A stretch of DNA of 62,293 nt, taken from assembly GCA_017554235.1 (NCBI GenBank), contig JAFZIV010000032.1, positions 1-62,293 on the forward strand. The letters are read 5' to 3'. Both the position numbers and the translations under genes were made by a program. This document shows, piece by piece, positions 1 through 62,293 of this stretch. This stretch comes from Selenomonadaceae bacterium. GTDB taxonomy: Bacteria; Bacillota; Negativicutes; Selenomonadales; Selenomonadaceae. Position 1 is the stretch's first letter; every line of letters starts with the position of its first letter. The notes below the pieces were generated by a model. It was not told where the DNA came from and did no database searches. It saw only the letters and a program-made list of their open reading frames with translations.

Positions 1-1
1 A

Positions 2-121
2 GTTGAACGTTTTTTTAGAAGAATAAAACGGTTTCGTCGAGTTTTTACGCGTTACGATAAGTTAGACGTAGTCTTTGAGGGGTTTATTCTCTTTGCTATT
101 GTGATTGATTCTTTAGTGTGA
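2..121 (+). CDS. IS5-family transposase, C-terminal tail (cut by window edge)
   Basis: Reading from base 2 gives 39 codons and a TGA at 119-121. The peptide carries an ERFF-R-x-K-x-FRR motif followed by TRYDKL and a hydrophobic FxLFAIVID end. This is the usual ending of IS5/DDE_Tnp_1-type transposases, where the Glu of ERFF is the last residue of the DDE triad. The 5' part lies outside the window, so whether the gene is intact or a remnant cannot be told. Ruv or other housekeeping genes are not seen on this side of ruvB, which fits an insertion or rearrangement point. The family call rests on motif memory, not on a search. Confidence 0.7.
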   Translation, partial: VERFFRRIKRFRRVFTRYDKLDVVFEGFILFAIVIDSLV

Positions 122-140
122 ACACTACCTAGTTTCTGAA

Positions 141-246
141 TATACTTTTCTCTTTGACGCAAAGAGAAAAGTAACAAAAGAGAAACAGTCCGCAGCCTTC
201 GCATCACGCTCAGGGTGCGGACGGGCGCACGTCCTTGTGCGCCCCT
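141..246 (+). repeat. Modular hairpin repeat, copy 1 (GC-rich type)
   Basis: Three consecutive inverted repeats. The first has a perfect 14-bp stem at 143-156 and 160-173 with loop ACG. The second pairs GTCCGCA (188-194) with TGCGGAC (216-222). The third pairs GGGCGCAC (223-230) with GTGCGCCC (237-244) around GTCCTT. Related copies occur at about 10.36, 17.69 (inverted), 27.54, 45.07, 46.61 and 48.14 kb, always between genes. It fills most of the gap between the transposase tail and ruvB. Confidence 0.9.
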
Positions 247-277
247 ACTTATTCCAATGTTGACTTTGCCAACACGC

Positions 278-283
278 TATAAT
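278..283 (+). promoter_or_regulatory. Possible -10 box for ruvB
   Basis: TATAAT lies 31 bp before the ruvB start. A TTGACT at 260-265 is nearby, but the spacer is only 12 bp, so a standard -35/-10 pair is not present. The rest of 1-314 holds the transposase tail and repeat copy 1. Confidence 0.35.
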
Positions 284-314
284 AACGCTAAAATAAAATT
301 AATTGGTGAAATAA

Positions 315-1349
315 ATGGACGAAAGAATTATTGCGACGGATGAACAAAGTGCTGATGATTGGCAGTACAGCTTACGTCCGCGCAGATTAGTTGAATATAT
401 CGGGCAGGATAAGGCTAAAAAAAATTTATCAGTTTTTGTCAAGGCGGCAATGTCAAGACGCGAGGCATTAGATCACGTTTTACTTTATGGACCGCCGGGA
501 CTTGGTAAGACGACGTTGGCAGGGATTATCGCAAATGAATTGGGCGTGAACTTTCGCCCAACGTCAGGACCTGCGATTGAACGTTCAGGAGATTTGGCGG
601 CGTTGCTTACTAATTTGCAGGAACGCGACGTTTTATTTATCGACGAAATTCACAGACTTAGCAGACAAGTTGAAGAAATTTTATATTCGGCGATGGAAGA
701 TTTTGCGCTTGACATAATAATTGGCAAAGGTCCCAGTGCGCGGAGTATTCGGCTTGACATTGCGCCTTTCACTTTAATTGGTGCGACGACGAAGGCAGGG
801 GCATTATCACCGCCGTTGCGTGACAGATTCGGCGTAATTTCGCGGCTGGAATATTATTCAGTTGACGCGCTTGTAGAAATTATTACACGTGCCGCGCAGA
901 TTTTGAAAATACCGATTGATGTTAAAGGTGCTGAAGAAATTGGGCGCAGGTCGAGAGGTACGCCTCGAATTGCCAACAGACTTTTAAAACGTGTAAGAGA
1001 TTTTGCGGAAGTCGAAGGCGTTAAAGAAATTTCAGAAGATGTTGCAAACCGCGCATTGCAAGCGTTGGAAGTTGACAGCGCAGGGCTTGATCATACAGAT
1101 AGGCGAATGCTTGACGCGATGATTAAAAAATTTCGCGGAGGTCCCGTCGGTCTTGAAACTATTGCGGCGTCGATTAGTGAAACGCGTGAGACGATTGAAG
1201 ATATTTACGAGCCGTATTTATTGCAACTGGGATTTATTATGCGAACACCACGCGGACGCGTCGTAACGGAGGCGGGTTACAATCATATGGGCGTAATTTA
1301 TCCGAGTGCGCAAAATGTTGAACAAAAACTTTTTGGCTTTGAAGAATAA
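315..1349 (+). CDS. ruvB: Holliday junction branch migration helicase RuvB
   Basis: This is the ATPase motor of the RuvAB branch migration complex. It forms hexameric rings that pump DNA through RuvA-bound Holliday junctions. The 344-residue protein is full length. It has an N-terminal [11 protein letters not shown] segment, Walker [10 protein letters not shown] at 59-67, Walker B DEIH at 109-112, the [18 protein letters not shown] sensor/arginine-finger region near 155-172, and a winged-helix C-terminus. ATG is preceded by GGTGAA. In many Firmicutes ruvA lies directly upstream in the same operon. Here upstream DNA is a repeat and a transposase tail instead, so ruvB appears to stand alone. 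Confidence 0.97.
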
Positions 1350-1367
1350 AAATATTTTTTATATGCG

Positions 1368-1395
1368 TTGAAAAATTCTGTAATTGTGATAAAAT
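1368..1395 (+). promoter_or_regulatory. Promoter for rubredoxin gene
   Basis: TTGAAA at 1368-1373 and TAAAAT at 1390-1395, separated by 16 bp. It lies just after the ruvB stop and about 30 bp before the rubredoxin start. Confidence 0.6.
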
Positions 1396-1427
1396 ATTTT
1401 CAAAAAATTATGGAGGGAGGAATTTTT

Positions 1428-1580
1428 ATGAAGTACATTTGCGTTTGCGGTTATGAGTACGACGAAGAAGTTGGCGATCCCGATAACGGCATTGAAGCCG
1501 GTACAAAATTTGAAGATTTGTCGGAAGATTGGGTTTGCCCTATTTGTGGTCTCGGCAAAGATAATTTTGACGAAGAGTAA
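1428..1580 (+). CDS. Rubredoxin with shortened first iron-binding knuckle
   Basis: A 50-residue electron carrier of the rubredoxin family, which binds one Fe through four cysteines and passes electrons to partners such as flavodiiron proteins. It has the family signatures [20 protein letters not shown] and a normal second knuckle CPICG. The first knuckle reads ICVCGY: only one residue separates the two cysteines, where most rubredoxins have CxxCGY. The nucleotide sequence (TGC GTT TGC GGT) confirms it. The start at 1428 is chosen because GGAGGGAGG precedes it. An upstream in-frame start at 1368 would fall inside the promoter. A flavodiiron protein, a likely partner class, lies about 3 kb away. 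Confidence 0.9.
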
Positions 1581-1605
1581 AATTTTTTAAGGAGGAATTT
1601 TTTTA

Positions 1606-2571
1606 ATGAAAATTACAGTAGTTGGTTCAGGTAACGTCGGCGCAACGGCGGCTAATGTTTTGGCGACAAAGGGCTTTGCAAGTGAAGTCGTCCTCATCGA
1701 CATCAAAGAAGGTCTTTCCGAAGGCAAGGCAATGGACATTATGCAGACTGCGCATATGCTCAACTTCGACACGAAGGTTGTAGGAGTTACTTCCCCGATT
1801 GATAATCCTAACTACGAGGCAACGGCAGGCTCTCAAGTTGTGATTATTACTTCGGGAATCCCGCGCAAACCCGGTATGAGTCGCGAAGATTTAATTGGCG
1901 TCAATGCAAAGATTGTTGGCGGCGTTGTGGATCAAGTTCTGAAATATTCGCCGGACGCAATTTTGATTATCATTTCCAATCCTATGGACGCGATGACTTA
2001 TCTCACGCTGAAAAATTCCAAACTTCCGCGCAATCGTGTACTTGGTCAAGGCGGTATGCTTGACAGCAGTCGTTTCCGTTATTATCTTGCAGAGGCGTTG
2101 AAAGAGGCGGGTTATCCTGCATCAGTTACTGACGTTGACGGAATGGTTGTCGGCGGTCACAGTGATAAAACAATGGTTCCGCTTGTAAGTTTGGCTACAT
2201 ATCGCGGCATTCCCGTAACGCAACTTTTGAGTGCAGAGGCAATTACAAAAGCAGTTGAGGCTACGAAAGTTGGCGGCGCAACTCTTACGAAACTTTTGGG
2301 TACTTCAGCATGGTATGCGCCCGGTGCGGCGGCGGCAGCTATGGTCGAAGCTATTGCGCTTGACGCTAAAAAGTTAGTTCCTTGCTGTGTTTATCTTGAA
2401 GGTGAGTACGGCGAAGATGGTTTGTGCATCGGTGTTCCTGTAATCTTGGGCAAAGACGGAATGGAAAAGATTGTCGAAGTTCAATTCTCCGACGAAGAAA
2501 AAGCGAAATTTGCTGAAAGTGTTGCAGCGGCTCGTGAAACAAATTCTAAAATTGGTGACGCGCTGAAATAA
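1606..2571 (+). CDS. mdh: Malate dehydrogenase (LDH-like, NAD-dependent)
   Basis: It interconverts malate and oxaloacetate with NAD(H). The 321 residues show the Rossmann loop GSGNVGA at 7-13, Asp32 at the end of beta-2 (NAD preference), the substrate segment IPRKPGMSRED at 85-95 with the two arginines typical of malate rather than lactate enzymes, ISNPMD, and catalytic His185. The catalytic loop is GGHSDKTMVP, one residue longer than the common GGHGDTMVP. Similar extended loops are known to me from LDH-like malate dehydrogenases. A GGAGG site precedes the ATG. It ends in a strong terminator, so it is probably transcribed with the rubredoxin gene 25 bp upstream. Confidence 0.93.
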   Translation: MKITVVGSGNVGATAANVLATKGFASEVVLIDIKEGLSEGKAMDIMQTAHMLNFDTKVVGVTSPIDNPNYEATAGSQVVIITSGIPRKPGMSREDLIGVNAKIVGGVVDQVLKYSPDAILIIISNPMDAMTYLTLKNSKLPRNRVLGQGGMLDSSRFRYYLAEALKEAGYPASVTDVDGMVVGGHSDKTMVPLVSLATYRGIPVTQLLSAEAITKAVEATKVGGATLTKLLGTSAWYAPGAAAAAMVEAIALDAKKLVPCCVYLEGEYGEDGLCIGVPVILGKDGMEKIVEVQFSDEEKAKFAESVAAARETNSKIGDALK

Positions 2572-2609
2572 AATGTAAAAAAATTTTTTAAGCTTTAAAA
2601 AGCTAGTGT

Positions 2610-2642
2610 AAACTCTGCCGTAACGGTGGAGTTTATTTTTTT
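2610..2642 (+). terminator. Rho-independent terminator after mdh
   Basis: A 10-bp stem (2610-2619 with 2625-2634, two G-T pairs), loop GTAAC, followed by a T-rich run at 2636-2642. Confidence 0.85.
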
Positions 2643-2680
2643 ACCACACTTTAACGATATAATGTTGGGAGGTGATTAAA

Positions 2681-2932
2681 GTGATTGAAAGAATTGCAAA
2701 AATTGCCCGCGTTAAAAGAGTCGAAAACGATGTCGGCAGACGTTTCGACGATCGTCAACAAAACAGCGGAAAAAGTTTTCTTGACGAATTGAATAGCGCA
2801 ATGGGCAAAAAAGCCAGACCAAAGCCCGTGAAAATTTCTGAACCTTACGCGGTGGATTTACAAAATACCGCTACGCAATCGCTATTCTATTATTCCGGCT
2901 TAGACTTGGAAGCATTGTTACCTACGAGGTGA
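2681..2932 (+). CDS. Conserved-looking small hypothetical protein upstream of tadA
   Basis: I do not recognise this 83-residue protein. It is basic at the N-terminus (IERIAKIARVKRV), polar in the middle, and ends in YYSGLDLEALLPTR. There is no signal peptide or membrane segment. A GTG at 2672 is in frame, but the site GGGAGGTGA at 2667-2674 overlaps it and sits seven bases before the GTG at 2681, so 2681 is the better start. The stop codon overlaps the tadA ribosome-binding region, so the two genes are probably cotranscribed and coupled. Confidence 0.65.
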   Translation: MIERIAKIARVKRVENDVGRRFDDRQQNSGKSFLDELNSAMGKKARPKPVKISEPYAVDLQNTATQSLFYYSGLDLEALLPTR

Positions 2933-2940
2933 ATTTAAAA

Positions 2941-3393
2941 GTGAGTGACGAAGAATTTATGCAAATGGCAATTTCAGAAGCCAAAAAAGCTTACGAAGAA
3001 GGCGAAGTTCCAATAGGTGCCGTTCTCATTGACGAGAGCGGCGTTTTAGTTTGTGCTGAACATAATCGAATTGAACAGCTTGACGACGCAACAGCCCATG
3101 CAGAAATTTTACTCCTGCGCGGCGCGACAAAAATTTTAGGACGACGAAAACTTTATAACTGTACAATTTACGTTACCGTTGAACCTTGTCCTATGTGTGC
3201 AGGGGCGTTGGTGCTATGTCGACTGAAAAGATTGGTTTACGGCGCAGTTGACTCAAAATTCGGCGCGTCTGAATCTCTCTTCAACGTTACGAATAATCCC
3301 GCTCTTAATCATCAGCTACAAATTACTGCAGGCGTTTTGGAAAATGATTGCCGAACGCTTATGCAAAAATTTTTCTCTGAACGTCGAAAATAA
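2941..3393 (+). CDS. tadA: tRNA-specific adenosine-34 deaminase
   Basis: It deaminates A34 to inosine in the tRNA-Arg(ACG) anticodon wobble position. The 150-residue protein has the zinc deaminase motifs: HAE (His53, Glu55) in TAHAEILLL and PCPMC (Cys83, Cys86) in EPCPMCAGAL. Length fits the family. The GTG at 2941 is preferred over the GTG at 2929 because the site GAGGTG (2926-2931) lies nine bases before it, and the resulting N-terminus matches TadA proteins. It follows the small hypothetical gene with overlap of its signal region. Confidence 0.93.
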   Translation: MSDEEFMQMAISEAKKAYEEGEVPIGAVLIDESGVLVCAEHNRIEQLDDATAHAEILLLRGATKILGRRKLYNCTIYVTVEPCPMCAGALVLCRLKRLVYGAVDSKFGASESLFNVTNNPALNHQLQITAGVLENDCRTLMQKFFSERRK

Positions 3394-3455
3394 AAAATTC
3401 ATTGCGCAAAAACAAAATTTATTGTAAACTTATAAAAAATTTTGGAGGCGATATT

Positions 3456-4589
3456 TTGAAGAAAACAATTCCCGCAATTTCAATTATTATTCCAATGTAC
3501 AACACCGAAAAATATATAGGCGAATGTCTCGACAGCATTTTAGCACAAACGTTTGACGACTACGAAGTTATTGTAGTAGACGATTGTTCAACGGATAATT
3601 CGTGCGCATTAGTTGAGAGTTATTTACCTAAATTCAATCAATACGTGAAGGGGAGGGTAGACAAACTCCAACTTATTCGTTCTGAAAAAAATTCGGGAGG
3701 ATGCCCCGGTATTCCGACCAATATAGGCATACGAATATCCAATGGTGAATATATTATGTTCATTGATAGCGACGACATGATTACGCCGACTGCATTGGAA
3801 GAGCTTTATCAAATCGTTAAAATATATGATGCCGATTTTCTTACTGGTTGGGATTATTACACAACTGTTGATGAAGTTATTCCAAAAGACATACAGTCAA
3901 TCAAAAAACATTCTGATGAGGCACTAAATCCTTTTAAAATGCCTGTGCGAATCACTGAAAATTTAGCTGAACGTGTAAATCTTTTTTATCGCGGCATATT
4001 TATCCCAATGACTTGTAATATTTTTGTACGCAGAAAATTTATCGCCAAACACGGAATTGTTTTTCCAAATTTGATGACAACTCAAGACTCAGTATTTTTT
4101 CTCAGCTGTTTATGTCTTGCCAAAACTATAGTGTGTATGCCGAATGCGTTTTATATATGGAGAACCAGATCTGATTCAAGTAGTCGAAAAGTAATGTCAC
4201 ACGAAAAAACTGTTCATATGAGGGGCGGTACAATTTTTAAACAAATTAAAGTTTTAGATGATTTTATGAATAAGTTTGAGTTTTTTCAACAGAATATCAA
4301 TTATAAGTACGCGGTCTTTGATGTTTTCGTTAGGAGCTGGACTATTGGTCCTCTGCTGGAAATTTATACTAAAGTTCCTGCGTGGGAGCTGGACAATTTT
4401 ATTCGCCGTGAACTTGAGGGTATTGAAGATAAAGTTGCGTTGACAGCATTTCTTTTTAGCAGAATGAATGTTTTCAACGTTCAATTAAATCAGCAAGGCG
4501 CAATCATTAACCAAATGAAAGCTTACATTCAGCAACAAAGTCAAATTATTCAGCAACTTCAGGCACGTATCGCCGAACTTCAGAAGTAA
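3456..4589 (+). CDS. Family 2 glycosyltransferase
   Basis: A GT-A fold glycosyltransferase of 377 residues. It starts with the typical IPAISIIIPMYNTEKYI strand, has VVDDCSTD near residue 45 and the metal/nucleotide DSDD motif in the next 60 residues. The sugar donor and acceptor cannot be read from sequence, but surface polysaccharide or glycan assembly is likely. The last 35 residues are Gln-rich heptad sequence (QQQSQIIQQLQARIAEL), a predicted coiled coil that may mediate oligomerisation. TTG at 3456 follows TGGAGG at normal spacing. An earlier in-frame start at 3402 lacks such a site. Confidence 0.85.
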   Translation: MKKTIPAISIIIPMYNTEKYIGECLDSILAQTFDDYEVIVVDDCSTDNSCALVESYLPKFNQYVKGRVDKLQLIRSEKNSGGCPGIPTNIGIRISNGEYIMFIDSDDMITPTALEELYQIVKIYDADFLTGWDYYTTVDEVIPKDIQSIKKHSDEALNPFKMPVRITENLAERVNLFYRGIFIPMTCNIFVRRKFIAKHGIVFPNLMTTQDSVFFLSCLCLAKTIVCMPNAFYIWRTRSDSSSRKVMSHEKTVHMRGGTIFKQIKVLDDFMNKFEFFQQNINYKYAVFDVFVRSWTIGPLLEIYTKVPAWELDNFIRRELEGIEDKVALTAFLFSRMNVFNVQLNQQGAIINQMKAYIQQQSQIIQQLQARIAELQK

Positions 4590-4620
4590 ATCATTTGTAA
4601 AAATTATAAATAAAAAAATT

Positions 4621-4650
4621 CCCGTAAGTTTAACCTTGCGGGAAAAATTT
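4621..4650. terminator. Bidirectional terminator between convergent genes
   Basis: Stem CCCGTAAG (4621-4628) with CTTGCGGG (4635-4642), flanked by A-run on the left and T-run on the right, so it can stop transcripts from both the glycosyltransferase and the flavodiiron gene. Confidence 0.85.
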
Positions 4651-4667
4651 TTTTGTAAAAATATTTT

Positions 4668-5843
4668 TTAGACTTCCAACGCTAAAATTTTATTTTCAAT
4701 TTCGTCAAGCTGATCTTTCGTCGGAACGTTTAAAATTTTAATCTTGTCAAGAATAATCTCAAATCCCGCCGCCTTAAGTTCATCTTCAACCATTGCAATA
4801 CTTTGTCCGCTCCAACCGTATGAACCAAACGCAAACGCTTTATGATTCTGCGGACGCAATCCCTTAATGTAGCAAAGAAATTGCGCAATCGTCGGCATAA
4901 GCTGATTGTGAATAGTCGGAGAACCTACCGCAAGATATTTGCTCTTAAAAATATCCGTGACAATATCTGAAAGCGGCGTAAATTTCACGTCATAATAAGC
5001 GGCAGGAATTTTTTTCTTGGCAAAAGCTTCCGCAATCGTATGCGCAATAATTTCCGTCGAATGCCACATAGAATCAAAGACAATAACCGCCCGTTCCTCA
5101 ACTTCGCCGCTACTCCAATCTTTGTAGCAGTCTAAAATTTTCGGAATGTGTGAACGCCAACTGACGCCATGTCCAGTTGCTATCAGTTCAATTTCCAAAT
5201 TTCCTAAAGCTTTTAATGCAGTTTGCGCTTGCTTTCCGAAGGGCATTAAAATATTTGCGTAATATTTTTTCGCCTCGTATAAAATCGTTTCCAAATTATT
5301 TTCGTCATCAAAACGCATTGACGCGGCTAAATGTTGTCCGAAGGCGTCGTTGGAGAATAAAATTTTCTCTTCGGGACAATATGTAACCATTGAGTCGGGC
5401 CAATGCAACATAGGCGTCGGTACAAATTGCAAAGTTCGCGCACCAATAGAAATTTTATCGCCAGCCTTAACAGGTTTATAATTCAATTCGCCGTAACGTG
5501 TCGACAATCCCTTTAAGCCGTTAGGTTGCGTCGTAATAATTTCGGCATTAGGTGCAAGTGCGGCAAGTTCACGCAACGCCCCAGAATGATCCGGCTCAAC
5601 GTGACTTGAAACAATTACGTCAATCTGCGCGGGATTTATAACAGAAGAAATTCTTTCAAGCAACTCATCTTTGAAATCAATCTTAACCGTGTCAATCAGC
5701 GTAATTTTTTCGTCAAGAATCAAATACGCATTGTAGCTTGAACCCCGCGCAGTTTCGTAGCCGTGAAAATTCCTAAGCGACCAATCAATAGCTCCCACCC
5801 AATAAATATTTTTCCGAATCTCTACAGCTTTAAAATTTCCCAT
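4668..5843 (-). CDS. fprA: Flavodiiron protein (A-type flavoprotein)
   Basis: Flavodiiron proteins reduce O2 to water and/or NO to N2O in anaerobes, usually taking electrons from rubredoxin. The 391-residue protein has the N-terminal metallo-beta-lactamase-like diiron domain with all ligand motifs: HVEPDH, the His in PMLHWPDSM, the Asp in SNDAFGQH and the His in ATGHGVSW. The C-terminal third is a flavodoxin domain (IVFDSMWHSTE, then GSPTIHNQ and GSYGWSG). Start ATG at 5843 follows GGGAGG. A GTG five codons upstream overlaps that site and is rejected. It is transcribed divergently from lpxC and may use the rubredoxin encoded at 1428-1580, which is inference. Confidence 0.94.
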   Translation of the reverse strand: MGNFKAVEIRKNIYWVGAIDWSLRNFHGYETARGSSYNAYLILDEKITLIDTVKIDFKDELLERISSVINPAQIDVIVSSHVEPDHSGALRELAALAPNAEIITTQPNGLKGLSTRYGELNYKPVKAGDKISIGARTLQFVPTPMLHWPDSMVTYCPEEKILFSNDAFGQHLAASMRFDDENNLETILYEAKKYYANILMPFGKQAQTALKALGNLEIELIATGHGVSWRSHIPKILDCYKDWSSGEVEERAVIVFDSMWHSTEIIAHTIAEAFAKKKIPAAYYDVKFTPLSDIVTDIFKSKYLAVGSPTIHNQLMPTIAQFLCYIKGLRPQNHKAFAFGSYGWSGQSIAMVEDELKAAGFEIILDKIKILNVPTKDQLDEIENKILALEV

Positions 5844-5866
5844 AAAATTTCCTCCCACGTAATTTA

Positions 5867-5895
5867 ATTTTACCGTAATTTTATAATGTCAGCAA
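5867..5895 (-). promoter_or_regulatory. Promoter for the flavodiiron gene
   Basis: Minus strand TTGCTG (5895-5890), 17-bp spacer, TAAAAT (5872-5867), about 24 bp before the start codon. Confidence 0.6.
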
Positions 5896-5945
5896 AAAAT
5901 TTTCAAATCATAATCAAAAGAATTTTAGAAAAATTTTTCTGCGCG

Positions 5946-5974
5946 TCGACGATAAAGCAAATTGATGTTATAAT
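5946..5974 (+). promoter_or_regulatory. Promoter for lpxC operon
   Basis: TCGACG at 5946-5951, 17-bp spacer, perfect TATAAT at 5969-5974, 28 bp before the TTG start of lpxC. Confidence 0.6.
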
Positions 5975-6001
5975 AGTTAAAAATTCGTAGGAGGTAGAAT
6001 T

Positions 6002-6832
6002 TTGCAAAGACAGACAACCTTAAAAAGTTCAGTCGAAAAATTTGGCGTCGGCTTGCATTCGGGCGTTGAAGTTCGATTAAAACTTAATCCGGCAGAAGTT
6101 GACAGCGGAATAATTTTTGTCAGAAAAGATTTAGACGGTGCGCCGAAAATTCACGCTACGGCGGCTAATGTGACTTCGACATTACGCGCAACTACTATTG
6201 AAGAAGGCGGCATTAAAGTTTTCACGATTGAACATCTTATGAGCGCACTCAACGCCTGCAAAATCGATAATTGCGAAATTGAACTTGACGCTGAAGAACC
6301 GCCCGTACTTGGTGGCAATTCGATTGATTTTTACGAAATGATTCAATCTGCAGGTATCGTTGAACAATCTAAAAATCGTCGGGAAATTCGTCTTGAAAAA
6401 GTTTATCGCGTTGATTCTGATGACGGTAAAAAATTTATTATCGCCCTGCCTTATGAAGGTTTCCGCGTAAGTTTCACGTCGATTAATCCGCATCCTTTGA
6501 TTGGCATTCAGTATGAAGACTTTGAGATTACGGACGACGTTTATAAAACGGAAATTGCACCTGCGCGGACGATTGCTTACGAAAAGGAAGTTGCGGCACT
6601 TCATCAAATGGGATTGGGACTCGGCGGAACGATTGAAAATGTTATCGTTTACAATGACGAAGGTTGGCTGAATCCGCTGATTTATACAGATGAACTTGTA
6701 CGCCATAAAATTTTGGACGTTATTGGTGATATGCGTCTTGCAGGAATTTTTAATTGTCACATAATCGCAGCGGCGTCAGGTCACGCGCTGAATACTAAAC
6801 TTGCAAAAAAAATTTATGATGACTTCAGATAG
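6002..6832 (+). CDS. lpxC: UDP-3-O-acyl-N-acetylglucosamine deacetylase
   Basis: The zinc enzyme that catalyses the committed step of lipid A synthesis, so this cell makes an LPS outer membrane. The 276 residues include the TIEHLMSAL motif (His78), the VLGGNSIDF segment, and the second zinc site RHKILDVIGD (His235, Asp239) with SGHALN (His261) at the end. Length is slightly under the 300 or so residues of E. coli LpxC. The start is TTG after GGAGG. It heads an operon with fabZ and lpxA. Confidence 0.97.
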   Translation: MQRQTTLKSSVEKFGVGLHSGVEVRLKLNPAEVDSGIIFVRKDLDGAPKIHATAANVTSTLRATTIEEGGIKVFTIEHLMSALNACKIDNCEIELDAEEPPVLGGNSIDFYEMIQSAGIVEQSKNRREIRLEKVYRVDSDDGKKFIIALPYEGFRVSFTSINPHPLIGIQYEDFEITDDVYKTEIAPARTIAYEKEVAALHQMGLGLGGTIENVIVYNDEGWLNPLIYTDELVRHKILDVIGDMRLAGIFNCHIIAAASGHALNTKLAKKIYDDFR

Positions 6833-6848
6833 AAGAGGAGCGATAAAA

Positions 6849-7295
6849 ATGGTATTGGACATTGAAGAAATTATGAAGATACTTCCGCACCGTCCGCCAA
6901 TGTTGCTTGTGGATAGAATTTTGGAGATAGACCCTTTCAAGTCGGCGACGGGCTTAAAAAATATTACGATGAATGAGCCGCAATTCGCAGGACATTTTCC
7001 CGGACATCCTATAATGCCGGGCGTTTTACAGCTTGAGGCAATGGCACAAGTCGGCGGCGTTGCAATGCTTTATCCTGAAGAACATCGCGGCAAAATTGCT
7101 CTTTTCGGCGGCATGGACAACATTAAATTTAAAAAGCCCGTAGTGCCGGGTGATACTTTAATTACGAAAGCAGAAATCGTAAAAGTTCGCGGTGATTTTG
7201 GTATTCTGCATGCTGACGGTTACGTTGACGATAAACTTGTTTCGTCAGCAGATTTTAAATTTGCTTTGAAACACGGCGACGATTTGTTCAATTAG
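6849..7295 (+). CDS. fabZ: 3-hydroxyacyl-ACP dehydratase
   Basis: It dehydrates beta-hydroxyacyl-ACP in fatty acid elongation and competes with LpxA for the same acyl-ACP pool, which explains the clustering. The 148-residue hotdog protein has LPHRPPMLLVDR and the catalytic stretch HFPGHPIMPGVLQLE (His53, Glu63). ATG at 6849 follows GAGGAG. A longer reading from 6801 overlaps lpxC and has no binding site. The TAG stop at 7293-7295 lies inside the left arm of a 17-bp inverted repeat that fills the gap before lpxA. Confidence 0.96.
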   Translation: MVLDIEEIMKILPHRPPMLLVDRILEIDPFKSATGLKNITMNEPQFAGHFPGHPIMPGVLQLEAMAQVGGVAMLYPEEHRGKIALFGGMDNIKFKKPVVPGDTLITKAEIVKVRGDFGILHADGYVDDKLVSSADFKFALKHGDDLFN

Positions 7296-7357
7296 TGAAT
7301 AGTTAATAGTAAAAAGTAAATAGTACTATTAACTATTCACTGTTCACTATTAACTAA
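7294..7357. repeat. Word-type short repeat forming a long hairpin between fabZ and lpxA
   Basis: A perfect 17-bp inverted repeat pairs 7294-7310 with 7325-7341 (AGTGAATAGTTAATAGT and its complement), followed by another partial word copy. It overlaps the fabZ stop codon. Similar words occur at 44002-44080 and 62264-62293. No T-run follows, so it is not a normal terminator, and lpxA follows in the same direction. Confidence 0.85.
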
Positions 7358-7382
7358 TCCCTAAACAGGAGATGTTAAAGAA

Positions 7383-8177
7383 ATGGAATCGAACATTCAC
7401 GCCAGCGCAGTTATTTCACCAAGTGCGAAAATCGGAAACAATGTGACGATAGGTCCTTACACTGTAATTGGCGACGAAGTAGTTATCGGCGACGGTTCGA
7501 TTATCGGACCTAATGCGGTTATTGCCCGGTGGACGACTTTAGGTAAAGATTGCAGAGTTTTTCAATTTGCGTCGGTGGGAGAAATTCCGCAGGACTTGAA
7601 ATTTAAAGGCGAAAGGAGTTACACATTTATTGGCGACAGGACGGTAATTCGTGAAGGTGCGACAATTCATCGGGCGACAGGTGAAGGAAACGAAACGCGT
7701 ATAGGCACTGATTGTTTGCTTATGGCGTATATTCATGTTGCGCATAATTGTGTTTTGGGTAATAACGTCATTATGTCGAATTTGGCGAGTTGTGCGGGAC
7801 ACGCGACGGTTGAAGACCGCGTAGTTTTAGGCGGAATGGCAGGCGTTCATCAATTCGTAAAGATTGGGCGCAATGCTATGGTCGGCGGTATGAGCAAACT
7901 GGTTCAAGACGTTGTGCCATACACGATTGTTGACGGTCACCCCGCAAAAGTTGTCGGGCTTAATAACGTTGGAATTTCCCGCGCAGGTATTCCGCTTGAA
8001 TCGCGCCGTATGATTAAGAAGGCTTATAAAATTTTGTATCGCTCCGGATTGAGTTTGGCGGAAGCTATTGCCGTTATTGAACAGGAAGTTGATTCGTGTG
8101 AAGAGGTTGAACACTTCCTTAGATTTTTGCGTAATGCGGAACGCGGAATTTGCCGTGAACGCCGCGAAATTGAATAA
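7383..8177 (+). CDS. lpxA: UDP-N-acetylglucosamine acyltransferase
   Basis: It transfers a 3-hydroxyacyl chain from ACP to UDP-GlcNAc, the first reaction of lipid A synthesis. The 264 residues start with many hexapeptide repeats (IGxxVTIGPY, VVIGDGSIIG) forming a left-handed beta-helix. Catalytic His121 lies in YIHVAHNC. The LpxA-specific FQFASVGEIPQDLKF and HQFVKIGR segments are present, and a helical C-terminal domain follows. AGGAGA precedes the ATG. The expected next gene lpxB is absent here. purB follows instead. Confidence 0.97.
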   Translation: MESNIHASAVISPSAKIGNNVTIGPYTVIGDEVVIGDGSIIGPNAVIARWTTLGKDCRVFQFASVGEIPQDLKFKGERSYTFIGDRTVIREGATIHRATGEGNETRIGTDCLLMAYIHVAHNCVLGNNVIMSNLASCAGHATVEDRVVLGGMAGVHQFVKIGRNAMVGGMSKLVQDVVPYTIVDGHPAKVVGLNNVGISRAGIPLESRRMIKKAYKILYRSGLSLAEAIAVIEQEVDSCEEVEHFLRFLRNAERGICRERREIE

Positions 8178-8210
8178 ATTTAAAAATTTGAAAGGGAAAA
8201 TTTTTGAAAA

Positions 8211-9503
8211 ATGATTGAACGTTATACACTTCCTGAAATGGGAAAAATTTGGTCGATTGAAAATGAATGGCGTACAATTTTAAGCGTTGAACTTGCCGCT
8301 TGCGATGCTATGGCAGAACTTGGAGAAATTCCGCTTGACGCCGCCAAAAATATTCGCGCTAAGGCAAATTTTACCGTTGAGCGCATTAAAGAAATTGAGA
8401 AAGTCACTGACCACGACATTATTGCGTTTCTTACGAATGTTGCCGAATACGTCGGCGACGATTCAAAATATATTCACAAGGGCTTGACTTCCAGCGACGT
8501 TAAGGACACGGCAATTTGTTTGATGATGAAGCAAGCCGCCGAAATTATTTTGGACGACTTAAAAAATTTCCGCGCAGTTTTACGCCGCCGCGCAGTTGAA
8601 TTTAAACATACGCCTTGCATTGGACGCACTCACGGAATACACGCCGAGCCGATGACTTTCGGTCTTAAGCTTGCACTTTGGAGCGCGGAAATTGAACGTG
8701 ATATTGAACGTGTCGAACACGCCAAAAAAATTGTCAGTGTCGGTAAACTTAGCGGCGCAGTCGGAACTTATTCAAATATCAATCCTAAAATTGAAGAGCT
8801 TGTCTGCCAAAAGTTGGGACTTGAACCCACCAAACTTGCAACGCAGGTTATTCAACGCGACAGGCACGCAGAATTTGTGACTACGCTGGCGATTGTTGCA
8901 AGTACACTTGAAAAAATTGCTACTGAAATTCGCAACCTTCAACGCACAGATATTCGCGAGGCAGAGGAATATTTTCAGCCCGGTCAAAAAGGCTCTTCCG
9001 CAATGCCGCATAAGCGTAACCCGATTAATTGTGAACGTGTTGCCGGTATGGCGCGGCTCGTTCGCGGAAATGCAATCGCCGCTATGGAGGACATTACCCT
9101 TTGGCATGAGCGCGATATTTCCCACAGTTCAGTTGAGCGCGTGATTTTGCCTGACTCGACAATTAACGTTGATTATTGCACGCAGAAATTGACGAAGATT
9201 GTTGACAAGCTTTTAGTTTATCCTGAAGCAATGTTGCACAATATGAATCGCACGGGCGGCTTGATTTTCAGTCAACGCATTATGTTGGCGATTGTCAGCA
9301 AAGGTGTTTTGCGCGAAGATGCTTATAAATGGGTACAACGCAACGCGATGAAACGTTGGCTTGAAGGCGAAGATTTTAAAACTAACATTGAAAATGACGC
9401 AGATATTAGAAAATATTTAAGCGAGGAAGAAATTGAAGATTGTTTTGACTACAAATTTTTCCTGCGCCATGTCGATATGATTTTTGAACGCTTTGAACTT
9501 TAA
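8211..9503 (+). CDS. purB: Adenylosuccinate lyase
   Basis: It cleaves SAICAR and adenylosuccinate, releasing fumarate, in purine synthesis. The 430 residues match the usual Firmicute PurB length. Visible motifs are GLTSSDVKDT near 91-100, the catalytic His in GRTHGIHAEP (about 138-147), and the superfamily signature GSSAMPHKRNP at 261-271 with the catalytic serine loop. It lies 33 bp after lpxA in the same direction. Other purine genes are not in the window. Confidence 0.96.
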   Translation: MIERYTLPEMGKIWSIENEWRTILSVELAACDAMAELGEIPLDAAKNIRAKANFTVERIKEIEKVTDHDIIAFLTNVAEYVGDDSKYIHKGLTSSDVKDTAICLMMKQAAEIILDDLKNFRAVLRRRAVEFKHTPCIGRTHGIHAEPMTFGLKLALWSAEIERDIERVEHAKKIVSVGKLSGAVGTYSNINPKIEELVCQKLGLEPTKLATQVIQRDRHAEFVTTLAIVASTLEKIATEIRNLQRTDIREAEEYFQPGQKGSSAMPHKRNPINCERVAGMARLVRGNAIAAMEDITLWHERDISHSSVERVILPDSTINVDYCTQKLTKIVDKLLVYPEAMLHNMNRTGGLIFSQRIMLAIVSKGVLREDAYKWVQRNAMKRWLEGEDFKTNIENDADIRKYLSEEEIEDCFDYKFFLRHVDMIFERFEL

Positions 9504-9541
9504 TTTTTAATGATAAAAAAATTTTTAAGGGGGAAATTTTT

Positions 9542-10309
9542 ATGGCGAACATTAAGCAAGAATCTTTCGGAAAACTTTCCGACGGTCGCGAAGCAAAAAT
9601 TTTTACTCTGCGCAACAATAAAGGTAACGAATTAAAAGTTACCGATTATGGCGCAAGAATTGTTTCGATTCGTTTTCGTGACAAGTCTTTCAAAAATAAG
9701 TTTGTCTTGAAAACTTATCCCGATGTCAGCGGTTACGAAAAAGACGCTACGGCAGGAATTGTTTTTGTTGACGAAGGCGAAGATTTCAGCAAGATTATTT
9801 GGAACGCGCAGACGATTATTGAAGGCGTGAAATTTACGGCAGAGATTGACGATAAGCACGCAGAAATTATTTACAGCATTTCCAACGATAACGAAGTTAG
9901 CATTACTTACGAGGCGACGGGCGCGGAAGATATTTCAACTCAACTTGTATTCAGCGCGGACGAATTGCCTACTTCTGAAATTAATCCCTATGCGGAAGGC
10001 GCAACTAATGGATTAATTTCCGGCAAAAATATTTATGACATTATCGACAAACCTGCCGAAGTTTTAATGGAAGTCGGAATGTTCGGCTATGATCCCGGTT
10101 GTCCGATTGATTATCTTGAAGCCGGACTCAAAAACGCGGCTGATATTTTTTCCGCTCCTTCAAGCATTGACGTTAAGATTTACGCCACGCAGAATAAGTT
10201 GCACGTTGAAGAAGTTGACGGCGGCTTTGCGATTAGGACTAGTAGCACGAAGTCTGAAGACGGCAAAATTAAATCTCAAACCGTTTACGTTTTCAAAAAT
10301 CGTAAGTAA
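9542..10309 (+). CDS. Aldose 1-epimerase-like (galactose mutarotase fold) protein, probably not catalytic
   Basis: The first 70 residues match the GalM N-terminus (FGKLSDGREAKIFTLRNNKGNELKV-type start, TDYGARIVSIRF, then a YPDVSGYEKD segment). The whole protein is 255 residues, while GalM is about 340. The usual histidine motif around NHTYFNL and the C-terminal glutamate region are not recognisable. It may bind a sugar or modified saccharide without mutarotase activity, or be a diverged enzyme. AAGGGGG precedes the ATG, 38 bp after purB. Function is unassigned. Confidence 0.7.
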   Translation: MANIKQESFGKLSDGREAKIFTLRNNKGNELKVTDYGARIVSIRFRDKSFKNKFVLKTYPDVSGYEKDATAGIVFVDEGEDFSKIIWNAQTIIEGVKFTAEIDDKHAEIIYSISNDNEVSITYEATGAEDISTQLVFSADELPTSEINPYAEGATNGLISGKNIYDIIDKPAEVLMEVGMFGYDPGCPIDYLEAGLKNAADIFSAPSSIDVKIYATQNKLHVEEVDGGFAIRTSSTKSEDGKIKSQTVYVFKNRK

Positions 10310-10363
10310 TTTAAAGTTTGTTTGTAAATTTCAAGTTGGTATAAATTTTTATTTGTTTAAATC

Positions 10364-10466
10364 TACTTTTCTCTTTGGAGCAAAGAGAAAAGTAACAAAA
10401 GAGAAACAGTCCGCAATCTTCGCATCACGCTCAGAGTGCGGACGGGGCGCACGTCCTTGTGCGCCT
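10364..10466 (+). repeat. Modular hairpin repeat, copy 2 (GC-rich type)
   Basis: The same three-hairpin structure as copy 1: a 14-bp stem at 10364-10377 and 10381-10394 with loop GAG, then GTCCGCA...TGCGGAC, then GGCGCAC-GTCCTT-GTGCGCC ending near 10465. It sits between convergent genes. Confidence 0.9.
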
Positions 10467-10508
10467 CTTATTTTCCAATTCTAAATAATTCTTCGATAAA
10501 TAAAAAAA

Positions 10509-10539
10509 GTCGTCGAACTTAATTGTTCGGCGATTTTTT
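10509..10539. terminator. Terminator between GalM-like gene and tcdA
   Basis: Stem TCGTCGAAC (10510-10518) with GTTCGGCGA (10525-10533), loop TTAATT, A-run before and T-run after. It can serve both convergent genes; on the minus strand it overlaps the tcdA stop region. Confidence 0.8.
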
Positions 10540-11221
10540 AATTGCACAAATCTTTTACAACTTCGGCGGCGATAATCAATCCCGCTACTGACGGCACAAA
10601 AGCGATTGAACCGATAACGCCTTCAACTGCGCGGGGAACTTCATCAGAGTAAACTACTTTCAAACTTTCTACGCCAAGTTCCCGCAACTTTTTCCGCATA
10701 ACTTTTGCAACGGGATCAACGGAAGTTTTATAAATGTCAGTAACTTTAAATTTTGTCGGGTCAAGCTTATTACCTGCGCCCATACTGCTGATTAACGGAA
10801 TTTTACGGCGTTGACATTCGACGACAAGATTTATTTTCGCGGTTATCGTATCAATCGCGTCAACTACATAATCATAGTTACAAATAAAAAACTCACCTGC
10901 ATTTTCATTCGGCAGATAAAATTTCTGTATAACTTCAACATTCGCGGCGGGATTAATATCCAAAATTCTTTCACGCATAATTTCAACTTTTGACTTGCCA
11001 ATAGTCGAGTTAAGCGCGTGAATTTGGCGGTTAATATTCGTCACATCAACGTTATCTTTGTCAATCAAAATTAAATGTCCGACGCCCGACCGCGCCAACG
11101 CCTCAACAGTAAATGAACCTACTCCGCCTGTTCCGAAAATTGCCACCGTCGAAGTTTGTAACTTTAAAAATTTTCCTTCACCGATAATCCGCCGTGTCCT
11201 ATCAAAAATTTTATTAATCAT
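10538..11221 (-). CDS. tcdA: tRNA threonylcarbamoyladenosine dehydratase (TcdA/CsdL, E1-like)
   Basis: A ThiF/MoeB-type adenylating enzyme that cyclises t6A37 in tRNA to ct6A. The 227 residues contain the nucleotide loop GTGGVGSF at 30-37, LIDKDNVDVTNINRQ, the CDYVVDAIDTITAK-type segment and SSMGAGNKLDPTKF, which is characteristic of the TcdA branch rather than ThiF or MoeB. It starts one base after the stop of the transglutaminase-like gene, so translation is probably coupled. The site before the ATG (AAGG) is weak. Confidence 0.88.
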   Translation of the reverse strand: MINKIFDRTRRIIGEGKFLKLQTSTVAIFGTGGVGSFTVEALARSGVGHLILIDKDNVDVTNINRQIHALNSTIGKSKVEIMRERILDINPAANVEVIQKFYLPNENAGEFFICNYDYVVDAIDTITAKINLVVECQRRKIPLISSMGAGNKLDPTKFKVTDIYKTSVDPVAKVMRKKLRELGVESLKVVYSDEVPRAVEGVIGSIAFVPSVAGLIIAAEVVKDLCN

Positions 11222-11222
11222 A

Positions 11223-12350
11223 TCAAGCCTTAGTAGCGTCTACCATGTAGAACATATAATTTCCTAGCCACTTAATATACATATTTACATGACCTCTCCA
11301 ACCGTATTGCGGCAAGAGATCTTTAAGCAGATGATTGAGCGAATAATTTATTTGGGCATAAGTCGCATTATAAGGCGCACATACATAAGAATATTTCCAA
11401 CCACGTTTAGCAATATTGTAAGCTATATGTCGAAGGGCATCTTCCGCGCTGTTTGTGTGTGCACCAAACCAACCGCCGTTTGTAGTTTCATATTCTTGCG
11501 TGTAGAAAAAATATCTTCCGTCAGGATATTTTTGCAAATTCGACGGCACGTAATCAACAAACCATCTGTGATCTGCGCCTGCAATATCGGTAGGTATGTT
11601 AAAATAAATAAAGCCTACATAATTTGTTCCGGCAACATTAAATGAATCGTCATCAAAGGTCACGTCTACAAAATAACTTCTGTCACCAAAAGTAATCGTA
11701 TTCCAAACATGCGCTTCATTATTGCCGTAACCGCTGACTTTATCGACATTAAATCCGCACATTGTGCCAAGCATATAAAACGCATCAGAATAACCTTGAC
11801 AATTTGCGCGTCCGTCAAGAAGTACGCCGAATGCTGTCGTAAATCTAGAATTTTGTTTCATATTACTTTCGGTATAATATTTTGTCCGTGAAGTTATCGC
11901 GTTATGAAGATAAAGTTCTAATCTAAGCTGAGTTGGTGAATTACGTTTTGCCTCATTGACAATTTTAACTGCCTCGTTGTAAAGGCGTATTTCCTCCGAA
12001 TTGAGGAAAGAGGTATTGTTGTGTCGATAAGCATATGCCACGCGCTCGCCGGGATAATTCGTTATCTCGTAAAGCATTTTAGTATTTTGCCCATCACTGC
12101 CGTAATTGGTAGATTTCAACCAATGAAAAACTCCAACCAAAAGAATATCATTAAAATTAGGTACAAAGCCATTTGTAAGAACAACGGGAACAGTCGTATT
12201 TAAATTATATTTGCAACGGGTAAGATAATGCACAAGGGATTTCAGATTGTTGAAACGAGGAGCTGAATTCCAATTAATATTCTGCGCGGCGACGACATTT
12301 GAAACAGCCAATATCAAGACAACCAACAGAGATGAAAAAATTTTTTTCAT
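11223..12350 (-). CDS. Secreted transglutaminase-like protein
   Basis: The N-terminus is a clear signal peptide (KKIFSSLLVVLILAVSNVVAA-Q). The mature part holds a transglutaminase/protease-like fold: Cys184 in RANCQGYSDA, His214 in NEAHVWN and Asp229 in YFVDVTFDD form the expected triad. Such domains act as proteases, peptide cyclases or crosslinkers, often on the envelope; the substrate here is unknown. The C-terminal 120 residues match nothing I know. A good AAGGAGG lies about 45 bases upstream of the ATG with an inverted GCGGC/GCCGC pair between them, and nothing site-like lies next to the ATG. It sits between an ftsZ-like gene and tcdA. Confidence 0.8.
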   Translation of the reverse strand: MKKIFSSLLVVLILAVSNVVAAQNINWNSAPRFNNLKSLVHYLTRCKYNLNTTVPVVLTNGFVPNFNDILLVGVFHWLKSTNYGSDGQNTKMLYEITNYPGERVAYAYRHNNTSFLNSEEIRLYNEAVKIVNEAKRNSPTQLRLELYLHNAITSRTKYYTESNMKQNSRFTTAFGVLLDGRANCQGYSDAFYMLGTMCGFNVDKVSGYGNNEAHVWNTITFGDRSYFVDVTFDDDSFNVAGTNYVGFIYFNIPTDIAGADHRWFVDYVPSNLQKYPDGRYFFYTQEYETTNGGWFGAHTNSAEDALRHIAYNIAKRGWKYSYVCAPYNATYAQINYSLNHLLKDLLPQYGWRGHVNMYIKWLGNYMFYMVDATKA

Positions 12351-12422
12351 AAAATCTGCGCGGCGAATAATCTTTAATGAAAAAGCCGCCTTGCCCTCCT
12401 TGAAATTATTGTAGCTATAGAA

Positions 12423-13592
12423 TTACTTGTCCTTGTTATCTTGAGAACCGAAAAATTGAAACGCAGAAATAATATTATTTTTTTCGCCGCCGCGATTCGG
12501 GAACTTCGGCATCTCCAAATTAAAGCCGCGTGAGATTGTAGCCGTTGACTTCGGAACTTCAATTCTTGGCGACTTCATAGCTAAACTATCAATAAAATTC
12601 GTTGCAATAATCGTAGCTTGAATTGTTCCGTTTAAAGAATTATCATTGACAACACCCAAAATTATATTCACGTCATCAGGCGTCATATTGAAAATAAATC
12701 CTGCCGCTTCGTTCACGTCATAAAGACTTAAATTTTCATCGCCTGTAATATTCAAAATAATTCCGCGTGCGCCTTCAAGAGACCTTTCATTAAGCGGACT
12801 TTCAATAGCCTGTTGAACAGCCTTAACTGCGCTGACATTACTCCTACCAATTCCTAAAAGCGCGTCACTGGACTCACTTTGTTGGAAAATAGTCGTAACG
12901 TCCGCGAAGTCAACGTTTACAATACCCGTCGTCAAAATTAATTCGACAATACAACGTATCGCTTGAATAAGCACCGAATCAGCCGCACGAAAAGCATTTT
13001 CTATAGTCAACGCACGATTTTCAGGCAATTTCATCAAATTATCATTTTTCACGACAATCAGCGCGTCCATATACGATTGCATTTTGATGATACCTTCAGT
13101 AGCTTTTCTTTGCTTAAGTTTTCCCTCAAAACTAAAAGGTACAGTCACAACGCCGACGGTTAAAAGTCCGAGTTCTTTAGCGATTTTTGCAACGATTGGA
13201 GCCGCGCCGGTTCCTGTACCGCCGCCCATTCCCGCTGTTATGAAAATCATATCCGAACCCGACATCATATTTTTTAAACGATCTGAATCAAGTTTAGCCG
13301 CCTGTTCGCCCAAAGCAACTTTGCCGCCGGTACCGCGTCCGTTGGTTAGTGCGCCGCCAATTTGTATACCTTTAATATTTCCGTCCGAAAGGCTTAAAAC
13401 ATTTGAGTCCGTATTTATGGCAATGAGATCTGTTTCAGCAAAATGATTACTGGACAAACGCTTTAAAACATTATTACCTGCGCCGCCTATGCCGAAAACT
13501 TTTATCCTTACGATTGCACGACGAATATGCGCGTTATCATTCGCGTTTATATCCTCCACACTCATACGCAGATTACTGATATTTTGATCCAT
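12423..13592 (-). CDS. Divergent FtsZ-family protein
   Basis: A tubulin/FtsZ GTPase of 389 residues. Evidence is FGIGGAGNN at 33-41, the GTP loop GGGTGTG at 123-129, and the T7 synergy loop NVDFAD at 226-231, so nucleotide hydrolysis on assembly is plausible. Unlike standard FtsZ, the GAGANPE loop is replaced by GRGTGGK, a ten-residue or longer polar leader precedes the core, and the C-terminal FtsA/SepF-binding motif (PxFLRR type) is missing. The protein ends AFQFFGSQDNKDK. The gene is outside any dcw cluster and has its own promoter. It may be a second FtsZ or the only one; this cannot be settled here. Confidence 0.85.
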   Translation of the reverse strand: MDQNISNLRMSVEDINANDNAHIRRAIVRIKVFGIGGAGNNVLKRLSSNHFAETDLIAINTDSNVLSLSDGNIKGIQIGGALTNGRGTGGKVALGEQAAKLDSDRLKNMMSGSDMIFITAGMGGGTGTGAAPIVAKIAKELGLLTVGVVTVPFSFEGKLKQRKATEGIIKMQSYMDALIVVKNDNLMKLPENRALTIENAFRAADSVLIQAIRCIVELILTTGIVNVDFADVTTIFQQSESSDALLGIGRSNVSAVKAVQQAIESPLNERSLEGARGIILNITGDENLSLYDVNEAAGFIFNMTPDDVNIILGVVNDNSLNGTIQATIIATNFIDSLAMKSPRIEVPKSTATISRGFNLEMPKFPNRGGEKNNIISAFQFFGSQDNKDK

Positions 13593-13626
13593 TTGCTGTC
13601 CTGCCTTCCGTCCTTTCGTTAAAATT

Positions 13627-13655
13627 ATTATAATTGATTAAAGAATTTAACGCAA
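13627..13655 (-). promoter_or_regulatory. Promoter for ftsZ-like operon
   Basis: Minus strand TTGCGT (13655-13650), 17-bp spacer, perfect TATAAT (13632-13627), 35 bp before the start. It suggests that the ftsZ-like, transglutaminase-like and tcdA genes are transcribed separately from der-plsY. Confidence 0.7.
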
Positions 13656-13670
13656 TAAATTTTTTAAAGG

Positions 13671-14249
13671 CTATTTAAAGCGATTCTCCTTGCCGTGTAT
13701 CAATCGAATAATATTTTCTCTGTGCCGAATAATTATGAAAAGTGCCGCTGCCGCTCCGAAAATTACAAAGGCAATAGGTTCATCGAAGGTAAACGCTAAA
13801 ATCGGTGTAAGTGCCGCTACGATTATCGACGCTAAGGAAACGTATCTTGACACTAAAAATATTATCAGCCACGTTGCAAATACTATCGCCGTAACTTGCG
13901 GCATCATTACCGAGATTACGCCTAATCCCGTTGCTACTCCTTTGCCTCCGCGCAGTTTTAAAAATATGCTGAAAGTGTGACCAAGTATAGCCAAAAGTCC
14001 CGCGCCGACCATAACCCATTCATCGCCCACAAAAGTTTTTGCAAGTCCGACACTCAACGCGCCTTTCAAAAAATCCAGCAGGAAAATTAAAATTCCCGCC
14101 TTCGCTCCAATTACGCGCCAAGCATTTGTTGCGCCAATATTTTTACTTCCAAATTGCCGTAAATCTTTATGCCATATCAGTTTACCAAAAATTAATCCGT
14201 TCGGTATTGAACCTAAAAGATAACTGAAAATTAAAATGCCAGCCGTCAT
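13671..14249 (-). CDS. plsY: Acyl-phosphate:glycerol-3-phosphate acyltransferase
   Basis: An integral membrane enzyme that makes lysophosphatidic acid from acyl-phosphate and glycerol-3-phosphate. The 192 residues have several hydrophobic helices and the PlsY motifs GSIPNGLIFGK, GSKNIGATNA at 34-43, and LRGGKGVATG near 98-107. GAGGAGG precedes the ATG. Its start overlaps the stop of der by four bases (ATGA), a coupled pair. Confidence 0.95.
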   Translation of the reverse strand: MTAGILIFSYLLGSIPNGLIFGKLIWHKDLRQFGSKNIGATNAWRVIGAKAGILIFLLDFLKGALSVGLAKTFVGDEWVMVGAGLLAILGHTFSIFLKLRGGKGVATGLGVISVMMPQVTAIVFATWLIIFLVSRYVSLASIIVAALTPILAFTFDEPIAFVIFGAAAALFIIIRHRENIIRLIHGKENRFK

Positions 14250-15574
14250 AAGTCGTCCTCCTCATTGCGTTTACGAATCACAAATTTTAATGGCGTACCT
14301 TCAAAGCCGTAACTTTCACGCAGTCGATTTTCAATAAATCTCAAGTACGAAAAATGTACCAGCTCAGGATTATTCACGAAGAGGACAAAACGCGGCGGAC
14401 AAATATCAGCTTGTGTCACAAACATAATTTTTAACTGCTTGCCTTTTTTCGTAGGCGGCGGGTTGACGGCGACGGCATCGCGAATCAATTCATTTAACGC
14501 GCTTGTTTGAATACGCATTGATTGTTGTTCAGCGACAAATTTTACAAGTTCTGTCACTCTGTCGACACGTTGCCCCGTCAAGGCACTTGCATAAAGCACC
14601 GGCGCATATTGCAAAAATCCCAACTCTGCGCGGAGTTCATCAGTAAATCTGTTAGTGGAGCGGTCATGTTTATTTGGAAAAATATCCCACTTGTTGACGA
14701 CGATAACGCAACCTTTTCCTGAATCATGCGCGTAACCGGCAATTTTTTTATCCTGCTCGGTAATGCCGACTGGAGCTTCAATCAACATCAAAACAACATC
14801 TGCGCGGTCAATGGCGCGAAGGGAACGCATAACGCTATATCTTTCAATCGGCGCATCAATTTTAGACTTGCGACGCATTCCGGCAGTATCAATCAGCGTA
14901 AATTTCATTCCGTCTTTGAAAAAATGCGTGTCAATAGCATCGCGCGTCGTGCCGGGAATATCGCTGACTATAACCCTTTCTTCACCTAAAAGCGCGTTGA
15001 CAAGTGAACTTTTTCCGACGTTAGGGCGACCTATAACCGCAATTCTAATTTCGTCGTCTTCGTGAATATCTTTATCAATTTTTGGAAAATGTTCCGTCAC
15101 AGCGTCAAGCAAGTCACCAAGATTTAACGCGTTGCTTGCGGAAATTCCTATCGGCGTTCCCAATCCTAAGTTATAAAATTCGTAAGTGTTCACGTCAAGC
15201 TGAATGCTGTCAACTTTATTAACGGCAACAATTACCGGCTTATTTGTTCCGCGCAGAATTTTAGCAATTTCTTCGTCAGATGAAGTTATCCCCGCGCGTC
15301 CGTCAACCACAAAAACAATTACGTCCGCTTCGTCCATCGCAATATCAGCTTGTGCGCGTATATCCGTCAAAATTTTATCTTTCGACAAAATTTCAATGCC
15401 GCCCGTATCAATCAGCGTAAATTCGTGATCAAGCCATACAGCGTCCATATAAATTCTATCTCGTGTAACTCCCGGCATATCGTCAACTATCGACAATCTT
15501 TTTTTTCCAATCTGATTAAACAGCGTCGACTTGCCGACATTCGGTCGCCCAACTATCGCAACAATAGGTTTCAA
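14246..15574 (-). CDS. der: Ribosome biogenesis GTPase Der (EngA)
   Basis: A double-GTPase needed for 50S subunit maturation. The 442 residues hold two G domains, each with GRPNVGKS (first at 9-16, second near 179), DTGG and DTAG switch motifs, two NKxD-type motifs (VNKVD, VNKWD), and a KH-like C-terminal domain. TTG at 15574 follows AGGAGA at normal spacing. The TTG six codons upstream overlaps the site. plsY follows with a 4-base overlap. Confidence 0.96.
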   Translation of the reverse strand: MKPIVAIVGRPNVGKSTLFNQIGKKRLSIVDDMPGVTRDRIYMDAVWLDHEFTLIDTGGIEILSKDKILTDIRAQADIAMDEADVIVFVVDGRAGITSSDEEIAKILRGTNKPVIVAVNKVDSIQLDVNTYEFYNLGLGTPIGISASNALNLGDLLDAVTEHFPKIDKDIHEDDEIRIAVIGRPNVGKSSLVNALLGEERVIVSDIPGTTRDAIDTHFFKDGMKFTLIDTAGMRRKSKIDAPIERYSVMRSLRAIDRADVVLMLIEAPVGITEQDKKIAGYAHDSGKGCVIVVNKWDIFPNKHDRSTNRFTDELRAELGFLQYAPVLYASALTGQRVDRVTELVKFVAEQQSMRIQTSALNELIRDAVAVNPPPTKKGKQLKIMFVTQADICPPRFVLFVNNPELVHFSYLRFIENRLRESYGFEGTPLKFVIRKRNEEDDL

Positions 15575-15604
15575 TTTAAATTCTCCTATCAAAATTTTTT
15601 ACGT

Positions 15605-15634
15605 ATTATAATTGCTTTAATCTAAATTGGTCAA
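15605..15634 (-). promoter_or_regulatory. Promoter for der-plsY
   Basis: Minus strand TTGACC (15634-15629), 18-bp spacer, TATAAT (15610-15605), about 30 bp before the der start. Confidence 0.65.
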
Positions 15635-15668
15635 CAAAAATAGTTTTTGTAAAAGGTCATTTAGAGCG

Positions 15669-15691
15669 AAAAAAAAATAGCCCGAAGGCTA
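15669..15691 (-). terminator. Terminator after U32 gene
   Basis: On the minus strand TAGCC-TTCG-GGCTA (15691-15678) is followed by a run of nine T. It lies 24 bp past the U32 stop. Confidence 0.8.
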
Positions 15692-15715
15692 CAGAAAGTT
15701 TTTTGCTGATGATTT

Positions 15716-17647
15716 TTAATCGATAGAATTTTTGCTTTGCTTGAAACGGTAAACGCCGCAACCGAATCTGCGCGGAGCAATTTTTTTAAGTTCTTCAAAA
15801 TCTTTTTCATAAGATTTTCCGTCGATTGCGTCACGATAAATTTTTGTCGTCAACGCAGTAACTTCAGTCGAATAATCTTGTGCGTCAATCCTCAATGCCG
15901 CCGCTCCTAAAAATTTTTCCAAATACGGCAACAAACATAAATCTTTCGCAAAATAAATGTGATTGTAACCAAATTGATCTACGCGCAGAGGATGAATTTC
16001 ACCCGCAGAATCCTCCAACGCAAAATGTTTGTTCAAAAGTTCAGGCGTCGCAAAATCATCGTAATTTGGGTGATACAACTTTATAAAATTATGTTCGCAA
16101 ATCATTGATTCGTTTGAACCGTGAACAATAATTTCAATCGGCAAATTAGATTTTTCCACTATGCTTTTAACCTGCGCGAAACTTAATTCAATCGACGCGG
16201 CGGCTTGCACAATTCCTTGATTTTTCAAAAATTCTGCGGAAATTTCATTAAAAAGATTGAAAGAAATATCAGCGTAAATCGGCAGATTAAAATTTTTCAT
16301 CAAATTAAGCGTTCCAAGATTGCTGACAAGTACTCCGTCAAAATTTATTCCGTCCAATTTTTTAAGAAATTCGCGAAGTTCATTTAAAAATTTATCGCGA
16401 GTAACACGCGGCGTATTTAAAATAATTTTCGCGCCGTGTTCATGAGCAAAATTTACTGCAGATTTAAAATCTTTCAGAGTAAAAGGTTTATTTGGTCTAA
16501 AAATTTCTCCGCCGACATAAATTAAATTTGCGCCGTTTTCAACAGCAGATTTAGCAGAATCCAAAGTTGACACGCGTACATTTAAACTTGGTTTATTTTC
16601 AAATTTTTTTATAGGTTTTTCTTCGTTGAAAATATTTTTAACTTCGTCATCATCGTAACTTTTCTCAATGACGCCCGCGCTAAAAAATCTCGGTTCACGC
16701 TTGCCGCTTAATCCAATATCATTTTTAGTCGGCGGAGCAAAAGCAAAAGTTGTAGTAAAATTTCTGACACGTTTTTCGTAAAAATCTTTCCAAAAATCTT
16801 CATCGATAGAAAATCCTGTCGGGTCTGCAATATAATCGTCAATAATTTTTCTGTAAGCGGAAGTAATTCTTGAAATAAATTCCGGCGGACGCATACGACC
16901 TTCAATTTTAAAAGAATTTACGCCGGCTTGAATCATATCAGGAATATTTCTAATCATACACATATCATTGAGCGCAGTTTTATGAGAAAAATCGTCTAAA
17001 ATTTCGTGAGTTTCTTCGTCAATAAATTTCCATTTCCAACGACAAGGTTTAAAACAACGCCCGCGACTGCCACTTTGACCAAAAATTACGCCGGAATGAT
17101 TACATTGACCCGAAACAGCTATGCACATATCACCGTGAACAAAATATTCGACTTCAATATCGGTTTTTTCTTTAATCAGCGAAACATCTTTCAAGCTAAG
17201 TTCGCGACCTAAAACTATGCGTTTAACGCCAAGATTTTGCAAAAATTTTACGGCAGAAATATTATTTATATTCATCATAACTGAAGCGTGAATAGGCAAT
17301 TTTAAATTTAATTCGTTAATCAGATGAATTACGGATAAATCCTGAACAATTAACGCGTCGGGCTGAATTTTTTCAAGAAATTGCAAATAATTTTTAAGCG
17401 GCGGAATTTCCTCACTGCTGATTAAATTATTCAAAGTTATGTAAATTTTTTTTTCGTGTTGATGAGCAAAATTTACGGCGTCTTTTAATTCGTCGTCAGT
17501 CAAGTTAAAATCATTTTTATGGACGCGCATATTAAAATGCTTTCCGCCCAAGTAAACGGCATCTGCTCCCGCATCAATAGCAGCGGTGAAAGCGTCCCAA
17601 GTTCCCGCAGGTGCTAAAAGTTCAACCGATTTTTTAGATAATGTCAT
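15716..17647 (-). CDS. Peptidase U32 family protein (RlhA/TrhP-type RNA hydroxylation factor)
   Basis: Members of family U32 such as RlhA and TrhP hydroxylate rRNA or tRNA bases; older annotations call them collagenase-like proteases. The 643 residues start with ELLAPAGTWDAFTAAIDAGADAVYLGG and carry the U32 signature around 168-205 (FVHGDMCIAVSGQC, then SGSRGRCFKPCRW). A second, similar half begins near residue 355 (VRVSTLDSAKSAVENGANLIYVGG) and ends with GCGVYRF. Length is close to E. coli RlhA (653). The exact substrate is uncertain. It is a single-gene unit with its own terminator and inverted repeat copy 3 upstream. Confidence 0.88.
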   Translation of the reverse strand: MTLSKKSVELLAPAGTWDAFTAAIDAGADAVYLGGKHFNMRVHKNDFNLTDDELKDAVNFAHQHEKKIYITLNNLISSEEIPPLKNYLQFLEKIQPDALIVQDLSVIHLINELNLKLPIHASVMMNINNISAVKFLQNLGVKRIVLGRELSLKDVSLIKEKTDIEVEYFVHGDMCIAVSGQCNHSGVIFGQSGSRGRCFKPCRWKWKFIDEETHEILDDFSHKTALNDMCMIRNIPDMIQAGVNSFKIEGRMRPPEFISRITSAYRKIIDDYIADPTGFSIDEDFWKDFYEKRVRNFTTTFAFAPPTKNDIGLSGKREPRFFSAGVIEKSYDDDEVKNIFNEEKPIKKFENKPSLNVRVSTLDSAKSAVENGANLIYVGGEIFRPNKPFTLKDFKSAVNFAHEHGAKIILNTPRVTRDKFLNELREFLKKLDGINFDGVLVSNLGTLNLMKNFNLPIYADISFNLFNEISAEFLKNQGIVQAAASIELSFAQVKSIVEKSNLPIEIIVHGSNESMICEHNFIKLYHPNYDDFATPELLNKHFALEDSAGEIHPLRVDQFGYNHIYFAKDLCLLPYLEKFLGAAALRIDAQDYSTEVTALTTKIYRDAIDGKSYEKDFEELKKIAPRRFGCGVYRFKQSKNSID

Positions 17648-17692
17648 TAAAATTTCTCCTTCATGAGCTTGTTGTAAAAGTCAGAATAGTAG

Positions 17693-17793
17693 AGGCGCAC
17701 AAGGACGTGCGCCCGTCCGCGCAAATCGCCGGATGCGATTTCAGCGGACATGTTTTCTTTGCTACTTTCTTTTGCGCCAAAAGAAAGTTGATT
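17693..17793 (-). repeat. Modular hairpin repeat, copy 3 (GC-rich type, inverted)
   Basis: On the minus strand: hairpin with stem CTTTCTTTTG and loop GCG, then a nested hairpin GTCCGC...AAATCGC...GCGATTT...GCGGAC, then GGGCGCAC-GTCCTT-GTGCGCC ending near 17694. It lies between divergent genes, 46 bp before the U32 start. An open reading extending upstream from the plus-strand gene runs through it by chance. Confidence 0.9.
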
Positions 17794-17875
17794 TAAAAAT
17801 AAAAATCTTTATCGACTTTGAATTTACCAACTGCCACCTAATCTTCACGAAAATTATAACACTGCCGCTAAAAGC

Positions 17876-17904
17876 TTGCAATATAAGGCGGCGTGTGCTA
17901 AAGT
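17876..17904 (+). promoter_or_regulatory. Promoter for condensation-domain/mqnA operon
   Basis: TTGCAA at 17876-17881, 17-bp spacer, TAAAGT at 17899-17904, about 35 bp before the start. Confidence 0.5.
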
Positions 17905-17939
17905 TGCAATACACATTAACAAAAATGGAGTTGATAAAT

Positions 17940-19769
17940 TTGGAATTGACGCTTGATGAGAAAATACAGCTTGAACAAGTTTACGGGCGACAAATTACAG
18001 GTACAGGCGGATATGCCCCAAACAGAATTGAAAAGATTGAAGAGTTGACTGCGGAAGAAAGCAGATTTTTTGCGCAGAAAAATTTTATATCGCCGTATTT
18101 TTCGGTGCAGACGCTGTACAAAATCAAGGGAGAAATTACGCCGATAAGATTTAATCGCGTAGTTCATGATATGATTAAATCTGATGAAATTTTCCGCTCA
18201 AATTTTTGTGAACTCGATAATAAGGTTGTAAAGATAGTTTTTGCTGAACGTCGCATATTGCCTGAAGTTGTCTACCGTACTTTTGCGCAGACTGAAGCAG
18301 ATGAAATCGACGATACTTTAACAAAAATTATGGAGGCTGACAGGCGCGTAAATTTTGACTTGAAATTCGGCAATTTAATCAGATTCGGAATTTTCAAGAC
18401 TTCTGAAAAAGAATTTGCCATACTCGTCACAATGTCTCAACTTATCGTGAACAGTTTTGATTATAAAAATTTTTTTGCGGCGGCATTGGAATCAAAACCT
18501 TATAAACATATGGAAAAAATTAGTTTGCCTCCGCAACCCGCGCAGATTGAAACGGCGATTCACGATTATTGGGCAAAATTATTAAAAGACTTGCCGTCGT
18601 TGCCTACACTTCCATACGTCAAGCCGTCCAACGCGCCGTATAATCCAAAAGCTTTCCGCGTCAAAATTCCCGCAGACATTTTATCGGATCTGCGCGAAAA
18701 AGCTAATTCAAGTCGTGTAATGTTGATGTCGATTCTGCAAAGTGCATGGGGATTTTTCCTGCAAGCGGTACGTAAACTTAATGATGTGATTTTCTGCCAA
18801 TTTAGTGCCTCTACTAAAAGCGATGAAAATTTTTCTCTTAATGTAATTCCCGTCCGTCAAAAAAGTTCCGGTTCAATGACAGTCGACCAAATTATTAACC
18901 AACAATTTCGTCAGCTTGTTGTATCTCAACCGTATGGATTTTGCGACTGGGAACTTTTGCAAGAAATTACTAACGGAAAAACTTTTGACCATTTTTTAAG
19001 CTTTGTAGACTTTAAGGGAACGCCGACTAAAACTTATTCGGAGACAACGGCGACAACTGATGGCGTGATTGTAACAAGTAATTCATGGGATCCGCAAGGT
19101 ATGAAATTGGGCGTCTATTTCCAGTACGCGACTACAACTTTATCTGTAACTTTCCTGTACGACGCCAATAAATTTTTTAAAAATATCGGCGAACGTTTTG
19201 CGAGAATTTATAATGTCGTCCTGAAACAAATGTTGGTATATTGGAATTCTAATTATTCGAGTTTTTCTACAAGACTTGTTGAAAAAATTAGATTTGAACT
19301 GGACGCCGATAAAAATATGCCCATTGTCGATGACAGAAAAATTATTTCAGACTTCATCGTAAAAAATCCTATTTTACAGGGCGGTACTACAGGGACAGTT
19401 GCATTTTTCTCGGACAGTGCCAAGCTTAAGATGATGTTTGAAGGCGACAGAATTTCCGGCGACATTTTAGAGAAAAATTTAATTTTTGTCGTAGAAGGAA
19501 AGTTGGTACGCAGTTTGGACGCCGGAGACGGTTGGTTTAAGGTGTTAGATATAGTTGCAACAGGCAGTTGGCTTAACGAAAATATTTTGCTTGAAGATCG
19601 CCGTACAACAATTTCCGCTGAAGTTTGGACGGAGCAGGCGAAAATTTTAATGATACCATTAGAGAAGGCAGAATCGCTTTTCATGAGCCGTCCTGACGCC
19701 GCTAAACCTTTCTTCACGCACATTTTAAAGCAAATGGAAAAATATCAGTTACTTTGGATTGAAAGCTAA
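17940..19769 (+). CDS. NRPS condensation-like domain fused to a cyclic nucleotide-binding-like domain
   Basis: About 609 residues. The first 440 follow the layout of a non-ribosomal peptide synthetase condensation domain: LTLDEKIQLEQVYG-type start, FNRVVHDMIKSDEIFRSNF, a central strand, YWAKLLKDLP, then a region like vLlaafa-lL-r (MLMSILQSAWGFFLQAV). The active HHxxxDG motif is replaced by MSQLIVNSFDY, so it is unlikely to condense peptides. The last 140 residues resemble the CRP cNMP-binding fold (GDRISGDILEKNLIFVVEGKLVRS, GSWLNENILLEDRRTTISAEVW). No adenylation or carrier domain is present. TTG at 17940 follows TGGAG; ATG at 17925 is the alternative. It abuts mqnA. Function unknown. Confidence 0.72.
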   Translation: MELTLDEKIQLEQVYGRQITGTGGYAPNRIEKIEELTAEESRFFAQKNFISPYFSVQTLYKIKGEITPIRFNRVVHDMIKSDEIFRSNFCELDNKVVKIVFAERRILPEVVYRTFAQTEADEIDDTLTKIMEADRRVNFDLKFGNLIRFGIFKTSEKEFAILVTMSQLIVNSFDYKNFFAAALESKPYKHMEKISLPPQPAQIETAIHDYWAKLLKDLPSLPTLPYVKPSNAPYNPKAFRVKIPADILSDLREKANSSRVMLMSILQSAWGFFLQAVRKLNDVIFCQFSASTKSDENFSLNVIPVRQKSSGSMTVDQIINQQFRQLVVSQPYGFCDWELLQEITNGKTFDHFLSFVDFKGTPTKTYSETTATTDGVIVTSNSWDPQGMKLGVYFQYATTTLSVTFLYDANKFFKNIGERFARIYNVVLKQMLVYWNSNYSSFSTRLVEKIRFELDADKNMPIVDDRKIISDFIVKNPILQGGTTGTVAFFSDSAKLKMMFEGDRISGDILEKNLIFVVEGKLVRSLDAGDGWFKVLDIVATGSWLNENILLEDRRTTISAEVWTEQAKILMIPLEKAESLFMSRPDAAKPFFTHILKQMEKYQLLWIES

Positions 19770-20615
19770 ATGGAAAATAAAGTTAATGTTGGTCATATAA
19801 ATTTTTTAAATGTCCTGCCGCTTAATTATTTTTACGCGATTGGCGGCGCGAAAGATTTTTCTTTGACAATGGGAGTTCCTGCCGTCATTAACGAAAAAAT
19901 TAAAAATGGTCTCCTTGACGTTAGTTTAATTTCTTCGATAGAATACGCGCGACAAAGTAAAAATTTATTGCTGATTCCTAAAATTTGTGTCCGCGCAGAT
20001 TCGGCGGTTACAAGTATAATTTTGTTGTCGAAAAAGCCGATTGATAAACTTGACGGTGAGCGCGTTGCCATAACAAATAAATCTGCTACGGCGCATTGTC
20101 TTTTGAAAATAATTTTGGCGGAGAGTTATCACGTCAAGCCGGATTATGTTGTAGAAAATCTTAGCGTGGAAAATCCCGTCCCTGAAGATTCGACTGCTGC
20201 GCTTTTTATTGGTGATGAAGCTTTGTACTTGCACTTACACAGGCGGGAAAATTTTCTGTACTACGATTTAGGCAATGAGTGGAATAAGTTGACGGGACGG
20301 CAAATGGTTTACGCGGTATGGGCGGCGCGGAAAAATTTTGTGCAGAATAATTCTGAACTTTTGAAGGATATTTGCAAAAAAATTCATAATGGTTTACAAT
20401 ACGGTCTGCAAAATAAGGCGGCGGCAATAAATTCTGTATTGAAAGATGTACCGTTTAGTTTTAAAGAGTTGGACGAATATTTAGGCGGCGTCATAAAGTG
20501 GAACTTGACGGCAGAAGGAATTGATGCACTGAAAATTTTTTACCAACTCGCGCATAAAAATAATTTATTGGAAGAAATTCCAAATATTAAATTATTTGAG
20601 GAGGATTTTTTATGA
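19770..20615 (+). CDS. mqnA: Chorismate dehydratase (futalosine menaquinone pathway)
   Basis: MqnA converts chorismate to 3-enolpyruvylbenzoate, the first step of the futalosine route to menaquinone. The 281 residues fit the MqnA/MqnD periplasmic-binding-protein fold: GHINFLNVLPLNY at the N-terminus, GVPAVINEKIKNGLLDVSLISSIEYA, ICVRADSAVTSIILLSKKP, and LFIGDEAL. The start codon follows directly after the stop of the condensation-like gene, so the two are coupled. No other mqn gene is in the window. Its own stop overlaps the next gene by four bases. Confidence 0.88.
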   Translation: MENKVNVGHINFLNVLPLNYFYAIGGAKDFSLTMGVPAVINEKIKNGLLDVSLISSIEYARQSKNLLLIPKICVRADSAVTSIILLSKKPIDKLDGERVAITNKSATAHCLLKIILAESYHVKPDYVVENLSVENPVPEDSTAALFIGDEALYLHLHRRENFLYYDLGNEWNKLTGRQMVYAVWAARKNFVQNNSELLKDICKKIHNGLQYGLQNKAAAINSVLKDVPFSFKELDEYLGGVIKWNLTAEGIDALKIFYQLAHKNNLLEEIPNIKLFEEDFL

Positions 20616-20989
20616 AACTTTTTTCGACGGAGGGTAGGTTAAATCGTGCGCCATTCATACTGTACCCAATGGGATTTGGAATAGTACTTACTGTACTGCT
20701 GGTAGTCTGGTTAGTTATGATTATGCCTGAAAGCGGTAACTTCGATGATGTTGATTGGGGAAGTGGTTTGGCACTTATCGGCGTGTTGTTTTTTTCAGTA
20801 ATTTGGTTTTTGTGGACAATAGCGTATGTCACGATGTGCATAAGGCGGCTTCATGATTTAGACAAGGACGGGCTTTTCGTAATAGCCGCTTTTGTTCCGA
20901 CAGTGAATTTTGTTTTTTATCTTTATCTTGCCATAGTTAAAGGTACTAACGGACCTAATAAGTATGGTGAAGACCCTCTCTTGAAATAA
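20612..20989 (+). CDS. DUF805 family membrane protein
   Basis: A 125-residue membrane protein with a conserved DUF805 layout: short N-terminal FSTEGRLNRAPFI motif, three or four hydrophobic segments, the loop RRLHDLDKDGLF, and a C-terminal KGTNGPNKYGEDPL motif. Function of the family is unknown to me. ATG follows GAGGAGG and overlaps the mqnA stop (ATGA). A paralogue follows. Confidence 0.9.
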   Translation: MKLFSTEGRLNRAPFILYPMGFGIVLTVLLVVWLVMIMPESGNFDDVDWGSGLALIGVLFFSVIWFLWTIAYVTMCIRRLHDLDKDGLFVIAAFVPTVNFVFYLYLAIVKGTNGPNKYGEDPLLK

Positions 20990-21007
20990 GTTAAAGGAGC
21001 AGAAATT

Positions 21008-21355
21008 ATGGATATTCAGAAAATGTTTTTTTCATTTGACGGAAGGTTAAATCGTAAGCCGTTTATCTTGGGTAATTTGGCTTTGTGGGTAATTTCCTCA
21101 ATATTCGGTTTTATTATGAACGGATCGGATAGTACTTTAATTTCCATTTTAGGGTTTGTAGTAGGATTGGCGTTAATCGCCGGTAGCATATCGTTGATAG
21201 TTAAAAGACTTCACGATTTGGACAAGAACGGGCTTTTCGCGTTAATTCTGTTAGTTCCGATTGTAAATTTTTTCTTTGAATTGTATCTGTTATTTGTGAA
21301 AGGTACTGACGGATCGAATAAGTTCGGCGAAGATCCTTTGCAACAAGCTTATTAA
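21008..21355 (+). CDS. DUF805 family membrane protein, second copy
   Basis: A 115-residue paralogue of the preceding protein: FSFDGRLNRKPFIL, three hydrophobic segments, KRLHDLDKNGLFAL and KGTDGSNKFGEDPL. It starts 18 bp after its neighbour with AAAGGAG as site. The pair probably arose by tandem duplication. Function unknown. Confidence 0.9.
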   Translation: MDIQKMFFSFDGRLNRKPFILGNLALWVISSIFGFIMNGSDSTLISILGFVVGLALIAGSISLIVKRLHDLDKNGLFALILLVPIVNFFFELYLLFVKGTDGSNKFGEDPLQQAY

Positions 21356-21423
21356 AAAATTTTGCTTGCCGTTAAAAGAATTTTGATTTAAAATAAGGAG
21401 AAAAAATTTTCGGAGGGTTGAAT

Positions 21424-21801
21424 TTGGGTACGTTTGAAAGATTTCAAGACGCGCTGAAAAACGGCACTGTCACCCCCGAAGGCGGCGGACAATTATCAGC
21501 GCAGTTGAGATACGATTATTTAGCGGCAGTTCATACAATGGAACAACTTATGAATCTTGAAAAAGAATTTAAAGCACGCAAGGAACGCCGCGACCAACTT
21601 TTAGAAAGAATTTCATCAGGTGCCAAAAAATCTTTACAAAAAATTGTAGACAGTGAAGGCGTGTTTACGCTTAAACAGATTGAGGCGGCGATTAGAGGCT
21701 TGGAGGAATGTCGAAGCGAAATTTTAAGAATAGAGCATTCCGAAAAAGTTGACGGTAAACTTGCAGACATCATCAAAGACGGAGTTTCCGCCGGCAGGTA
21801 A
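21424..21801 (+). CDS. Hypothetical helical protein
   Basis: I do not recognise this 125-residue soluble protein. It is rich in charged residues and appears mostly helical, with a likely coiled segment (EQLMNLEKEFKARKERRDQ) and a KIVDSEGVFTLKQIEAAIRGLEE stretch. No signal or membrane segment is visible. TTG at 21424 has GGAGG seven bases upstream; the TTG at 21418 overlaps that site. It ends before a terminator and may be the last gene of the mqnA operon, or separately transcribed. Confidence 0.7.
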   Translation: MGTFERFQDALKNGTVTPEGGGQLSAQLRYDYLAAVHTMEQLMNLEKEFKARKERRDQLLERISSGAKKSLQKIVDSEGVFTLKQIEAAIRGLEECRSEILRIEHSEKVDGKLADIIKDGVSAGR

Positions 21802-21824
21802 GACTTAATCACCGACAAAATAAT

Positions 21825-21856
21825 AGACGCAACCTTAATTGGAAGCGTCTTTTTTA
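21825..21856 (+). terminator. Terminator after hypothetical gene
   Basis: AGACGC (21825-21830) pairs with GCGTCT (21845-21850), with an inner CC/GG pair and a T-run after. Confidence 0.8.
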
Positions 21857-21869
21857 GTGTGAAAAAATT

Positions 21870-22322
21870 TTAAATCAGCGTTAAATTTGAATTGAAATAT
21901 CGCGGATCGTCTGAAACTTCTTTTTCAATCCAATTTGGCAAAGTTACGATTTCATCAGCTGCCGTCAACTCAACTTCCGCTAAAATTAAGCCTTCGTGAC
22001 GACCGCTGAAAACATCTATTTCCCAAATTTTTTCTGCATACTCAACTTTATATCGGACTTTCTCTAAAACATTCGGCATACAAAGTTTTAGAAGTTCCTG
22101 CGCGTCATCAAGCGGTATTTCGTATTCAAATTCTTTCCGTACAATTCCGACATTAACGCCCTTTATTGTCAAGAATCCTCGTCCGCCTTTGATTCTTACT
22201 CTTACTGTCCGCGCAGGTTCAACGCATAAATATCCTTGTGAAATTTTTTCACCTTCCGACAAAATCTGCGCGGGGAATTTTTCAGCATTGACTAAAAATT
22301 TTCTTTCAATTTCAAGTGCCAT
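21870..22322 (-). CDS. CYTH domain protein (triphosphate tunnel metalloenzyme)
   Basis: CYTH proteins hydrolyse or cyclise triphosphates (inorganic triphosphate, thiamine triphosphate, or ATP to cAMP) inside a beta-barrel tunnel. The 150 residues start with the ALEIERKFLV signature (ExExK motif at 4-8) and continue with SQGYLC, VRVRIKGGRGFLTIKG, EFEYEIP and LAEVEL, all typical. Small single-domain forms are usually tripolyphosphatases, but the activity cannot be decided from sequence. GGAGA precedes the ATG. It is monocistronic by position. Confidence 0.9.
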   Translation of the reverse strand: MALEIERKFLVNAEKFPAQILSEGEKISQGYLCVEPARTVRVRIKGGRGFLTIKGVNVGIVRKEFEYEIPLDDAQELLKLCMPNVLEKVRYKVEYAEKIWEIDVFSGRHEGLILAEVELTAADEIVTLPNWIEKEVSDDPRYFNSNLTLI

Positions 22323-22421
22323 TGCATTTTCTCCAATTCAAAGCAAAAAAAATCCGACGAAAAAATTTTCGCCGTAACAATTTTTGACATTAGCTTAAAC
22401 GTCAACACATTTTACAAATCT

Positions 22422-23576
22422 CTAGAACATCATATTTACGAGGTTACCAAGAGTATTTGCGGCACTCATATTGAGATAAGCACCACTTGTGTAAAACGAC
22501 GCCGTAGAAAGTTCGTTGCCAAACATACTTTGAGCACTGGGGAAGAGTTGACTGCGCTGACTGTTCGCTACGTTTACATGCTGTTCCGCTTTGTCCGCCA
22601 ATCCCGTACCGCCGATAGTGTTGGCAACTTTATTCGGATCATTCACAATCGATTGAGCAAGTTTTTCTTCATCAATCGACAAAGAGCCGTCGTTACCGAC
22701 GCCAATACCGATTGCTTCATAACTTTTTGCGCGATATTGGGTATCACCGAAAAGTTCTGCCATTCTCCCTACACGAGAGGATATGGCACTGTTATCTTGG
22801 AAAAACTCAAGGCTGCTGTTATAGTTATTTACAAAATCTTGAACGGTTCTCAACGCAGACTGCATAATTTTGCTATACTCCGTAGTAACCTTCATATTAC
22901 CTGAACTATCGTAAGTCTCCGTCTTAGTTATTGCACCGTTACCAATCGACGTAACTCTGGAACCTTCTGCGGTAATAGTCGTAACAGAACCGTCTTCATT
23001 AGTTATTGTGCCGTTCGACCCGTTATTGGCAATAGTCATACCGAAATCAGTCTTGATAAACGGCGGTTCATTTTTATTCTCTTTTTCTTTTGAAGTCTTT
23101 TTAGCCGCTTCCGTTGCCTGTTCGATGACTTTTGCCGCCGCAGAAGTTCCTGCATCCAGTTCAGTAGCCGTTTTGTCCGACGCCTGATTCTGTGTAGCAA
23201 CAGTTTCCTCCGCAGTTTTTGCCGCTTCTGTCGCCGCCTCTACAACCTTAGATGCCGCTGAAAATGCTTGCGTTACACTCTCAAAATCGGAATTTTTAAC
23301 CGCCTTTGCCGACGCAGCTAAATTGTTCATTTGATTATCAAATTCATTATAAAATTCCGTTTTAGCTTCGTCATAGCTGGACACGAGTGCCGCCGCATTA
23401 GCTCTGACTTCTTGCAGATTTGCGGCTTCAGAAGTCGCACCTTTTTGTGAGGAGTTATATGCGCTCCACATATTTGAAATATGTTGTTGTGTAGCATTAC
23501 GGTTAGTCGAGTTGGTATTAAAAAAGTTTGAAAAATTCCAGCCCGAATTAACCATTCTGGAAACCGTCATTGCCAT
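22422..23576 (-). CDS. FliD-like (flagellar hook-associated protein 2 C-terminal type) protein
   Basis: A 384-residue protein rich in Ala, Ser, Thr, Asn and without a signal peptide. The last 140 residues resemble the FliD C-terminus: LRTVQDFVNNYNSSLEFF, SSRVGRMAELF, IGIGVGNDGSLSIDEEKLAQSIVNDPNKV, then GLADKAEQHVN. The middle is an Ala-rich helix repeat (AATEAAKTAEE) and a short Gly/Thr beta section. The usual FliD N-terminal domain is absent. No other flagellar gene is present, so it may be a secreted filament-cap relative with another role. It has its own promoter. GGAAGGG lies before the ATG. Confidence 0.6.
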   Translation of the reverse strand: MAMTVSRMVNSGWNFSNFFNTNSTNRNATQQHISNMWSAYNSSQKGATSEAANLQEVRANAAALVSSYDEAKTEFYNEFDNQMNNLAASAKAVKNSDFESVTQAFSAASKVVEAATEAAKTAEETVATQNQASDKTATELDAGTSAAAKVIEQATEAAKKTSKEKENKNEPPFIKTDFGMTIANNGSNGTITNEDGSVTTITAEGSRVTSIGNGAITKTETYDSSGNMKVTTEYSKIMQSALRTVQDFVNNYNSSLEFFQDNSAISSRVGRMAELFGDTQYRAKSYEAIGIGVGNDGSLSIDEEKLAQSIVNDPNKVANTIGGTGLADKAEQHVNVANSQRSQLFPSAQSMFGNELSTASFYTSGAYLNMSAANTLGNLVNMMF

Positions 23577-23641
23577 CTTAGTTCACCCTTCCTTTGAAAA
23601 AATTTTTCTGTTGAAAAAACATCCTTGAATTTTTTAAGTTA

Positions 23642-23670
23642 ATTTTACATAATTGATTCGATAATTGCAA
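23642..23670 (-). promoter_or_regulatory. Promoter for FliD-like gene
   Basis: Minus strand TTGCAA (23670-23665), 17-bp spacer, TAAAAT (23647-23642). The rest of the 273-bp divergent gap (23577-23849) is AT-rich and holds no gene I can see. Confidence 0.55.
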
Positions 23671-23849
23671 GCTAAAAGTTAAATTTTTTAAGCCAATAAT
23701 TTAAAAAAATTTTTTAAATCAAGTCTTTTTCGCGCCACATTTCATTGAAAATTCATTTAAAATTTTCTGCAAATTTAAAAGGAAATTTTTTTGTAAGGTA
23801 GAATAGAAAAGTAGAGTTGATTTTAGTTTTAGGCGGAGGGAGCGTTTTT

Positions 23850-25214
23850 ATGGCAGTTAATACTTCGGGCTTTGGAGCGTATGATATTAGAGGGATTTAT
23901 CCTGACAGTATTAATCAAGAATTGGCGTATCGCGTTGGCAGAATTTTTCCCGAGATGTTCAACGCAAAAAAAGTTGCTATAGGGCACGACATTCGTCTTT
24001 CAGGTCCTACGATAAGTGATGCTCTTGCACGCGGTCTTACTGAATCGGGTTGCGAAGTTTACGATATTGGGCAATGCGGCACGGAAATGATTTATTTTGC
24101 AACGGGCTTTCATGAATTTGACGGCGGAATTATGATAACCGCTTCGCACAATCCCAAAGACTATAACGGTATGAAGTTTGTTAAGAAAGGTTGTCGTCCT
24201 ATTTCGAGTGACACGGGACTTTTCGACATCAAAAAGGCGATTGAAGATGAAAGCCGCGATTGGTCTCACGTAAAAGCTACGGGAACTATTCATAAAATCG
24301 ATATTATGCCGGATTATATTAAGCGTCTGCTGTCCTATGTGGACGTAAAATCTTTCAAGCCGTTTAAAATCGTCATCAATACGGGCAACGGTGCGGCAGG
24401 TCCGATTATCAATGAGATTGAAAAATTTCTGCCTTTTGAGATTATCAAAGTTCATAATGACACTAACGGATTTTTCCCAAACGGTGTGCCGAATCCATTA
24501 TTGCATGACGCTCGCGAAGAAACAGCGGACGCGGTAATTAAAAACGGTGCTGATTGCGGAATTGCATTTGACGGCGACTTCGACAGGTGTTTTATGTTTG
24601 ATGAAAAGGGCGGCTTTATCGAAGGTTACTACATGGTCGGCTTGCTTGCGGAAATTTTCCTTGAACATAATAAGGGAGAAAAAATTGTCTGCGAACCTCG
24701 CGCAATTTGGAATACGATTGACATTGTTGAAAGTCTTGGCGGGATTCCTATAAAGTGTCGTTCGGGACATTCATTTATGAAAGATAAACTCCGCGCAGAA
24801 AATGCGATTTACGGCGGCGAAATGGCATCTCATCATTACTTCCGCGATTTTTACTATTGCGATAGCGGCATGATTACTTGGTTAATGGTGCTTGAACTTC
24901 TTAGCGAAACCGGCAAAACTTTATCGCAAGTCGTCGGTGACAGAATCGCCAAATATCCTTGCTCCGGTGAAATTAATACCAAAGTTGCTAACGTCGAAGT
25001 CGTGAAAAATATTATCGCAAAAGTTGAAGAAATTTACGCGAAAAACGGCGTTGTTGATAAAATTGACGGGCTTAGCGTCGATTTTGAAAATTGGCGGTTT
25101 AATCTGCGCGGGTCACAAACTGAACCGTATATCAGGCTTAACGTCGAATCACGCGGCGATAAAGCGTTAATGGAAGAAAAGCGCGACGAACTTTTAAAAA
25201 TCATTCGCCAATAA
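23850..25214 (+). CDS. Phosphomannomutase/phosphoglucomutase family enzyme
   Basis: An alpha-D-phosphohexomutase that moves phosphate between C1 and C6 of mannose or glucose. The 454 residues have the order FGAYDIRGIYP, phosphoserine loop ITASHNPKDYNGMKF (Ser99), metal loop FDGDFDRCF near 240, sugar loop GGEMASHHYF and the phosphate-binding RGSQTEPYIRLNVESR. This matches the AlgC/ManB group; GEMAS and the end loop are typical. ATG at 23850 follows GGCGGAGGG; an earlier in-frame start lacks one. It feeds sugar nucleotides for LPS and glycans, with pgm and pgi close by. Confidence 0.93.
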   Translation: MAVNTSGFGAYDIRGIYPDSINQELAYRVGRIFPEMFNAKKVAIGHDIRLSGPTISDALARGLTESGCEVYDIGQCGTEMIYFATGFHEFDGGIMITASHNPKDYNGMKFVKKGCRPISSDTGLFDIKKAIEDESRDWSHVKATGTIHKIDIMPDYIKRLLSYVDVKSFKPFKIVINTGNGAAGPIINEIEKFLPFEIIKVHNDTNGFFPNGVPNPLLHDAREETADAVIKNGADCGIAFDGDFDRCFMFDEKGGFIEGYYMVGLLAEIFLEHNKGEKIVCEPRAIWNTIDIVESLGGIPIKCRSGHSFMKDKLRAENAIYGGEMASHHYFRDFYYCDSGMITWLMVLELLSETGKTLSQVVGDRIAKYPCSGEINTKVANVEVVKNIIAKVEEIYAKNGVVDKIDGLSVDFENWRFNLRGSQTEPYIRLNVESRGDKALMEEKRDELLKIIRQ

Positions 25215-25813
25215 TGGAAACACTGATTATCTTTTTACTTTGTGCAGTCGGTATATTTATTTATCTTAGCAACAAAGAAAAAAATGACATTACACTTTTA
25301 AAAGAAAAACTTCGTGAAGAAGCAAATTTATCATCGTCGTCAAGAAAATTTGTTTCCGTGAAATTTAAAGAAAGTGACACTCAACTTTACGATTACCTTA
25401 TCGGTGATAATTACGATTTAAAAGTTAATGATCGTGTTGAAGTCCCTATTAGCAGTAAATTTACCGATAAAACAACAAAAATTGCAACCGTTAAATATGT
25501 AAGTTCAGATGGTGAATATTCTGATTATGCAAAGTCATATGTGATTCGTAAGGTCAATTTTCAATCGCAAGCAACTTTCAATAAAAGATTCGTTCAAGTT
25601 ATATTTGAAGAAGGTGCTGTAAAATGTTATGACTATCTTATTGGTGACTTTGACGTTAAAGTTGGTGATTTTGTCGTAGTTCATGTAAGCGATAAAGATT
25701 CCGGCAAGGCTAAATTAATGTCTGCTCAAGTAGTTTATGTCAGCGCACCTGGCGAAGTATCGACTTACGCTAAATCTAAAATTTTCAAAAAAGCCGATTA
25801 TAAAAAATGGTAA
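25214..25813 (+). CDS. Membrane-anchored protein with two tandem YDYLIGD repeats
   Basis: A 199-residue protein of unknown function. Residues 1-20 form one membrane helix, followed by a charged linker and two repeats of about 65 residues. Each reads roughly FVxVxFxE...YDYLIGD...KVxDxVxV...A.V.YVS..GE.S.YAKS, at about 46-115 and 125-195. The pattern YDYL...VKVGDxVxV recalls the N-terminal 3'-DNA-end-binding domain of PriA, but this is a weak resemblance. The repeats probably face the cytoplasm. The ATG overlaps the mutase stop by one base, so the genes are coupled. Downstream is a weak hairpin and pgm. Confidence 0.7.
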   Translation: METLIIFLLCAVGIFIYLSNKEKNDITLLKEKLREEANLSSSSRKFVSVKFKESDTQLYDYLIGDNYDLKVNDRVEVPISSKFTDKTTKIATVKYVSSDGEYSDYAKSYVIRKVNFQSQATFNKRFVQVIFEEGAVKCYDYLIGDFDVKVGDFVVVHVSDKDSGKAKLMSAQVVYVSAPGEVSTYAKSKIFKKADYKKW

Positions 25814-25829
25814 TGAATCAGTTAATTAT

Positions 25830-25848
25830 CGCTCAAAAAATTTGGGCG
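25830..25848 (+). terminator. Weak hairpin before pgm
   Basis: CGCTCAAA pairs with TTTGGGCG around AAA, followed at some distance by a T-run. It may act as a weak terminator or attenuator. Confidence 0.4.
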
Positions 25849-25882
25849 TAAAATAAATTTTTTTAACAAGGGGGATTCTTTA

Positions 25883-27499
25883 ATGGAGAAGAAAAACGTT
25901 GTCAACCTTCCGTCTTTGATCAGCGATTACTACACTCTTGCACCCGATCCCGAGAATAAAACTCAGGGCGTTGCGTTCGGTACTTCGGGACACAGAGGCA
26001 GCTCCAAATTGCACAGCTTTAACGAACAGCATATCCTTGCTATCGCGCAGGCGGTTTATGAATATCGCACCGCAGAAAAGATTCAAGGACCGCTGTACAT
26101 TGGCGCAGATACTCACGCACTTTCCGAACCGGCTCTTCGTTCCTGCGTCGAAGTTTTAGCGGCTAATGGCGTTGACATTATCCTTCAAGAGGATTTTAAA
26201 CCCGTTCCTACGCCCGTTGTTTCGCGCATTATCCTTGAACATAACTATGAGCGTAAAGAAGCAAAACAGGCTGACGGTATCGTTATCACGCCTTCGCACA
26301 ATCCTCCGACTGACGGCGGCATTAAATACGACCCGACTACCGGCGGACCTGCAAGCGCGGAAACTACCAAGATAATTCAAAATCGCGCTAACGAAATTAT
26401 CAAAGAAGGCGTCTACAAAGTTGTTAAACGCATTCCCTTTGAACGCGCCATTAAACTTGATAACGTCCACTTTATGGATTATATGATGCCGTATGTTAAG
26501 GGATTGTCCCGCGTTATTGATATGGATGCGGTTATCAATTCCGGCTTGAACGTCGGCGCAGATCCTCTCGGCGGTTCAGGAATTTTCTATTGGGATTTAA
26601 TCAACGAAGTTTACGGAATTAAAAAGCCCATTAATGTTGTCAATCCTAACATTGATTACACATTCTCATTTATGCCGCCTGATCATGACGGTAAAATTAG
26701 AATGGACTGCTCGTCACCGTTTGCAATGGCAAATCTTATCGCACTGAAAGATAAATATGATATTGCCTTCGGTAATGATACTGACTACGACAGACACGGA
26801 ATTGTTACGCCGCAAGGCTTGATGAATCCGAATCATTATCTTGCGGTTGCAATTCGTTATCTGTTCACAAATCGTCCGGGCTGGAGCAAAGACGCCATGA
26901 TTGGTAAAACTTTGGTTTCCAGTTCACTTATTGATAAAGTTGCTGAAGAAATTGGACGTAAACTTTGCGAAGTTCCCGTCGGCTTTAAATGGTTTGTTGA
27001 CGGCTTATTCGATGGTTCAATGGGATTCGGCGGCGAAGAATCTGCGGGCGCAAGTTTCCTCTGCAAAGACGCCAGCGTTTGGACAACCGATAAAGACGGT
27101 ATCATTATGGACTTGCTCGCCATCGAAATTACCGCAAAGACCGGCAAGAATCCTTCCGAACATCATAAGGAACTTACTGACAAACACGGCACTTTCTACT
27201 ATGCGCGTAAAGATACTCCTGCGACGCCGGAACAAAAAGCGGCTCTCGGCAAACTTTCTCCTGAAAATCTTAAAGCTGACACGCTTGCGGGAAATCCCAT
27301 TACCGGCAAATTCACGAAGGCTCCAGGCAACGGTGCATCAATCGGCGGATTGAAAGTTGTCACTGAAAAAGGTTGGTTTGCGGCGCGTCCGTCCGGCACT
27401 GAAGATATGTGCAAAGTTTACGCTGAAAGCTTTGTCAGTGAAGATCATCTCAAACAAATTCAGAAGGAAGCACAAGATATTGTTGCGTCCGTTGTGTAA
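25883..27499 (+). CDS. pgm: Phosphoglucomutase (alpha-D-glucose phosphate-specific)
   Basis: It interconverts glucose 1- and 6-phosphate and links glycolysis to UDP-glucose and glycogen. The 538 residues match Pgm of the E. coli type: [13 protein letters not shown] at 29-41, the phosphoserine loop [15 protein letters not shown] (Ser139), [11 protein letters not shown] metal loop, [23 protein letters not shown] sugar-binding region, and [16 protein letters not shown] at the end. A GGGGGA site precedes the ATG. It sits between two related sugar-phosphate enzymes. Confidence 0.96.
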
Positions 27500-27541
27500 T
27501 GTAATTTATTTGCATTGGTAAAAGTTTGTTTTTTTTGAATA

Positions 27542-27641
27542 TACTTTTCTTTTGGCGCAAAAGAAAAGTAACAAAAGAAAACATGTCCGCAGAAATCGCA
27601 TCCGGCGATTTGCGCGGACGGGCGCACGTCCTTGTGCGCCT
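27542..27641 (+). repeat. Modular hairpin repeat, copy 4 (GC-rich type)
   Basis: Stem TACTTTTCTTTTG with loop GCG, then the nested hairpin GTCCGC...AAATCGC/GCGATTT...GCGGAC, then GGGCGCAC-GTCCTT-GTGCGCC and a TC-rich end. It is the same sub-type as copy 3, in opposite orientation, and lies 42 bp before pgi. Confidence 0.9.
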
Positions 27642-27681
27642 CTCTTTTACTTATATTCTTTTTCCGAAAGGAGTTTGAAAA

Positions 27682-29145
27682 ATGGCATTAACTTTAAAAT
27701 CAGGTTTCAGTTTCGACTATGATAACCTTTTCGGCGAAGGTAAAGTCACTCAAGCCGATTTGGATTCTTACGCGGAAGACCTTAAGAAAGCCCACGAAGC
27801 TATGAAGGTTATGCGCGAGAGTGGATTTATTAAAGCGCATCTTTCTAAAGACGGCACGCCTGAAAAAGTTTATTTCTCCAAACTTCCCTACATTACCGAA
27901 GAAAATGGTAAACTTAATCTTAATTCTCCTGCCAGCATTCAGAAATTGCACGACTTCACGGAACATCTGCGCAATAACATCGACGTAGTTGTATCGTTGG
28001 GTATCGGCGGCTCTTTCTTGGGCAATAAAGTTTTGTTCGACGTTTTCGCAGGCGAATTTTGGAACACTTTGACTCCCGAACAACGTAACGGCTTGCCGAA
28101 AGTTTATTTCAGCGGTCAAAACATCGATTCACGTCGTACAGGCGATATTCTTAATCATATTAAGGCTATTGCGGCGCGTACCGAAGGCAATAAACTCAAA
28201 GTTTGCTTAATCTGTATCTCAAAATCCGGCGGAACGCTTGACACGATGAGCAACTTTATGGTTATGTACGATGACTTGACGAAACAGGAAAATATCGAAG
28301 TTGAAGTCGTCGCCGTAACCGATCCCAATATGGAGAAAAAGACTCTCCTTAAACAGCTTGCTATCGATAAAGGCTGGCCGCAATTTGCTGTACCTGATGG
28401 CGTTGGCGGACGTTTTTCAATTTTCTGCGAAGTCGGTCTCGTAACCGCCGCCGTTATCGGTATGGATATTGAAAAATTCCTTGAAGGTGCACGCGATATG
28501 GACGAAGCCTGCAAGAATGAAAATGTTTTTGAAAATCCTGCGATGCTTAATGCGGCTTTGAAATTTGCGGCTTATCAAAAGTATGGACGCAATATCGAAG
28601 TTATGATGCCTTATTGCGACTATCTTAAATCTACGTCCGAATGGTACATTCAACTTTTGGCTGAATCTCTCGGCAAGCAGTTTGACAAAGAGGGTAAAGA
28701 AGTTTGCTACGGACGCACTCCGCTTGTTGCTGTCGGTACAACTGATATGCATTCGCAGACTCAACAACATCAAGAAGGCTCACTTGATAAAGTTGTACAG
28801 TTCATCAAAGTTGCGAAATGGGCTAACGATTTGACGATACCCAATGCCTTCCCTGAATATAAGAAGTTGGCAGATATTTCCGGCGTAAAGATGAGTGAGG
28901 CTCTTGAAGTTGCACGTCAATCTAATGCTGACGCCTTGCAGTCCAACAAACGCTTTAACGCTTGCTTCACTTTGCCTGAACTCAATGAATATCATCTCGG
29001 CGAATTGCTTTATATGTTGGCAATGTCCGTTGCTTATGAAGGTGAACTTTCCAACGTCGACGCATTTAATCAGCCGGGCGTTGAGGCTTACAAGCGCATT
29101 ATGGGACCTAAACTTAGCGAGTTGAGAAAATCTAAAGGCTTGTAA
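27682..29145 (+). CDS. pgi: Glucose-6-phosphate isomerase
   Basis: It interconverts glucose 6-phosphate and fructose 6-phosphate. The 487 residues have SLGIGGSFLGNK, the ISKSGGTLDT phosphate loop (about 177-186), the GVGGRFSIFCEVGL signature (PGI signature 1-like), the QQHQEG segment and the final loop with the catalytic lysine near VDAFNQPGVEAYKR. AAGGAG precedes the ATG. A clear terminator follows. Confidence 0.95.
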   Translation: MALTLKSGFSFDYDNLFGEGKVTQADLDSYAEDLKKAHEAMKVMRESGFIKAHLSKDGTPEKVYFSKLPYITEENGKLNLNSPASIQKLHDFTEHLRNNIDVVVSLGIGGSFLGNKVLFDVFAGEFWNTLTPEQRNGLPKVYFSGQNIDSRRTGDILNHIKAIAARTEGNKLKVCLICISKSGGTLDTMSNFMVMYDDLTKQENIEVEVVAVTDPNMEKKTLLKQLAIDKGWPQFAVPDGVGGRFSIFCEVGLVTAAVIGMDIEKFLEGARDMDEACKNENVFENPAMLNAALKFAAYQKYGRNIEVMMPYCDYLKSTSEWYIQLLAESLGKQFDKEGKEVCYGRTPLVAVGTTDMHSQTQQHQEGSLDKVVQFIKVAKWANDLTIPNAFPEYKKLADISGVKMSEALEVARQSNADALQSNKRFNACFTLPELNEYHLGELLYMLAMSVAYEGELSNVDAFNQPGVEAYKRIMGPKLSELRKSKGL

Positions 29146-29175
29146 TAAATTTGTAACAAACAATAAAATTTTTTG

Positions 29176-29209
29176 TCGGCTGTCAAAAATTTTGGCAGTC
29201 GATTTTTTT
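29176..29209 (+). terminator. Terminator after pgi
   Basis: TCGGCTGT (29176-29183) pairs with GCAGTCGA (29195-29202, two G-T pairs), followed by seven T. Confidence 0.85.
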
Positions 29210-29210
29210 G

Positions 29211-29239
29211 TTGCAAGAAAATGAAAAATATTGTAGACT
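29211..29239 (+). promoter_or_regulatory. Possible promoter before 29283 gene
   Basis: TTGCAA (29211-29216), 17-bp spacer, TAGACT (29234-29239), directly after the pgi terminator. Confidence 0.4.
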
Positions 29240-29282
29240 TGAAAAAATATTTTTTGGAGACTAATTTAAAAATCTGGTAATC

Positions 29283-29672
29283 ATGCAAATTTTTTTTACA
29301 ATTTTACTGATTTTCGTAGTGATAATTTTTTTAGCCGGAACTTTCCGCGCTTTTATGATGTCTAAAAAATCTGTCGCCCTTATTGAAAAATATCAGCACG
29401 ATAAAAAAAATCCCCAACTGATTCAGGATATTTTTTCCTCAATCAGTGGGGATTTTTTGTTGCGCCGAATCTTAATTAAAAATAACGCAACCGTTGACGA
29501 TATTGCTAAACTTCATAAAAAACTTTTAATTTTTGGAGATTTCCGCAAGTACAATCGCTACATTCCTATTACGTCATTTTTTAACACCAATACGCTTGAA
29601 TATCTCTTGACGCATAAAGATGACGACGCTAAATCATTAACCGAAAAAATGATGAACCATTTCCATTTTTAA
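29283..29672 (+). CDS. Small membrane-anchored hypothetical protein containing a terminator-like hairpin
   Basis: A predicted 129-residue protein with one N-terminal membrane helix (IFFTILLIFVVIIFLAGTF) and a soluble, charged remainder. I do not recognise it. Only a distant GGAG lies upstream (29255), with no site near the ATG, and an in-frame stop blocks a longer start. Codons 41-59 coincide with a very strong hairpin (29403-29458). The last four bases overlap the sbcC stop on the other strand. Either a real gene with an inserted hairpin, or an RNA unit ending at the hairpin. Confidence 0.45.
   Translation: MQIFFTILLIFVVIIFLAGTFRAFMMSKKSVALIEKYQHDKKNPQLIQDIFSSISGDFLLRRILIKNNATVDDIAKLHKKLLIFGDFRKYNRYIPITSFFNTNTLEYLLTHKDDDAKSLTEKMMNHFHF
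29403..29458. terminator. Strong terminator-like hairpin inside an open reading frame
   Basis: The arms are 29405-29423 and 29441-29458, with 18 pairs and one bulged A. An inner AGGA/TCCT pair sits in the loop. An A-run precedes and a T-run follows, so it looks bidirectional. It could end an RNA starting near 29246, or the sbcC transcript on the minus strand about 210 bp past its stop. Confidence 0.75.
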
Positions 29673-32332
29673 GCAATAAATTTTGCCGTACTGCCGTCTT
29701 TGTTTTTGATAATTTCAAGCCTATTCGGTACACGCTGTTTAAGTTCCTCGACGTGAGAAATAATTCCTACAAGCCGCCCGTCGCCCTGCAACTCAACTAA
29801 AGTATTAATCGCATAGTCAAGCGTTTCACTGTCCAATGATCCAAAACCTTCGTCAATAAAAATTGTGTCAAGCTTAATTCCGCCAGCAGTATTTTTTACG
29901 ACAGCGGCAAGCCCCAATGCTAATGACAGCGACGCTAAAAAACTTTCTCCGCCGGATAAAGTTGCAACGTCTCTGCAAGTTCCTGAATTAGCGTCAAAAA
30001 TTTCTAAGTCAAGCCCGGCAAGTCGGGTTTTATTTGTTTGTTCCTTATTACGAAATTGATAACGCCCACCACTCATTTTTTCAAGCCGCGCATTCGCCTC
30101 AATAATTACGTGTTGAAACATCGAATTGAGATAATAACGTTGGAAAGAAAGTTTGCCGTTAGCCGTGTCAGAAAGTTTTTTCCACATTATAAAATTATTC
30201 TCGGCAAGTTCAATTTCTGTCGCTAAATGTTTTAACTTAAACAAAATTTTATCAAGTCGTTTCAAATTTTCCTTAAGCGTATTCGCCTCCATAGATTTTT
30301 CGTAGTGAGCATTCTGCGCGGCATCAGCAAGATTTTTTAACGCGACAATGTCAGGTTTAGTCTTGCCTTCAATCTTTTTAGCGGCGTCCGCGTGAACATT
30401 TTCAGCCGTCTTTACTGAACCTTCCAACTTAGATTTTTGACTAAGTGCTTGATTGAAATTTTTTTCTGCAACTTCAAAGGCAGAATCCAATTTATTTTTT
30501 TCCGATTGATTTTTCTTTAAATCAGCAGAAATTTTTTCTGTATCTGATAAATATTCGACGGAGATTTGAGATTGCTTTTCGGCGATTTTCCCGCGCAGAT
30601 TTTCAGCAACTTTAGAATTTTTATCAACGTCAACACGCGCGTCATCTAAATTTTTATAAAGTTCGTCGGTAAGTTCCTCGCCCTTCTTTAAATTTTTACG
30701 CGCTTTTACCAACTCGGCGGCATCTTTTTTTAATTTGTCGAATTTTTTCTGCGCGTCGTCCAATGTCAAAGTATCGCCTGACTTTTTAACAGTGTCATTA
30801 AGTGCGTCAATATTTCCTGTAATTTTTGCAACGGACTTAACAGCGGCGTCATTTTCCATTTGGCGACGTTTTAAAACATTTTCCGCCAACTCAATATCTT
30901 CATCGCTCGGAATAATCTCATCACTTATCGCAATGTGCGGATGAATAGTAGAACCGCAGACAGGACAAGGTTCACCGTCTTTCAAAGTTTCTGCAAGCTT
31001 AGCGGCGGCTCCCAATTTTTGCAACGCAATTAATCTGTTAAGTTCAATCTGCGCGGAATCTAAATTTTTATTAGCGGTCTTGAGTCGACTTTCAGCGGCG
31101 GCTAATTCCTTTTTAAGGCGTGCCAATTCGTTTAACTGCTCCTGACGTTCGGTAGCGTCTTCCAAATTTTGTTTTGCTGCTTGAAATTTTACGTCCGCAC
31201 CGTCAAGATTTTCAACAATTTTTTTCAATTCTTTAAGCCGCTTTTCGTAACTAATTTTATCCTTCTCAAGCTTTTTAAGATTTTCTTGAGAGTCTAATTC
31301 AGATTTTTCAGCAACGTCAAGATTTTTTTTCGTTTCGTGAAGTTCCTCTACAGCTTTTTGAATTTTTTTAAGCTCCTTAATTGCGTGTTCCAATTCAAGT
31401 CGTTTGGTTTCTTCAGATTTACGCGCGTCATATTCAATCTGCGCGGATTCAAACTTTTTAGCAACAGCGTCAAGTTTAGTTTTAGCGTCCTGCAAAGTTT
31501 TTACGCTTTTGTCAAAAGTTTCAAAGTCTGCATACAAAGCTTTTCCATTCGATAAATTTTTTACGGCAATGTCTGATTTAATTCTAAGTTGAGCAATTTC
31601 CTCTTCTAATGCCTTTAAATTTTCAGCTAAAATTTTTGCAATTTCTTCTATCGAATCCTCGTTAAATTCGTCGTCCTCAACATTTCCGATTGATTTTGCC
31701 TCATCAAAAAAATTTTTACGGCGGCTATTCAGTTCATTAAAATTTAATTCGGCGGCTTGACGTTGCTCCTTTAACTTATTTTCAATCAATTTATAAAAAT
31801 CTGCGCTGAAAATTACGTTAAGAATTTCTCCGCGTTCACCCGAATTGGACATCAAAAATTTTCTAAATTCACCTTGCGGCAACATTACCACTTGGCGAAA
31901 TTGCCAGACATTAAAATTTAAAAGTTTATCAAAATAATCCTTGTAAAATTCGGCAGGAACAGTTTTACCGTCTGCATAAATCGTCAAGGCGGCTTTTTCC
32001 TCAACATAACCGTCGCCGCGCAGACTTTGACGCCAATATTTCGGACTGCGAATCACTCGATAAATTTTTCCGTCAAGAAAGAAAGTAAATTCCACTTCCG
32101 TTTTATCTCCATAACCAGCCTTTTCGGAGCGCATCATTTCTCCTGTACGTTTTTCGCCTGAACATTTACCGTAAAGCGCGTAACAAATCGCGTCAAGTAT
32201 CGTCGTTTTACCTGAACCCGTTGCACCATGTATCAGAAAAAAATTACTTCCTGCAAGTCCGTTTTCAAAATCAATTTCTGTTGACTTTAAATACGGTCCA
32301 AATGCCCTAATTTTTAGATTAATCGGTTTCAT
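29669..32332 (-). CDS. sbcC: Exonuclease SbcC (Rad50-like ATPase)
   Basis: The ATPase half of the SbcCD nuclease that opens DNA hairpins and blocked ends. The 887 residues show Walker A GATGSGKTT at 36-44, a Q-loop region VVMLPQGEFRKFL, long coiled coils on both sides of a zinc hook CPVC near 455, the ABC signature LSGGES near 794 and Walker B IFIDEGFGSLD near 824. It is somewhat shorter than E. coli SbcC (1048). sbcD is normally just upstream but is not here. AAGGAAGG-like sequence precedes the ATG. Neighbour upstream is a flavodoxin. Confidence 0.93.
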   Translation of the reverse strand: MKPINLKIRAFGPYLKSTEIDFENGLAGSNFFLIHGATGSGKTTILDAICYALYGKCSGEKRTGEMMRSEKAGYGDKTEVEFTFFLDGKIYRVIRSPKYWRQSLRGDGYVEEKAALTIYADGKTVPAEFYKDYFDKLLNFNVWQFRQVVMLPQGEFRKFLMSNSGERGEILNVIFSADFYKLIENKLKEQRQAAELNFNELNSRRKNFFDEAKSIGNVEDDEFNEDSIEEIAKILAENLKALEEEIAQLRIKSDIAVKNLSNGKALYADFETFDKSVKTLQDAKTKLDAVAKKFESAQIEYDARKSEETKRLELEHAIKELKKIQKAVEELHETKKNLDVAEKSELDSQENLKKLEKDKISYEKRLKELKKIVENLDGADVKFQAAKQNLEDATERQEQLNELARLKKELAAAESRLKTANKNLDSAQIELNRLIALQKLGAAAKLAETLKDGEPCPVCGSTIHPHIAISDEIIPSDEDIELAENVLKRRQMENDAAVKSVAKITGNIDALNDTVKKSGDTLTLDDAQKKFDKLKKDAAELVKARKNLKKGEELTDELYKNLDDARVDVDKNSKVAENLRGKIAEKQSQISVEYLSDTEKISADLKKNQSEKNKLDSAFEVAEKNFNQALSQKSKLEGSVKTAENVHADAAKKIEGKTKPDIVALKNLADAAQNAHYEKSMEANTLKENLKRLDKILFKLKHLATEIELAENNFIMWKKLSDTANGKLSFQRYYLNSMFQHVIIEANARLEKMSGGRYQFRNKEQTNKTRLAGLDLEIFDANSGTCRDVATLSGGESFLASLSLALGLAAVVKNTAGGIKLDTIFIDEGFGSLDSETLDYAINTLVELQGDGRLVGIISHVEELKQRVPNRLEIIKNKDGSTAKFIA

Positions 32333-32348
32333 AAAAATTCCTTCCTAT

Positions 32349-32373
32349 AAAAAAAGCGCGATTAATACCGCGC
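32349..32373 (-). terminator. Terminator after flavodoxin gene
   Basis: On the minus strand GCGCG pairs with CGCGC (32373-32356), followed by seven T (32355-32349). It separates the flavodoxin gene from sbcC. Confidence 0.75.
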
Positions 32374-32394
32374 AAAAATTTTTTAATTAAAAAT

Positions 32395-32862
32395 CTACAG
32401 TAACAAACTTCTTACCCAATTTTGCATTTCGTTCACTGTACTGCGATTTAACATTTTCCCTGAAATAATCGCAGGACAAATTTTTTTCAGAGTTGATACC
32501 GTATCACCTAAACCACTGCCGCCTGACGTTGCAAAGAGATAAACTTTTTTGCCCGTGAAGTCAGCACTTTCAAAAAACGTGTTGATAATGCGCGGGGCAG
32601 TGTACCACCAAATTGGAAATCCTATAAAAATTGTGTCGTAACCTTCGACGTGAATAGGCGTAGCAATTTCAGGACGCGCGTTGATGTCATTCATCTCAAT
32701 CGAAGTTCGCGAATTTTTATCGTTCCAATCCAAATCTGCGCGGTCGTAACGAATTTTCGGCTCAATCTCAAAAATATCGGCGTTCACAGCGTTTGCCAAA
32801 TTGTGTGCAACTTTCGCAGTGATTCCGCTTGCAGAAAAATATGCAACTAAAATTTTGCTCAT
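32395..32862 (-). CDS. Flavodoxin-family protein
   Basis: A 155-residue FMN-binding electron carrier or oxidoreductase. The N-terminus ILVAYFSASGITAKVA is the phosphate-binding loop, followed by DTIFIGFPIWWYTAPRIINTFFE and FATSGGSGLGDTVSTLKK, which define the short-chain flavodoxin_4 type rather than classical flavodoxins. Partner unknown. GAGGTGA precedes the ATG. It has its own terminator. Confidence 0.9.
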   Translation of the reverse strand: MSKILVAYFSASGITAKVAHNLANAVNADIFEIEPKIRYDRADLDWNDKNSRTSIEMNDINARPEIATPIHVEGYDTIFIGFPIWWYTAPRIINTFFESADFTGKKVYLFATSGGSGLGDTVSTLKKICPAIISGKMLNRSTVNEMQNWVRSLLL

Positions 32863-32907
32863 AAATTCACCTCACAAATTTTTTTAAATTCCTAAACTCT
32901 AAAAGCC

Positions 32908-33489
32908 TTAACGTTTAATCGGCTCGCTTAAATCCATATGACCGGCAAGCGTTTCAACTTCCTTACCGTCAATCAGAAAACGTACTTGCTTGACTTCATC
33001 AAACTCCGTCAATGTGTCGACAACAGAATTAATCAAAAATTCTTCGCCAGTCGAGCCGCCGACAAAATTTTTCGTAATGCCGGAATCTAAATCAATAACC
33101 GCTGTATTACCGTCAAGCTTTATGCTTTTAATTTTTGCGTCCTTTGGAAAAATTTTCGTCAATTCTTCTTCGGTCGGCGAGTCCAGCAAACACTTAACGG
33201 CTTCAATATATTTTTGATTTGCGTCCTTAAATTTAATTTCGCGTTTGACGGGGATTAACGACATACCAGCTTGATCGGGATAGTAAACCGTAACCTGCAT
33301 GGTTGTAACGCCGTTTTCAGTTTTGGTTACTTGAGGCGTGGGGTTATCGTCAATTTCAATTTTAGGAATACCGGCTTCAGCTTGTTTAGGATTATCAGAA
33401 GGCGTTATTTCAGGCGGTACGTTTTTATTACAGCCCGTAGTTAAAAGCAACATTGCGGTCATTGCCGATATGAAAATTTTCTTAACCAA
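32908..33489 (-). CDS. GerMN domain lipoprotein
   Basis: The N-terminus has a lipoprotein signal peptide with lipobox LLTTGC (Cys near 20). The mature part, about 70-190, matches the GerMN/sporulation-and-germination domain: VTVYYPDQAGMSLIPVKREI, KYIEAVKCLLDSP, NTAVIDLDSG and LTEFDEVKQVRFLIDGK. In non-sporulating Firmicutes such proteins work in the envelope. TTG follows AAGGAGG. It starts 26 bp after the amidase stop, so the pair is an operon for peptidoglycan work, which is an inference. Confidence 0.88.
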   Translation of the reverse strand: MVKKIFISAMTAMLLLTTGCNKNVPPEITPSDNPKQAEAGIPKIEIDDNPTPQVTKTENGVTTMQVTVYYPDQAGMSLIPVKREIKFKDANQKYIEAVKCLLDSPTEEELTKIFPKDAKIKSIKLDGNTAVIDLDSGITKNFVGGSTGEEFLINSVVDTLTEFDEVKQVRFLIDGKEVETLAGHMDLSEPIKR

Positions 33490-33515
33490 TTTAGGTAAAT
33501 CCTCCTTAGGTAATT

Positions 33516-34598
33516 TTAGTATCCGTTAAAAAATCGGTTAATGGCGGCAACTATTGCCTGTGCCAGTCTTTCTTGATATTCATCGCTTGCCAAAAGTCTT
33601 TCTTCTTCATAGTTTGTAATGAATGCTAACTCAATCAAAGACGACGGGCAAGCTGTATGCTTAATGACGTAGAAGTTTGCAGTTTTAACGCCGCGATTGT
33701 TCAAGCCGCCGTATCTGAGAAGTTCTTCATTCAACAATGCTGCAAGTCGATAACTCTCCGAATTTACCGAACTGTAAAAAGTTTCCATACCGTTGGATTG
33801 AGGATTAGAAAAGGCGTTGCAGTGAATACTGATAAACATTTCAGCACCGTTTGCATAGTCACAACGCGCTTGAAGTTCTTGAGTATTTGACGCATAAGGC
33901 GAGGCAACATCAACGTCTGTGGTACGTGTCATGATAACTTGCGCACCTTGTGCCGCCAACATTCTTTCAACCTTCAACGCAACCGCTAAAGTGACTTCCT
34001 TTTCCGTCAAGCGACTGGGACCTACTGCGCCGTTATCGGAGCCGCCGTGTCCCGCGTCTAAAGTTATTACACGCCCGCTTAAATCGCCGTCTATGTTGCC
34101 GTATACGTCACCGTAAGAAGGTTCAGGATGGTAAATAGCAGATTTATTTGTTCTTTCAACGTCGATAATCAGCCGTGAAAAATTTCTGCCGCCGGAAGTA
34201 TCCGCAGTAAGATTGGCGGTGTAACCGTCCGCGTCAAAGTCGATTATCATTGAAAATACAAGTTGCGTGCGCGTTTTATCGGCATTGTTCATTGAAACAT
34301 TGTCGATAATATTTGTAGCTTGGATATTGCGTCCGAGAGTACGATTTATACGCCCAGATGCTGTGTCATTAAGGTCGAGAATCATTTTTTCTCCCGACAC
34401 GTTTAAATTTATATCGCTGCTGTCAAGTCTGCCGCGATAGTCAATTTGTATCCTTACAGTTTCTCTGTCCAAATTATATGCAGAAACGTTTAGCAATTCC
34501 GCTTTTGCCCTTGCCGCTTCTGCTGTTCCAAAAATCGTCAAACAAAACATTAACATTAACGTCAAAGCCGTCAAAGTTTTTCTAATCAATACAATCAC
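33516..34598 (-). CDS. N-acetylmuramoyl-L-alanine amidase (AMIN + Amidase_3)
   Basis: It cleaves the amide between MurNAc and the stem peptide. The 360 residues start with a signal peptide (LTLMLMFCLTIFGTAEA), followed by an AMIN targeting domain (about 32-150: VSAYNLDRETVRIQIDY, EKMILDLND) and a zinc Amidase_3 domain with DAGHGGSDNGAVG near 183, the SIHCNAFSNP site and the catalytic ELAFITNYEE. Zinc ligands His-Glu-His can be traced. It suggests cell separation or remodelling. GTG at 34598 has an unusually close GGAG; the TTG three codons later is a possible alternative. Confidence 0.93.
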   Translation of the reverse strand: MIVLIRKTLTALTLMLMFCLTIFGTAEAARAKAELLNVSAYNLDRETVRIQIDYRGRLDSSDINLNVSGEKMILDLNDTASGRINRTLGRNIQATNIIDNVSMNNADKTRTQLVFSMIIDFDADGYTANLTADTSGGRNFSRLIIDVERTNKSAIYHPEPSYGDVYGNIDGDLSGRVITLDAGHGGSDNGAVGPSRLTEKEVTLAVALKVERMLAAQGAQVIMTRTTDVDVASPYASNTQELQARCDYANGAEMFISIHCNAFSNPQSNGMETFYSSVNSESYRLAALLNEELLRYGGLNNRGVKTANFYVIKHTACPSSLIELAFITNYEEERLLASDEYQERLAQAIVAAINRFFNGY

Positions 34599-34610
34599 TC
34601 ACTCCGTGTT

Positions 34611-34645
34611 TAGCTTATAGCTTTCAGCTGTTAGCATTCAGCTAT
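34611..34645. repeat. Word-type short repeat (AGCTTATAGCTTTCAGCTG type)
   Basis: Degenerate tandem words of about 7-8 bases built on AGCT lie between the amidase gene and the DUF3006 gene. Confidence 0.6.
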
Positions 34646-34648
34646 GGG

Positions 34649-34936
34649 TTAATTAAGCAGTTGCCGCGCAGATTCAAAGGCGGTCTTCGTTTTAACTTCG
34701 TCGTAAGAAATTTTTATCTTCAAGTAATCGCCGTCGCTTACGTCGTCAGGCAAAAATTTTGCTGGAATGACAATCTCTGCGGAATATTCTTCTCCGCCGT
34801 CATCAATCATTAAAACCGCTTCTTCCGTGCCGTCCTCAAGTTCTTCAAGGCGATCAAGGTAGACGCTGACAATTTTTTCGTCAGAATTATTTTCCGCGTC
34901 AAGATTTATTTCTTGGATTTCTTCTCCGCTATCCAT
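34649..34936 (-). CDS. DUF3006 family protein
   Basis: A 95-residue acidic protein. The core YLDRLEEL...VLMIDDGGEEYSAEIVIPAKFLPDDVSDGDYLKIKI follows the DUF3006 pattern (a small beta-barrel with a conserved LP...GD end). It is often encoded next to secreted ComEC-like metallohydrolases, as here, and overlaps its neighbour by 31 bases. ATG at 34936 is preferred over the TTG at 34948, which abuts the GGAGG site. Function unknown. Confidence 0.82.
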   Translation of the reverse strand: MDSGEEIQEINLDAENNSDEKIVSVYLDRLEELEDGTEEAVLMIDDGGEEYSAEIVIPAKFLPDDVSDGDYLKIKISYDEVKTKTAFESARQLLN

Positions 34937-35925
34937 TTGTTTACCCAATCCTCCTTCACTTCAGACGTTACAGAAAAGTTTTTGCCGTCTGTCGCAATGA
35001 CAACCGTTCCGTTTTTCCACGTCCACAAAATATGGTCGCTTTTAATTCCCTCTTTCAAATAAGTCTGCAACGATTCAACGTGCGGATGTCCGTAAGTATT
35101 GCCGCCGCGTTTATCGGTAGGTTCACCTGCAGAAATTAAGACGTATTCAGGCTTTACTACACGCACAAAATTTTCAGATGACGAACTATGGCTGCCATGA
35201 TGTCCGGCTTTCAAGATTGTGCTTTTCAATTTTTTTTCGTCATTATCCGCCCAAATTTCGCTCTCTACTTTCAATTCGGCGTCGCCAGTGAACATCATCG
35301 TAAAATCTTTGTAGACCAACCGTCCGACAACAGATTCGTTATTGGGATCAGTTTTCTGTTTACCGTCATTAACAGCCTTTACTAAATCTTTCGTTGGGTA
35401 AAGGACTTCAAACTTTACGTTGTCACCAAAATCAAGAGTTTCTCCCGCCTTCAAAGTTTTATGCGGAATATTCATAGCCTTGATGTCTTTCATATAATTT
35501 TGATAGAGTTTTGAAGTTGACGCAATGCCGTTATCGAAAACTTCCTTGACGGTGTACTTGTCATCTTTTAAAAGTTTTTCCATTCCGCCAATATGGTCAG
35601 CGTGCGGGTGCGTTAAAATAATCTTATCAAAAGTGGTAACTCCCGCCTTGTCGAGTTCACTAACCAACTTTGCACGTTCATCCGTATCGGAAGTATCTAT
35701 CAAAATATTTTGCGTCTTAGTTTGAATCAGAAAAGAATCGCCCTGCCCGACGTTCAACATAGTAATTTTCAAATCAACCTTAAAGTCTTTGACGTTATTT
35801 GGCTTAGCCTGCTCGGCATCAGCCGTAGAATTTGGCTCAACCTGCGCGGAATTATCTTTGGTTGAACCGCAGCCGCTGAAAAGAAATATCAGGAGAATCA
35901 GCGGCAATAAGAAATTTTTTTTCAT
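34906..35925 (-). CDS. ComEC/Rec2-like metallo-beta-lactamase lipoprotein
   Basis: A lipoprotein (lipobox LFSGC, Cys19) with an MBL-fold hydrolase domain resembling the C-terminal domain of ComEC. It shows LNVGQGDSFLIQT, the zinc motif HPHADHIGGME near 105, TGDAELKVE and ILKAGHHGSHSSSS. ComEC-like domains have been linked to nucleic acid or cell-wall substrates; the substrate here is unknown. A linker of about 30 polar residues follows the lipid anchor. AAAGGGAGG precedes the ATG. It forms a unit with the DUF3006 gene. Confidence 0.9.
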   Translation of the reverse strand: MKKNFLLPLILLIFLFSGCGSTKDNSAQVEPNSTADAEQAKPNNVKDFKVDLKITMLNVGQGDSFLIQTKTQNILIDTSDTDERAKLVSELDKAGVTTFDKIILTHPHADHIGGMEKLLKDDKYTVKEVFDNGIASTSKLYQNYMKDIKAMNIPHKTLKAGETLDFGDNVKFEVLYPTKDLVKAVNDGKQKTDPNNESVVGRLVYKDFTMMFTGDAELKVESEIWADNDEKKLKSTILKAGHHGSHSSSSENFVRVVKPEYVLISAGEPTDKRGGNTYGHPHVESLQTYLKEGIKSDHILWTWKNGTVVIATDGKNFSVTSEVKEDWVNKWIAEKKSKK

Positions 35926-35945
35926 TGAACCCCTCCCTTTAGTAG

Positions 35946-35967
35946 ATAATTAAGAATTAAGAATTTT
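35946..35967. repeat. Word-type short repeat (TAAGAATTAAGAATT)
   Basis: Two and a half copies of TAAGAAT placed directly before the stop of the HAD gene on the minus strand, that is, in its 3' flank. Confidence 0.5.
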
Positions 35968-35969
35968 TC

Positions 35970-36788
35970 TTAACCCTTATCACTTAAACTTAAAATATAT
36001 TTTTCTATGCCGACAGCAACACCGTCTTCGTGAACAGAAGGCACAACAAATTTTGCTTTCTGTTTCAGATTTTCGCCTGCAGTACCCATAGCAAAGCCCG
36101 TACCGACACGGCTAATCATCTCAATATCGTTAAAGCCGTCACCGAAGGCATAAGAATTGTCTATGTCAATGTTAAAATGGTTAAGTATTTTAAAAATCCC
36201 ATCCGCCTTAGAAATTTTATTTGATGAAACTTCAAGGCTTTTAAATCTGAAAGGATCAGACCAGCCCGTAAAATTGGGCGTTTCAAGAATTTTTTTATAA
36301 ATTTTATCAAGATTTTCAACATCGCGGCGAAAAGTCACGCACTCAACCTTGAAAGTCTCAACGTCGTCAATTTCAAAATCGCGTATAAAGTTGGAACAGT
36401 CGACGCGAATTTTGCGGAAAAAATCTTCGATAGCCTTAGCATCGCGTCTGAAATAAATTTGCGGATGACTTTCCAAAATATATTCAATCTGTTCAGATTC
36501 GACGTACTCACAAATTTTTTTCACGGCTGACTTATCAATAGGACTTCTGAAAATAATTTTTCCGTCAACAATCACAACTGCTCCGTTAAGCAAAACATAG
36601 CCGTCAAAGCCGAAATTTAAAATTTCTCGTTGCAAGAAGGCATAAGGTCTGCCCGTCGCGATAAAGATATAATGTCCGGCATTTTTAAGACGATTCAAGG
36701 CAGTTTTAACCCTTTCAGTTAAGTTAAAAATTCCTGCATTACCGTCAAGTAAAGTACCGTCAATGTCAAAGAAAATCGCCTTAGTCAT
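35970..36788 (-). CDS. Cof-type HAD phosphatase
   Basis: A haloacid dehalogenase-family phosphatase of the Cof/YbjI class, typically acting on sugar phosphates or flavin mononucleotide. The 272 residues have motif I FDIDGTLLDG at 7-16, a C2-type cap, RPYAFLQRE, and motif IV AFGDGFNDIEMI with AMGTAGENLK near the end. Its start overlaps the stop of the small upstream membrane gene by four bases (ATGA). Substrate not assigned. Confidence 0.9.
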   Translation of the reverse strand: MTKAIFFDIDGTLLDGNAGIFNLTERVKTALNRLKNAGHYIFIATGRPYAFLQREILNFGFDGYVLLNGAVVIVDGKIIFRSPIDKSAVKKICEYVESEQIEYILESHPQIYFRRDAKAIEDFFRKIRVDCSNFIRDFEIDDVETFKVECVTFRRDVENLDKIYKKILETPNFTGWSDPFRFKSLEVSSNKISKADGIFKILNHFNIDIDNSYAFGDGFNDIEMISRVGTGFAMGTAGENLKQKAKFVVPSVHEDGVAVGIEKYILSLSDKG

Positions 36789-36979
36789 TGTTTAAAGCTC
36801 TTTTTGTAAACGATAAAAATTCTGATGAACAGCATTATCAGCCACATTATGAACGAGACGATATAAATTATATCGAATGTTGAAAGGTTGGAATAGTCGA
36901 AGCGCATAAAGAGAAATGCCGCCGCTGCCAATATAAACAGGTCGAAAATGTTCATTGCACTTTTCAAAAGCTCAAGCAA
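36785..36979 (-). CDS. Small two-helix membrane protein
   Basis: A 64-residue protein with two hydrophobic stretches (IFDLFILAAAAFLFM and IIYIVSFIMWLIMLFIRIFIV) separated by a polar segment. I do not recognise it. TTG at 36979 has GGAAGG eight bases before it; GTG at 36988 overlaps that site. It is coupled to the HAD gene. Confidence 0.6.
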   Translation of the reverse strand: MLELLKSAMNIFDLFILAAAAFLFMRFDYSNLSTFDIIYIVSFIMWLIMLFIRIFIVYKKSFKQ

Positions 36980-37091
36980 AATTTTCACCTTCCAAAAATT
37001 TTTTTTTATGAATTATACAATATATTGTCAAGTCAAAGGAAGAAAAAAATCCTCCGCTACAAAAATTTTGTGGGAAGGAAGTTTAAATCCG

Positions 37092-37715
37092 TTAAATTGT
37101 GCCGAAAATCCTGTCACCGGCGTCACCGAGTCCCGGCAGAATATAACAATTTTCGTTAAGCCCGTCATCAATCGCCGCCGCGTAAATCGGTATGTCAGGA
37201 TGTTCAGAAGAAATTTTTTCAATTCCCTGCGGCGCGGCAACTATGCACATAAAAATAATTTTCTCTGCGCCTTTATCCTTCAGCATTTGCAAAGCCGCTG
37301 ATGAACTTCCGCCGGTCGCCAGCATCGGGTCTGTTACGATTAAAATTTTCCCGCGCAGATTCGGCGGCATTTTGCTGTAATATTCTACCGGTTGAAAAGT
37401 TTTTTCGTCGCGGTAAAGCCCAATATGACCAATCGACGCGGCAGGCAAAACTTTTGAAACGCCCTCTGCCATCGCTAAACCTGCGCGGAGAATCGGAACA
37501 ATAACAAAATTTTCTTCGTGCAAAATTTTTACTCGACAAGAAGTCAACGGCGTTTCGATTGTGACTTCATCAGATTTAAATTCCCGTCCCACTTCGTACA
37601 TCATCAACATAGAAATTTCCTGCACCAATGCACGGAAATCTTTTGACGGAGTTTTTTTGTTTCTTAACTGCGCCAATTTATGTGCGATTATGGGATTGTC
37701 AATTTCTTTTACCAT
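37092..37715 (-). CDS. upp: Uracil phosphoribosyltransferase
   Basis: It makes UMP from uracil and PRPP in pyrimidine salvage. The 207 residues fit Upp: MVKEIDNPIIAHKLAQLRNK start, ETPLTSCRVK, VPILRAGLAMAEG, the PRPP loop VTDPMLATGGSSSAAL, and PGLGDAGDRIFGT at the C-terminus. AAGGATA precedes the ATG. It is single and lies between the HAD group and the R-M operon, with a poorly structured 3' flank. Confidence 0.96.
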   Translation of the reverse strand: MVKEIDNPIIAHKLAQLRNKKTPSKDFRALVQEISMLMMYEVGREFKSDEVTIETPLTSCRVKILHEENFVIVPILRAGLAMAEGVSKVLPAASIGHIGLYRDEKTFQPVEYYSKMPPNLRGKILIVTDPMLATGGSSSAALQMLKDKGAEKIIFMCIVAAPQGIEKISSEHPDIPIYAAAIDDGLNENCYILPGLGDAGDRIFGTI

Positions 37716-37825
37716 AAAATTATATCCTTTTCATAAAAATTTCATTAAATTTTCATAAGACTTCGACACCGAAAATTTTTTTCCTGCGATAAAAAATCCC
37801 ATTACAAAAAAATTTTTTAGACCGG

Positions 37826-40402
37826 CTATTTCTCTATGAAGATAAATTCATCATCAAATTCTTTAAAGCTGTCACCTCTATTAAAAAAGGGCAATCCCCA
37901 TATTGAATATTTTTTTTCATCAACCATTGGAATCGCATTTTCTTTCATTTGCAGGAGAAATTTTTCTTTCCATTCATCTTTTTGCAATAAATGTTCGCCT
38001 TTAGGTTCAATGAATATCTGCAACTGTTCAAAATGACTTTCTTTGTTTTTCTGAAGAAATAAAACGTAGTCCGGCTCAAAACGTTCGCCGGTTTCAAATG
38101 AATAAATATGAAATTGACGTTCATTTCGTACCAAAAAAATTTTGCTGTATATCTTTTTCAACTTAGTTATTCTATCTCTGAAATATGCCACCAGTGCTTT
38201 TTCTTCAACAGTGCCGAAATTATCAGTGTATGCAAACCAATCTTCCAAAGATAAATCTATTCTGCAATCTTCATCAACGGAAGAATCATTTTGCGAAACA
38301 CCAAGCCCGCCTTCATGAGTTACGGAATAATTTACGGTCGTATCTTTGAAAATGTCGCTGATATTGTGCGAAGAAAATTCCTTCGTGCCTTCGTATTCTA
38401 TATTCGGTTTAGCAATAACGGAGGAAATTTCTCCCAAAACTTTTGAGACGGCTAAATATAAATCATTGGCACTTAAATTTTCTGTTCGACTTTTTATAGA
38501 AATTTTTACGTTACCGAGAAATTTTTCATCAATAATAAAATCTCTCGTCGATTTCAAAACTTTAAAGCAGGTTTTTAAATTTTCAAATTTGTAAACCGGA
38601 TACTTCATCAACGCTTTATTGACAATCGCAAAATTTATCGCCGCAATTTCTTTGATTGTGTAGCTTGTCGTATAAATTTCAACTCGACTTACTTTTTCTG
38701 CGTCATCAGTCATCATGCGACTTTCGCCCGATATTCCCAAATTCATCGTAACCGAATAAATTTTATCGCGAACTTCAGGAGCAATTTCTTCAGGCAAGGA
38801 ACAGCTTTTTTCTACGCGCTCATTGAGAAAAATTATTCCCGACTTATAAAGGTCGTCTTTTTTGAAACTTTCTTTTAAAGTGTACTGCCGCTTAATAATT
38901 TTATCTGCGTACAATCCAATTTCACGGAGCGCGGCTTTCAATTCGTTAATGTACCGCGAATCGTTTTGGCAATGATAGTAAAGCGTTTCACAAATTCGCA
39001 GTTCACAATTTACATCTGAATCATATTTTCTTTGAAATTTAGGTTGCTCGTTGCTAATTTGGAAAGGACAATATCTCGCGCCGCGTCCGATAAGTTGAGC
39101 TTCTGAAATCGTCGTTGCAGAAATTTTTTTACCGCCCGACTGCCGCGTTTCGTACAACCTCACAATGTCAAATAAATTCAGCACGTCCCAGCCTTCATCA
39201 AGTTTTTTGACTTCAAAAATTGCACGGTACGGATTATCAGGGCTTTCAAGCGAATTTAATTTGAATTGATTATTTTCATTTTCTTTTTCATCGTTGACTG
39301 AAATGCAATGTTCCTCTGAAAAATCATCTCGTAATTCAGCGGCAAGATTTTCTAAAGAAATTCCGTTGCGCTCAAAATATTCAAAGGCACGTTTCATTAT
39401 TTCATTGTCAAAAATTTGAAACAGACTTTGCAAATAATTCCCGTTCAAAGTTTTTACCGTCTCGATAAATTCTGCCATAAAATTTTGGCTGTCCGCAATT
39501 TTCGCCGACTTAAACAAAACTATCGGCTTGATATTTAACTTGTGATCTTGAAAAACTTTTAAGCGATACTGACTTAAAATTATCGCCTGCAACACCTTTT
39601 CCATCGCCGGAAAATCTGAACGCAACGTCATAATGTCTTTGGAATATTTATCGTTGTAAAATTTTTGTAGCGGATAATCGAAAATAATTTTATCTTCGTA
39701 CTCCATACTTATCGCGGGATTTTTTACATCACAGGTCGCAGTAAATTCCAACAAAATATTTTCGGCGTTTCTATTGAAAATATGCTTTACCGTCTGTTCC
39801 CAAGTGTTGACATTATCTTTTTTACCGGCGGCGTTTTTGGTATCAGCGTTTAAATGGTGCGACTCATCGGAAATAAAAACAATCTTTTTATCGTCAAAAT
39901 CGTCTAGCGTCATCGCATTTTCCTGCGCAAAAAACATTTTGGTGTGAAGTCCCTGCGTTGTATCGAAACAAATATTTATTGCGTCATCGTCCACAGATTG
40001 AAAATTTTCTACGACGTTAATTTTTATTTTTTCGCCTTCAATCACAATTTCTTCCGCAAATAAATATTTTGAGGAATCAGCATTAAGAAAATTTTCCCGC
40101 GTCTTGTCAATAATGTTCGTAAGGTTGACGAAAAAAAGAAAATTCCTGTATCCCTGCTTGTAAAGATACAGCATAAGCCCTGCCATTATTAAAGTCTTGC
40201 CGCTACCCGTCGCCATATGAAACAAGACTTGCAACGGGTGCGGACATTTTTTGCTTTCAAAGTGCGTAATAAAATTTTCAAACGCTTGCACTTGATACGA
40301 ACGCAATTCAAACGCCGGATTTAAATTTTTTGAAACATATTCCGAAACTGCCGCTATATTTCCGTACTCGCGCAGAGTTTCAAGCTTTTTATACAGGAAC
40401 AT
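37826..40402 (-). CDS. Type III restriction enzyme subunit Res
   Basis: The DEAD/DEAH helicase-nuclease subunit of a type III R-M system. The 858 residues show Walker A MATGSGKT at 63-70, motif II DESHH at 179-183, motif III FTATC, motif VI AQLIGRGARY, and a C-terminal PD-(D/E)xK nuclease with FEPDYVLFLQ and IFIEPKGEH near 790-815. Both halves are full length, so it should be able to translocate and cleave. GAGGATTGAG precedes the ATG. It follows the short antitoxin gene by 16 bp on the same transcript as mod. Confidence 0.92.
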   Translation of the reverse strand: MFLYKKLETLREYGNIAAVSEYVSKNLNPAFELRSYQVQAFENFITHFESKKCPHPLQVLFHMATGSGKTLIMAGLMLYLYKQGYRNFLFFVNLTNIIDKTRENFLNADSSKYLFAEEIVIEGEKIKINVVENFQSVDDDAINICFDTTQGLHTKMFFAQENAMTLDDFDDKKIVFISDESHHLNADTKNAAGKKDNVNTWEQTVKHIFNRNAENILLEFTATCDVKNPAISMEYEDKIIFDYPLQKFYNDKYSKDIMTLRSDFPAMEKVLQAIILSQYRLKVFQDHKLNIKPIVLFKSAKIADSQNFMAEFIETVKTLNGNYLQSLFQIFDNEIMKRAFEYFERNGISLENLAAELRDDFSEEHCISVNDEKENENNQFKLNSLESPDNPYRAIFEVKKLDEGWDVLNLFDIVRLYETRQSGGKKISATTISEAQLIGRGARYCPFQISNEQPKFQRKYDSDVNCELRICETLYYHCQNDSRYINELKAALREIGLYADKIIKRQYTLKESFKKDDLYKSGIIFLNERVEKSCSLPEEIAPEVRDKIYSVTMNLGISGESRMMTDDAEKVSRVEIYTTSYTIKEIAAINFAIVNKALMKYPVYKFENLKTCFKVLKSTRDFIIDEKFLGNVKISIKSRTENLSANDLYLAVSKVLGEISSVIAKPNIEYEGTKEFSSHNISDIFKDTTVNYSVTHEGGLGVSQNDSSVDEDCRIDLSLEDWFAYTDNFGTVEEKALVAYFRDRITKLKKIYSKIFLVRNERQFHIYSFETGERFEPDYVLFLQKNKESHFEQLQIFIEPKGEHLLQKDEWKEKFLLQMKENAIPMVDEKKYSIWGLPFFNRGDSFKEFDDEFIFIEK

Positions 40403-40418
40403 CTCTCAATCCTCACAT

Positions 40419-40601
40419 TTAAAAGTTTACTGCCTGATTAAAATAGTTGTCTGAAGCCTTAGTGACGTAAAATTTTTTAGCGTCTTTTTTTTCTTCTTCA
40501 ATCGATAAAGTTTCGCGTTTAAGATTTTTGCCGTCGTTTTTTTCCAAATCCTCAATAATTTCATTCAGCGATTCAGAAATCATTTCAAACGCTTTACTCA
40601 T
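40419..40601 (-). CDS. Shortened antitoxin-like protein
   Basis: A 60-residue protein. Its first 35 residues (SKAFEMISESLNEIIEDLEKNDG, then KRETLSI) resemble the N-terminus of antitoxins that pair with RelE/HigB-type toxins and normally continue into an Xre helix-turn-helix. Here the HTH is missing and the sequence ends SDNYFNQAVNF. The start overlaps the toxin stop (ATGA). It may still cover the toxin but probably cannot bind DNA. Identification is moderate. Confidence 0.6.
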   Translation of the reverse strand: MSKAFEMISESLNEIIEDLEKNDGKNLKRETLSIEEEKKDAKKFYVTKASDNYFNQAVNF

Positions 40602-40948
40602 TTCTTTTCATTCCCTTCCAAATATTTTTCAATTCTCTCAATTAAATTTTTAATCGAGTTTTTTTCAGATTGAGATAAATTGTCCATTTCATTTTTTGCA
40701 AATACCATTATCAAAAAAATTTTTTCGTTAATTTCAAAATCTACATAACAAACGCGCACGCTATGAGATTTTCCGCGATTTTCAATCCCGAAACGCATTT
40801 TGCGAAGTCGTCCTGTTCCTTGAATAACTGCTCCAATTTTTGGGTTGTTTAACAAAATCTTTTGCAAATCTTTCAAGGCATCGTCATTCAAGCCAAGTGC
40901 TTTCCATTGCTCATCAAATTTTTTGCCGTGAATAAATTCGCGTGTCAT
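40598..40948 (-). CDS. RelE/ParE-family toxin
   Basis: A 116-residue RelE-fold protein. The segments FDEQWKALGLNDDALKDLQKILLNNP, IQGTGRLRKMRFGIE and SHSVRVCYVDFEINEKIFLIMVFAKNE are characteristic of this toxin family, which cleaves mRNA at the ribosome or targets gyrase. The basic RLRKMRF strand carries likely catalytic residues. It sits between mod and the antitoxin-like gene, three bases after the mod stop. GGAGAGGGC precedes the ATG. Toxin-first order is usual for HigBA-type pairs. Confidence 0.82.
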   Translation of the reverse strand: MTREFIHGKKFDEQWKALGLNDDALKDLQKILLNNPKIGAVIQGTGRLRKMRFGIENRGKSHSVRVCYVDFEINEKIFLIMVFAKNEMDNLSQSEKNSIKNLIERIEKYLEGNEKK

Positions 40949-40951
40949 CTT

Positions 40952-42937
40952 TTAGCCCTCTCCGTAAAAACTGCGCGTAAATTTTTTATCTGCGTCAGTA
41001 ATTCCAAATTCTTCGTCGTCTATATCGCAGTAGTTCACGTACAGCAAATTTTTATCCAGCAGTTCCATTAAAAATTTTTTCTGATTTTCTATGGAAAGTT
41101 CCTCAAAATCTTTCGCCGCCGCCTCTATGTCTGCAGGTTTAACTTTGTAGCTGATAAATCCCGACTTTACCATTTTTTTGTAAATCGCCCGAATTGTTTC
41201 AAATCCCCGCGCAGTTTCTATTTCTTCAACAAATTTTTGATTCTGTTTCGCAAGTTCGCAGTAAACAAAACTTCCTCCGCCCTGCCAATTTACCGCCTTT
41301 GATATGCCGCCCTGTTCGCCTTCTATAACTTTTTTCAGCCGCTCAACCGTCACTGTCTCGATATAATTCATTTGCTCAACGCCGATATATTGACGCTTCA
41401 TTTTGTGCGCTACTGCCGCCGTTGTTCCGCTTCCCAAAAAATTATCTAAAACTATATCGCCTTCATTTGTAAAGTGTTTCAAAATAGTTGCTATTAAAAT
41501 TTCTGGTTTTTTACCTGCGCGAAAATCTATTCCTCCTTCGTGTCTACAATTTCCAAAATTAGCGGCAAAATCATAAAAATTTTCTATCGGTAATGTTCTT
41601 GAGTTTTTTTCGGAATAAAATTTATCAATCGGCACACCTTGATAATATTTTCCTTTTGTAGCTCTCACACGTTGAGGACCAGTAAAATATCTATGGTCAA
41701 AAATATCGTCGCCTATTCCATAAACTTTATATAAAACTCCATAACCATCTTGTAAATATCTATCTGCTAAAAAATCCCTAAAAAATCTTCCTGATGAATT
41801 TCCGTCAAGAATCGTACCAGTTGCCCAGACTTCCTTCAATCCATATTTTGAGCCAGTAACTGTCTTTATTTCATACTGTTTTTTATTGAAAATTTCAACC
41901 TTTTTTCCACCTAATTCGATAGTTCTAAATGGCAATTCTTTTTCTTCAATTCTATAAATAAATTTTTCAAATCCAAATTCGGTAGTATTAAGGTTTGGAG
42001 AAGCCTCAGAAGATTTTTGATAAATGTGTATCTGTTCAATTTCTTTGTGAAAATTCATATCTTCTTTCAAAGTTTTATTTGGATAACGAACTTGAACATA
42101 AAATGTAGTTAAAAAATTTTGACGTCCGAAAATTTCATCACATAAAACTTTCAAATATGCCTGTTCATTGTCGTCAATCTGAATTAAAACAATTCCGTCG
42201 GAGCGCAAAAGTTTTTTAGCTTGTTCGAGGCGATTTTTCATAAAGGTAAGCCAAGTGCTGTGGTTAAATCTGTCATTGTAGCCGAAACTGTCATTTCCGG
42301 TATTGTACGGGACATCAATGTAAATGCACTTTACTTTATTGGAAAATCTTTTGAGAAGAGAGGCGACGGCAAGTAAATTATTTCCCTTGATAATGAGATT
42401 GTCAGTATCAGAAAAACTTGTAACATCTTCGACACCGTCGGCAGAAAATTTTTTTGCGCCGGTAAAAACTTTTGGATAAAGTAACCTGTCAATATCTTCA
42501 GGAGCAAGAATTTCATTGTAGAAAATTTCGTCGCGTTTTTGCTCGTCTTTAGTTTGCCCGCCTTCCAACACGCAATCTTTGTAAGGAAAAACCAACGCAA
42601 CTTTTTTAGATTCGGCGATAAAATTTCCGCCTTCATCGACGAGACCGATTTTATTTTTAAAACTTGTGTAACTGTCGGGCAAAAATTCACGATTGTTAAT
42701 GACCCACGTAAATTTATCTTTGTCGAAAACTTTCACGCCGTCAACGTCCACAAAGAAAAATTTTTTAACGTCATCATCAGACAAAAGAATTTTTAAAAGT
42801 TGAGCGTCAAATTTATTCGCGAATTCAATGATAGCATTTCGCAAAATATTTCCGTCAACAGAAAAAAATCTTTCATCTTGCTTTAATACTTCCATTAAAT
42901 GTTCAAAAAAATTAGTTCCAAACTCTTTTTCCTCCAT
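40952..42937 (-). CDS. Type III DNA methyltransferase subunit Mod
   Basis: The modification and recognition subunit, which methylates adenine N6 on one strand and directs Res. The 661 residues have, in order, an N-terminal region, the motif IV region IYIDVPYNTGNDSFGYNDRFNHS at about 205-227, a variable target-recognition region, and the AdoMet-binding motif I DNFLGSGTTAAVAHKM near 530. This order (IV before I) is the beta class typical of type III. Motif IV reads DVPY where most adenine methyltransferases have DPPY. CGGGAGG precedes the ATG. Confidence 0.92.
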   Translation of the reverse strand: MEEKEFGTNFFEHLMEVLKQDERFFSVDGNILRNAIIEFANKFDAQLLKILLSDDDVKKFFFVDVDGVKVFDKDKFTWVINNREFLPDSYTSFKNKIGLVDEGGNFIAESKKVALVFPYKDCVLEGGQTKDEQKRDEIFYNEILAPEDIDRLLYPKVFTGAKKFSADGVEDVTSFSDTDNLIIKGNNLLAVASLLKRFSNKVKCIYIDVPYNTGNDSFGYNDRFNHSTWLTFMKNRLEQAKKLLRSDGIVLIQIDDNEQAYLKVLCDEIFGRQNFLTTFYVQVRYPNKTLKEDMNFHKEIEQIHIYQKSSEASPNLNTTEFGFEKFIYRIEEKELPFRTIELGGKKVEIFNKKQYEIKTVTGSKYGLKEVWATGTILDGNSSGRFFRDFLADRYLQDGYGVLYKVYGIGDDIFDHRYFTGPQRVRATKGKYYQGVPIDKFYSEKNSRTLPIENFYDFAANFGNCRHEGGIDFRAGKKPEILIATILKHFTNEGDIVLDNFLGSGTTAAVAHKMKRQYIGVEQMNYIETVTVERLKKVIEGEQGGISKAVNWQGGGSFVYCELAKQNQKFVEEIETARGFETIRAIYKKMVKSGFISYKVKPADIEAAAKDFEELSIENQKKFLMELLDKNLLYVNYCDIDDEEFGITDADKKFTRSFYGEG

Positions 42938-42950
42938 AAAAAAAACCTCC

Positions 42951-42985
42951 CGACTTTATTATAGTCGAAAGGTTATTTTTGTCTA
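42951..42985 (-). promoter_or_regulatory. Promoter and palindrome ahead of the mod operon
   Basis: Minus strand TAGACA (42985-42980), 16-bp spacer, TATAAT (42963-42958). CGACT (42951-42955) and AGTCG (42963-42967) form an inverted repeat across the -10 box, a plausible operator. A second promoter for tkt likely lies in the same divergent gap near TTGCAA (43084-43089), with a less good -10. Confidence 0.6.
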
Positions 42986-43165
42986 CAACCTAACCTTATG
43001 GAGAAAACTCTTACCTGCAAAATTTTTCGTTTCTGAATTATTGCTGATTTTTCGCAGGCATTTTTCACTGATATTTGACATTTTTGCAAAAAACTTTACA
43101 ATTATGATATTGGTTAATCGCATTAAAAATTGCAGATAAACCTTTCATAACAGGAGGAAAATTTT

Positions 43166-44020
43166 ATGACACCCAATGAAAAAAAGGAACTTAAGCTTTT
43201 CGCCTTAAATGTGCGTGAAGATATTTTAAAAAGTACGACGGCGGCAGGTAGCGGACATCCCGGCGGCTCACTTTCGGCGGCTGATTACTTAACCTACCTT
43301 TACAATAAGGAAATGAGAGTAAATCCTCAAAATCCTAAAGACCCTAACCGAGATCGTTTTGTTTTGTCGAAAGGACATGGCGCACCGGCACTTTATGCAG
43401 TGCTTGCCCATAAAGGATTTTTCCCGGTTGAAGATTTAATGACGCTCCGTCAAATAGGTTCACACTTACAGGGACATCCAAATATTAACTCGACGCCCGG
43501 TGTTGATATGTCAACAGGTTCACTTGGTCAAGGGCTTTCAGTTGCGGCAGGTATGGCTAAAGGCGCGAAATTTCTTGGACTCAATGTCAATGTTTACACT
43601 CTTAACGGCGACGGTGAACTTGCAGAAGGCGAAATTTGGGAAGGCTTGACATTTGCCGCGCATTACAAGCTGGATAATCTTTGCATAGCGGTTGACGTGA
43701 ACGGTTTGCAGATTGACGGTAAAACTAAAGACGTAATGAATCTTGAACCGCTTGATAAAAAATTTGAGGCTTTCGGTTGCAAAGTCATAAAGATTAACGG
43801 TCACGACTTCGACGACATTGAAAAGGCGTTGGAATTTTTCCACCGAAATCAGGGTAGCGGCAAACCTACCGCAATTTTAATGGATACCGTTAAGGGTAAA
43901 GGCGTTTCGTTTATGGAAAATGTTGCTGATTGGCATGGCAAGGCGGCTAATAAGGAGCAACTTGCTCAAGCACTCGCCGAACTTGAAGAAGCGCGTAGAA
44001 AAGTGGTCAGTGGTCAGTGA
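43166..44020 (+). CDS. Transketolase N-terminal subunit
   Basis: Half of a split, thiamine diphosphate-dependent transketolase of the pentose phosphate pathway. The 284 residues hold the pyrophosphate domain: TAAGSGHPGGSLSAAD, LSKGHGAPALY, GSLGQGLSVAAGM and the ThDP motif GDGELAEGEIWEG at 148-160, ending near KGKGVSFMEN. The last few residues (VVSGQ and stop) are encoded by a word-type repeat that runs through the stop codon, so the natural C-terminus may have been altered. Partner: the next gene. Confidence 0.95.
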   Translation: MTPNEKKELKLFALNVREDILKSTTAAGSGHPGGSLSAADYLTYLYNKEMRVNPQNPKDPNRDRFVLSKGHGAPALYAVLAHKGFFPVEDLMTLRQIGSHLQGHPNINSTPGVDMSTGSLGQGLSVAAGMAKGAKFLGLNVNVYTLNGDGELAEGEIWEGLTFAAHYKLDNLCIAVDVNGLQIDGKTKDVMNLEPLDKKFEAFGCKVIKINGHDFDDIEKALEFFHRNQGSGKPTAILMDTVKGKGVSFMENVADWHGKAANKEQLAQALAELEEARRKVVSGQ

Positions 44021-44080
44021 AAAGTGGTCAGTGGTTAGAATTTTTTCACTATTTACTATTCACTACTAACTATTCACTAA
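44002..44080. repeat. Word-type short repeat between transketolase halves
   Basis: GTGGTCA words (GTGGTCAGTGGTCAGTG...), then TTTCACTATTTACTATTCACT words, giving partly complementary arms. It includes the stop of the upstream gene at 44018-44020 and ends 19 bp before the next start. Confidence 0.8.
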
Positions 44081-44098
44081 ATTAAAGGAGTTAAACTA

Positions 44099-45040
44099 AT
44101 GGCAGATATAAAAAAAGTTGCGACTCGTGAAAGTTACGGCGCAACTCTCGTGGAACTCGGTAAACTTGATGATAAAATTGTTGTAATGGACGCCGACCTT
44201 GCAGGCTCAACTAAAACAGGAATGTTTCAAAAAGCATATCCAAACAGATTTTTCAACTGCGGTATTGCTGAAGCTAATATGATGTGCGTTGCCGCCGGAC
44301 TTGCTACTATGGGCTTGACGCCTTTCGTTTCAACCTTTGCAATGTTCGCTACGGGACGCGTATACGACCAAATTCGCAATTCAATCGGATATCCTAAAAT
44401 GAACGTAAAAATCTGCGCGTCTCACGGCGGAATTTCTGTTGGTGCTGACGGCGCGTCTCATCAATGTTGCGAAGATTTTGCTTTAATGCGGACTATCCCT
44501 CATATGGTGGTTATGTGTCCTTCTGATGACGTAGAGGCACGCCAAATGATTAAAGCCGCTTATGAATTTAATGGACCAGTTTATATCAGACTTGGACGCT
44601 CGGCAACTCCCGTTTATCACGATGAAAATTACAAATTCCAAATTGGTAAAGGTGAAGTTGTCCGCGCAGGTTCAGACGTTGCGATTATTGCAACCGGAAT
44701 TTTACTTCCCGAAGCCATTAAAGCCGCTGAAATTTTGCAGGCTGAAAATATTTCGGCGCGGGTTATCAATATGGCGACGATTAAACCTATTGACAGAGAA
44801 ATTGTCATCAAGGCGGCTAAGGAGTGCGGAAAAATCGTTACCGTTGAAGAGCATACAACTTTAGGCGGACTCGGTGAAGCTGTTTGCGGCGTACTTTGTG
44901 AAGAATATCCCGCACCCGTTAAACGTCTCGGTATAAATGATGAATTTGGTTATTCAGGCTCGGCAGAGGAACTCATAAAGGCATTTGGGCTTGACGGTGA
45001 AGGTATTGCGACTTCGACAAAAAATTTCTTGGCTAATTAA
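44099..45040 (+). CDS. Transketolase C-terminal subunit
   Basis: The pyrimidine-binding and C-terminal domain half of transketolase. The 313 residues show KVATRESYGATLVELG, the FNCGIAEANMM motif (family Glu), PFVSTFAMFATGRVYDQIRNSI and SHGGISVGADGASHQCCEDFALMRTIP, followed by the TK C-terminal domain (EHTTLGGLGEAV). AAAGGAG precedes the ATG. Splitting into two genes is common in Firmicutes. Confidence 0.95.
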   Translation: MADIKKVATRESYGATLVELGKLDDKIVVMDADLAGSTKTGMFQKAYPNRFFNCGIAEANMMCVAAGLATMGLTPFVSTFAMFATGRVYDQIRNSIGYPKMNVKICASHGGISVGADGASHQCCEDFALMRTIPHMVVMCPSDDVEARQMIKAAYEFNGPVYIRLGRSATPVYHDENYKFQIGKGEVVRAGSDVAIIATGILLPEAIKAAEILQAENISARVINMATIKPIDREIVIKAAKECGKIVTVEEHTTLGGLGEAVCGVLCEEYPAPVKRLGINDEFGYSGSAEELIKAFGLDGEGIATSTKNFLAN

Positions 45041-45068
45041 TATGTAATAAAAAATTTTTGTTTATTAA

Positions 45069-45117
45069 ATATACTTTCTCTTTTGGCGCAAAAGTTTAAA
45101 CTTCCTTGTGCGCCTCT
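45069..45117 (+). repeat. Modular hairpin repeat, copy 5 (internally deleted)
   Basis: TACTTTCTCTTTTG, loop GCG, then CAAAAG, followed directly by ACTTCCTTGTGCGCCTC. The middle with the second hairpin and the left arm of the third is missing. It lies between the convergent transketolase and WbaP-like genes. Confidence 0.8.
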
Positions 45118-45133
45118 TCTTTTTTTACAACTT

Positions 45134-46564
45134 TTAGTAAGCTCCACGACCTGTTATAACTGCCTTGACCGTTTTAAAAAGATACATTATATCAATCCAT
45201 ACCGACCAATTACGCACATACCAAGTATCCATTGCGACGCGTTCAGGGTAAGTCGTGTCACTTCGTCCGCTAACTTGCCACATTCCAGTTATACCCGGCA
45301 AAACCATATAGTATTCACGAATATTTTTTCCGTAGCGCGGCACTTCTTCTTCAATTATCGGACGAGGACCAACTAAACTCATATTCCCCAATATCACGTT
45401 CCAAAGTTGCGGAAGTTCATCAAGACTAGTCCGCCGCAAGAAATTTCCTAATTTCGTAACTCGCGGATCATTAGTCAGCTTAAATGTTTCTTCCCATTCT
45501 TGCCGCGCAGATGGATTTTCCGCCAAATATTTTTCCAAAACTTTATCTGCATTTTTTACCATAGTTTGAAATTTGTAGCAGTGAAAAGTTTTTCCGTACA
45601 TCCCAACGCGCTTATGCGAAAAAATTATCCCGCCGCGATTCGATATGCAAGTTGCAATCGCTATTCCCAAAAGTATCGGCGAAATTATTATCCCACCAAT
45701 TATAGTCAATGTTAAATCAAATATTCTCTTAAATATTCGGTTATATATTCGCGAAAGATTATTGCGCAGGTTAAGCATTAAAATCTTTTCGCTGAATAAT
45801 ATCGACGCGTCAACACCCGCCATTGGCGTTCCAATTAAATCTGGTATAAATGAAATATCTTTTACGCGCGGTTGAATCTCCGTGATAATTTCCTGCAAAT
45901 GTTCCTTTGTAATTCCAGGTGCGGCTATTATCACTGTTTTGATATTCAATCGGCGTACTATTTTTTTTGCCTCATTAAAACCGCCAAGTATCGGATATTC
46001 GTTCGGCAAAGTCTTTGAAATTGGATTGTCATCAATCAATCCTACTATGTCATATCTGTAGCCTAAATCTTCGCGCCAAAATTTTATAACTTTTTCCGCT
46101 GTCAAGCCCGCTCCTATTATCACAACAGGTTCACTAAATATATTTTTCAACTTTAAAAATTTTAATATCGCATAACGTATTATACAGACATTGCATAGCA
46201 CTAAAATTCCAAAAAAAATTACAAATGTTCGTGACGTATATTCGCCCGCCTTCAGGAAATAAATCAATAATATTGACGCCATCCAACCGTAAAATACAGA
46301 CATAAAAATTTCCCGCATCGTTTCGACAACGGGTTTCATTTGCCTGTATGAACGCGAGTGACTTAGAAATATCAAAAATAACAACGGCACGCATATGAAA
46401 ATATATGCGTCGGGATAGCTGTAACTGTAACCGTTCCAAAAGTCTACCGCATTTCTTATATAAAACGCCAAATATTGTGTCAAGACTATTCCGATGTAAT
46501 CAAACAGCATAAAGAGGAGTGGCGGGATAAATGACGGTACGGTATTATTTTTTCTTTTCGGCAT
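45134..46564 (-). CDS. Polyprenyl glycosylphosphotransferase (WbaP-like)
   Basis: It transfers a sugar 1-phosphate to undecaprenyl phosphate to start O-antigen or capsule repeat units. The 476 residues have four or five N-terminal membrane helices, a CoA-binding/Rossmann-like domain (VVIIGAGLTAEKVI, IVGLIDDNP, near 145-200) and a C-terminal bacterial sugar transferase domain with KRIFDLTLTIIGGI, FQTMVKNAD, LRRTSLDELPQLWNV and SLVGPRP. Donor sugar not determinable. Repeat copy 6 lies 48 bp upstream. Confidence 0.93.
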   Translation of the reverse strand: MPKRKNNTVPSFIPPLLFMLFDYIGIVLTQYLAFYIRNAVDFWNGYSYSYPDAYIFICVPLLFLIFLSHSRSYRQMKPVVETMREIFMSVFYGWMASILLIYFLKAGEYTSRTFVIFFGILVLCNVCIIRYAILKFLKLKNIFSEPVVIIGAGLTAEKVIKFWREDLGYRYDIVGLIDDNPISKTLPNEYPILGGFNEAKKIVRRLNIKTVIIAAPGITKEHLQEIITEIQPRVKDISFIPDLIGTPMAGVDASILFSEKILMLNLRNNLSRIYNRIFKRIFDLTLTIIGGIIISPILLGIAIATCISNRGGIIFSHKRVGMYGKTFHCYKFQTMVKNADKVLEKYLAENPSARQEWEETFKLTNDPRVTKLGNFLRRTSLDELPQLWNVILGNMSLVGPRPIIEEEVPRYGKNIREYYMVLPGITGMWQVSGRSDTTYPERVAMDTWYVRNWSVWIDIMYLFKTVKAVITGRGAY

Positions 46565-46612
46565 TAAGCGAACCCCTTATGAATTCGTATCTTTATTGTT
46601 TATTTATTAAAT

Positions 46613-46762
46613 CTACTTTCTTTGAAGCAAAGAAAGTAGCAAAGAAAACATTTGCGGCATTTGTGCGTCCACGTTTAATGTTACAGTAATTTTAACCGAG
46701 TGCCGCGTTCACCGGTGTTATAGTAAAGTCAATGTTGCAAAGACGCTTGAAATGCCGCTACC
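46613..46762 (+). repeat. Modular hairpin repeat, copy 6 (105-bp structured type)
   Basis: Hairpin CTACTTTCTTTG-AAG-CAAAGAAAGTAG (46613-46639), then a 105-bp block bounded by GCGGCATTT (46654-46662) and AAATGCCGC (46750-46758) with an inner GCGTC/GACGC pair. It fills most of the gap between the DUF3084 and WbaP-like genes. Confidence 0.9.
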
Positions 46763-46786
46763 ACTCGATTATTTTTTCTGGATAAG

Positions 46787-48091
46787 TTAATTCCGCGCAG
46801 TTACTTTGATATTTAAACGCAACGGTCCTATTGATTTTGTTACGTCTCGTGCATATGCCGTCAACTTAACTTTTCCGCGTGCGTCACTAAGTTCATCAAT
46901 CAATTCATAAAGCTGTGAACCTTCCATTACTCCTACCGCGTGCGTTATCGGGTCTGTCAAAATTCCTTTTGCTACTGCCGCGCGATTTACTTCACTCAAA
47001 AATTCTCTCACTATCGGCTCGGCGTCCATTTCATTTTTGATTTCATAATTTCCTGCAAATACTAATTCGTCCTTAGCATAAACGGGATTGTTCGGATAAA
47101 TCGAAAGACTTGCTCTTATCGGTTCACCGCGTACAAGATTTCCTGCCGCTGATATTCTCAATATCATTTCTTGATTGCTAGCCGCTATTTTTTTAATCGT
47201 GTCCTGTACTTCGGGTTCATATATCCATACACTTCCGTCAAAGTCTCCGCCAAATCTTTCAGCAATATTTCGCGTTGCAATTTCGGCAAGTCTTTCTATA
47301 TCCGCCCTTATCTCATCATCAGAACGATTACCTTGTATCGTGCCGCTGGATAAAATTTCGCCAGCTTTTAAAATTATGTCGCCCTCTCTTATCGCTATTA
47401 AGCCTTCGCGCAGATTACGGGCGTGTTCCTCCAATATCGCATTATCCTTGCTTAACTTTTCATTATCTGCCGTTAAGGTTACGTTAAATTCTCCAAGTTT
47501 ACGATTCGCTGTTTCCAATTCTGCATTCGTACTGGAAAGATTTTCATTCTGCGCGGAAAGTTCAGAGTTGGACGCCGCAAGAGTATCATTACGCTCGGCA
47601 AGTTCAGAATTTGACGCTTCAAGGTCGGAATTGGACGCCGCTAAGTCGGAATTTTCGGATTCTAGTCTTTCATTGCCTGATTTTAATCGTTCTGATTCCT
47701 CTATCAATTCGGTTTGCTCTGTCTTAAGAGAATCAATTTCTTTCTTCGAGGTTTCTAAATCTGCGTTTGCGCGTTCATATTCTACCTGCGCTTGTAACAA
47801 TGCCTGCGTGACTACTCCTAATTTTTCTTCGGTTGCCGCCATTGTCGCGTTTAATTCTTCCATTCCAAAAAGTGCCGTTCGGACATTTTCAGAAATGATT
47901 GCCATTGAACCGATTGACAAGCCCGTTATCAGTGCGCCGGTTATCACCGTGATTACCATTGACGTGTGGCGCGGTCGCAAGCCGAATATCGATAAGCGTT
48001 TCTTGCCTATCTTTGTGCCGAGTTTGTCGCCTATAAATGCGATTGCTCCGCCAGTTATAATCATTACAATTATTAAGTATATGCCTTCCAT
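46787..48091 (-). CDS. DUF3084 family coiled-coil membrane protein
   Basis: A 434-residue protein with two N-terminal membrane helices (IYLIIVMIITGGAIAFIGD and a second near 45-65) separated by the conserved KLGTKIGKKRLSIFGLRPRHTS loop, then a long coiled coil (about 80-230: LETSKKEIDSLKTEQTELIEESERL, with repeating SDLAASN words) and a C-terminal domain ending with LRLNIKVTARN. This layout is that of DUF3084. Role unknown; the coiled coil suggests an envelope scaffold. It is flanked on both sides by repeat copies 6 and 7 in direct orientation. Confidence 0.88.
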   Translation of the reverse strand: MEGIYLIIVMIITGGAIAFIGDKLGTKIGKKRLSIFGLRPRHTSMVITVITGALITGLSIGSMAIISENVRTALFGMEELNATMAATEEKLGVVTQALLQAQVEYERANADLETSKKEIDSLKTEQTELIEESERLKSGNERLESENSDLAASNSDLEASNSELAERNDTLAASNSELSAQNENLSSTNAELETANRKLGEFNVTLTADNEKLSKDNAILEEHARNLREGLIAIREGDIILKAGEILSSGTIQGNRSDDEIRADIERLAEIATRNIAERFGGDFDGSVWIYEPEVQDTIKKIAASNQEMILRISAAGNLVRGEPIRASLSIYPNNPVYAKDELVFAGNYEIKNEMDAEPIVREFLSEVNRAAVAKGILTDPITHAVGVMEGSQLYELIDELSDARGKVKLTAYARDVTKSIGPLRLNIKVTARN

Positions 48092-48136
48092 CTACCGACC
48101 TGCTTTTTTAGGTTTTATAATTTTTATTTTTTAAAT

Positions 48137-48285
48137 CTACTTTCTTTGAAGCAAAGAAAGTAGCAAAGAAAACATTGCGGCATTTGTGCGTCCACGTTTA
48201 ATGTTACAATAATTTTAGCCGAGTGCCGCGTTCGCCGGTGTTACAGTAAAGGCAATGTTTCAAAGACGCTTGAAATGCCGCTACC
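48137..48285 (+). repeat. Modular hairpin repeat, copy 7 (105-bp structured type)
   Basis: CTACTTTCTTTG-AAG-CAAAGAAAGTAG (48137-48163), then a 105-bp block from GCGGCATTT (48177-48185) to AAATGCCGC (48273-48281), nearly identical to copy 6 with a few substitutions. It lies 45 bp before the DUF3084 start. With the terminator below it accounts for the 322-bp gap 48092-48413. Confidence 0.9.
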
Positions 48286-48361
48286 GTTCACAACTAGGTA
48301 CTATACAATTAAATTTTTTTGTTATATGAATTTTCGCCGTAAATTTCTATTTTCCTTCGAT

Positions 48362-48394
48362 AAAAAAACTCCCAACAGATTTTTCCGTTGAGAG
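48362..48394 (-). terminator. Terminator after the giant gene
   Basis: On the minus strand CTCTCAAC pairs with GTTGGGAG (48394-48369, one mismatch) and is followed by seven T. Confidence 0.75.
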
Positions 48395-48413
48395 TGAGTG
48401 AAAGATTTAAAAT

Positions 48414-51400
48414 TTATTCTGTCTTACGTTCAATTAAACTGTTCGTTTCTAAGTCTGCATCATACATTTTGCCTTGAATAAGGAAACCTGCGCCGTTATG
48501 TCCGTCTACCGTTAATTCCGCCCCCGACGCTAAACCTATTTTCGTAGCTCCTGCCGTTACAGATAATGACGTTATATTATCCAGTGTCACGTCCATAAGA
48601 TTTATAAAATCATTCGCGGCAGCTCCGTATATCGTGTCAAATCCGGAATTGTAACCGAACATAAAACAATCTGCACCTGCTCCGCCTATCAGCGTATCTT
48701 CTGCGCCATTGCCTCCGTATATGCTGGTACCTTCATTACCTGCTATAATTACGTTCGACTGCTCATTTGCGCCGGAAATTACTTCGTAGCCGCTTACCAA
48801 CTGCCCGTTAATTTCGCCGCCACTTCCTGCCATATATACGTGTGCCCAGAAATTACCTTCGCCGTCACCAACGTCTATAATTTGGTCGCGTATACTCTGC
48901 AAAATCAAATTACCTTCACCTGAATTTATTATCACGTCATCATTTGAAAAGCTGAATCCTTCATACGACGCCGCTCCAAAATTCAACTTGTCGCCCGTCC
49001 TTGCATTAGTGATAACGCCTGAACCGTTAGTATAAAGGAAAGTGTCTTGTCCGTCGCCGCCTTGCAAAGTGTTATCGCCTTCGCCCTTGCCGCCATATAA
49101 ACTTGAACCACTCCCCGACGCTATTAACATATTCGACGCATTATTTGCACCAATTATTACTTCATATACCGATACGCCACGCCCGTCTAACGTTCCGCCT
49201 TCTGCCGCCATGTAACCATAAGCGATTATGTTTCCATTACCGTCCGTAAATGACATTATCTTCCCGCGTACATTTTCCAATGTTAAATTGCCGTCCGTCG
49301 TTGTCACTATGAAATTGTCCGCGCTTACACTTATACCAGTTACATTGCCTACTTCATTAAGTGAAACTGTTTGGTCTGGTGTGTAATTGCTTATAACCCT
49401 GTTTCCTCCACTATAACTGTATACGCCGCCTGTGCCGTCCTCACTGCTTCCCGTTGCCTCTATCGTTGATGTAGCATTTGGATTACTGCTACTTCCACCC
49501 GTTTGCGTTACTACTGTACTGCTCCCATTATTCGTAGAACTTGAACTGCTTCCACTGCTTGACGAACTGCTACTGCTACTTGATGATGAACTGCTACTCG
49601 GACGCGTTGTCGTCGTACTCGTTGATGAACCTGTGTTCCTAATTGGGGAACTTGAACTACTTCCGCTTGAACCGGATGAACCTGTATTCCGAATCGGCGA
49701 ACTTGAACTTGATGAACTGCTACTTGAACTTGAGCCACTGCCGCTTGAACTTGAACTACTGCCACTTGAACTTGATGAACTGCTACTTGAACTTGAGCCA
49801 CTGCCGCTTGAACCTGAACCACTGCTACTTGAACTTGAGCCACTACCACTTGAACCTGAACCACTACCGCTGGAACTTGAGCCACTACCTGAAGTAGTTG
49901 AGCTTGAACCACTGCCTGATGTAGTTGAACTTGAATCGCCACCCGCTGTCGTTGCAGTATAAATGTATGTATTAGGCGTTATAATTCCTGCCGCATTTTT
50001 AATCTTAATTTGCTTATTCGCCGCCGACGCCAATGTTACATTTCCTGAACCAACTTGCACAATAACATTTTTATTTATGTCCGCGTATATCGAATCTATT
50101 ACCCCGTCCGTTATGTGCAATACGTCGCTGGAATTGAAATTGGTAATTATATCGTTGCCGTCTCCGTCCGCATATTGGTAAGTATGCTCCGAACTGTCAC
50201 CCGTTATAGTGTCATTTCCTGTCCCGCCTATTACTGTAACGTCGTATGCGTCCGCGCCCAAGCTGATATGGTCATCACCATCACCCGCATATACCGTTAC
50301 GTGCGAGCCGCGATTCTTTATCAAGTCATTTCCTGCGCCACCGTCTACAGTTACCGTTGCGCCCGTATTAGTCACTGTGTCATTGCCGTCTCCTGCAAGC
50401 ACCAAAGCTTTATTCCCGCTGTTCGTTATCGCGTCATTTCCGCCTAATGCGTCAATTTCAAATCCTTCTTCAGCATTCGTCAACGTGTCATTTTCTTCCG
50501 TACCTGTTATTATCTTCTGCCCATATACCGCCGTTGTAACTGAACCGTCAGAATCCATTACAGTTATTTCTTTGTCCTTGTAATTTTGGAAGGTTATCGA
50601 CCCGTTATTTATGAAAACGATAACGTCATTGTCTATCAGTTTTGAACCCGTTATATATCCGTCAACTATCGAAACTGTATCGTAACTTGTGTAGCCTACA
50701 ATCAAATCATCGCCGTCGCCTGCGCTATATTCAAACACGTGCGCCGCGCTGTCATTGAAAATCGTATCATTTCCGCCTCCGCCAATTACCGTCGTATTCG
50801 TTACACCGGTTGAGGACGAGCCAAGCGATACCATGTCATTTCCTTCATCGCCTCTTACATATACGTCTGTACCTGTGCTGAAAATCTTATCATCGCCAAG
50901 ACTGCCATATACCGTTACGTAATTGCCCGTACTGTAAATGGTATCCATTCCAAGTCCGCCGTCTATCGTTACGTGCGAACCAATATTATTTATGCTGTCA
51001 TTGCCGCTTTCTCCAAGTGCCTCAACCTCTGAACCCGTGTTCAATATCGTATCGTCGCCCTGTCCGCCGTTAAGCGTCGCAGGTGAACCCGTATTCCTTA
51101 TTGAATCGTCTCCCGCATATCCGTGTATACGAGCATATCCTTCGCTGTTATCTATCGTATCAGGACCGCCCGTGCCGTTGATTATCACGCGATTATAATT
51201 TTCCGTCGTGACTGTCCCTCTCGAATCCTTTACCGTTATCTCAAGGTCTCTAGCATTTTTCAGCGTAACTGCGCCCGCGTTATCTTCATTGCCAATATAG
51301 AAAATTATATCCGTTCCGACTACAGTTGTATTTGTTATCGAGCCTTCAACTACTTGGAAAGTATCTTCTGCCTTAAATCCGTAAATAACATCATTACCGT

Positions 51401-54400
51401 CGCCTGCCGCATAACGATAAACATTTCCGCTATTATCCGCGTAAATTATGTCATCGCCCTTGCCGCCTTCTATCGTCACATTTTCCGCATCACTTGATAT
51501 ACTGATTCGGTCTGCGTCTCCTCCTCCGTTTGCCATTACACTTGAGCCGGTATTGATTATCGTATCTGTACCATTGCCGCCAGTAATCTTAACGTTTTCA
51601 CCGTCATTGCGAATTGTATTTGAACCGTCTCCGCCGATTATCGTTACGTTTGCCGCTATGTTCGCTACTCTGTTATCTCCCGCACCTGTGATTATCGTCG
51701 TATCAGAACCGCTATTTGTTATATCGTCATAACCTGCTCCCGCGTCTACATATGCTCCAACGCCGCTGTTGATTATCGTATCATTGCCGCTGTCGCCGTA
51801 AACGGTTGCTTTTGTTCCTTCGTTATTTATCGAATCATTAGCGTCTCCGCCGTAAACTACCGCCTTTTCTCCGGCGTTGCTTAATGTGTCTGCTTCGTTG
51901 CCGCCGTCAAGCGTTACACCCGTGCCACTATTAATTATCGTATCGTTGCCGCCGTATGCTTTTATCGTGTAATTCGGTTGCGTATTTACAAATTCATCAT
52001 CATCATTTGTGCCTTCTATCAGCAAGCGTCCGTAAATTTCGGTAGTGGTGTTGCCCTCCTTGTCCATTACCTGAATACCCTTGCCGTCAAAATCTTTTAT
52101 CCGAATCAGACCTTGATTAGCTCCGTCCGCAATATAAATTATTACGTCGCCGTTGTTTACGGTTGACCCTGAAATACTTCCTTCCGTTATATGGATTATA
52201 TCCGTTGGGCTGTAGTTTACAATGGTGTCGTCGCCGTCGCCCTGCGCATACTCAAATATATTCCCAAGTCCACTGCTGTAAATTACTTCATTTCCTTGAC
52301 CGCCTACTACCGTTACATATTTTGTATCTGCTCCTAAACTTATTTCGTCATCTTCTGCACCAGTGTCTATGTAGGTTCTATCAGCATTTTGAATAACATA
52401 ATCGTTACCCGCGTCGCCTATTATTGTCGTATCGCTAGATTCATTTATTATCGTATCGTCGCCCGAGCCGAGATTAATATACGCGTGGACAGCTTCTGCG
52501 CGGTTATTTATGCTGTCATTATCTGCACCGGCGTCAATGCTGACTGTCGACGCCGCATTTACTATCTTATCTGCTCCTGTTCCCGCACTGATTATAATGT
52601 CACTGCCGCTACTTGAAATCGAATCGTCTTCCGCACCCGCTGTTATCGTGACCAGCGAACCTCTTACCGCGATTATGTTTGCTCCATTTCCAGAGTTAAT
52701 GACAATGTTCGCCGCACCGTCTACCGCGTTAATGGTGTCATTGCCGTCGCCGCTGTCTATCGTGACATTGCTTGCTATATTGTGAATACTGTCTGCGCCA
52801 AGTCCGCCGCTTATTGAAACATATGACGCAGTATTTTTAATCGTGTCATCGCCGTTATCGCCGCCTGCCATTACACTTTCTGCTGTGTTTGTAATGTAGT
52901 CGTCATCATCGCCGCCCAATATCCTTGTGTTTGCCGCATTATTTGTTATCGTGTCATTGCCTGCAAGTCCCATTATATAGGCTCGCAGTCCGTCATTTGT
53001 AATTGTATCCGCACCTTCGCCGCCGCTGATTGTGACATTTTCGCCGCTGTAGTTGATTAAAGTATCGTCGCCAGCTCCTCCGTACATTGAAATTGAATCG
53101 GCACTATTATGAATGTAGTCAAGCCCTTCACCGCCGTCAATGGTTGCGTAAGTGGAGCGATTAACTATTGAGTCAGCACCCGCGCCGCCGACCATTGAAA
53201 CTTTTGAGCCGGTATTTTGAATGTAATCGTTACCGTCTCCGCCGTCAACAGTTACAGTATCTGCGGTATTTATAATGGTGTCCTTATCAGCGTCGCCAAA
53301 AATTTTTACTGCACCGCCGCTATTGTCTACGTAATCGCCGCCAGCTCCGCCGTATACCGTGACATAAGCCGCTGTATTCGTAATCGTATCCGCGCCGTCT
53401 AATCCGTCAATGGCAAGGGTAGCTTTATCGTTTTCCATAAAGTCATTTACGGAAGTTCCGCTACGATAAACTTGTATGCCGTCATGGAAAATTGTTTTAA
53501 CGCCGGTGTACTTTTCTCCGCTGATTGTTACGCCTTCTGATGCACGGTCTTCATCGGAATTTATGACTGTTACAACATTTTTAGCCGCTGAAGTTTTAGT
53601 AAAGCCTTCAAGATTAATTGTTCCTATTGTTGCACTTGCTGATTTTCCCGCATAACCTAATCCAATACCGACGCCATTTTCAGAGGATTCAGCTGTAAGA
53701 GTGGAGTCGCCGCCTATTGAGATATTACCGACAAAATTGTCACCGCCCGACGCATAACCGCTACCTACACCTGCGCCGTACTTCGCGGAAGTTGCCGTAA
53801 TGTTAGCCGTGCCATTAATGAGGATGTCCCCGACGGACGTTGATTTATTTTTATCTGAAATACCTGTACCGATTGCCGCGCCATTGGTTGAAGTAGCAGT
53901 GATAGTTCCTTTGTTAATGGTAATGTCGCCCGTTTCGCCGTACTTACCTGCACCAATACCTGCGCCTTCCTCACTGTTAGCAGTAAGTGTACCGCAAGAA
54001 ATTGTAATGTTTCCAACTTTGCCGCTTGTACCAGAACCAATGCCCGCACCTTCGGACGCGCCCGTAGAACCGCTTGCCGTATTGACAATGCCCGATGTTG
54101 AAATGGAAATATCGCCCGTCGTGCCGCTATTACCTGAGCCGATACCTGCGCCCGTCTTGCCGCCTGTAGCAGAAGTAATTATCGTCGCTCCGCTGATTGA
54201 AATGTTGCCGGTCTTACCTTTGTTACCTGAACCAATCGCCGCGCCATTAGTGCCGCCGTAAGCTTGCGTGATAGTTCCGCCAGTAATTGAAATGTTGCCA
54301 ACAGTTGAGCCGCCGCCCGAACCAATAGCCGCGCCGTTAGATGCAGCAGTAGCAGAGATTGTACCGCCGTTAATTACAATGTTGCCCGTCGTGCCCGTGT

Positions 54401-57400
54401 AAGTGTTGGGAGAAGAAACATAACCTGAACCAATCGCCGCACCGTTGGAAGAATTTGCAGTAATATTGCCGCCGCTGATTTTAATTTCGCCAGCGTCGCC
54501 GTTGTAGCTTGAACCAATCGCCGCGCCGTAATCAGAAGAGGCATTAATCGTTCCGGCAGTAATTGTCACGTTGCCCATTTTAGAGCCTGAACCGGCACCA
54601 ATAGCCGCGCCGTTAGTGCCTGCATTAGCTGTGATAGTTCCGCCGGTGATAACGAGATTAGCTTCAGAAGTTTCATTGGCATTAGTACCGATACCTGCAC
54701 CGTTTTGACCTGCATTGACGGTAAGAGAGCCGCCTTGACCTTGTAAAGAAAGTCCGCCGCCGATATGAATGACAGCGGCATTAGCGTCAGTGGTAGTCAA
54801 TTTAGTTTCAGTACCTGCAAGTTTAAGAATGTTAGAATCGCCTGAACCGAATGTAACGACATTTCCTGAAGTATTATTGATGATTAAATTGCGAAGAGTT
54901 AAATTGGCATTGTCAACGTTGGAAATGATATGGACGTTGGAAAATTCGTTCGGCAAGCCGTTAGCTTTGGTACCGCCGTAAATTGTCACGGCTTCGGTAG
55001 TATCAATTTTGATATTGCCGTTAAATCCCTCGTCAAGGGTAATAGTGCCGCCCTTAAGAATAGCTAAACTCCAAGTTGAACTGTCATCAGCTTGAAAAGT
55101 TCCGTCTTCAAATGCAAGTTTACTGCCGGAATAAGAAACAGAATTTTTAGAAGTGGGATTATAAACGGTAATGCCGGTGTCAGAATTGCCGTTGTTAATA
55201 ATGACGTTGGAAGTAACATTGGGAGTTGAAGTATCGCCCGACAAAGAAATAACCGAAGTATTAGAACTGTAATGTGCATCGATACCGACTTTGTGAACGG
55301 AAGTTGCTGTAACCTGCGCGTCATCACGAATAGTAATGTTGCCTAAAGAAGTAGTCGCCGCACCGGCACCGATACCTGCGCCGTAAGAATCAGATTTAGC
55401 GATAACGGTAGAAGTATCCTTAATGGTGATAGCCCCGACAGAGCCTGTTGCACCGGAACCGATAGCCGCACCGTTAGCAGTGGTGTTAGCAGTAATTTTA
55501 ACTTCATCAGCAATGGAAATATCACCGGCTGACGAATTATAACCTGAACCGATAGCCGCCGCGCCGTTAGAATAAGAATCATTTGTAGCTAAAGTATTTT
55601 TAGCAGTGACTTCAACAGAATCAGCGAATGAAATTTTGCCTACAGAACCGCTTGCACCTGAACCGATCGCCGCGCCATTACCTGAAGTCGTAGCAGTGAT
55701 AGTAGTGTTAGAACCTTCAAAGGAAACATTGCCTGCGCTTGAAGAATAACCTGAACCAATGCCCGCGCCGTGATAAGCCGTCGCATCGATTGTTGAATTT
55801 GAAATGGAAATATTTTCGACAGTAGAATTATCATTACCAGAACCAATAGCTGCGCCCTGTTGAGAGTTGGTAGCAGTGACATTAGAGCCGTTGATAGAAA
55901 TGTTAAGAGCAGTAGCCTTTTGACCTGCACCGATACCCGCACCTTCAGCAGAAGTGGCATTAATGGTTGAGGTATTGATAGAAATGTTATCCGAAGTAGA
56001 ATTTTCAGTACCGGAACCGATAGCCGCGCCGTTGGTAGAAGTAGCCTTAACATTAGAATCAGTAATGGTGATAGTGCCGACAGAGCCGCCTGTACGACCT
56101 GAACCGATAGCAGCACCGTCAGCGGCAGTAGCAGTAATAGTACCGCCTGTAATGGTAATGTCGCCGACTTGTGCGCCGTAACCAGAACCGATAGCCGCGC
56201 CCTGTTCGCCGGTAGCAATAATAGTGCCGGAAGTGTTAATGGTAATGTCAGGAGTTGACGACTTGTAATTGTAATCAGTACCGATAGCGGCAGAATTACC
56301 GCTTGCTGAAACGATTAATGAATCAGTAGAGGCAGGGTTGGTAATGGTGAGACCGCCGCCGACATTAATCGCCGCGTAGTTTGAATTAGTAGCAGTTAAA
56401 AGGTTATTGCCGGAGAAAGTAAGTTTATTTTCAGTGCCTGTTCCGAAAGTTATAATGTTTTCGGAAGTGATGTTAGCAGTTTCATTATCGACAGTAAGAT
56501 TTTTTATCGTCAAGTCAATGTCAGCGACAACAGCGGCAATTTTAATACCAGCGAGGTTGCCGGAAGTTTCGCCGTCAATGGTAACCGCGTCAGCAGTGTT
56601 GATGTAGATCGTGCCTGAAAAACCTGTTGGAATAGTGTAAGTACCGCTTGAATCGATAGTAATGCTTGCGGTTGAAGTTTCAGAAGTCCATTTACCGTCC
56701 TCAAAAGTCAGTGAACTTGAGCCGGTGTAAGTAGTGCCGTTAATCTCAACGGAGCGGGAAGAATCAGAACTTTCAATGACGACAGTGCTTTTAGTATCCG
56801 TATTTTTGTTAGAATTAAGTTTGATATTACCTGCGGAACTGTAACCCGCGCCCAATCCGATACCTACACCGTTAGAATAAGAAGTTGCAGTAACCTTCGC
56901 GTCATCGCCGATAGTGATATTGCCTACGGAACTTTCGCTTGAAGTGTCGGGAGCGTAACCGGCACCGATACCCGCGCCGTAACGAGTGGAAGAGGCGGTA
57001 ACCTGCGCGTGTGAATTGATAGTGATTGCGCCGGAATTACCAGAAACACCTGAACCGATACCTGCGCCGTAATTTGAAGACGCGGAGGAGACGACTGCAT
57101 TTGCATTGATGTTAATGCTTGAAACAGAACCTAAGTAACCTGAACCGATACCTGCGCCGTTATTGGTAGCAGACGCAGTAATCGTGCCGCCGGTAATGTT
57201 GATAGCACCGATTGAACCTTCTGCGCCTGAACCGAGTGCCGCACCGTTGGCAGAATAAGCATTGACAGTACCGCCTGAAATGGTCAAGCTTGCCGCGTTA
57301 TTATCTTCTTTATAGTCAGTACCGATAGCCGCCGCTGTACCATTAGCCCGCGCAGTTAAAGTACCGTCGCCGTAAATAGTGAGACCTTTACCGATATTTA

Positions 57401-58802
57401 TAGTAGCGGCAGTATTTGAATTGGTTAAGGTATTAGTGCCGATAACTTCTAAAACGGAACTGCTTTCAGTGCCGCCAAAATCAATAACGCTGTCAACGGT
57501 GTTAGTGACATTTAAGCCTTTGATAGTGAGGGTAACTTTTGAGGCATTAGCACCAACTTTGATGTAAACGTTTTGAAGGTTACCGGCTGATGAAGCGTCG
57601 ATAGTAACGGGAGCGGCAGTGTTAATTACGATAGTGCCGTTGTAACCTGAAGAGATTTTATAAGTACCGCTTGAATCGATAGAATAATTTGAGTTGCCGG
57701 AAAAAGTTTTGTCTTCGAGAATTTCAGATTCTGCAAGAGTTTCAGAACCTTGTTCAGCGAGATAGCGCAGGAACATATAACCGCCCGCGTAATTGGCAAC
57801 AGTGCCGCTTGAAGTTTTAGTCAAGCTTAAAGCACTTTGCAAAGAAGTTGGGTTATTGACGAGCGAAGTAATAGCAGATTTGCGGAAATCGTCAACGCCG
57901 TGAGTAAGTTCAGCAATACCCTCTTTGAAAAAAACCGGCAGTTTGTAAAAGTAATCAATTTTGGACGCCATAATAGCGTGAGTAAGTTCGTGGGCTAAAG
58001 TCCTGTCAAGGTAAATACTAGCACCATCGGTTGAACCGTTTTTATTATCAGCGGAAAGATTTTTGAAATATCTGTCCGTATTGATATGCAAAACTAAATC
58101 GGTAGTTTCGCCGGTTGAGGAATCATAAAAGTATTGAACGGCGGCGAGGGTTGAAGAACCGAGAATGCCATTTGTATCGAAATTTACTGTAATTTCGGTA
58201 GCAGTAGTATCAGAATCGTTGAAAGAAAAGCCGTAAGATTCTTCAATGAGATTCATACATTCATCAATCCACCAACTGTAAAGACCTTGAATAATAGTTT
58301 GTTGGTCAGTGGTTAAATCTTCTTTATCAGGAAAGTTGACGGTTAAGCCGCGAATAGTGAAGGAATTGCCGTCGGGGTAGGAAGAAGAACCGCTTTCAGG
58401 GACAATATCTTCAGCGTTTTTGGAAGAAGAGCCGCCCGCATCAGAGCCTGTAATTGCGCCGGTATCTTCATTGGTTAAGATAATTCCGCATTTATCCTTA
58501 AGAAAATCTGTTGTAGAATCAGCGGCTTTAAGGTCAGAAATCATTTGGTTTATTGCGTCCTGCGCGGAGTTGAAATTGGAGCAAGCCTTAACAGCCTCAT
58601 CAATAGCGGCAGAACCTTTTAAAGTGGTTTTATCGAGAGCCGCCATAAATTTTTGTATGGTATCGATAGGAGCTTTTCCGTCTTCATACAAATTCAGCGT
58701 TTCAGAAGTTGAATTATCCTGCGCGGAAATATTATCTCTATCAATCGTGTTATCGCCGTCGATAATACCGATAAATTCACTTAAAATATTTTTATTCGAC
58801 AT
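48414..58802 (-). CDS. Giant RTX-like secreted protein with N-terminal HExxH peptidase-like domain
   Basis: About 3462 residues, without a signal peptide. In order: a helical lead; a metallopeptidase-like domain with HELTH at about 271-275 and an FFKEGIAELTHG glutamate segment near 291-302; from about 370 to 1720 three blocks that each begin with an SGTYxIxxGxxGTIxINTxxxVTID segment followed by GAAIGSG repeats, a beta-helix-like array; from about 1785 to 2940 GGxGxDxI RTX-like repeats in four larger modules; a Ser/Gly linker at about 2950-3095; and two final RTX-type modules. This layout suggests calcium-folded export by a type I system, which is absent here. Start ATG at 58802 follows AGGTGA. 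Function is likely adhesion with proteolysis, which is inference. Confidence 0.85.
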   Translation of the reverse strand: MSNKNILSEFIGIIDGDNTIDRDNISAQDNSTSETLNLYEDGKAPIDTIQKFMAALDKTTLKGSAAIDEAVKACSNFNSAQDAINQMISDLKAADSTTDFLKDKCGIILTNEDTGAITGSDAGGSSSKNAEDIVPESGSSSYPDGNSFTIRGLTVNFPDKEDLTTDQQTIIQGLYSWWIDECMNLIEESYGFSFNDSDTTATEITVNFDTNGILGSSTLAAVQYFYDSSTGETTDLVLHINTDRYFKNLSADNKNGSTDGASIYLDRTLAHELTHAIMASKIDYFYKLPVFFKEGIAELTHGVDDFRKSAITSLVNNPTSLQSALSLTKTSSGTVANYAGGYMFLRYLAEQGSETLAESEILEDKTFSGNSNYSIDSSGTYKISSGYNGTIVINTAAPVTIDASSAGNLQNVYIKVGANASKVTLTIKGLNVTNTVDSVIDFGGTESSSVLEVIGTNTLTNSNTAATINIGKGLTIYGDGTLTARANGTAAAIGTDYKEDNNAASLTISGGTVNAYSANGAALGSGAEGSIGAINITGGTITASATNNGAGIGSGYLGSVSSININANAVVSSASSNYGAGIGSGVSGNSGAITINSHAQVTASSTRYGAGIGAGYAPDTSSESSVGNITIGDDAKVTATSYSNGVGIGLGAGYSSAGNIKLNSNKNTDTKSTVVIESSDSSRSVEINGTTYTGSSSLTFEDGKWTSETSTASITIDSSGTYTIPTGFSGTIYINTADAVTIDGETSGNLAGIKIAAVVADIDLTIKNLTVDNETANITSENIITFGTGTENKLTFSGNNLLTATNSNYAAINVGGGLTITNPASTDSLIVSASGNSAAIGTDYNYKSSTPDITINTSGTIIATGEQGAAIGSGYGAQVGDITITGGTITATAADGAAIGSGRTGGSVGTITITDSNVKATSTNGAAIGSGTENSTSDNISINTSTINATSAEGAGIGAGQKATALNISINGSNVTATNSQQGAAIGSGNDNSTVENISISNSTIDATAYHGAGIGSGYSSSAGNVSFEGSNTTITATTSGNGAAIGSGASGSVGKISFADSVEVTAKNTLATNDSYSNGAAAIGSGYNSSAGDISIADEVKITANTTANGAAIGSGATGSVGAITIKDTSTVIAKSDSYGAGIGAGAATTSLGNITIRDDAQVTATSVHKVGIDAHYSSNTSVISLSGDTSTPNVTSNVIINNGNSDTGITVYNPTSKNSVSYSGSKLAFEDGTFQADDSSTWSLAILKGGTITLDEGFNGNIKIDTTEAVTIYGGTKANGLPNEFSNVHIISNVDNANLTLRNLIINNTSGNVVTFGSGDSNILKLAGTETKLTTTDANAAVIHIGGGLSLQGQGGSLTVNAGQNGAGIGTNANETSEANLVITGGTITANAGTNGAAIGAGSGSKMGNVTITAGTINASSDYGAAIGSSYNGDAGEIKISGGNITANSSNGAAIGSGYVSSPNTYTGTTGNIVINGGTISATAASNGAAIGSGGGSTVGNISITGGTITQAYGGTNGAAIGSGNKGKTGNISISGATIITSATGGKTGAGIGSGNSGTTGDISISTSGIVNTASGSTGASEGAGIGSGTSGKVGNITISCGTLTANSEEGAGIGAGKYGETGDITINKGTITATSTNGAAIGTGISDKNKSTSVGDILINGTANITATSAKYGAGVGSGYASGGDNFVGNISIGGDSTLTAESSENGVGIGLGYAGKSASATIGTINLEGFTKTSAAKNVVTVINSDEDRASEGVTISGEKYTGVKTIFHDGIQVYRSGTSVNDFMENDKATLAIDGLDGADTITNTAAYVTVYGGAGGDYVDNSGGAVKIFGDADKDTIINTADTVTVDGGDGNDYIQNTGSKVSMVGGAGADSIVNRSTYATIDGGEGLDYIHNSADSISMYGGAGDDTLINYSGENVTISGGEGADTITNDGLRAYIMGLAGNDTITNNAANTRILGGDDDDYITNTAESVMAGGDNGDDTIKNTASYVSISGGLGADSIHNIASNVTIDSGDGNDTINAVDGAANIVINSGNGANIIAVRGSLVTITAGAEDDSISSSGSDIIISAGTGADKIVNAASTVSIDAGADNDSINNRAEAVHAYINLGSGDDTIINESSDTTIIGDAGNDYVIQNADRTYIDTGAEDDEISLGADTKYVTVVGGQGNEVIYSSGLGNIFEYAQGDGDDTIVNYSPTDIIHITEGSISGSTVNNGDVIIYIADGANQGLIRIKDFDGKGIQVMDKEGNTTTEIYGRLLIEGTNDDDEFVNTQPNYTIKAYGGNDTIINSGTGVTLDGGNEADTLSNAGEKAVVYGGDANDSINNEGTKATVYGDSGNDTIINSGVGAYVDAGAGYDDITNSGSDTTIITGAGDNRVANIAANVTIIGGDGSNTIRNDGENVKITGGNGTDTIINTGSSVMANGGGDADRISISSDAENVTIEGGKGDDIIYADNSGNVYRYAAGDGNDVIYGFKAEDTFQVVEGSITNTTVVGTDIIFYIGNEDNAGAVTLKNARDLEITVKDSRGTVTTENYNRVIINGTGGPDTIDNSEGYARIHGYAGDDSIRNTGSPATLNGGQGDDTILNTGSEVEALGESGNDSINNIGSHVTIDGGLGMDTIYSTGNYVTVYGSLGDDKIFSTGTDVYVRGDEGNDMVSLGSSSTGVTNTTVIGGGGNDTIFNDSAAHVFEYSAGDGDDLIVGYTSYDTVSIVDGYITGSKLIDNDVIVFINNGSITFQNYKDKEITVMDSDGSVTTAVYGQKIITGTEENDTLTNAEEGFEIDALGGNDAITNSGNKALVLAGDGNDTVTNTGATVTVDGGAGNDLIKNRGSHVTVYAGDGDDHISLGADAYDVTVIGGTGNDTITGDSSEHTYQYADGDGNDIITNFNSSDVLHITDGVIDSIYADINKNVIVQVGSGNVTLASAANKQIKIKNAAGIITPNTYIYTATTAGGDSSSTTSGSGSSSTTSGSGSSSSGSGSGSSGSGSSSSSSGSGSSGSGSSSSSSSSSSSGSSSSSSGSGSSSSSSSSSSSSPIRNTGSSGSSGSSSSSPIRNTGSSTSTTTTRPSSSSSSSSSSSSSSSGSSSSSTNNGSSTVVTQTGGSSSNPNATSTIEATGSSEDGTGGVYSYSGGNRVISNYTPDQTVSLNEVGNVTGISVSADNFIVTTTDGNLTLENVRGKIMSFTDGNGNIIAYGYMAAEGGTLDGRGVSVYEVIIGANNASNMLIASGSGSSLYGGKGEGDNTLQGGDGQDTFLYTNGSGVITNARTGDKLNFGAASYEGFSFSNDDVIINSGEGNLILQSIRDQIIDVGDGEGNFWAHVYMAGSGGEINGQLVSGYEVISGANEQSNVIIAGNEGTSIYGGNGAEDTLIGGAGADCFMFGYNSGFDTIYGAAANDFINLMDVTLDNITSLSVTAGATKIGLASGAELTVDGHNGAGFLIQGKMYDADLETNSLIERKTE
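49520..49945 (-). repeat. Ser/Gly low-complexity linker of the giant gene
   Basis: Six-base units encode SSSGSG-type sequence; SPIRNTGSS occurs twice. It joins the RTX array to the C-terminal modules. Repeat boundaries are approximate. Confidence 0.8.
49970..53420 (-). repeat. RTX-like repeat array of the giant gene
   Basis: Runs of GGxGxDxI units (for example GGAGADSI, GGEGADTI) spaced by about 20 residues. Four longer modules each end in an FEYxxGDGDDxI strand, a DVIxxI stretch and a Y-rich strand ending I-x-GT. Boundaries approximate. Confidence 0.8.
53640..57600 (-). repeat. GAAIGSG repeat array of the giant gene
   Basis: Dozens of units of about 22-25 residues, each close to ITxTAxNGAAIGSGxxGSVGxITIxxGT. 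Three carbohydrate-binding-like blocks restart the array near 57.65, 56.62 and 55.03 kb. Boundaries approximate. Confidence 0.8.
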
Positions 58803-58851
58803 ATCTATCACCTATTCTGTATCTAAAAATTTTCGAGCTAAATTTGAGTAA

Positions 58852-58880
58852 AGTTTACCATTTCATATAATTCTTTTCAA
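58852..58880 (-). promoter_or_regulatory. Promoter for the giant gene
   Basis: Minus strand TTGAAA (58880-58875), 17-bp spacer, TAAACT (58857-58852), about 50 bp before the start. The remaining divergent gap to 59081 is AT-rich. Confidence 0.65.
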
Positions 58881-59007
58881 TATTTATCGATTAGTTTAAT
58901 GAAAAATTAATCTTCTGCCCCTGTAACTTATACGAAAATTTTTAATGGATATTAAGGGGTAAAAGTAGAAACTCTTCCCTAATTCCTTTTTCCTTAAAAA
59001 AATTTTC

Positions 59008-59036
59008 TTGAAAGATTTTGCATAACCTTATATAAT
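59008..59036 (+). promoter_or_regulatory. Promoter for paaK-ACT operon
   Basis: TTGAAA (59008-59013), 17-bp spacer, TATAAT (59031-59036), 45 bp before the start. Confidence 0.75.
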
Positions 59037-59081
59037 ATTTATGTTCTAAAACAAACAGAAATTTTAATGTGAGGTAATTTT

Positions 59082-60383
59082 ATGGAACATTATTTTCAAC
59101 CTGAAATTGAATGTGCGCCTGTTGAAAAACTTCGCGAACTTCAAAATAAATTGCTCCCCGCGCAGGTGCAGCACGTATGGGACAATGTGCCGTATTATCG
59201 AAAAAAAATGCAGGACAAAGGCTTAGAAGTAGGCGACATTAAATCTATCGAGGATTTACACAAATTGCCGTTTTTGATGAAGTCAGATTTAAAGGACGCG
59301 TATCCCTACGGACTTTTGGGAACACCATTGGAAGATTGTGTACGAATACATTCAACGTCTGGCACGACCGGTAAGCGCGTTGTTGCATTTTACACACAAA
59401 AAGATATTGATATTTGGGATGAATGTTGCGCCCGAGCAATTATGATGGCTGGCGGCACAAATAAAGATGTTTGTCACGTGGCATACGGTTATGGATTATT
59501 TACAGGCGGCGCAGGACTTAACGGCGGCTCTCACAAAGTCGGTTGCTTGACAATTCCTGCAAGTTCGGGCAATACTGACAGGCAGATTATGTTCATTATG
59601 GACTTGCAAGCTACGATACTTTGTTGCACGCCGAGTTATGCCGCGTACATTGGCGAATCAATGAAAGAAAAAGGTTACGCTCCTGATGATATTCCGTTGA
59701 AGGCTGGGATTTTCGGCGCGGAAGCTTGGTCTGAAGAAATGCGCAAAGATATTGAAAAAACTTTGGGCATTAAGGCTTACGACATTTACGGCTTGACGGA
59801 AATTTCGGGACCGGGTGTAGCTTGTGAATGTTCACAACAAAACGGCTTGCACGTTTGCGAAGACCATTTCTACCCTGAAATTATCAATCCTGAAACGGGA
59901 GAAGTTTTGCCGGATGGACAAATGGGCGAATTGGTTTTCACTTGCCTTGACAAAAAAGCTTTTCCGTTGCTCCGCTATCGTACACGCGATATTTGCAGCT
60001 TGATTCGTGAAAAATGTGCTTGTGGACGCACTCACGTCAGAATGACGCGGCTTAAAGGTCGTACTGATGATATGTTGAAAATTCGCGGCGTTAATGTATT
60101 TCCGAGCCAAATTGAAACTGTTCTGCTTAATAACGGTTATGCGGCGAATTATCAAATTGTTGTTGACCGCGTTAATCATACGGATACTTTCGACGTTAAT
60201 GTTGAGATGACGCCTGATATGTTTACGGATAACGTCGGCGAAATTCAAGGGCGTAAAAAGATTCTTGAAGACGGTTTGCGTTCAATGCTGGGCATTAAAG
60301 CGAAAGTTAATCTTGTTGCTCCCAAGTCGATTGCGCGCAGTGAAGGTAAAGCCGTCCGCGTTATCGATAAGCGTAAAATTTAG
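59082..60383 (+). CDS. paaK: Phenylacetate-CoA ligase
   Basis: An ATP-dependent CoA ligase of the PaaK type that activates phenylacetate or related aryl acids. The 433 residues have the AMP-binding loop STSGTTGKRV at 91-100, the FGAEAWSEEMR segment, YGLTEISGPG near 236, RYRTRD and the C-terminal GRTDDMLKIRGVNVFP. In anaerobic Firmicutes such genes are often next to an ACT-domain gene, as here, and probably handle products of aromatic amino acid breakdown. GAGGTAA precedes the ATG. Confidence 0.93.
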   Translation: MEHYFQPEIECAPVEKLRELQNKLLPAQVQHVWDNVPYYRKKMQDKGLEVGDIKSIEDLHKLPFLMKSDLKDAYPYGLLGTPLEDCVRIHSTSGTTGKRVVAFYTQKDIDIWDECCARAIMMAGGTNKDVCHVAYGYGLFTGGAGLNGGSHKVGCLTIPASSGNTDRQIMFIMDLQATILCCTPSYAAYIGESMKEKGYAPDDIPLKAGIFGAEAWSEEMRKDIEKTLGIKAYDIYGLTEISGPGVACECSQQNGLHVCEDHFYPEIINPETGEVLPDGQMGELVFTCLDKKAFPLLRYRTRDICSLIREKCACGRTHVRMTRLKGRTDDMLKIRGVNVFPSQIETVLLNNGYAANYQIVVDRVNHTDTFDVNVEMTPDMFTDNVGEIQGRKKILEDGLRSMLGIKAKVNLVAPKSIARSEGKAVRVIDKRKI

Positions 60384-60398
60384 AAAGGAGAATTTTTC

Positions 60399-60824
60399 AT
60401 GAGCGTTAATCAAGTGTCTGTGTTTTTGGAAAATAAACCCGGTACGCTTAATGCAATGACGGAAGTTTTGGCGAATAGCGGCATAAATATTCGCGCGCTG
60501 TCACTTGCCGACACAAAAGATTTTGGTATAGTGCGTATGATTGTTAATGACGTTTACGAAGCTACCAACGTTTTGAAGGAAGCAAATTTTGTAGCGAAGT
60601 TTACGCCGGTGCTTGTCTACGCGATTTCGGACGAGACGGGTTGCCTTAATACATTGCTTAAGACTTTTACTGAAACCAATGTAAATATCGAATATATGTA
60701 CGCTTTCGCCGGTAAGCAACGCGCATATATGATTTTCCGCGTAAGTGATACGAAGAAAGCGGAAAGTCTTTTGGCGGCTAAAGGTTTAAAATCTTTGTCG
60801 CAGGAACAAATTGCTGAAGTTTAA
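60399..60824 (+). CDS. ACT domain-containing protein
   Basis: A 141-residue protein made of two ACT domains: NQVSVFLENKPGTLNAMTEVLANSGINIRALSLADT at the start and a second half from about 70 (VLVYAISDETGCLNTLLKTFTETNVNIEYMYAFA). ACT domains bind amino acids and regulate enzymes. Position 15 bp after paaK suggests it senses an aromatic amino acid or controls the ligase, which is inference. AAAGGAG precedes the ATG. Confidence 0.93.
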   Translation: MSVNQVSVFLENKPGTLNAMTEVLANSGINIRALSLADTKDFGIVRMIVNDVYEATNVLKEANFVAKFTPVLVYAISDETGCLNTLLKTFTETNVNIEYMYAFAGKQRAYMIFRVSDTKKAESLLAAKGLKSLSQEQIAEV

Positions 60825-60853
60825 TTTACAATAATTTTTCGTAAAAAAATTTT

Positions 60854-60881
60854 GGGAAGACTTTTTAGCCTTCCCTTTTTT
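60854..60881 (+). terminator. Terminator after ACT gene
   Basis: GGGAAG (60854-60859) pairs with CTTCCC (60870-60875), followed by six T. Confidence 0.85.
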
Positions 60882-60945
60882 AGTAGACAAGATTTTTTAA
60901 TCAATTTTAATATCGTCCTAGTTTACGAATTTGTCTATTCTTAAT

Positions 60946-62238
60946 TCAAACAAGCTTTCCGACGCATTGATATTCGGGGAATAAGTGCTGAATTTCCGTA
61001 ACCAGAAAACTCATAATGTCACGATTCAAATAAAAATCTTCGTCCTGCGGTCTAAACGTAAATTCTAAAGTCTGCGCACGGTCGCCGGTGCGGTATTCGT
61101 AATCAATAAATTTTTCCGTCGAATAAGTTTCAATTTTGCGTGGCTTGCCCTTAATTTTCGCATCGACAAAAGTCAACCACTTACTACACTTAAACGAATT
61201 AAAAAATCTTATAAGTTCCGTCCGCGTCTTGATTCGTTGCCCAAAATATTCAGTCATATTGCGCGAAAAACTTTCATTCTGTTCATTACTCATCAAAGGA
61301 TTTGCATAATTGCGCGGGTCGGGTGATGGAACAAATTCGTAAAACTCCCAATCCTTCGGCAAATTGCTGTCACACATTATATAAATGTCTCCATCTTGAC
61401 GCCGAATATTTCTTATAACAGTATCCGCACGCCGCAACAAATAATCGTGTCCTTCAATAAATTGTTTCTTGTACAAATAATGCTCATAATATTTTCTGTC
61501 AACGGCTGGTTGAGGATACGAATTAGCTTTTATGGTGACTTCAAAAGCATTCCAAATCGGCAAAGGATTGTAGAAAACTTTTTCGCTAAATTCGTCAAAT
61601 TCCGTCGTAACTTTCAAAACTTCAAGCTGTTCATCCCATTGCTCAATCGATACAACATAAACGTCGAAAAGTTTGTACAAATAAGCCGTATTTACACTGC
61701 GCCAAGGAAGATAATTTAATTTTGCCACTTCGTAAATTTCTTCAGCTTTTTTGATATAACGTTCATTTTGCTTGAGAATAAATTCTGCAGGCGTCTCGCC
61801 GTATTCATTTTGAATCACGCCTTTAAATCTGCGTTGAGTCTGTATTAATTTTCGCAACTCAAGATAATCAGCTTGAATCATGCAGGTATACAAATAAAAT
61901 TCTTGATTGTTGGCAACGGCGGAAATCATGTCGGCGGCGTTGACTCTGACTTTCGCTAAATCTTCATGGAACATCGGAAACATATGGGCATCAGTATAAT
62001 CATATTTTTCAGAATCGACAACGCAGGTAATCAAATCCGGCATACGAAGAGCGCGAGGAGCTTCGTCAAAAATTCTTTTTTCCAGCGCGTCGTATTCTTC
62101 CTTGATATGTTTGTAAAGTTCAACCGTCGAACTGCTTATTATAGCCTTGAAAAGGTCGCGTTCATAAAGATTATCAAGTTCAGGTATCCTCTTACGAATA
62201 TAATTTTCTATATCAAAATCGCTTTCAAATATTCCCAT
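60946..62238 (-). CDS. Unrecognised soluble protein
   Basis: A 430-residue acidic, aromatic-rich protein without signal or membrane segments. Helical N-terminal half (EEYDALEKRIFDE, LRKLIQTQRRF), then a mixed half with YYEHYLYKKQFIEGHDYLLRRAD and FTFRPQDEDFYLNRDI. I know no family for it. ATG at 62238 is chosen because AAGGA lies about 11 bases upstream; the ATG at 62250 is too close to the site. Convergent with the ACT gene, with only the terminator between. Confidence 0.75.
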   Translation of the reverse strand: MGIFESDFDIENYIRKRIPELDNLYERDLFKAIISSSTVELYKHIKEEYDALEKRIFDEAPRALRMPDLITCVVDSEKYDYTDAHMFPMFHEDLAKVRVNAADMISAVANNQEFYLYTCMIQADYLELRKLIQTQRRFKGVIQNEYGETPAEFILKQNERYIKKAEEIYEVAKLNYLPWRSVNTAYLYKLFDVYVVSIEQWDEQLEVLKVTTEFDEFSEKVFYNPLPIWNAFEVTIKANSYPQPAVDRKYYEHYLYKKQFIEGHDYLLRRADTVIRNIRRQDGDIYIMCDSNLPKDWEFYEFVPSPDPRNYANPLMSNEQNESFSRNMTEYFGQRIKTRTELIRFFNSFKCSKWLTFVDAKIKGKPRKIETYSTEKFIDYEYRTGDRAQTLEFTFRPQDEDFYLNRDIMSFLVTEIQHLFPEYQCVGKLV

Positions 62239-62263
62239 TAACGTCATCATCCTTCGGTCGTTT

Positions 62264-62293
62264 TTTAGTGAATAGTTGATAGTAAATAGTTAA
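62264..62293. repeat. Word-type short repeat at right edge
   Basis: AGTGAATAGTTGATAGTAAATAGTTA words, like those at 7294-7357. The right side is cut by the window, 25 bases upstream of the last gene. Confidence 0.7.

Follow-up and report, generated by a model that had tools for sequence, protein, structure and literature searches.

Condensation (C) domains of nonribosomal peptide synthetases (NRPS; PF00668) are recognised by the catalytic motif HHxxxDG, and their fold is also found in another role. The X domain of the glycopeptide NRPS machinery recruits P450s; it is not known to have a cyclic-nucleotide-binding (CNB) fold or associated partner-switching genes. It is described as a C-fold recruiting module with HRxxxDD (PMC11546977), i.e. 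the fold was kept, the active-site motif was changed and the domain is used for protein recruitment. CRP-like folds are those of the Crp/Fnr regulators (PF00027). A CNB fold fused to an acyltransferase occurs in mycobacterial Pat (Rv0998), but there the enzyme is an active, cAMP-responsive GNAT and not a C domain.

Sigma factors and diguanylate cyclases are the known targets of partner switches. In RsbU-RsbV-RsbW (PMC8256260) and in SiaABCD (PMC8457831) a SpoIIE-type phosphatase, an RsbW-like HATPase and a STAS protein are encoded together. Outputs that are not sigma factors include SiaD, which is bound and activated by unphosphorylated SiaC, and HsbD, which is controlled by HsbA (PMC8457831), as well as SypA, whose target is unknown (PMC8256260).

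We describe here a protein, C-CNB, in which a C domain is fused to a CRP-like CNB fold. The parts are known and the combination is, as far as searched, new. A condensation-CNB fusion, alone or with SpoIIE, STAS, MATE or HATPase genes, was not described in the literature searched (most subscription journals fell outside it), and neither did the literature searched on Selenomonas partner switching, condensation-domain pseudoenzymes and CNB-acetyltransferase fusions describe C-CNB, in agreement with the initial annotation of this DNA, which knew of no system of this form.

The C-CNB gene and its two domains

The gene was found in a contig of a Selenomonadaceae bacterium, of which the whole stretch analysed (62,293 nucleotides) is called here the window. 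It lies at 17940..19769 on the + strand, ends with a TAA codon at 19767-19769 and codes for a protein of ca. 609 aa. Its start is near 17925-17940, the candidates being ATG 17925, TTG 17931 and TTG 17940, and two close homologues start three residues before a LELT/LKLT motif. A longer ORF of 678 aa, from ATG 17733, was rejected as being too long for the true gene, because its first ~56 residues recur elsewhere in the genome, mostly interrupted by stops. This false 5' extension contains, upstream of the C-CNB gene, a palindromic dispersed repeat, CTTTCTTTTGCGCCAAAAGAAAG (17765..17787, + strand). The 23-base palindrome has nine copies in the genome (the window and eight other places) with at most one mismatch, and the reversed-pattern control had none.

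The C domain covers approximately residues 27-447 (18018..19280, +) and the CRP-like fold approximately residues 473-603 (19356..19748, +), both limits being approximate and those of the C domain taken from profile positions. Pfam searches with the focal ORF gave Condensation at 1.2e-23 (84 bits against a cut-off of 30.6) and cNMP_binding at 7.5e-4 (19.9 bits, under the cut-off of 27.5). A family profile built from 26 members matched NRPS chains in the PDB with a best value of 5.9e-49 and Crp/Fnr regulators with a best value of 1.8e-10. Since distant members clear both Pfam cut-offs unaided, the weak CNB match of the focal copy reflects real homology. Two AlphaFold models from six-sequence alignments, one full-length and one restricted to the CNB half, were uninformative (pLDDT 34 and 40), so that both folds rest on sequence profiles. 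At the positions of HHxxxDG the focal protein reads SQLIVNS (residues 166-172, nt 18435-18455, +). Neither this protein nor, by phmmer, any ORF of at least 80 aa in the window has adenylation or carrier domains. C-CNB shares with NRPS C domains the fold and the overall profile, but it is free-standing and joined to a CNB fold. The initial annotation had read this gene as a condensation-type fold without HHxxxDG joined to a CRP-like fold, and as not being a peptide synthetase. All three points hold, and the check it proposed, profile searches with each half, came out strong for the condensation half; for the CNB half the family profile gives the support, while the focal copy by itself stays below the cut-off.

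C-CNB departs from the Crp/Fnr regulators in its C-terminus and may also do so in its cassette. No HTH family was matched, and the protein ends at residue 609, only ~6 residues beyond the CNB match. Alignment by eye places the stretch GSWLNENILLEDRRTT (residues 542-557) at the phosphate-binding cassette, the canonical form of which we take to be GE...RxA. In this by-eye alignment of 72 members the Gly position was Asn in 67, the following Glu was kept in 40 and was Pro in 21, and the basic position was commonly Arg, Lys or Gln. A search for class III nucleotide cyclases found one in 8 of 37 genomes and none in the genome of the window. With a cassette that appears atypical and no class III cyclase found, sensing of cAMP or cGMP by C-CNB is unsupported.

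A family of the Selenomonadaceae

From the sequence comparisons, the C-CNB fusion is a real family, carried by a rumen bacterium and many of its relatives. It was detected in 58 of 66 genomes of the window's genus (E <=1e-6, fragments counted). In the class, 118 of 380 genomes gave a match at 1e-25 with a distant 628-residue member as query. In eight of these (G047, G051, G059, G293, G295, G297, G301 and G318) the match stopped at query residue 444-469 and sat in frames of 1507-5172 aa (in G295, one frame of 648 aa at a contig end); given this short reach and the long frames, we take them for NRPS condensation domains. This leaves 110 of the 380 genomes as carriers of the fusion, 107 of them of the window's own family, G027, G161 and G224 with partial matches only, plus G037, G048 and G304. 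In a sample of 398 genomes of the phylum searched at 1e-32, matches extending past the C domain were found only in the window's family (6 genomes), and in four other genomes they ended by residue 509 within frames of 1277-6412 aa. Both the class and the phylum searches scored at most three candidates per genome, and copies in NRPS-rich genomes may escape them. Five relatives with the fusion are MAGs of uncultured Selenomonadaceae or Selenomonadales; goat rumen is the origin of three, and one carries the label Reindeer. A misread NRPS fragment or a frameshifted pseudogene was also considered and was rejected, dozens of homologues of ~600 aa having open frames.

Neighbourhoods were compared in a set of 72 loci, L072 and L129 being uncounted as they hold no member of the focal cluster. 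Forty of the 72 were chosen from the rows of the class search before their neighbours were known, and are a subset of those rows. Two NRPS pieces of L130 were left out of the family counts and, together with the short L071, out of the tree, which is a maximum-likelihood tree of 72 rows, made by a quick method and with several long branches.

Partner-switching genes beside C-CNB

Of the 38 loci outside the genus (the two NRPS pieces of L130 are excluded), 17, from 8 of 15 genera, have a SpoIIE, STAS or HATPase_c_2 gene within 5 kb of C-CNB, and 15, from 7 of the 15 genera, have one within 500 bp. At all 17 linked loci these genes were co-directional with C-CNB; two of the 17, L120 and L122, are weak cases, the genes being separated from C-CNB by 2.4 kb that contains opposite-strand ORFs. 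The observed 15-17 of 38 compare with ~2% expected for a random 5-kb neighbourhood, a figure estimated from the three partner-switching loci found in the 2.27-Mb focal genome, with a binomial that ignores relatedness. The other 21 loci outside the genus had no partner-switching gene within 5 kb, and the four loci from the deep carriers G037, G048 and G304 all belong to these negatives. Within the genus such a gene was present within 5 kb, on the same strand, at 2 of 35 loci and absent from the remaining 33 (the window and fragments at contig edges are counted among these 35 rows). On the tree the linked members fall in the deep g43 branch and in the sister clade of the genus's main clade.

The neighbours in other genera comprise HATPase_c_2 kinases, STAS proteins and SpoIIE phosphatases, the last with either a dCache-HAMP or a 5TM sensor. 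In L143 they form an operon in the order MATE-HATPase fusion, dCache-HAMP-SpoIIE, HATPase_c_2, C-CNB and STAS. Such loci resemble RsbU-RsbV-RsbW and SiaABCD in encoding phosphatase, kinase and STAS protein together, but the 73 stretches (the 72 loci plus the window) yielded no ORF for a FliA-like sigma factor, and the MATE transporter is itself fused to HATPase_c_2. C-CNB may take in these loci the place of the sigma factor.

Two MATE-type transporters with a C-terminal domain like the HATPase_c_2 anti-sigma kinases were seen near SpoIIE phosphatases, at L143:10538-12289 (-) and L060:7773-9587 (+), the HATPase match of the latter being below the cut-off; a fusion of transporter and kinase is unusual. 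In addition, a protein of ~206 aa (L143:5042-5662, -), with members of the same cluster in L106, L108 and L134, is found near STAS and has no Pfam match at 0.01. Inspected by eye, it looks like a degenerate anti-sigma kinase.

An unlinked module in the focal genome

At the focal locus no SpoIIE, STAS or HATPase_c_2 gene stands beside C-CNB, and the module is found on other contigs. Contig C36 has STAS, HATPase and SpoIIE genes in a row, and its STAS and HATPase are closest, among the fetched loci, to those flanking C-CNB in L119 and L128 (58% and 54% identity). The best NCBIfam match of the C36 phosphatase was SiaA, far below the cut-off. Two further partner-switching loci of this genome are on contigs C56 and C2. 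In the 66 genomes of the genus, the C36-type HATPase and C-CNB were found together in 50, the HATPase only in 2, C-CNB only in 8 and neither in 6 (Fisher p 0.0007, uncorrected for relatedness, and some of the genomes with C-CNB only are incomplete), the C36-type being separated from weak HATPase matches by a cut that we set in the gap from 2e-39 to 3e-20. Only two sigma factors with region 3 were found in the focal genome, an RpoD-sized frame of 464 codons and a FliA beside chemotaxis genes, and no sigma target of SigB or SigF type was found in this assembly (94% complete). FliA is a possible sigma target of the module.

C-CNB as a proposed component of a partner switch

We propose that C-CNB is a disarmed C domain joined to a CRP-like fold and acts within a partner-switching phosphorylation module as one of its components, a reading that we consider evenly balanced between right and wrong. 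The two domains, the lost motif, the existence of a family, the recurrent gene linkage and a matching unlinked module in the focal genome were observed; a physical interaction, the direction of signalling, the ligand and the output are inferred. A membrane phosphatase (dCache-HAMP-SpoIIE) would read a signal from outside, and this phosphatase and an RsbW-like kinase (HATPase_c_2) would set the phosphorylation of the small STAS protein. The free partner, either STAS or the kinase, would then bind C-CNB, most likely through the CNB half, and binding would switch C-CNB, the output here standing where a sigma factor otherwise would. The role of the C half is probably to bind, either a protein or a ligand resembling a carrier, an acyl group or a peptide. 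As outputs other than sigma factors are known (SiaC-SiaD, HsbA-HsbD and SypA) and the C36 phosphatase has SiaA as its best match, far below the cut-off, C-CNB is proposed to be the partner set by the STAS-kinase pair. In a partner switch that does not act on a sigma factor, its place is probably that of the output, and the regulatory role that the initial annotation had suggested for the protein is probably right.

The same linkage at 17 of 38 loci would be expected if C-CNB were placed on the input side, where it would sense a ligand in the cytoplasm or serve as a scaffold, and in this way set the kinase or the phosphatase. CNB folds are commonly sensory, and two potential ligand-binding folds are present in one protein. 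Nevertheless, the phosphatases examined already have sensor regions of their own (dCache or 5TM), and no other obvious output gene recurs by eye beside the module, where FliA-like genes were also absent (73 stretches). We regard an input role as unlikely.

Loss of the catalytic motif

The complete HHxxxDG was found in none of the 72 members. The first His was never kept, the second His and the Gly were kept in 3 members each and the Asp in 30. The second His was replaced by Gln in 55 of 72, and elsewhere by Glu, Arg, Gly, Lys, Leu or Ser in some members. The best preserved variant is that of G304, PHITFDG, followed by PQ..ADG in G037 and in one G048 copy and PQ..ADN in two g33 members; most others retain less. 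Judged by these variants, the loss of the motif looks graded across the family. A Gln at the second His is no proof of inactivity, since the C domain ORF18 of streptothricin has HQxxxDM and altering this Gln lowers activity (PMC11546977). The Gln conserved in C-CNB could represent residual chemistry.

C-CNB might even be a working acyl- or aminoacyl-transferase in which Gln stands for the catalytic His, controlled by the partner switch or by its own CNB domain. Besides the frequent Gln and the precedent of ORF18, the locus of G304 speaks for it, as here (L124:1-8539) the C-CNB with PHITFDG adjoins an NRPS, a carrier protein and a phosphopantetheinyl transferase (PPTase). The first His is, however, absent throughout, Asp and Gly are mostly lost, the Gln position is itself variable, and matches to carrier proteins and PPTases were restricted to L124 and L130 in the 73 stretches, those to adenylation domains to the same two loci and one opposite-strand ORF of L055. 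On balance we find a working transferase decidedly unlikely.

The neighbourhood of G304 suggests a possible ancestral state, perhaps still catalytic, although it is a single genome on a long branch. We advance only tentatively, as a possible course of events, that an NRPS C domain and a CRP-like fold were fused in an NRPS-linked ancestor, that catalysis was lost and that, across the Selenomonadaceae, a partner-switching module then took up the protein, either as its output or as an arm for ligand binding.

Possible hitch-hiking and the mqnA neighbour

The fusion might also have a role of its own, unrelated to partner switching, and simply lie near these genes by inheritance. The genus would fit such hitch-hiking, as the linkage is missing in 33 of 35 loci and the gene is retained, but the gene orders and the phosphatase sensors (dCache or 5TM) vary across the 8 linked genera outside it, and we hold this explanation to be very unlikely.

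In the window C-CNB abuts directly another gene, mqnA (19770..20615, +), the product of which matches VitK2_biosynth at 1.1e-58. The TAA of C-CNB at 19767-19769 touches the ATG of mqnA at 19770, exactly as the initial annotation had stated. In the 66 genomes of the genus, both genes were found in 46, the fusion only in 12, mqnA only in 4 and neither in 4 (Fisher p 0.09); these are drafts, many of them incomplete MAGs, so that single absences of mqnA are weak but the pattern is consistent. One of the 12 genomes with the fusion only, G012, has a fragment of 60 aa, and five of those with the fusion and no detected mqnA (G019, G024, G028, G033 and G034) belong to the same tree clade of 11 rows. 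Of the 46 genomes with both, 7 show the two genes side by side (G000, G002, G011, G013, G025, G193 and G209). The initial annotation would have counted a linkage unique to this genome against its proposal; taken literally this is not the case, as 7 genomes share it, but the adjacency is confined to a small clade, and the tie to menaquinone that the annotation had suggested is not supported. A ligand-sensing regulator linked to menaquinone synthesis through mqnA is hardly credible, and coupling was rejected on linkage and co-occurrence, since, despite the abutting codons and the seven adjacent pairs, 39 of the 46 drafts that contain both genes do not show them adjacent, mqnA was not detected in 12 of the genomes that carry the fusion, and none of the 38 loci outside the genus has mqnA within 5 kb. 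On these comparisons we judge the adjacency incidental and not a functional coupling.

Directly 3' of mqnA the window has two tandem DUF805 membrane proteins (20612-21355, +), and members of the DUF805 cluster are also found 3' of mqnA in L067, L068 and L069. Farther along, at 48414-58811 (-), the window codes for a protein of 3465 aa with one HExxH motif and 16 GGxGxD matches, for which the NCBIfam matches, to flagellinolysin and RTX families, were below the cut-off.

Implications

If the proposed role is true, a partner with the condensation fold would be a new kind of target for partner switches. The NRPS fold would have a signalling role, in a protein family that is common to one bacterial family (107 genomes), and a piece of assembly-line machinery would have been turned into a signalling part. 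It would also provide a testable function for a gene that sequence libraries class only as an NRPS fragment.
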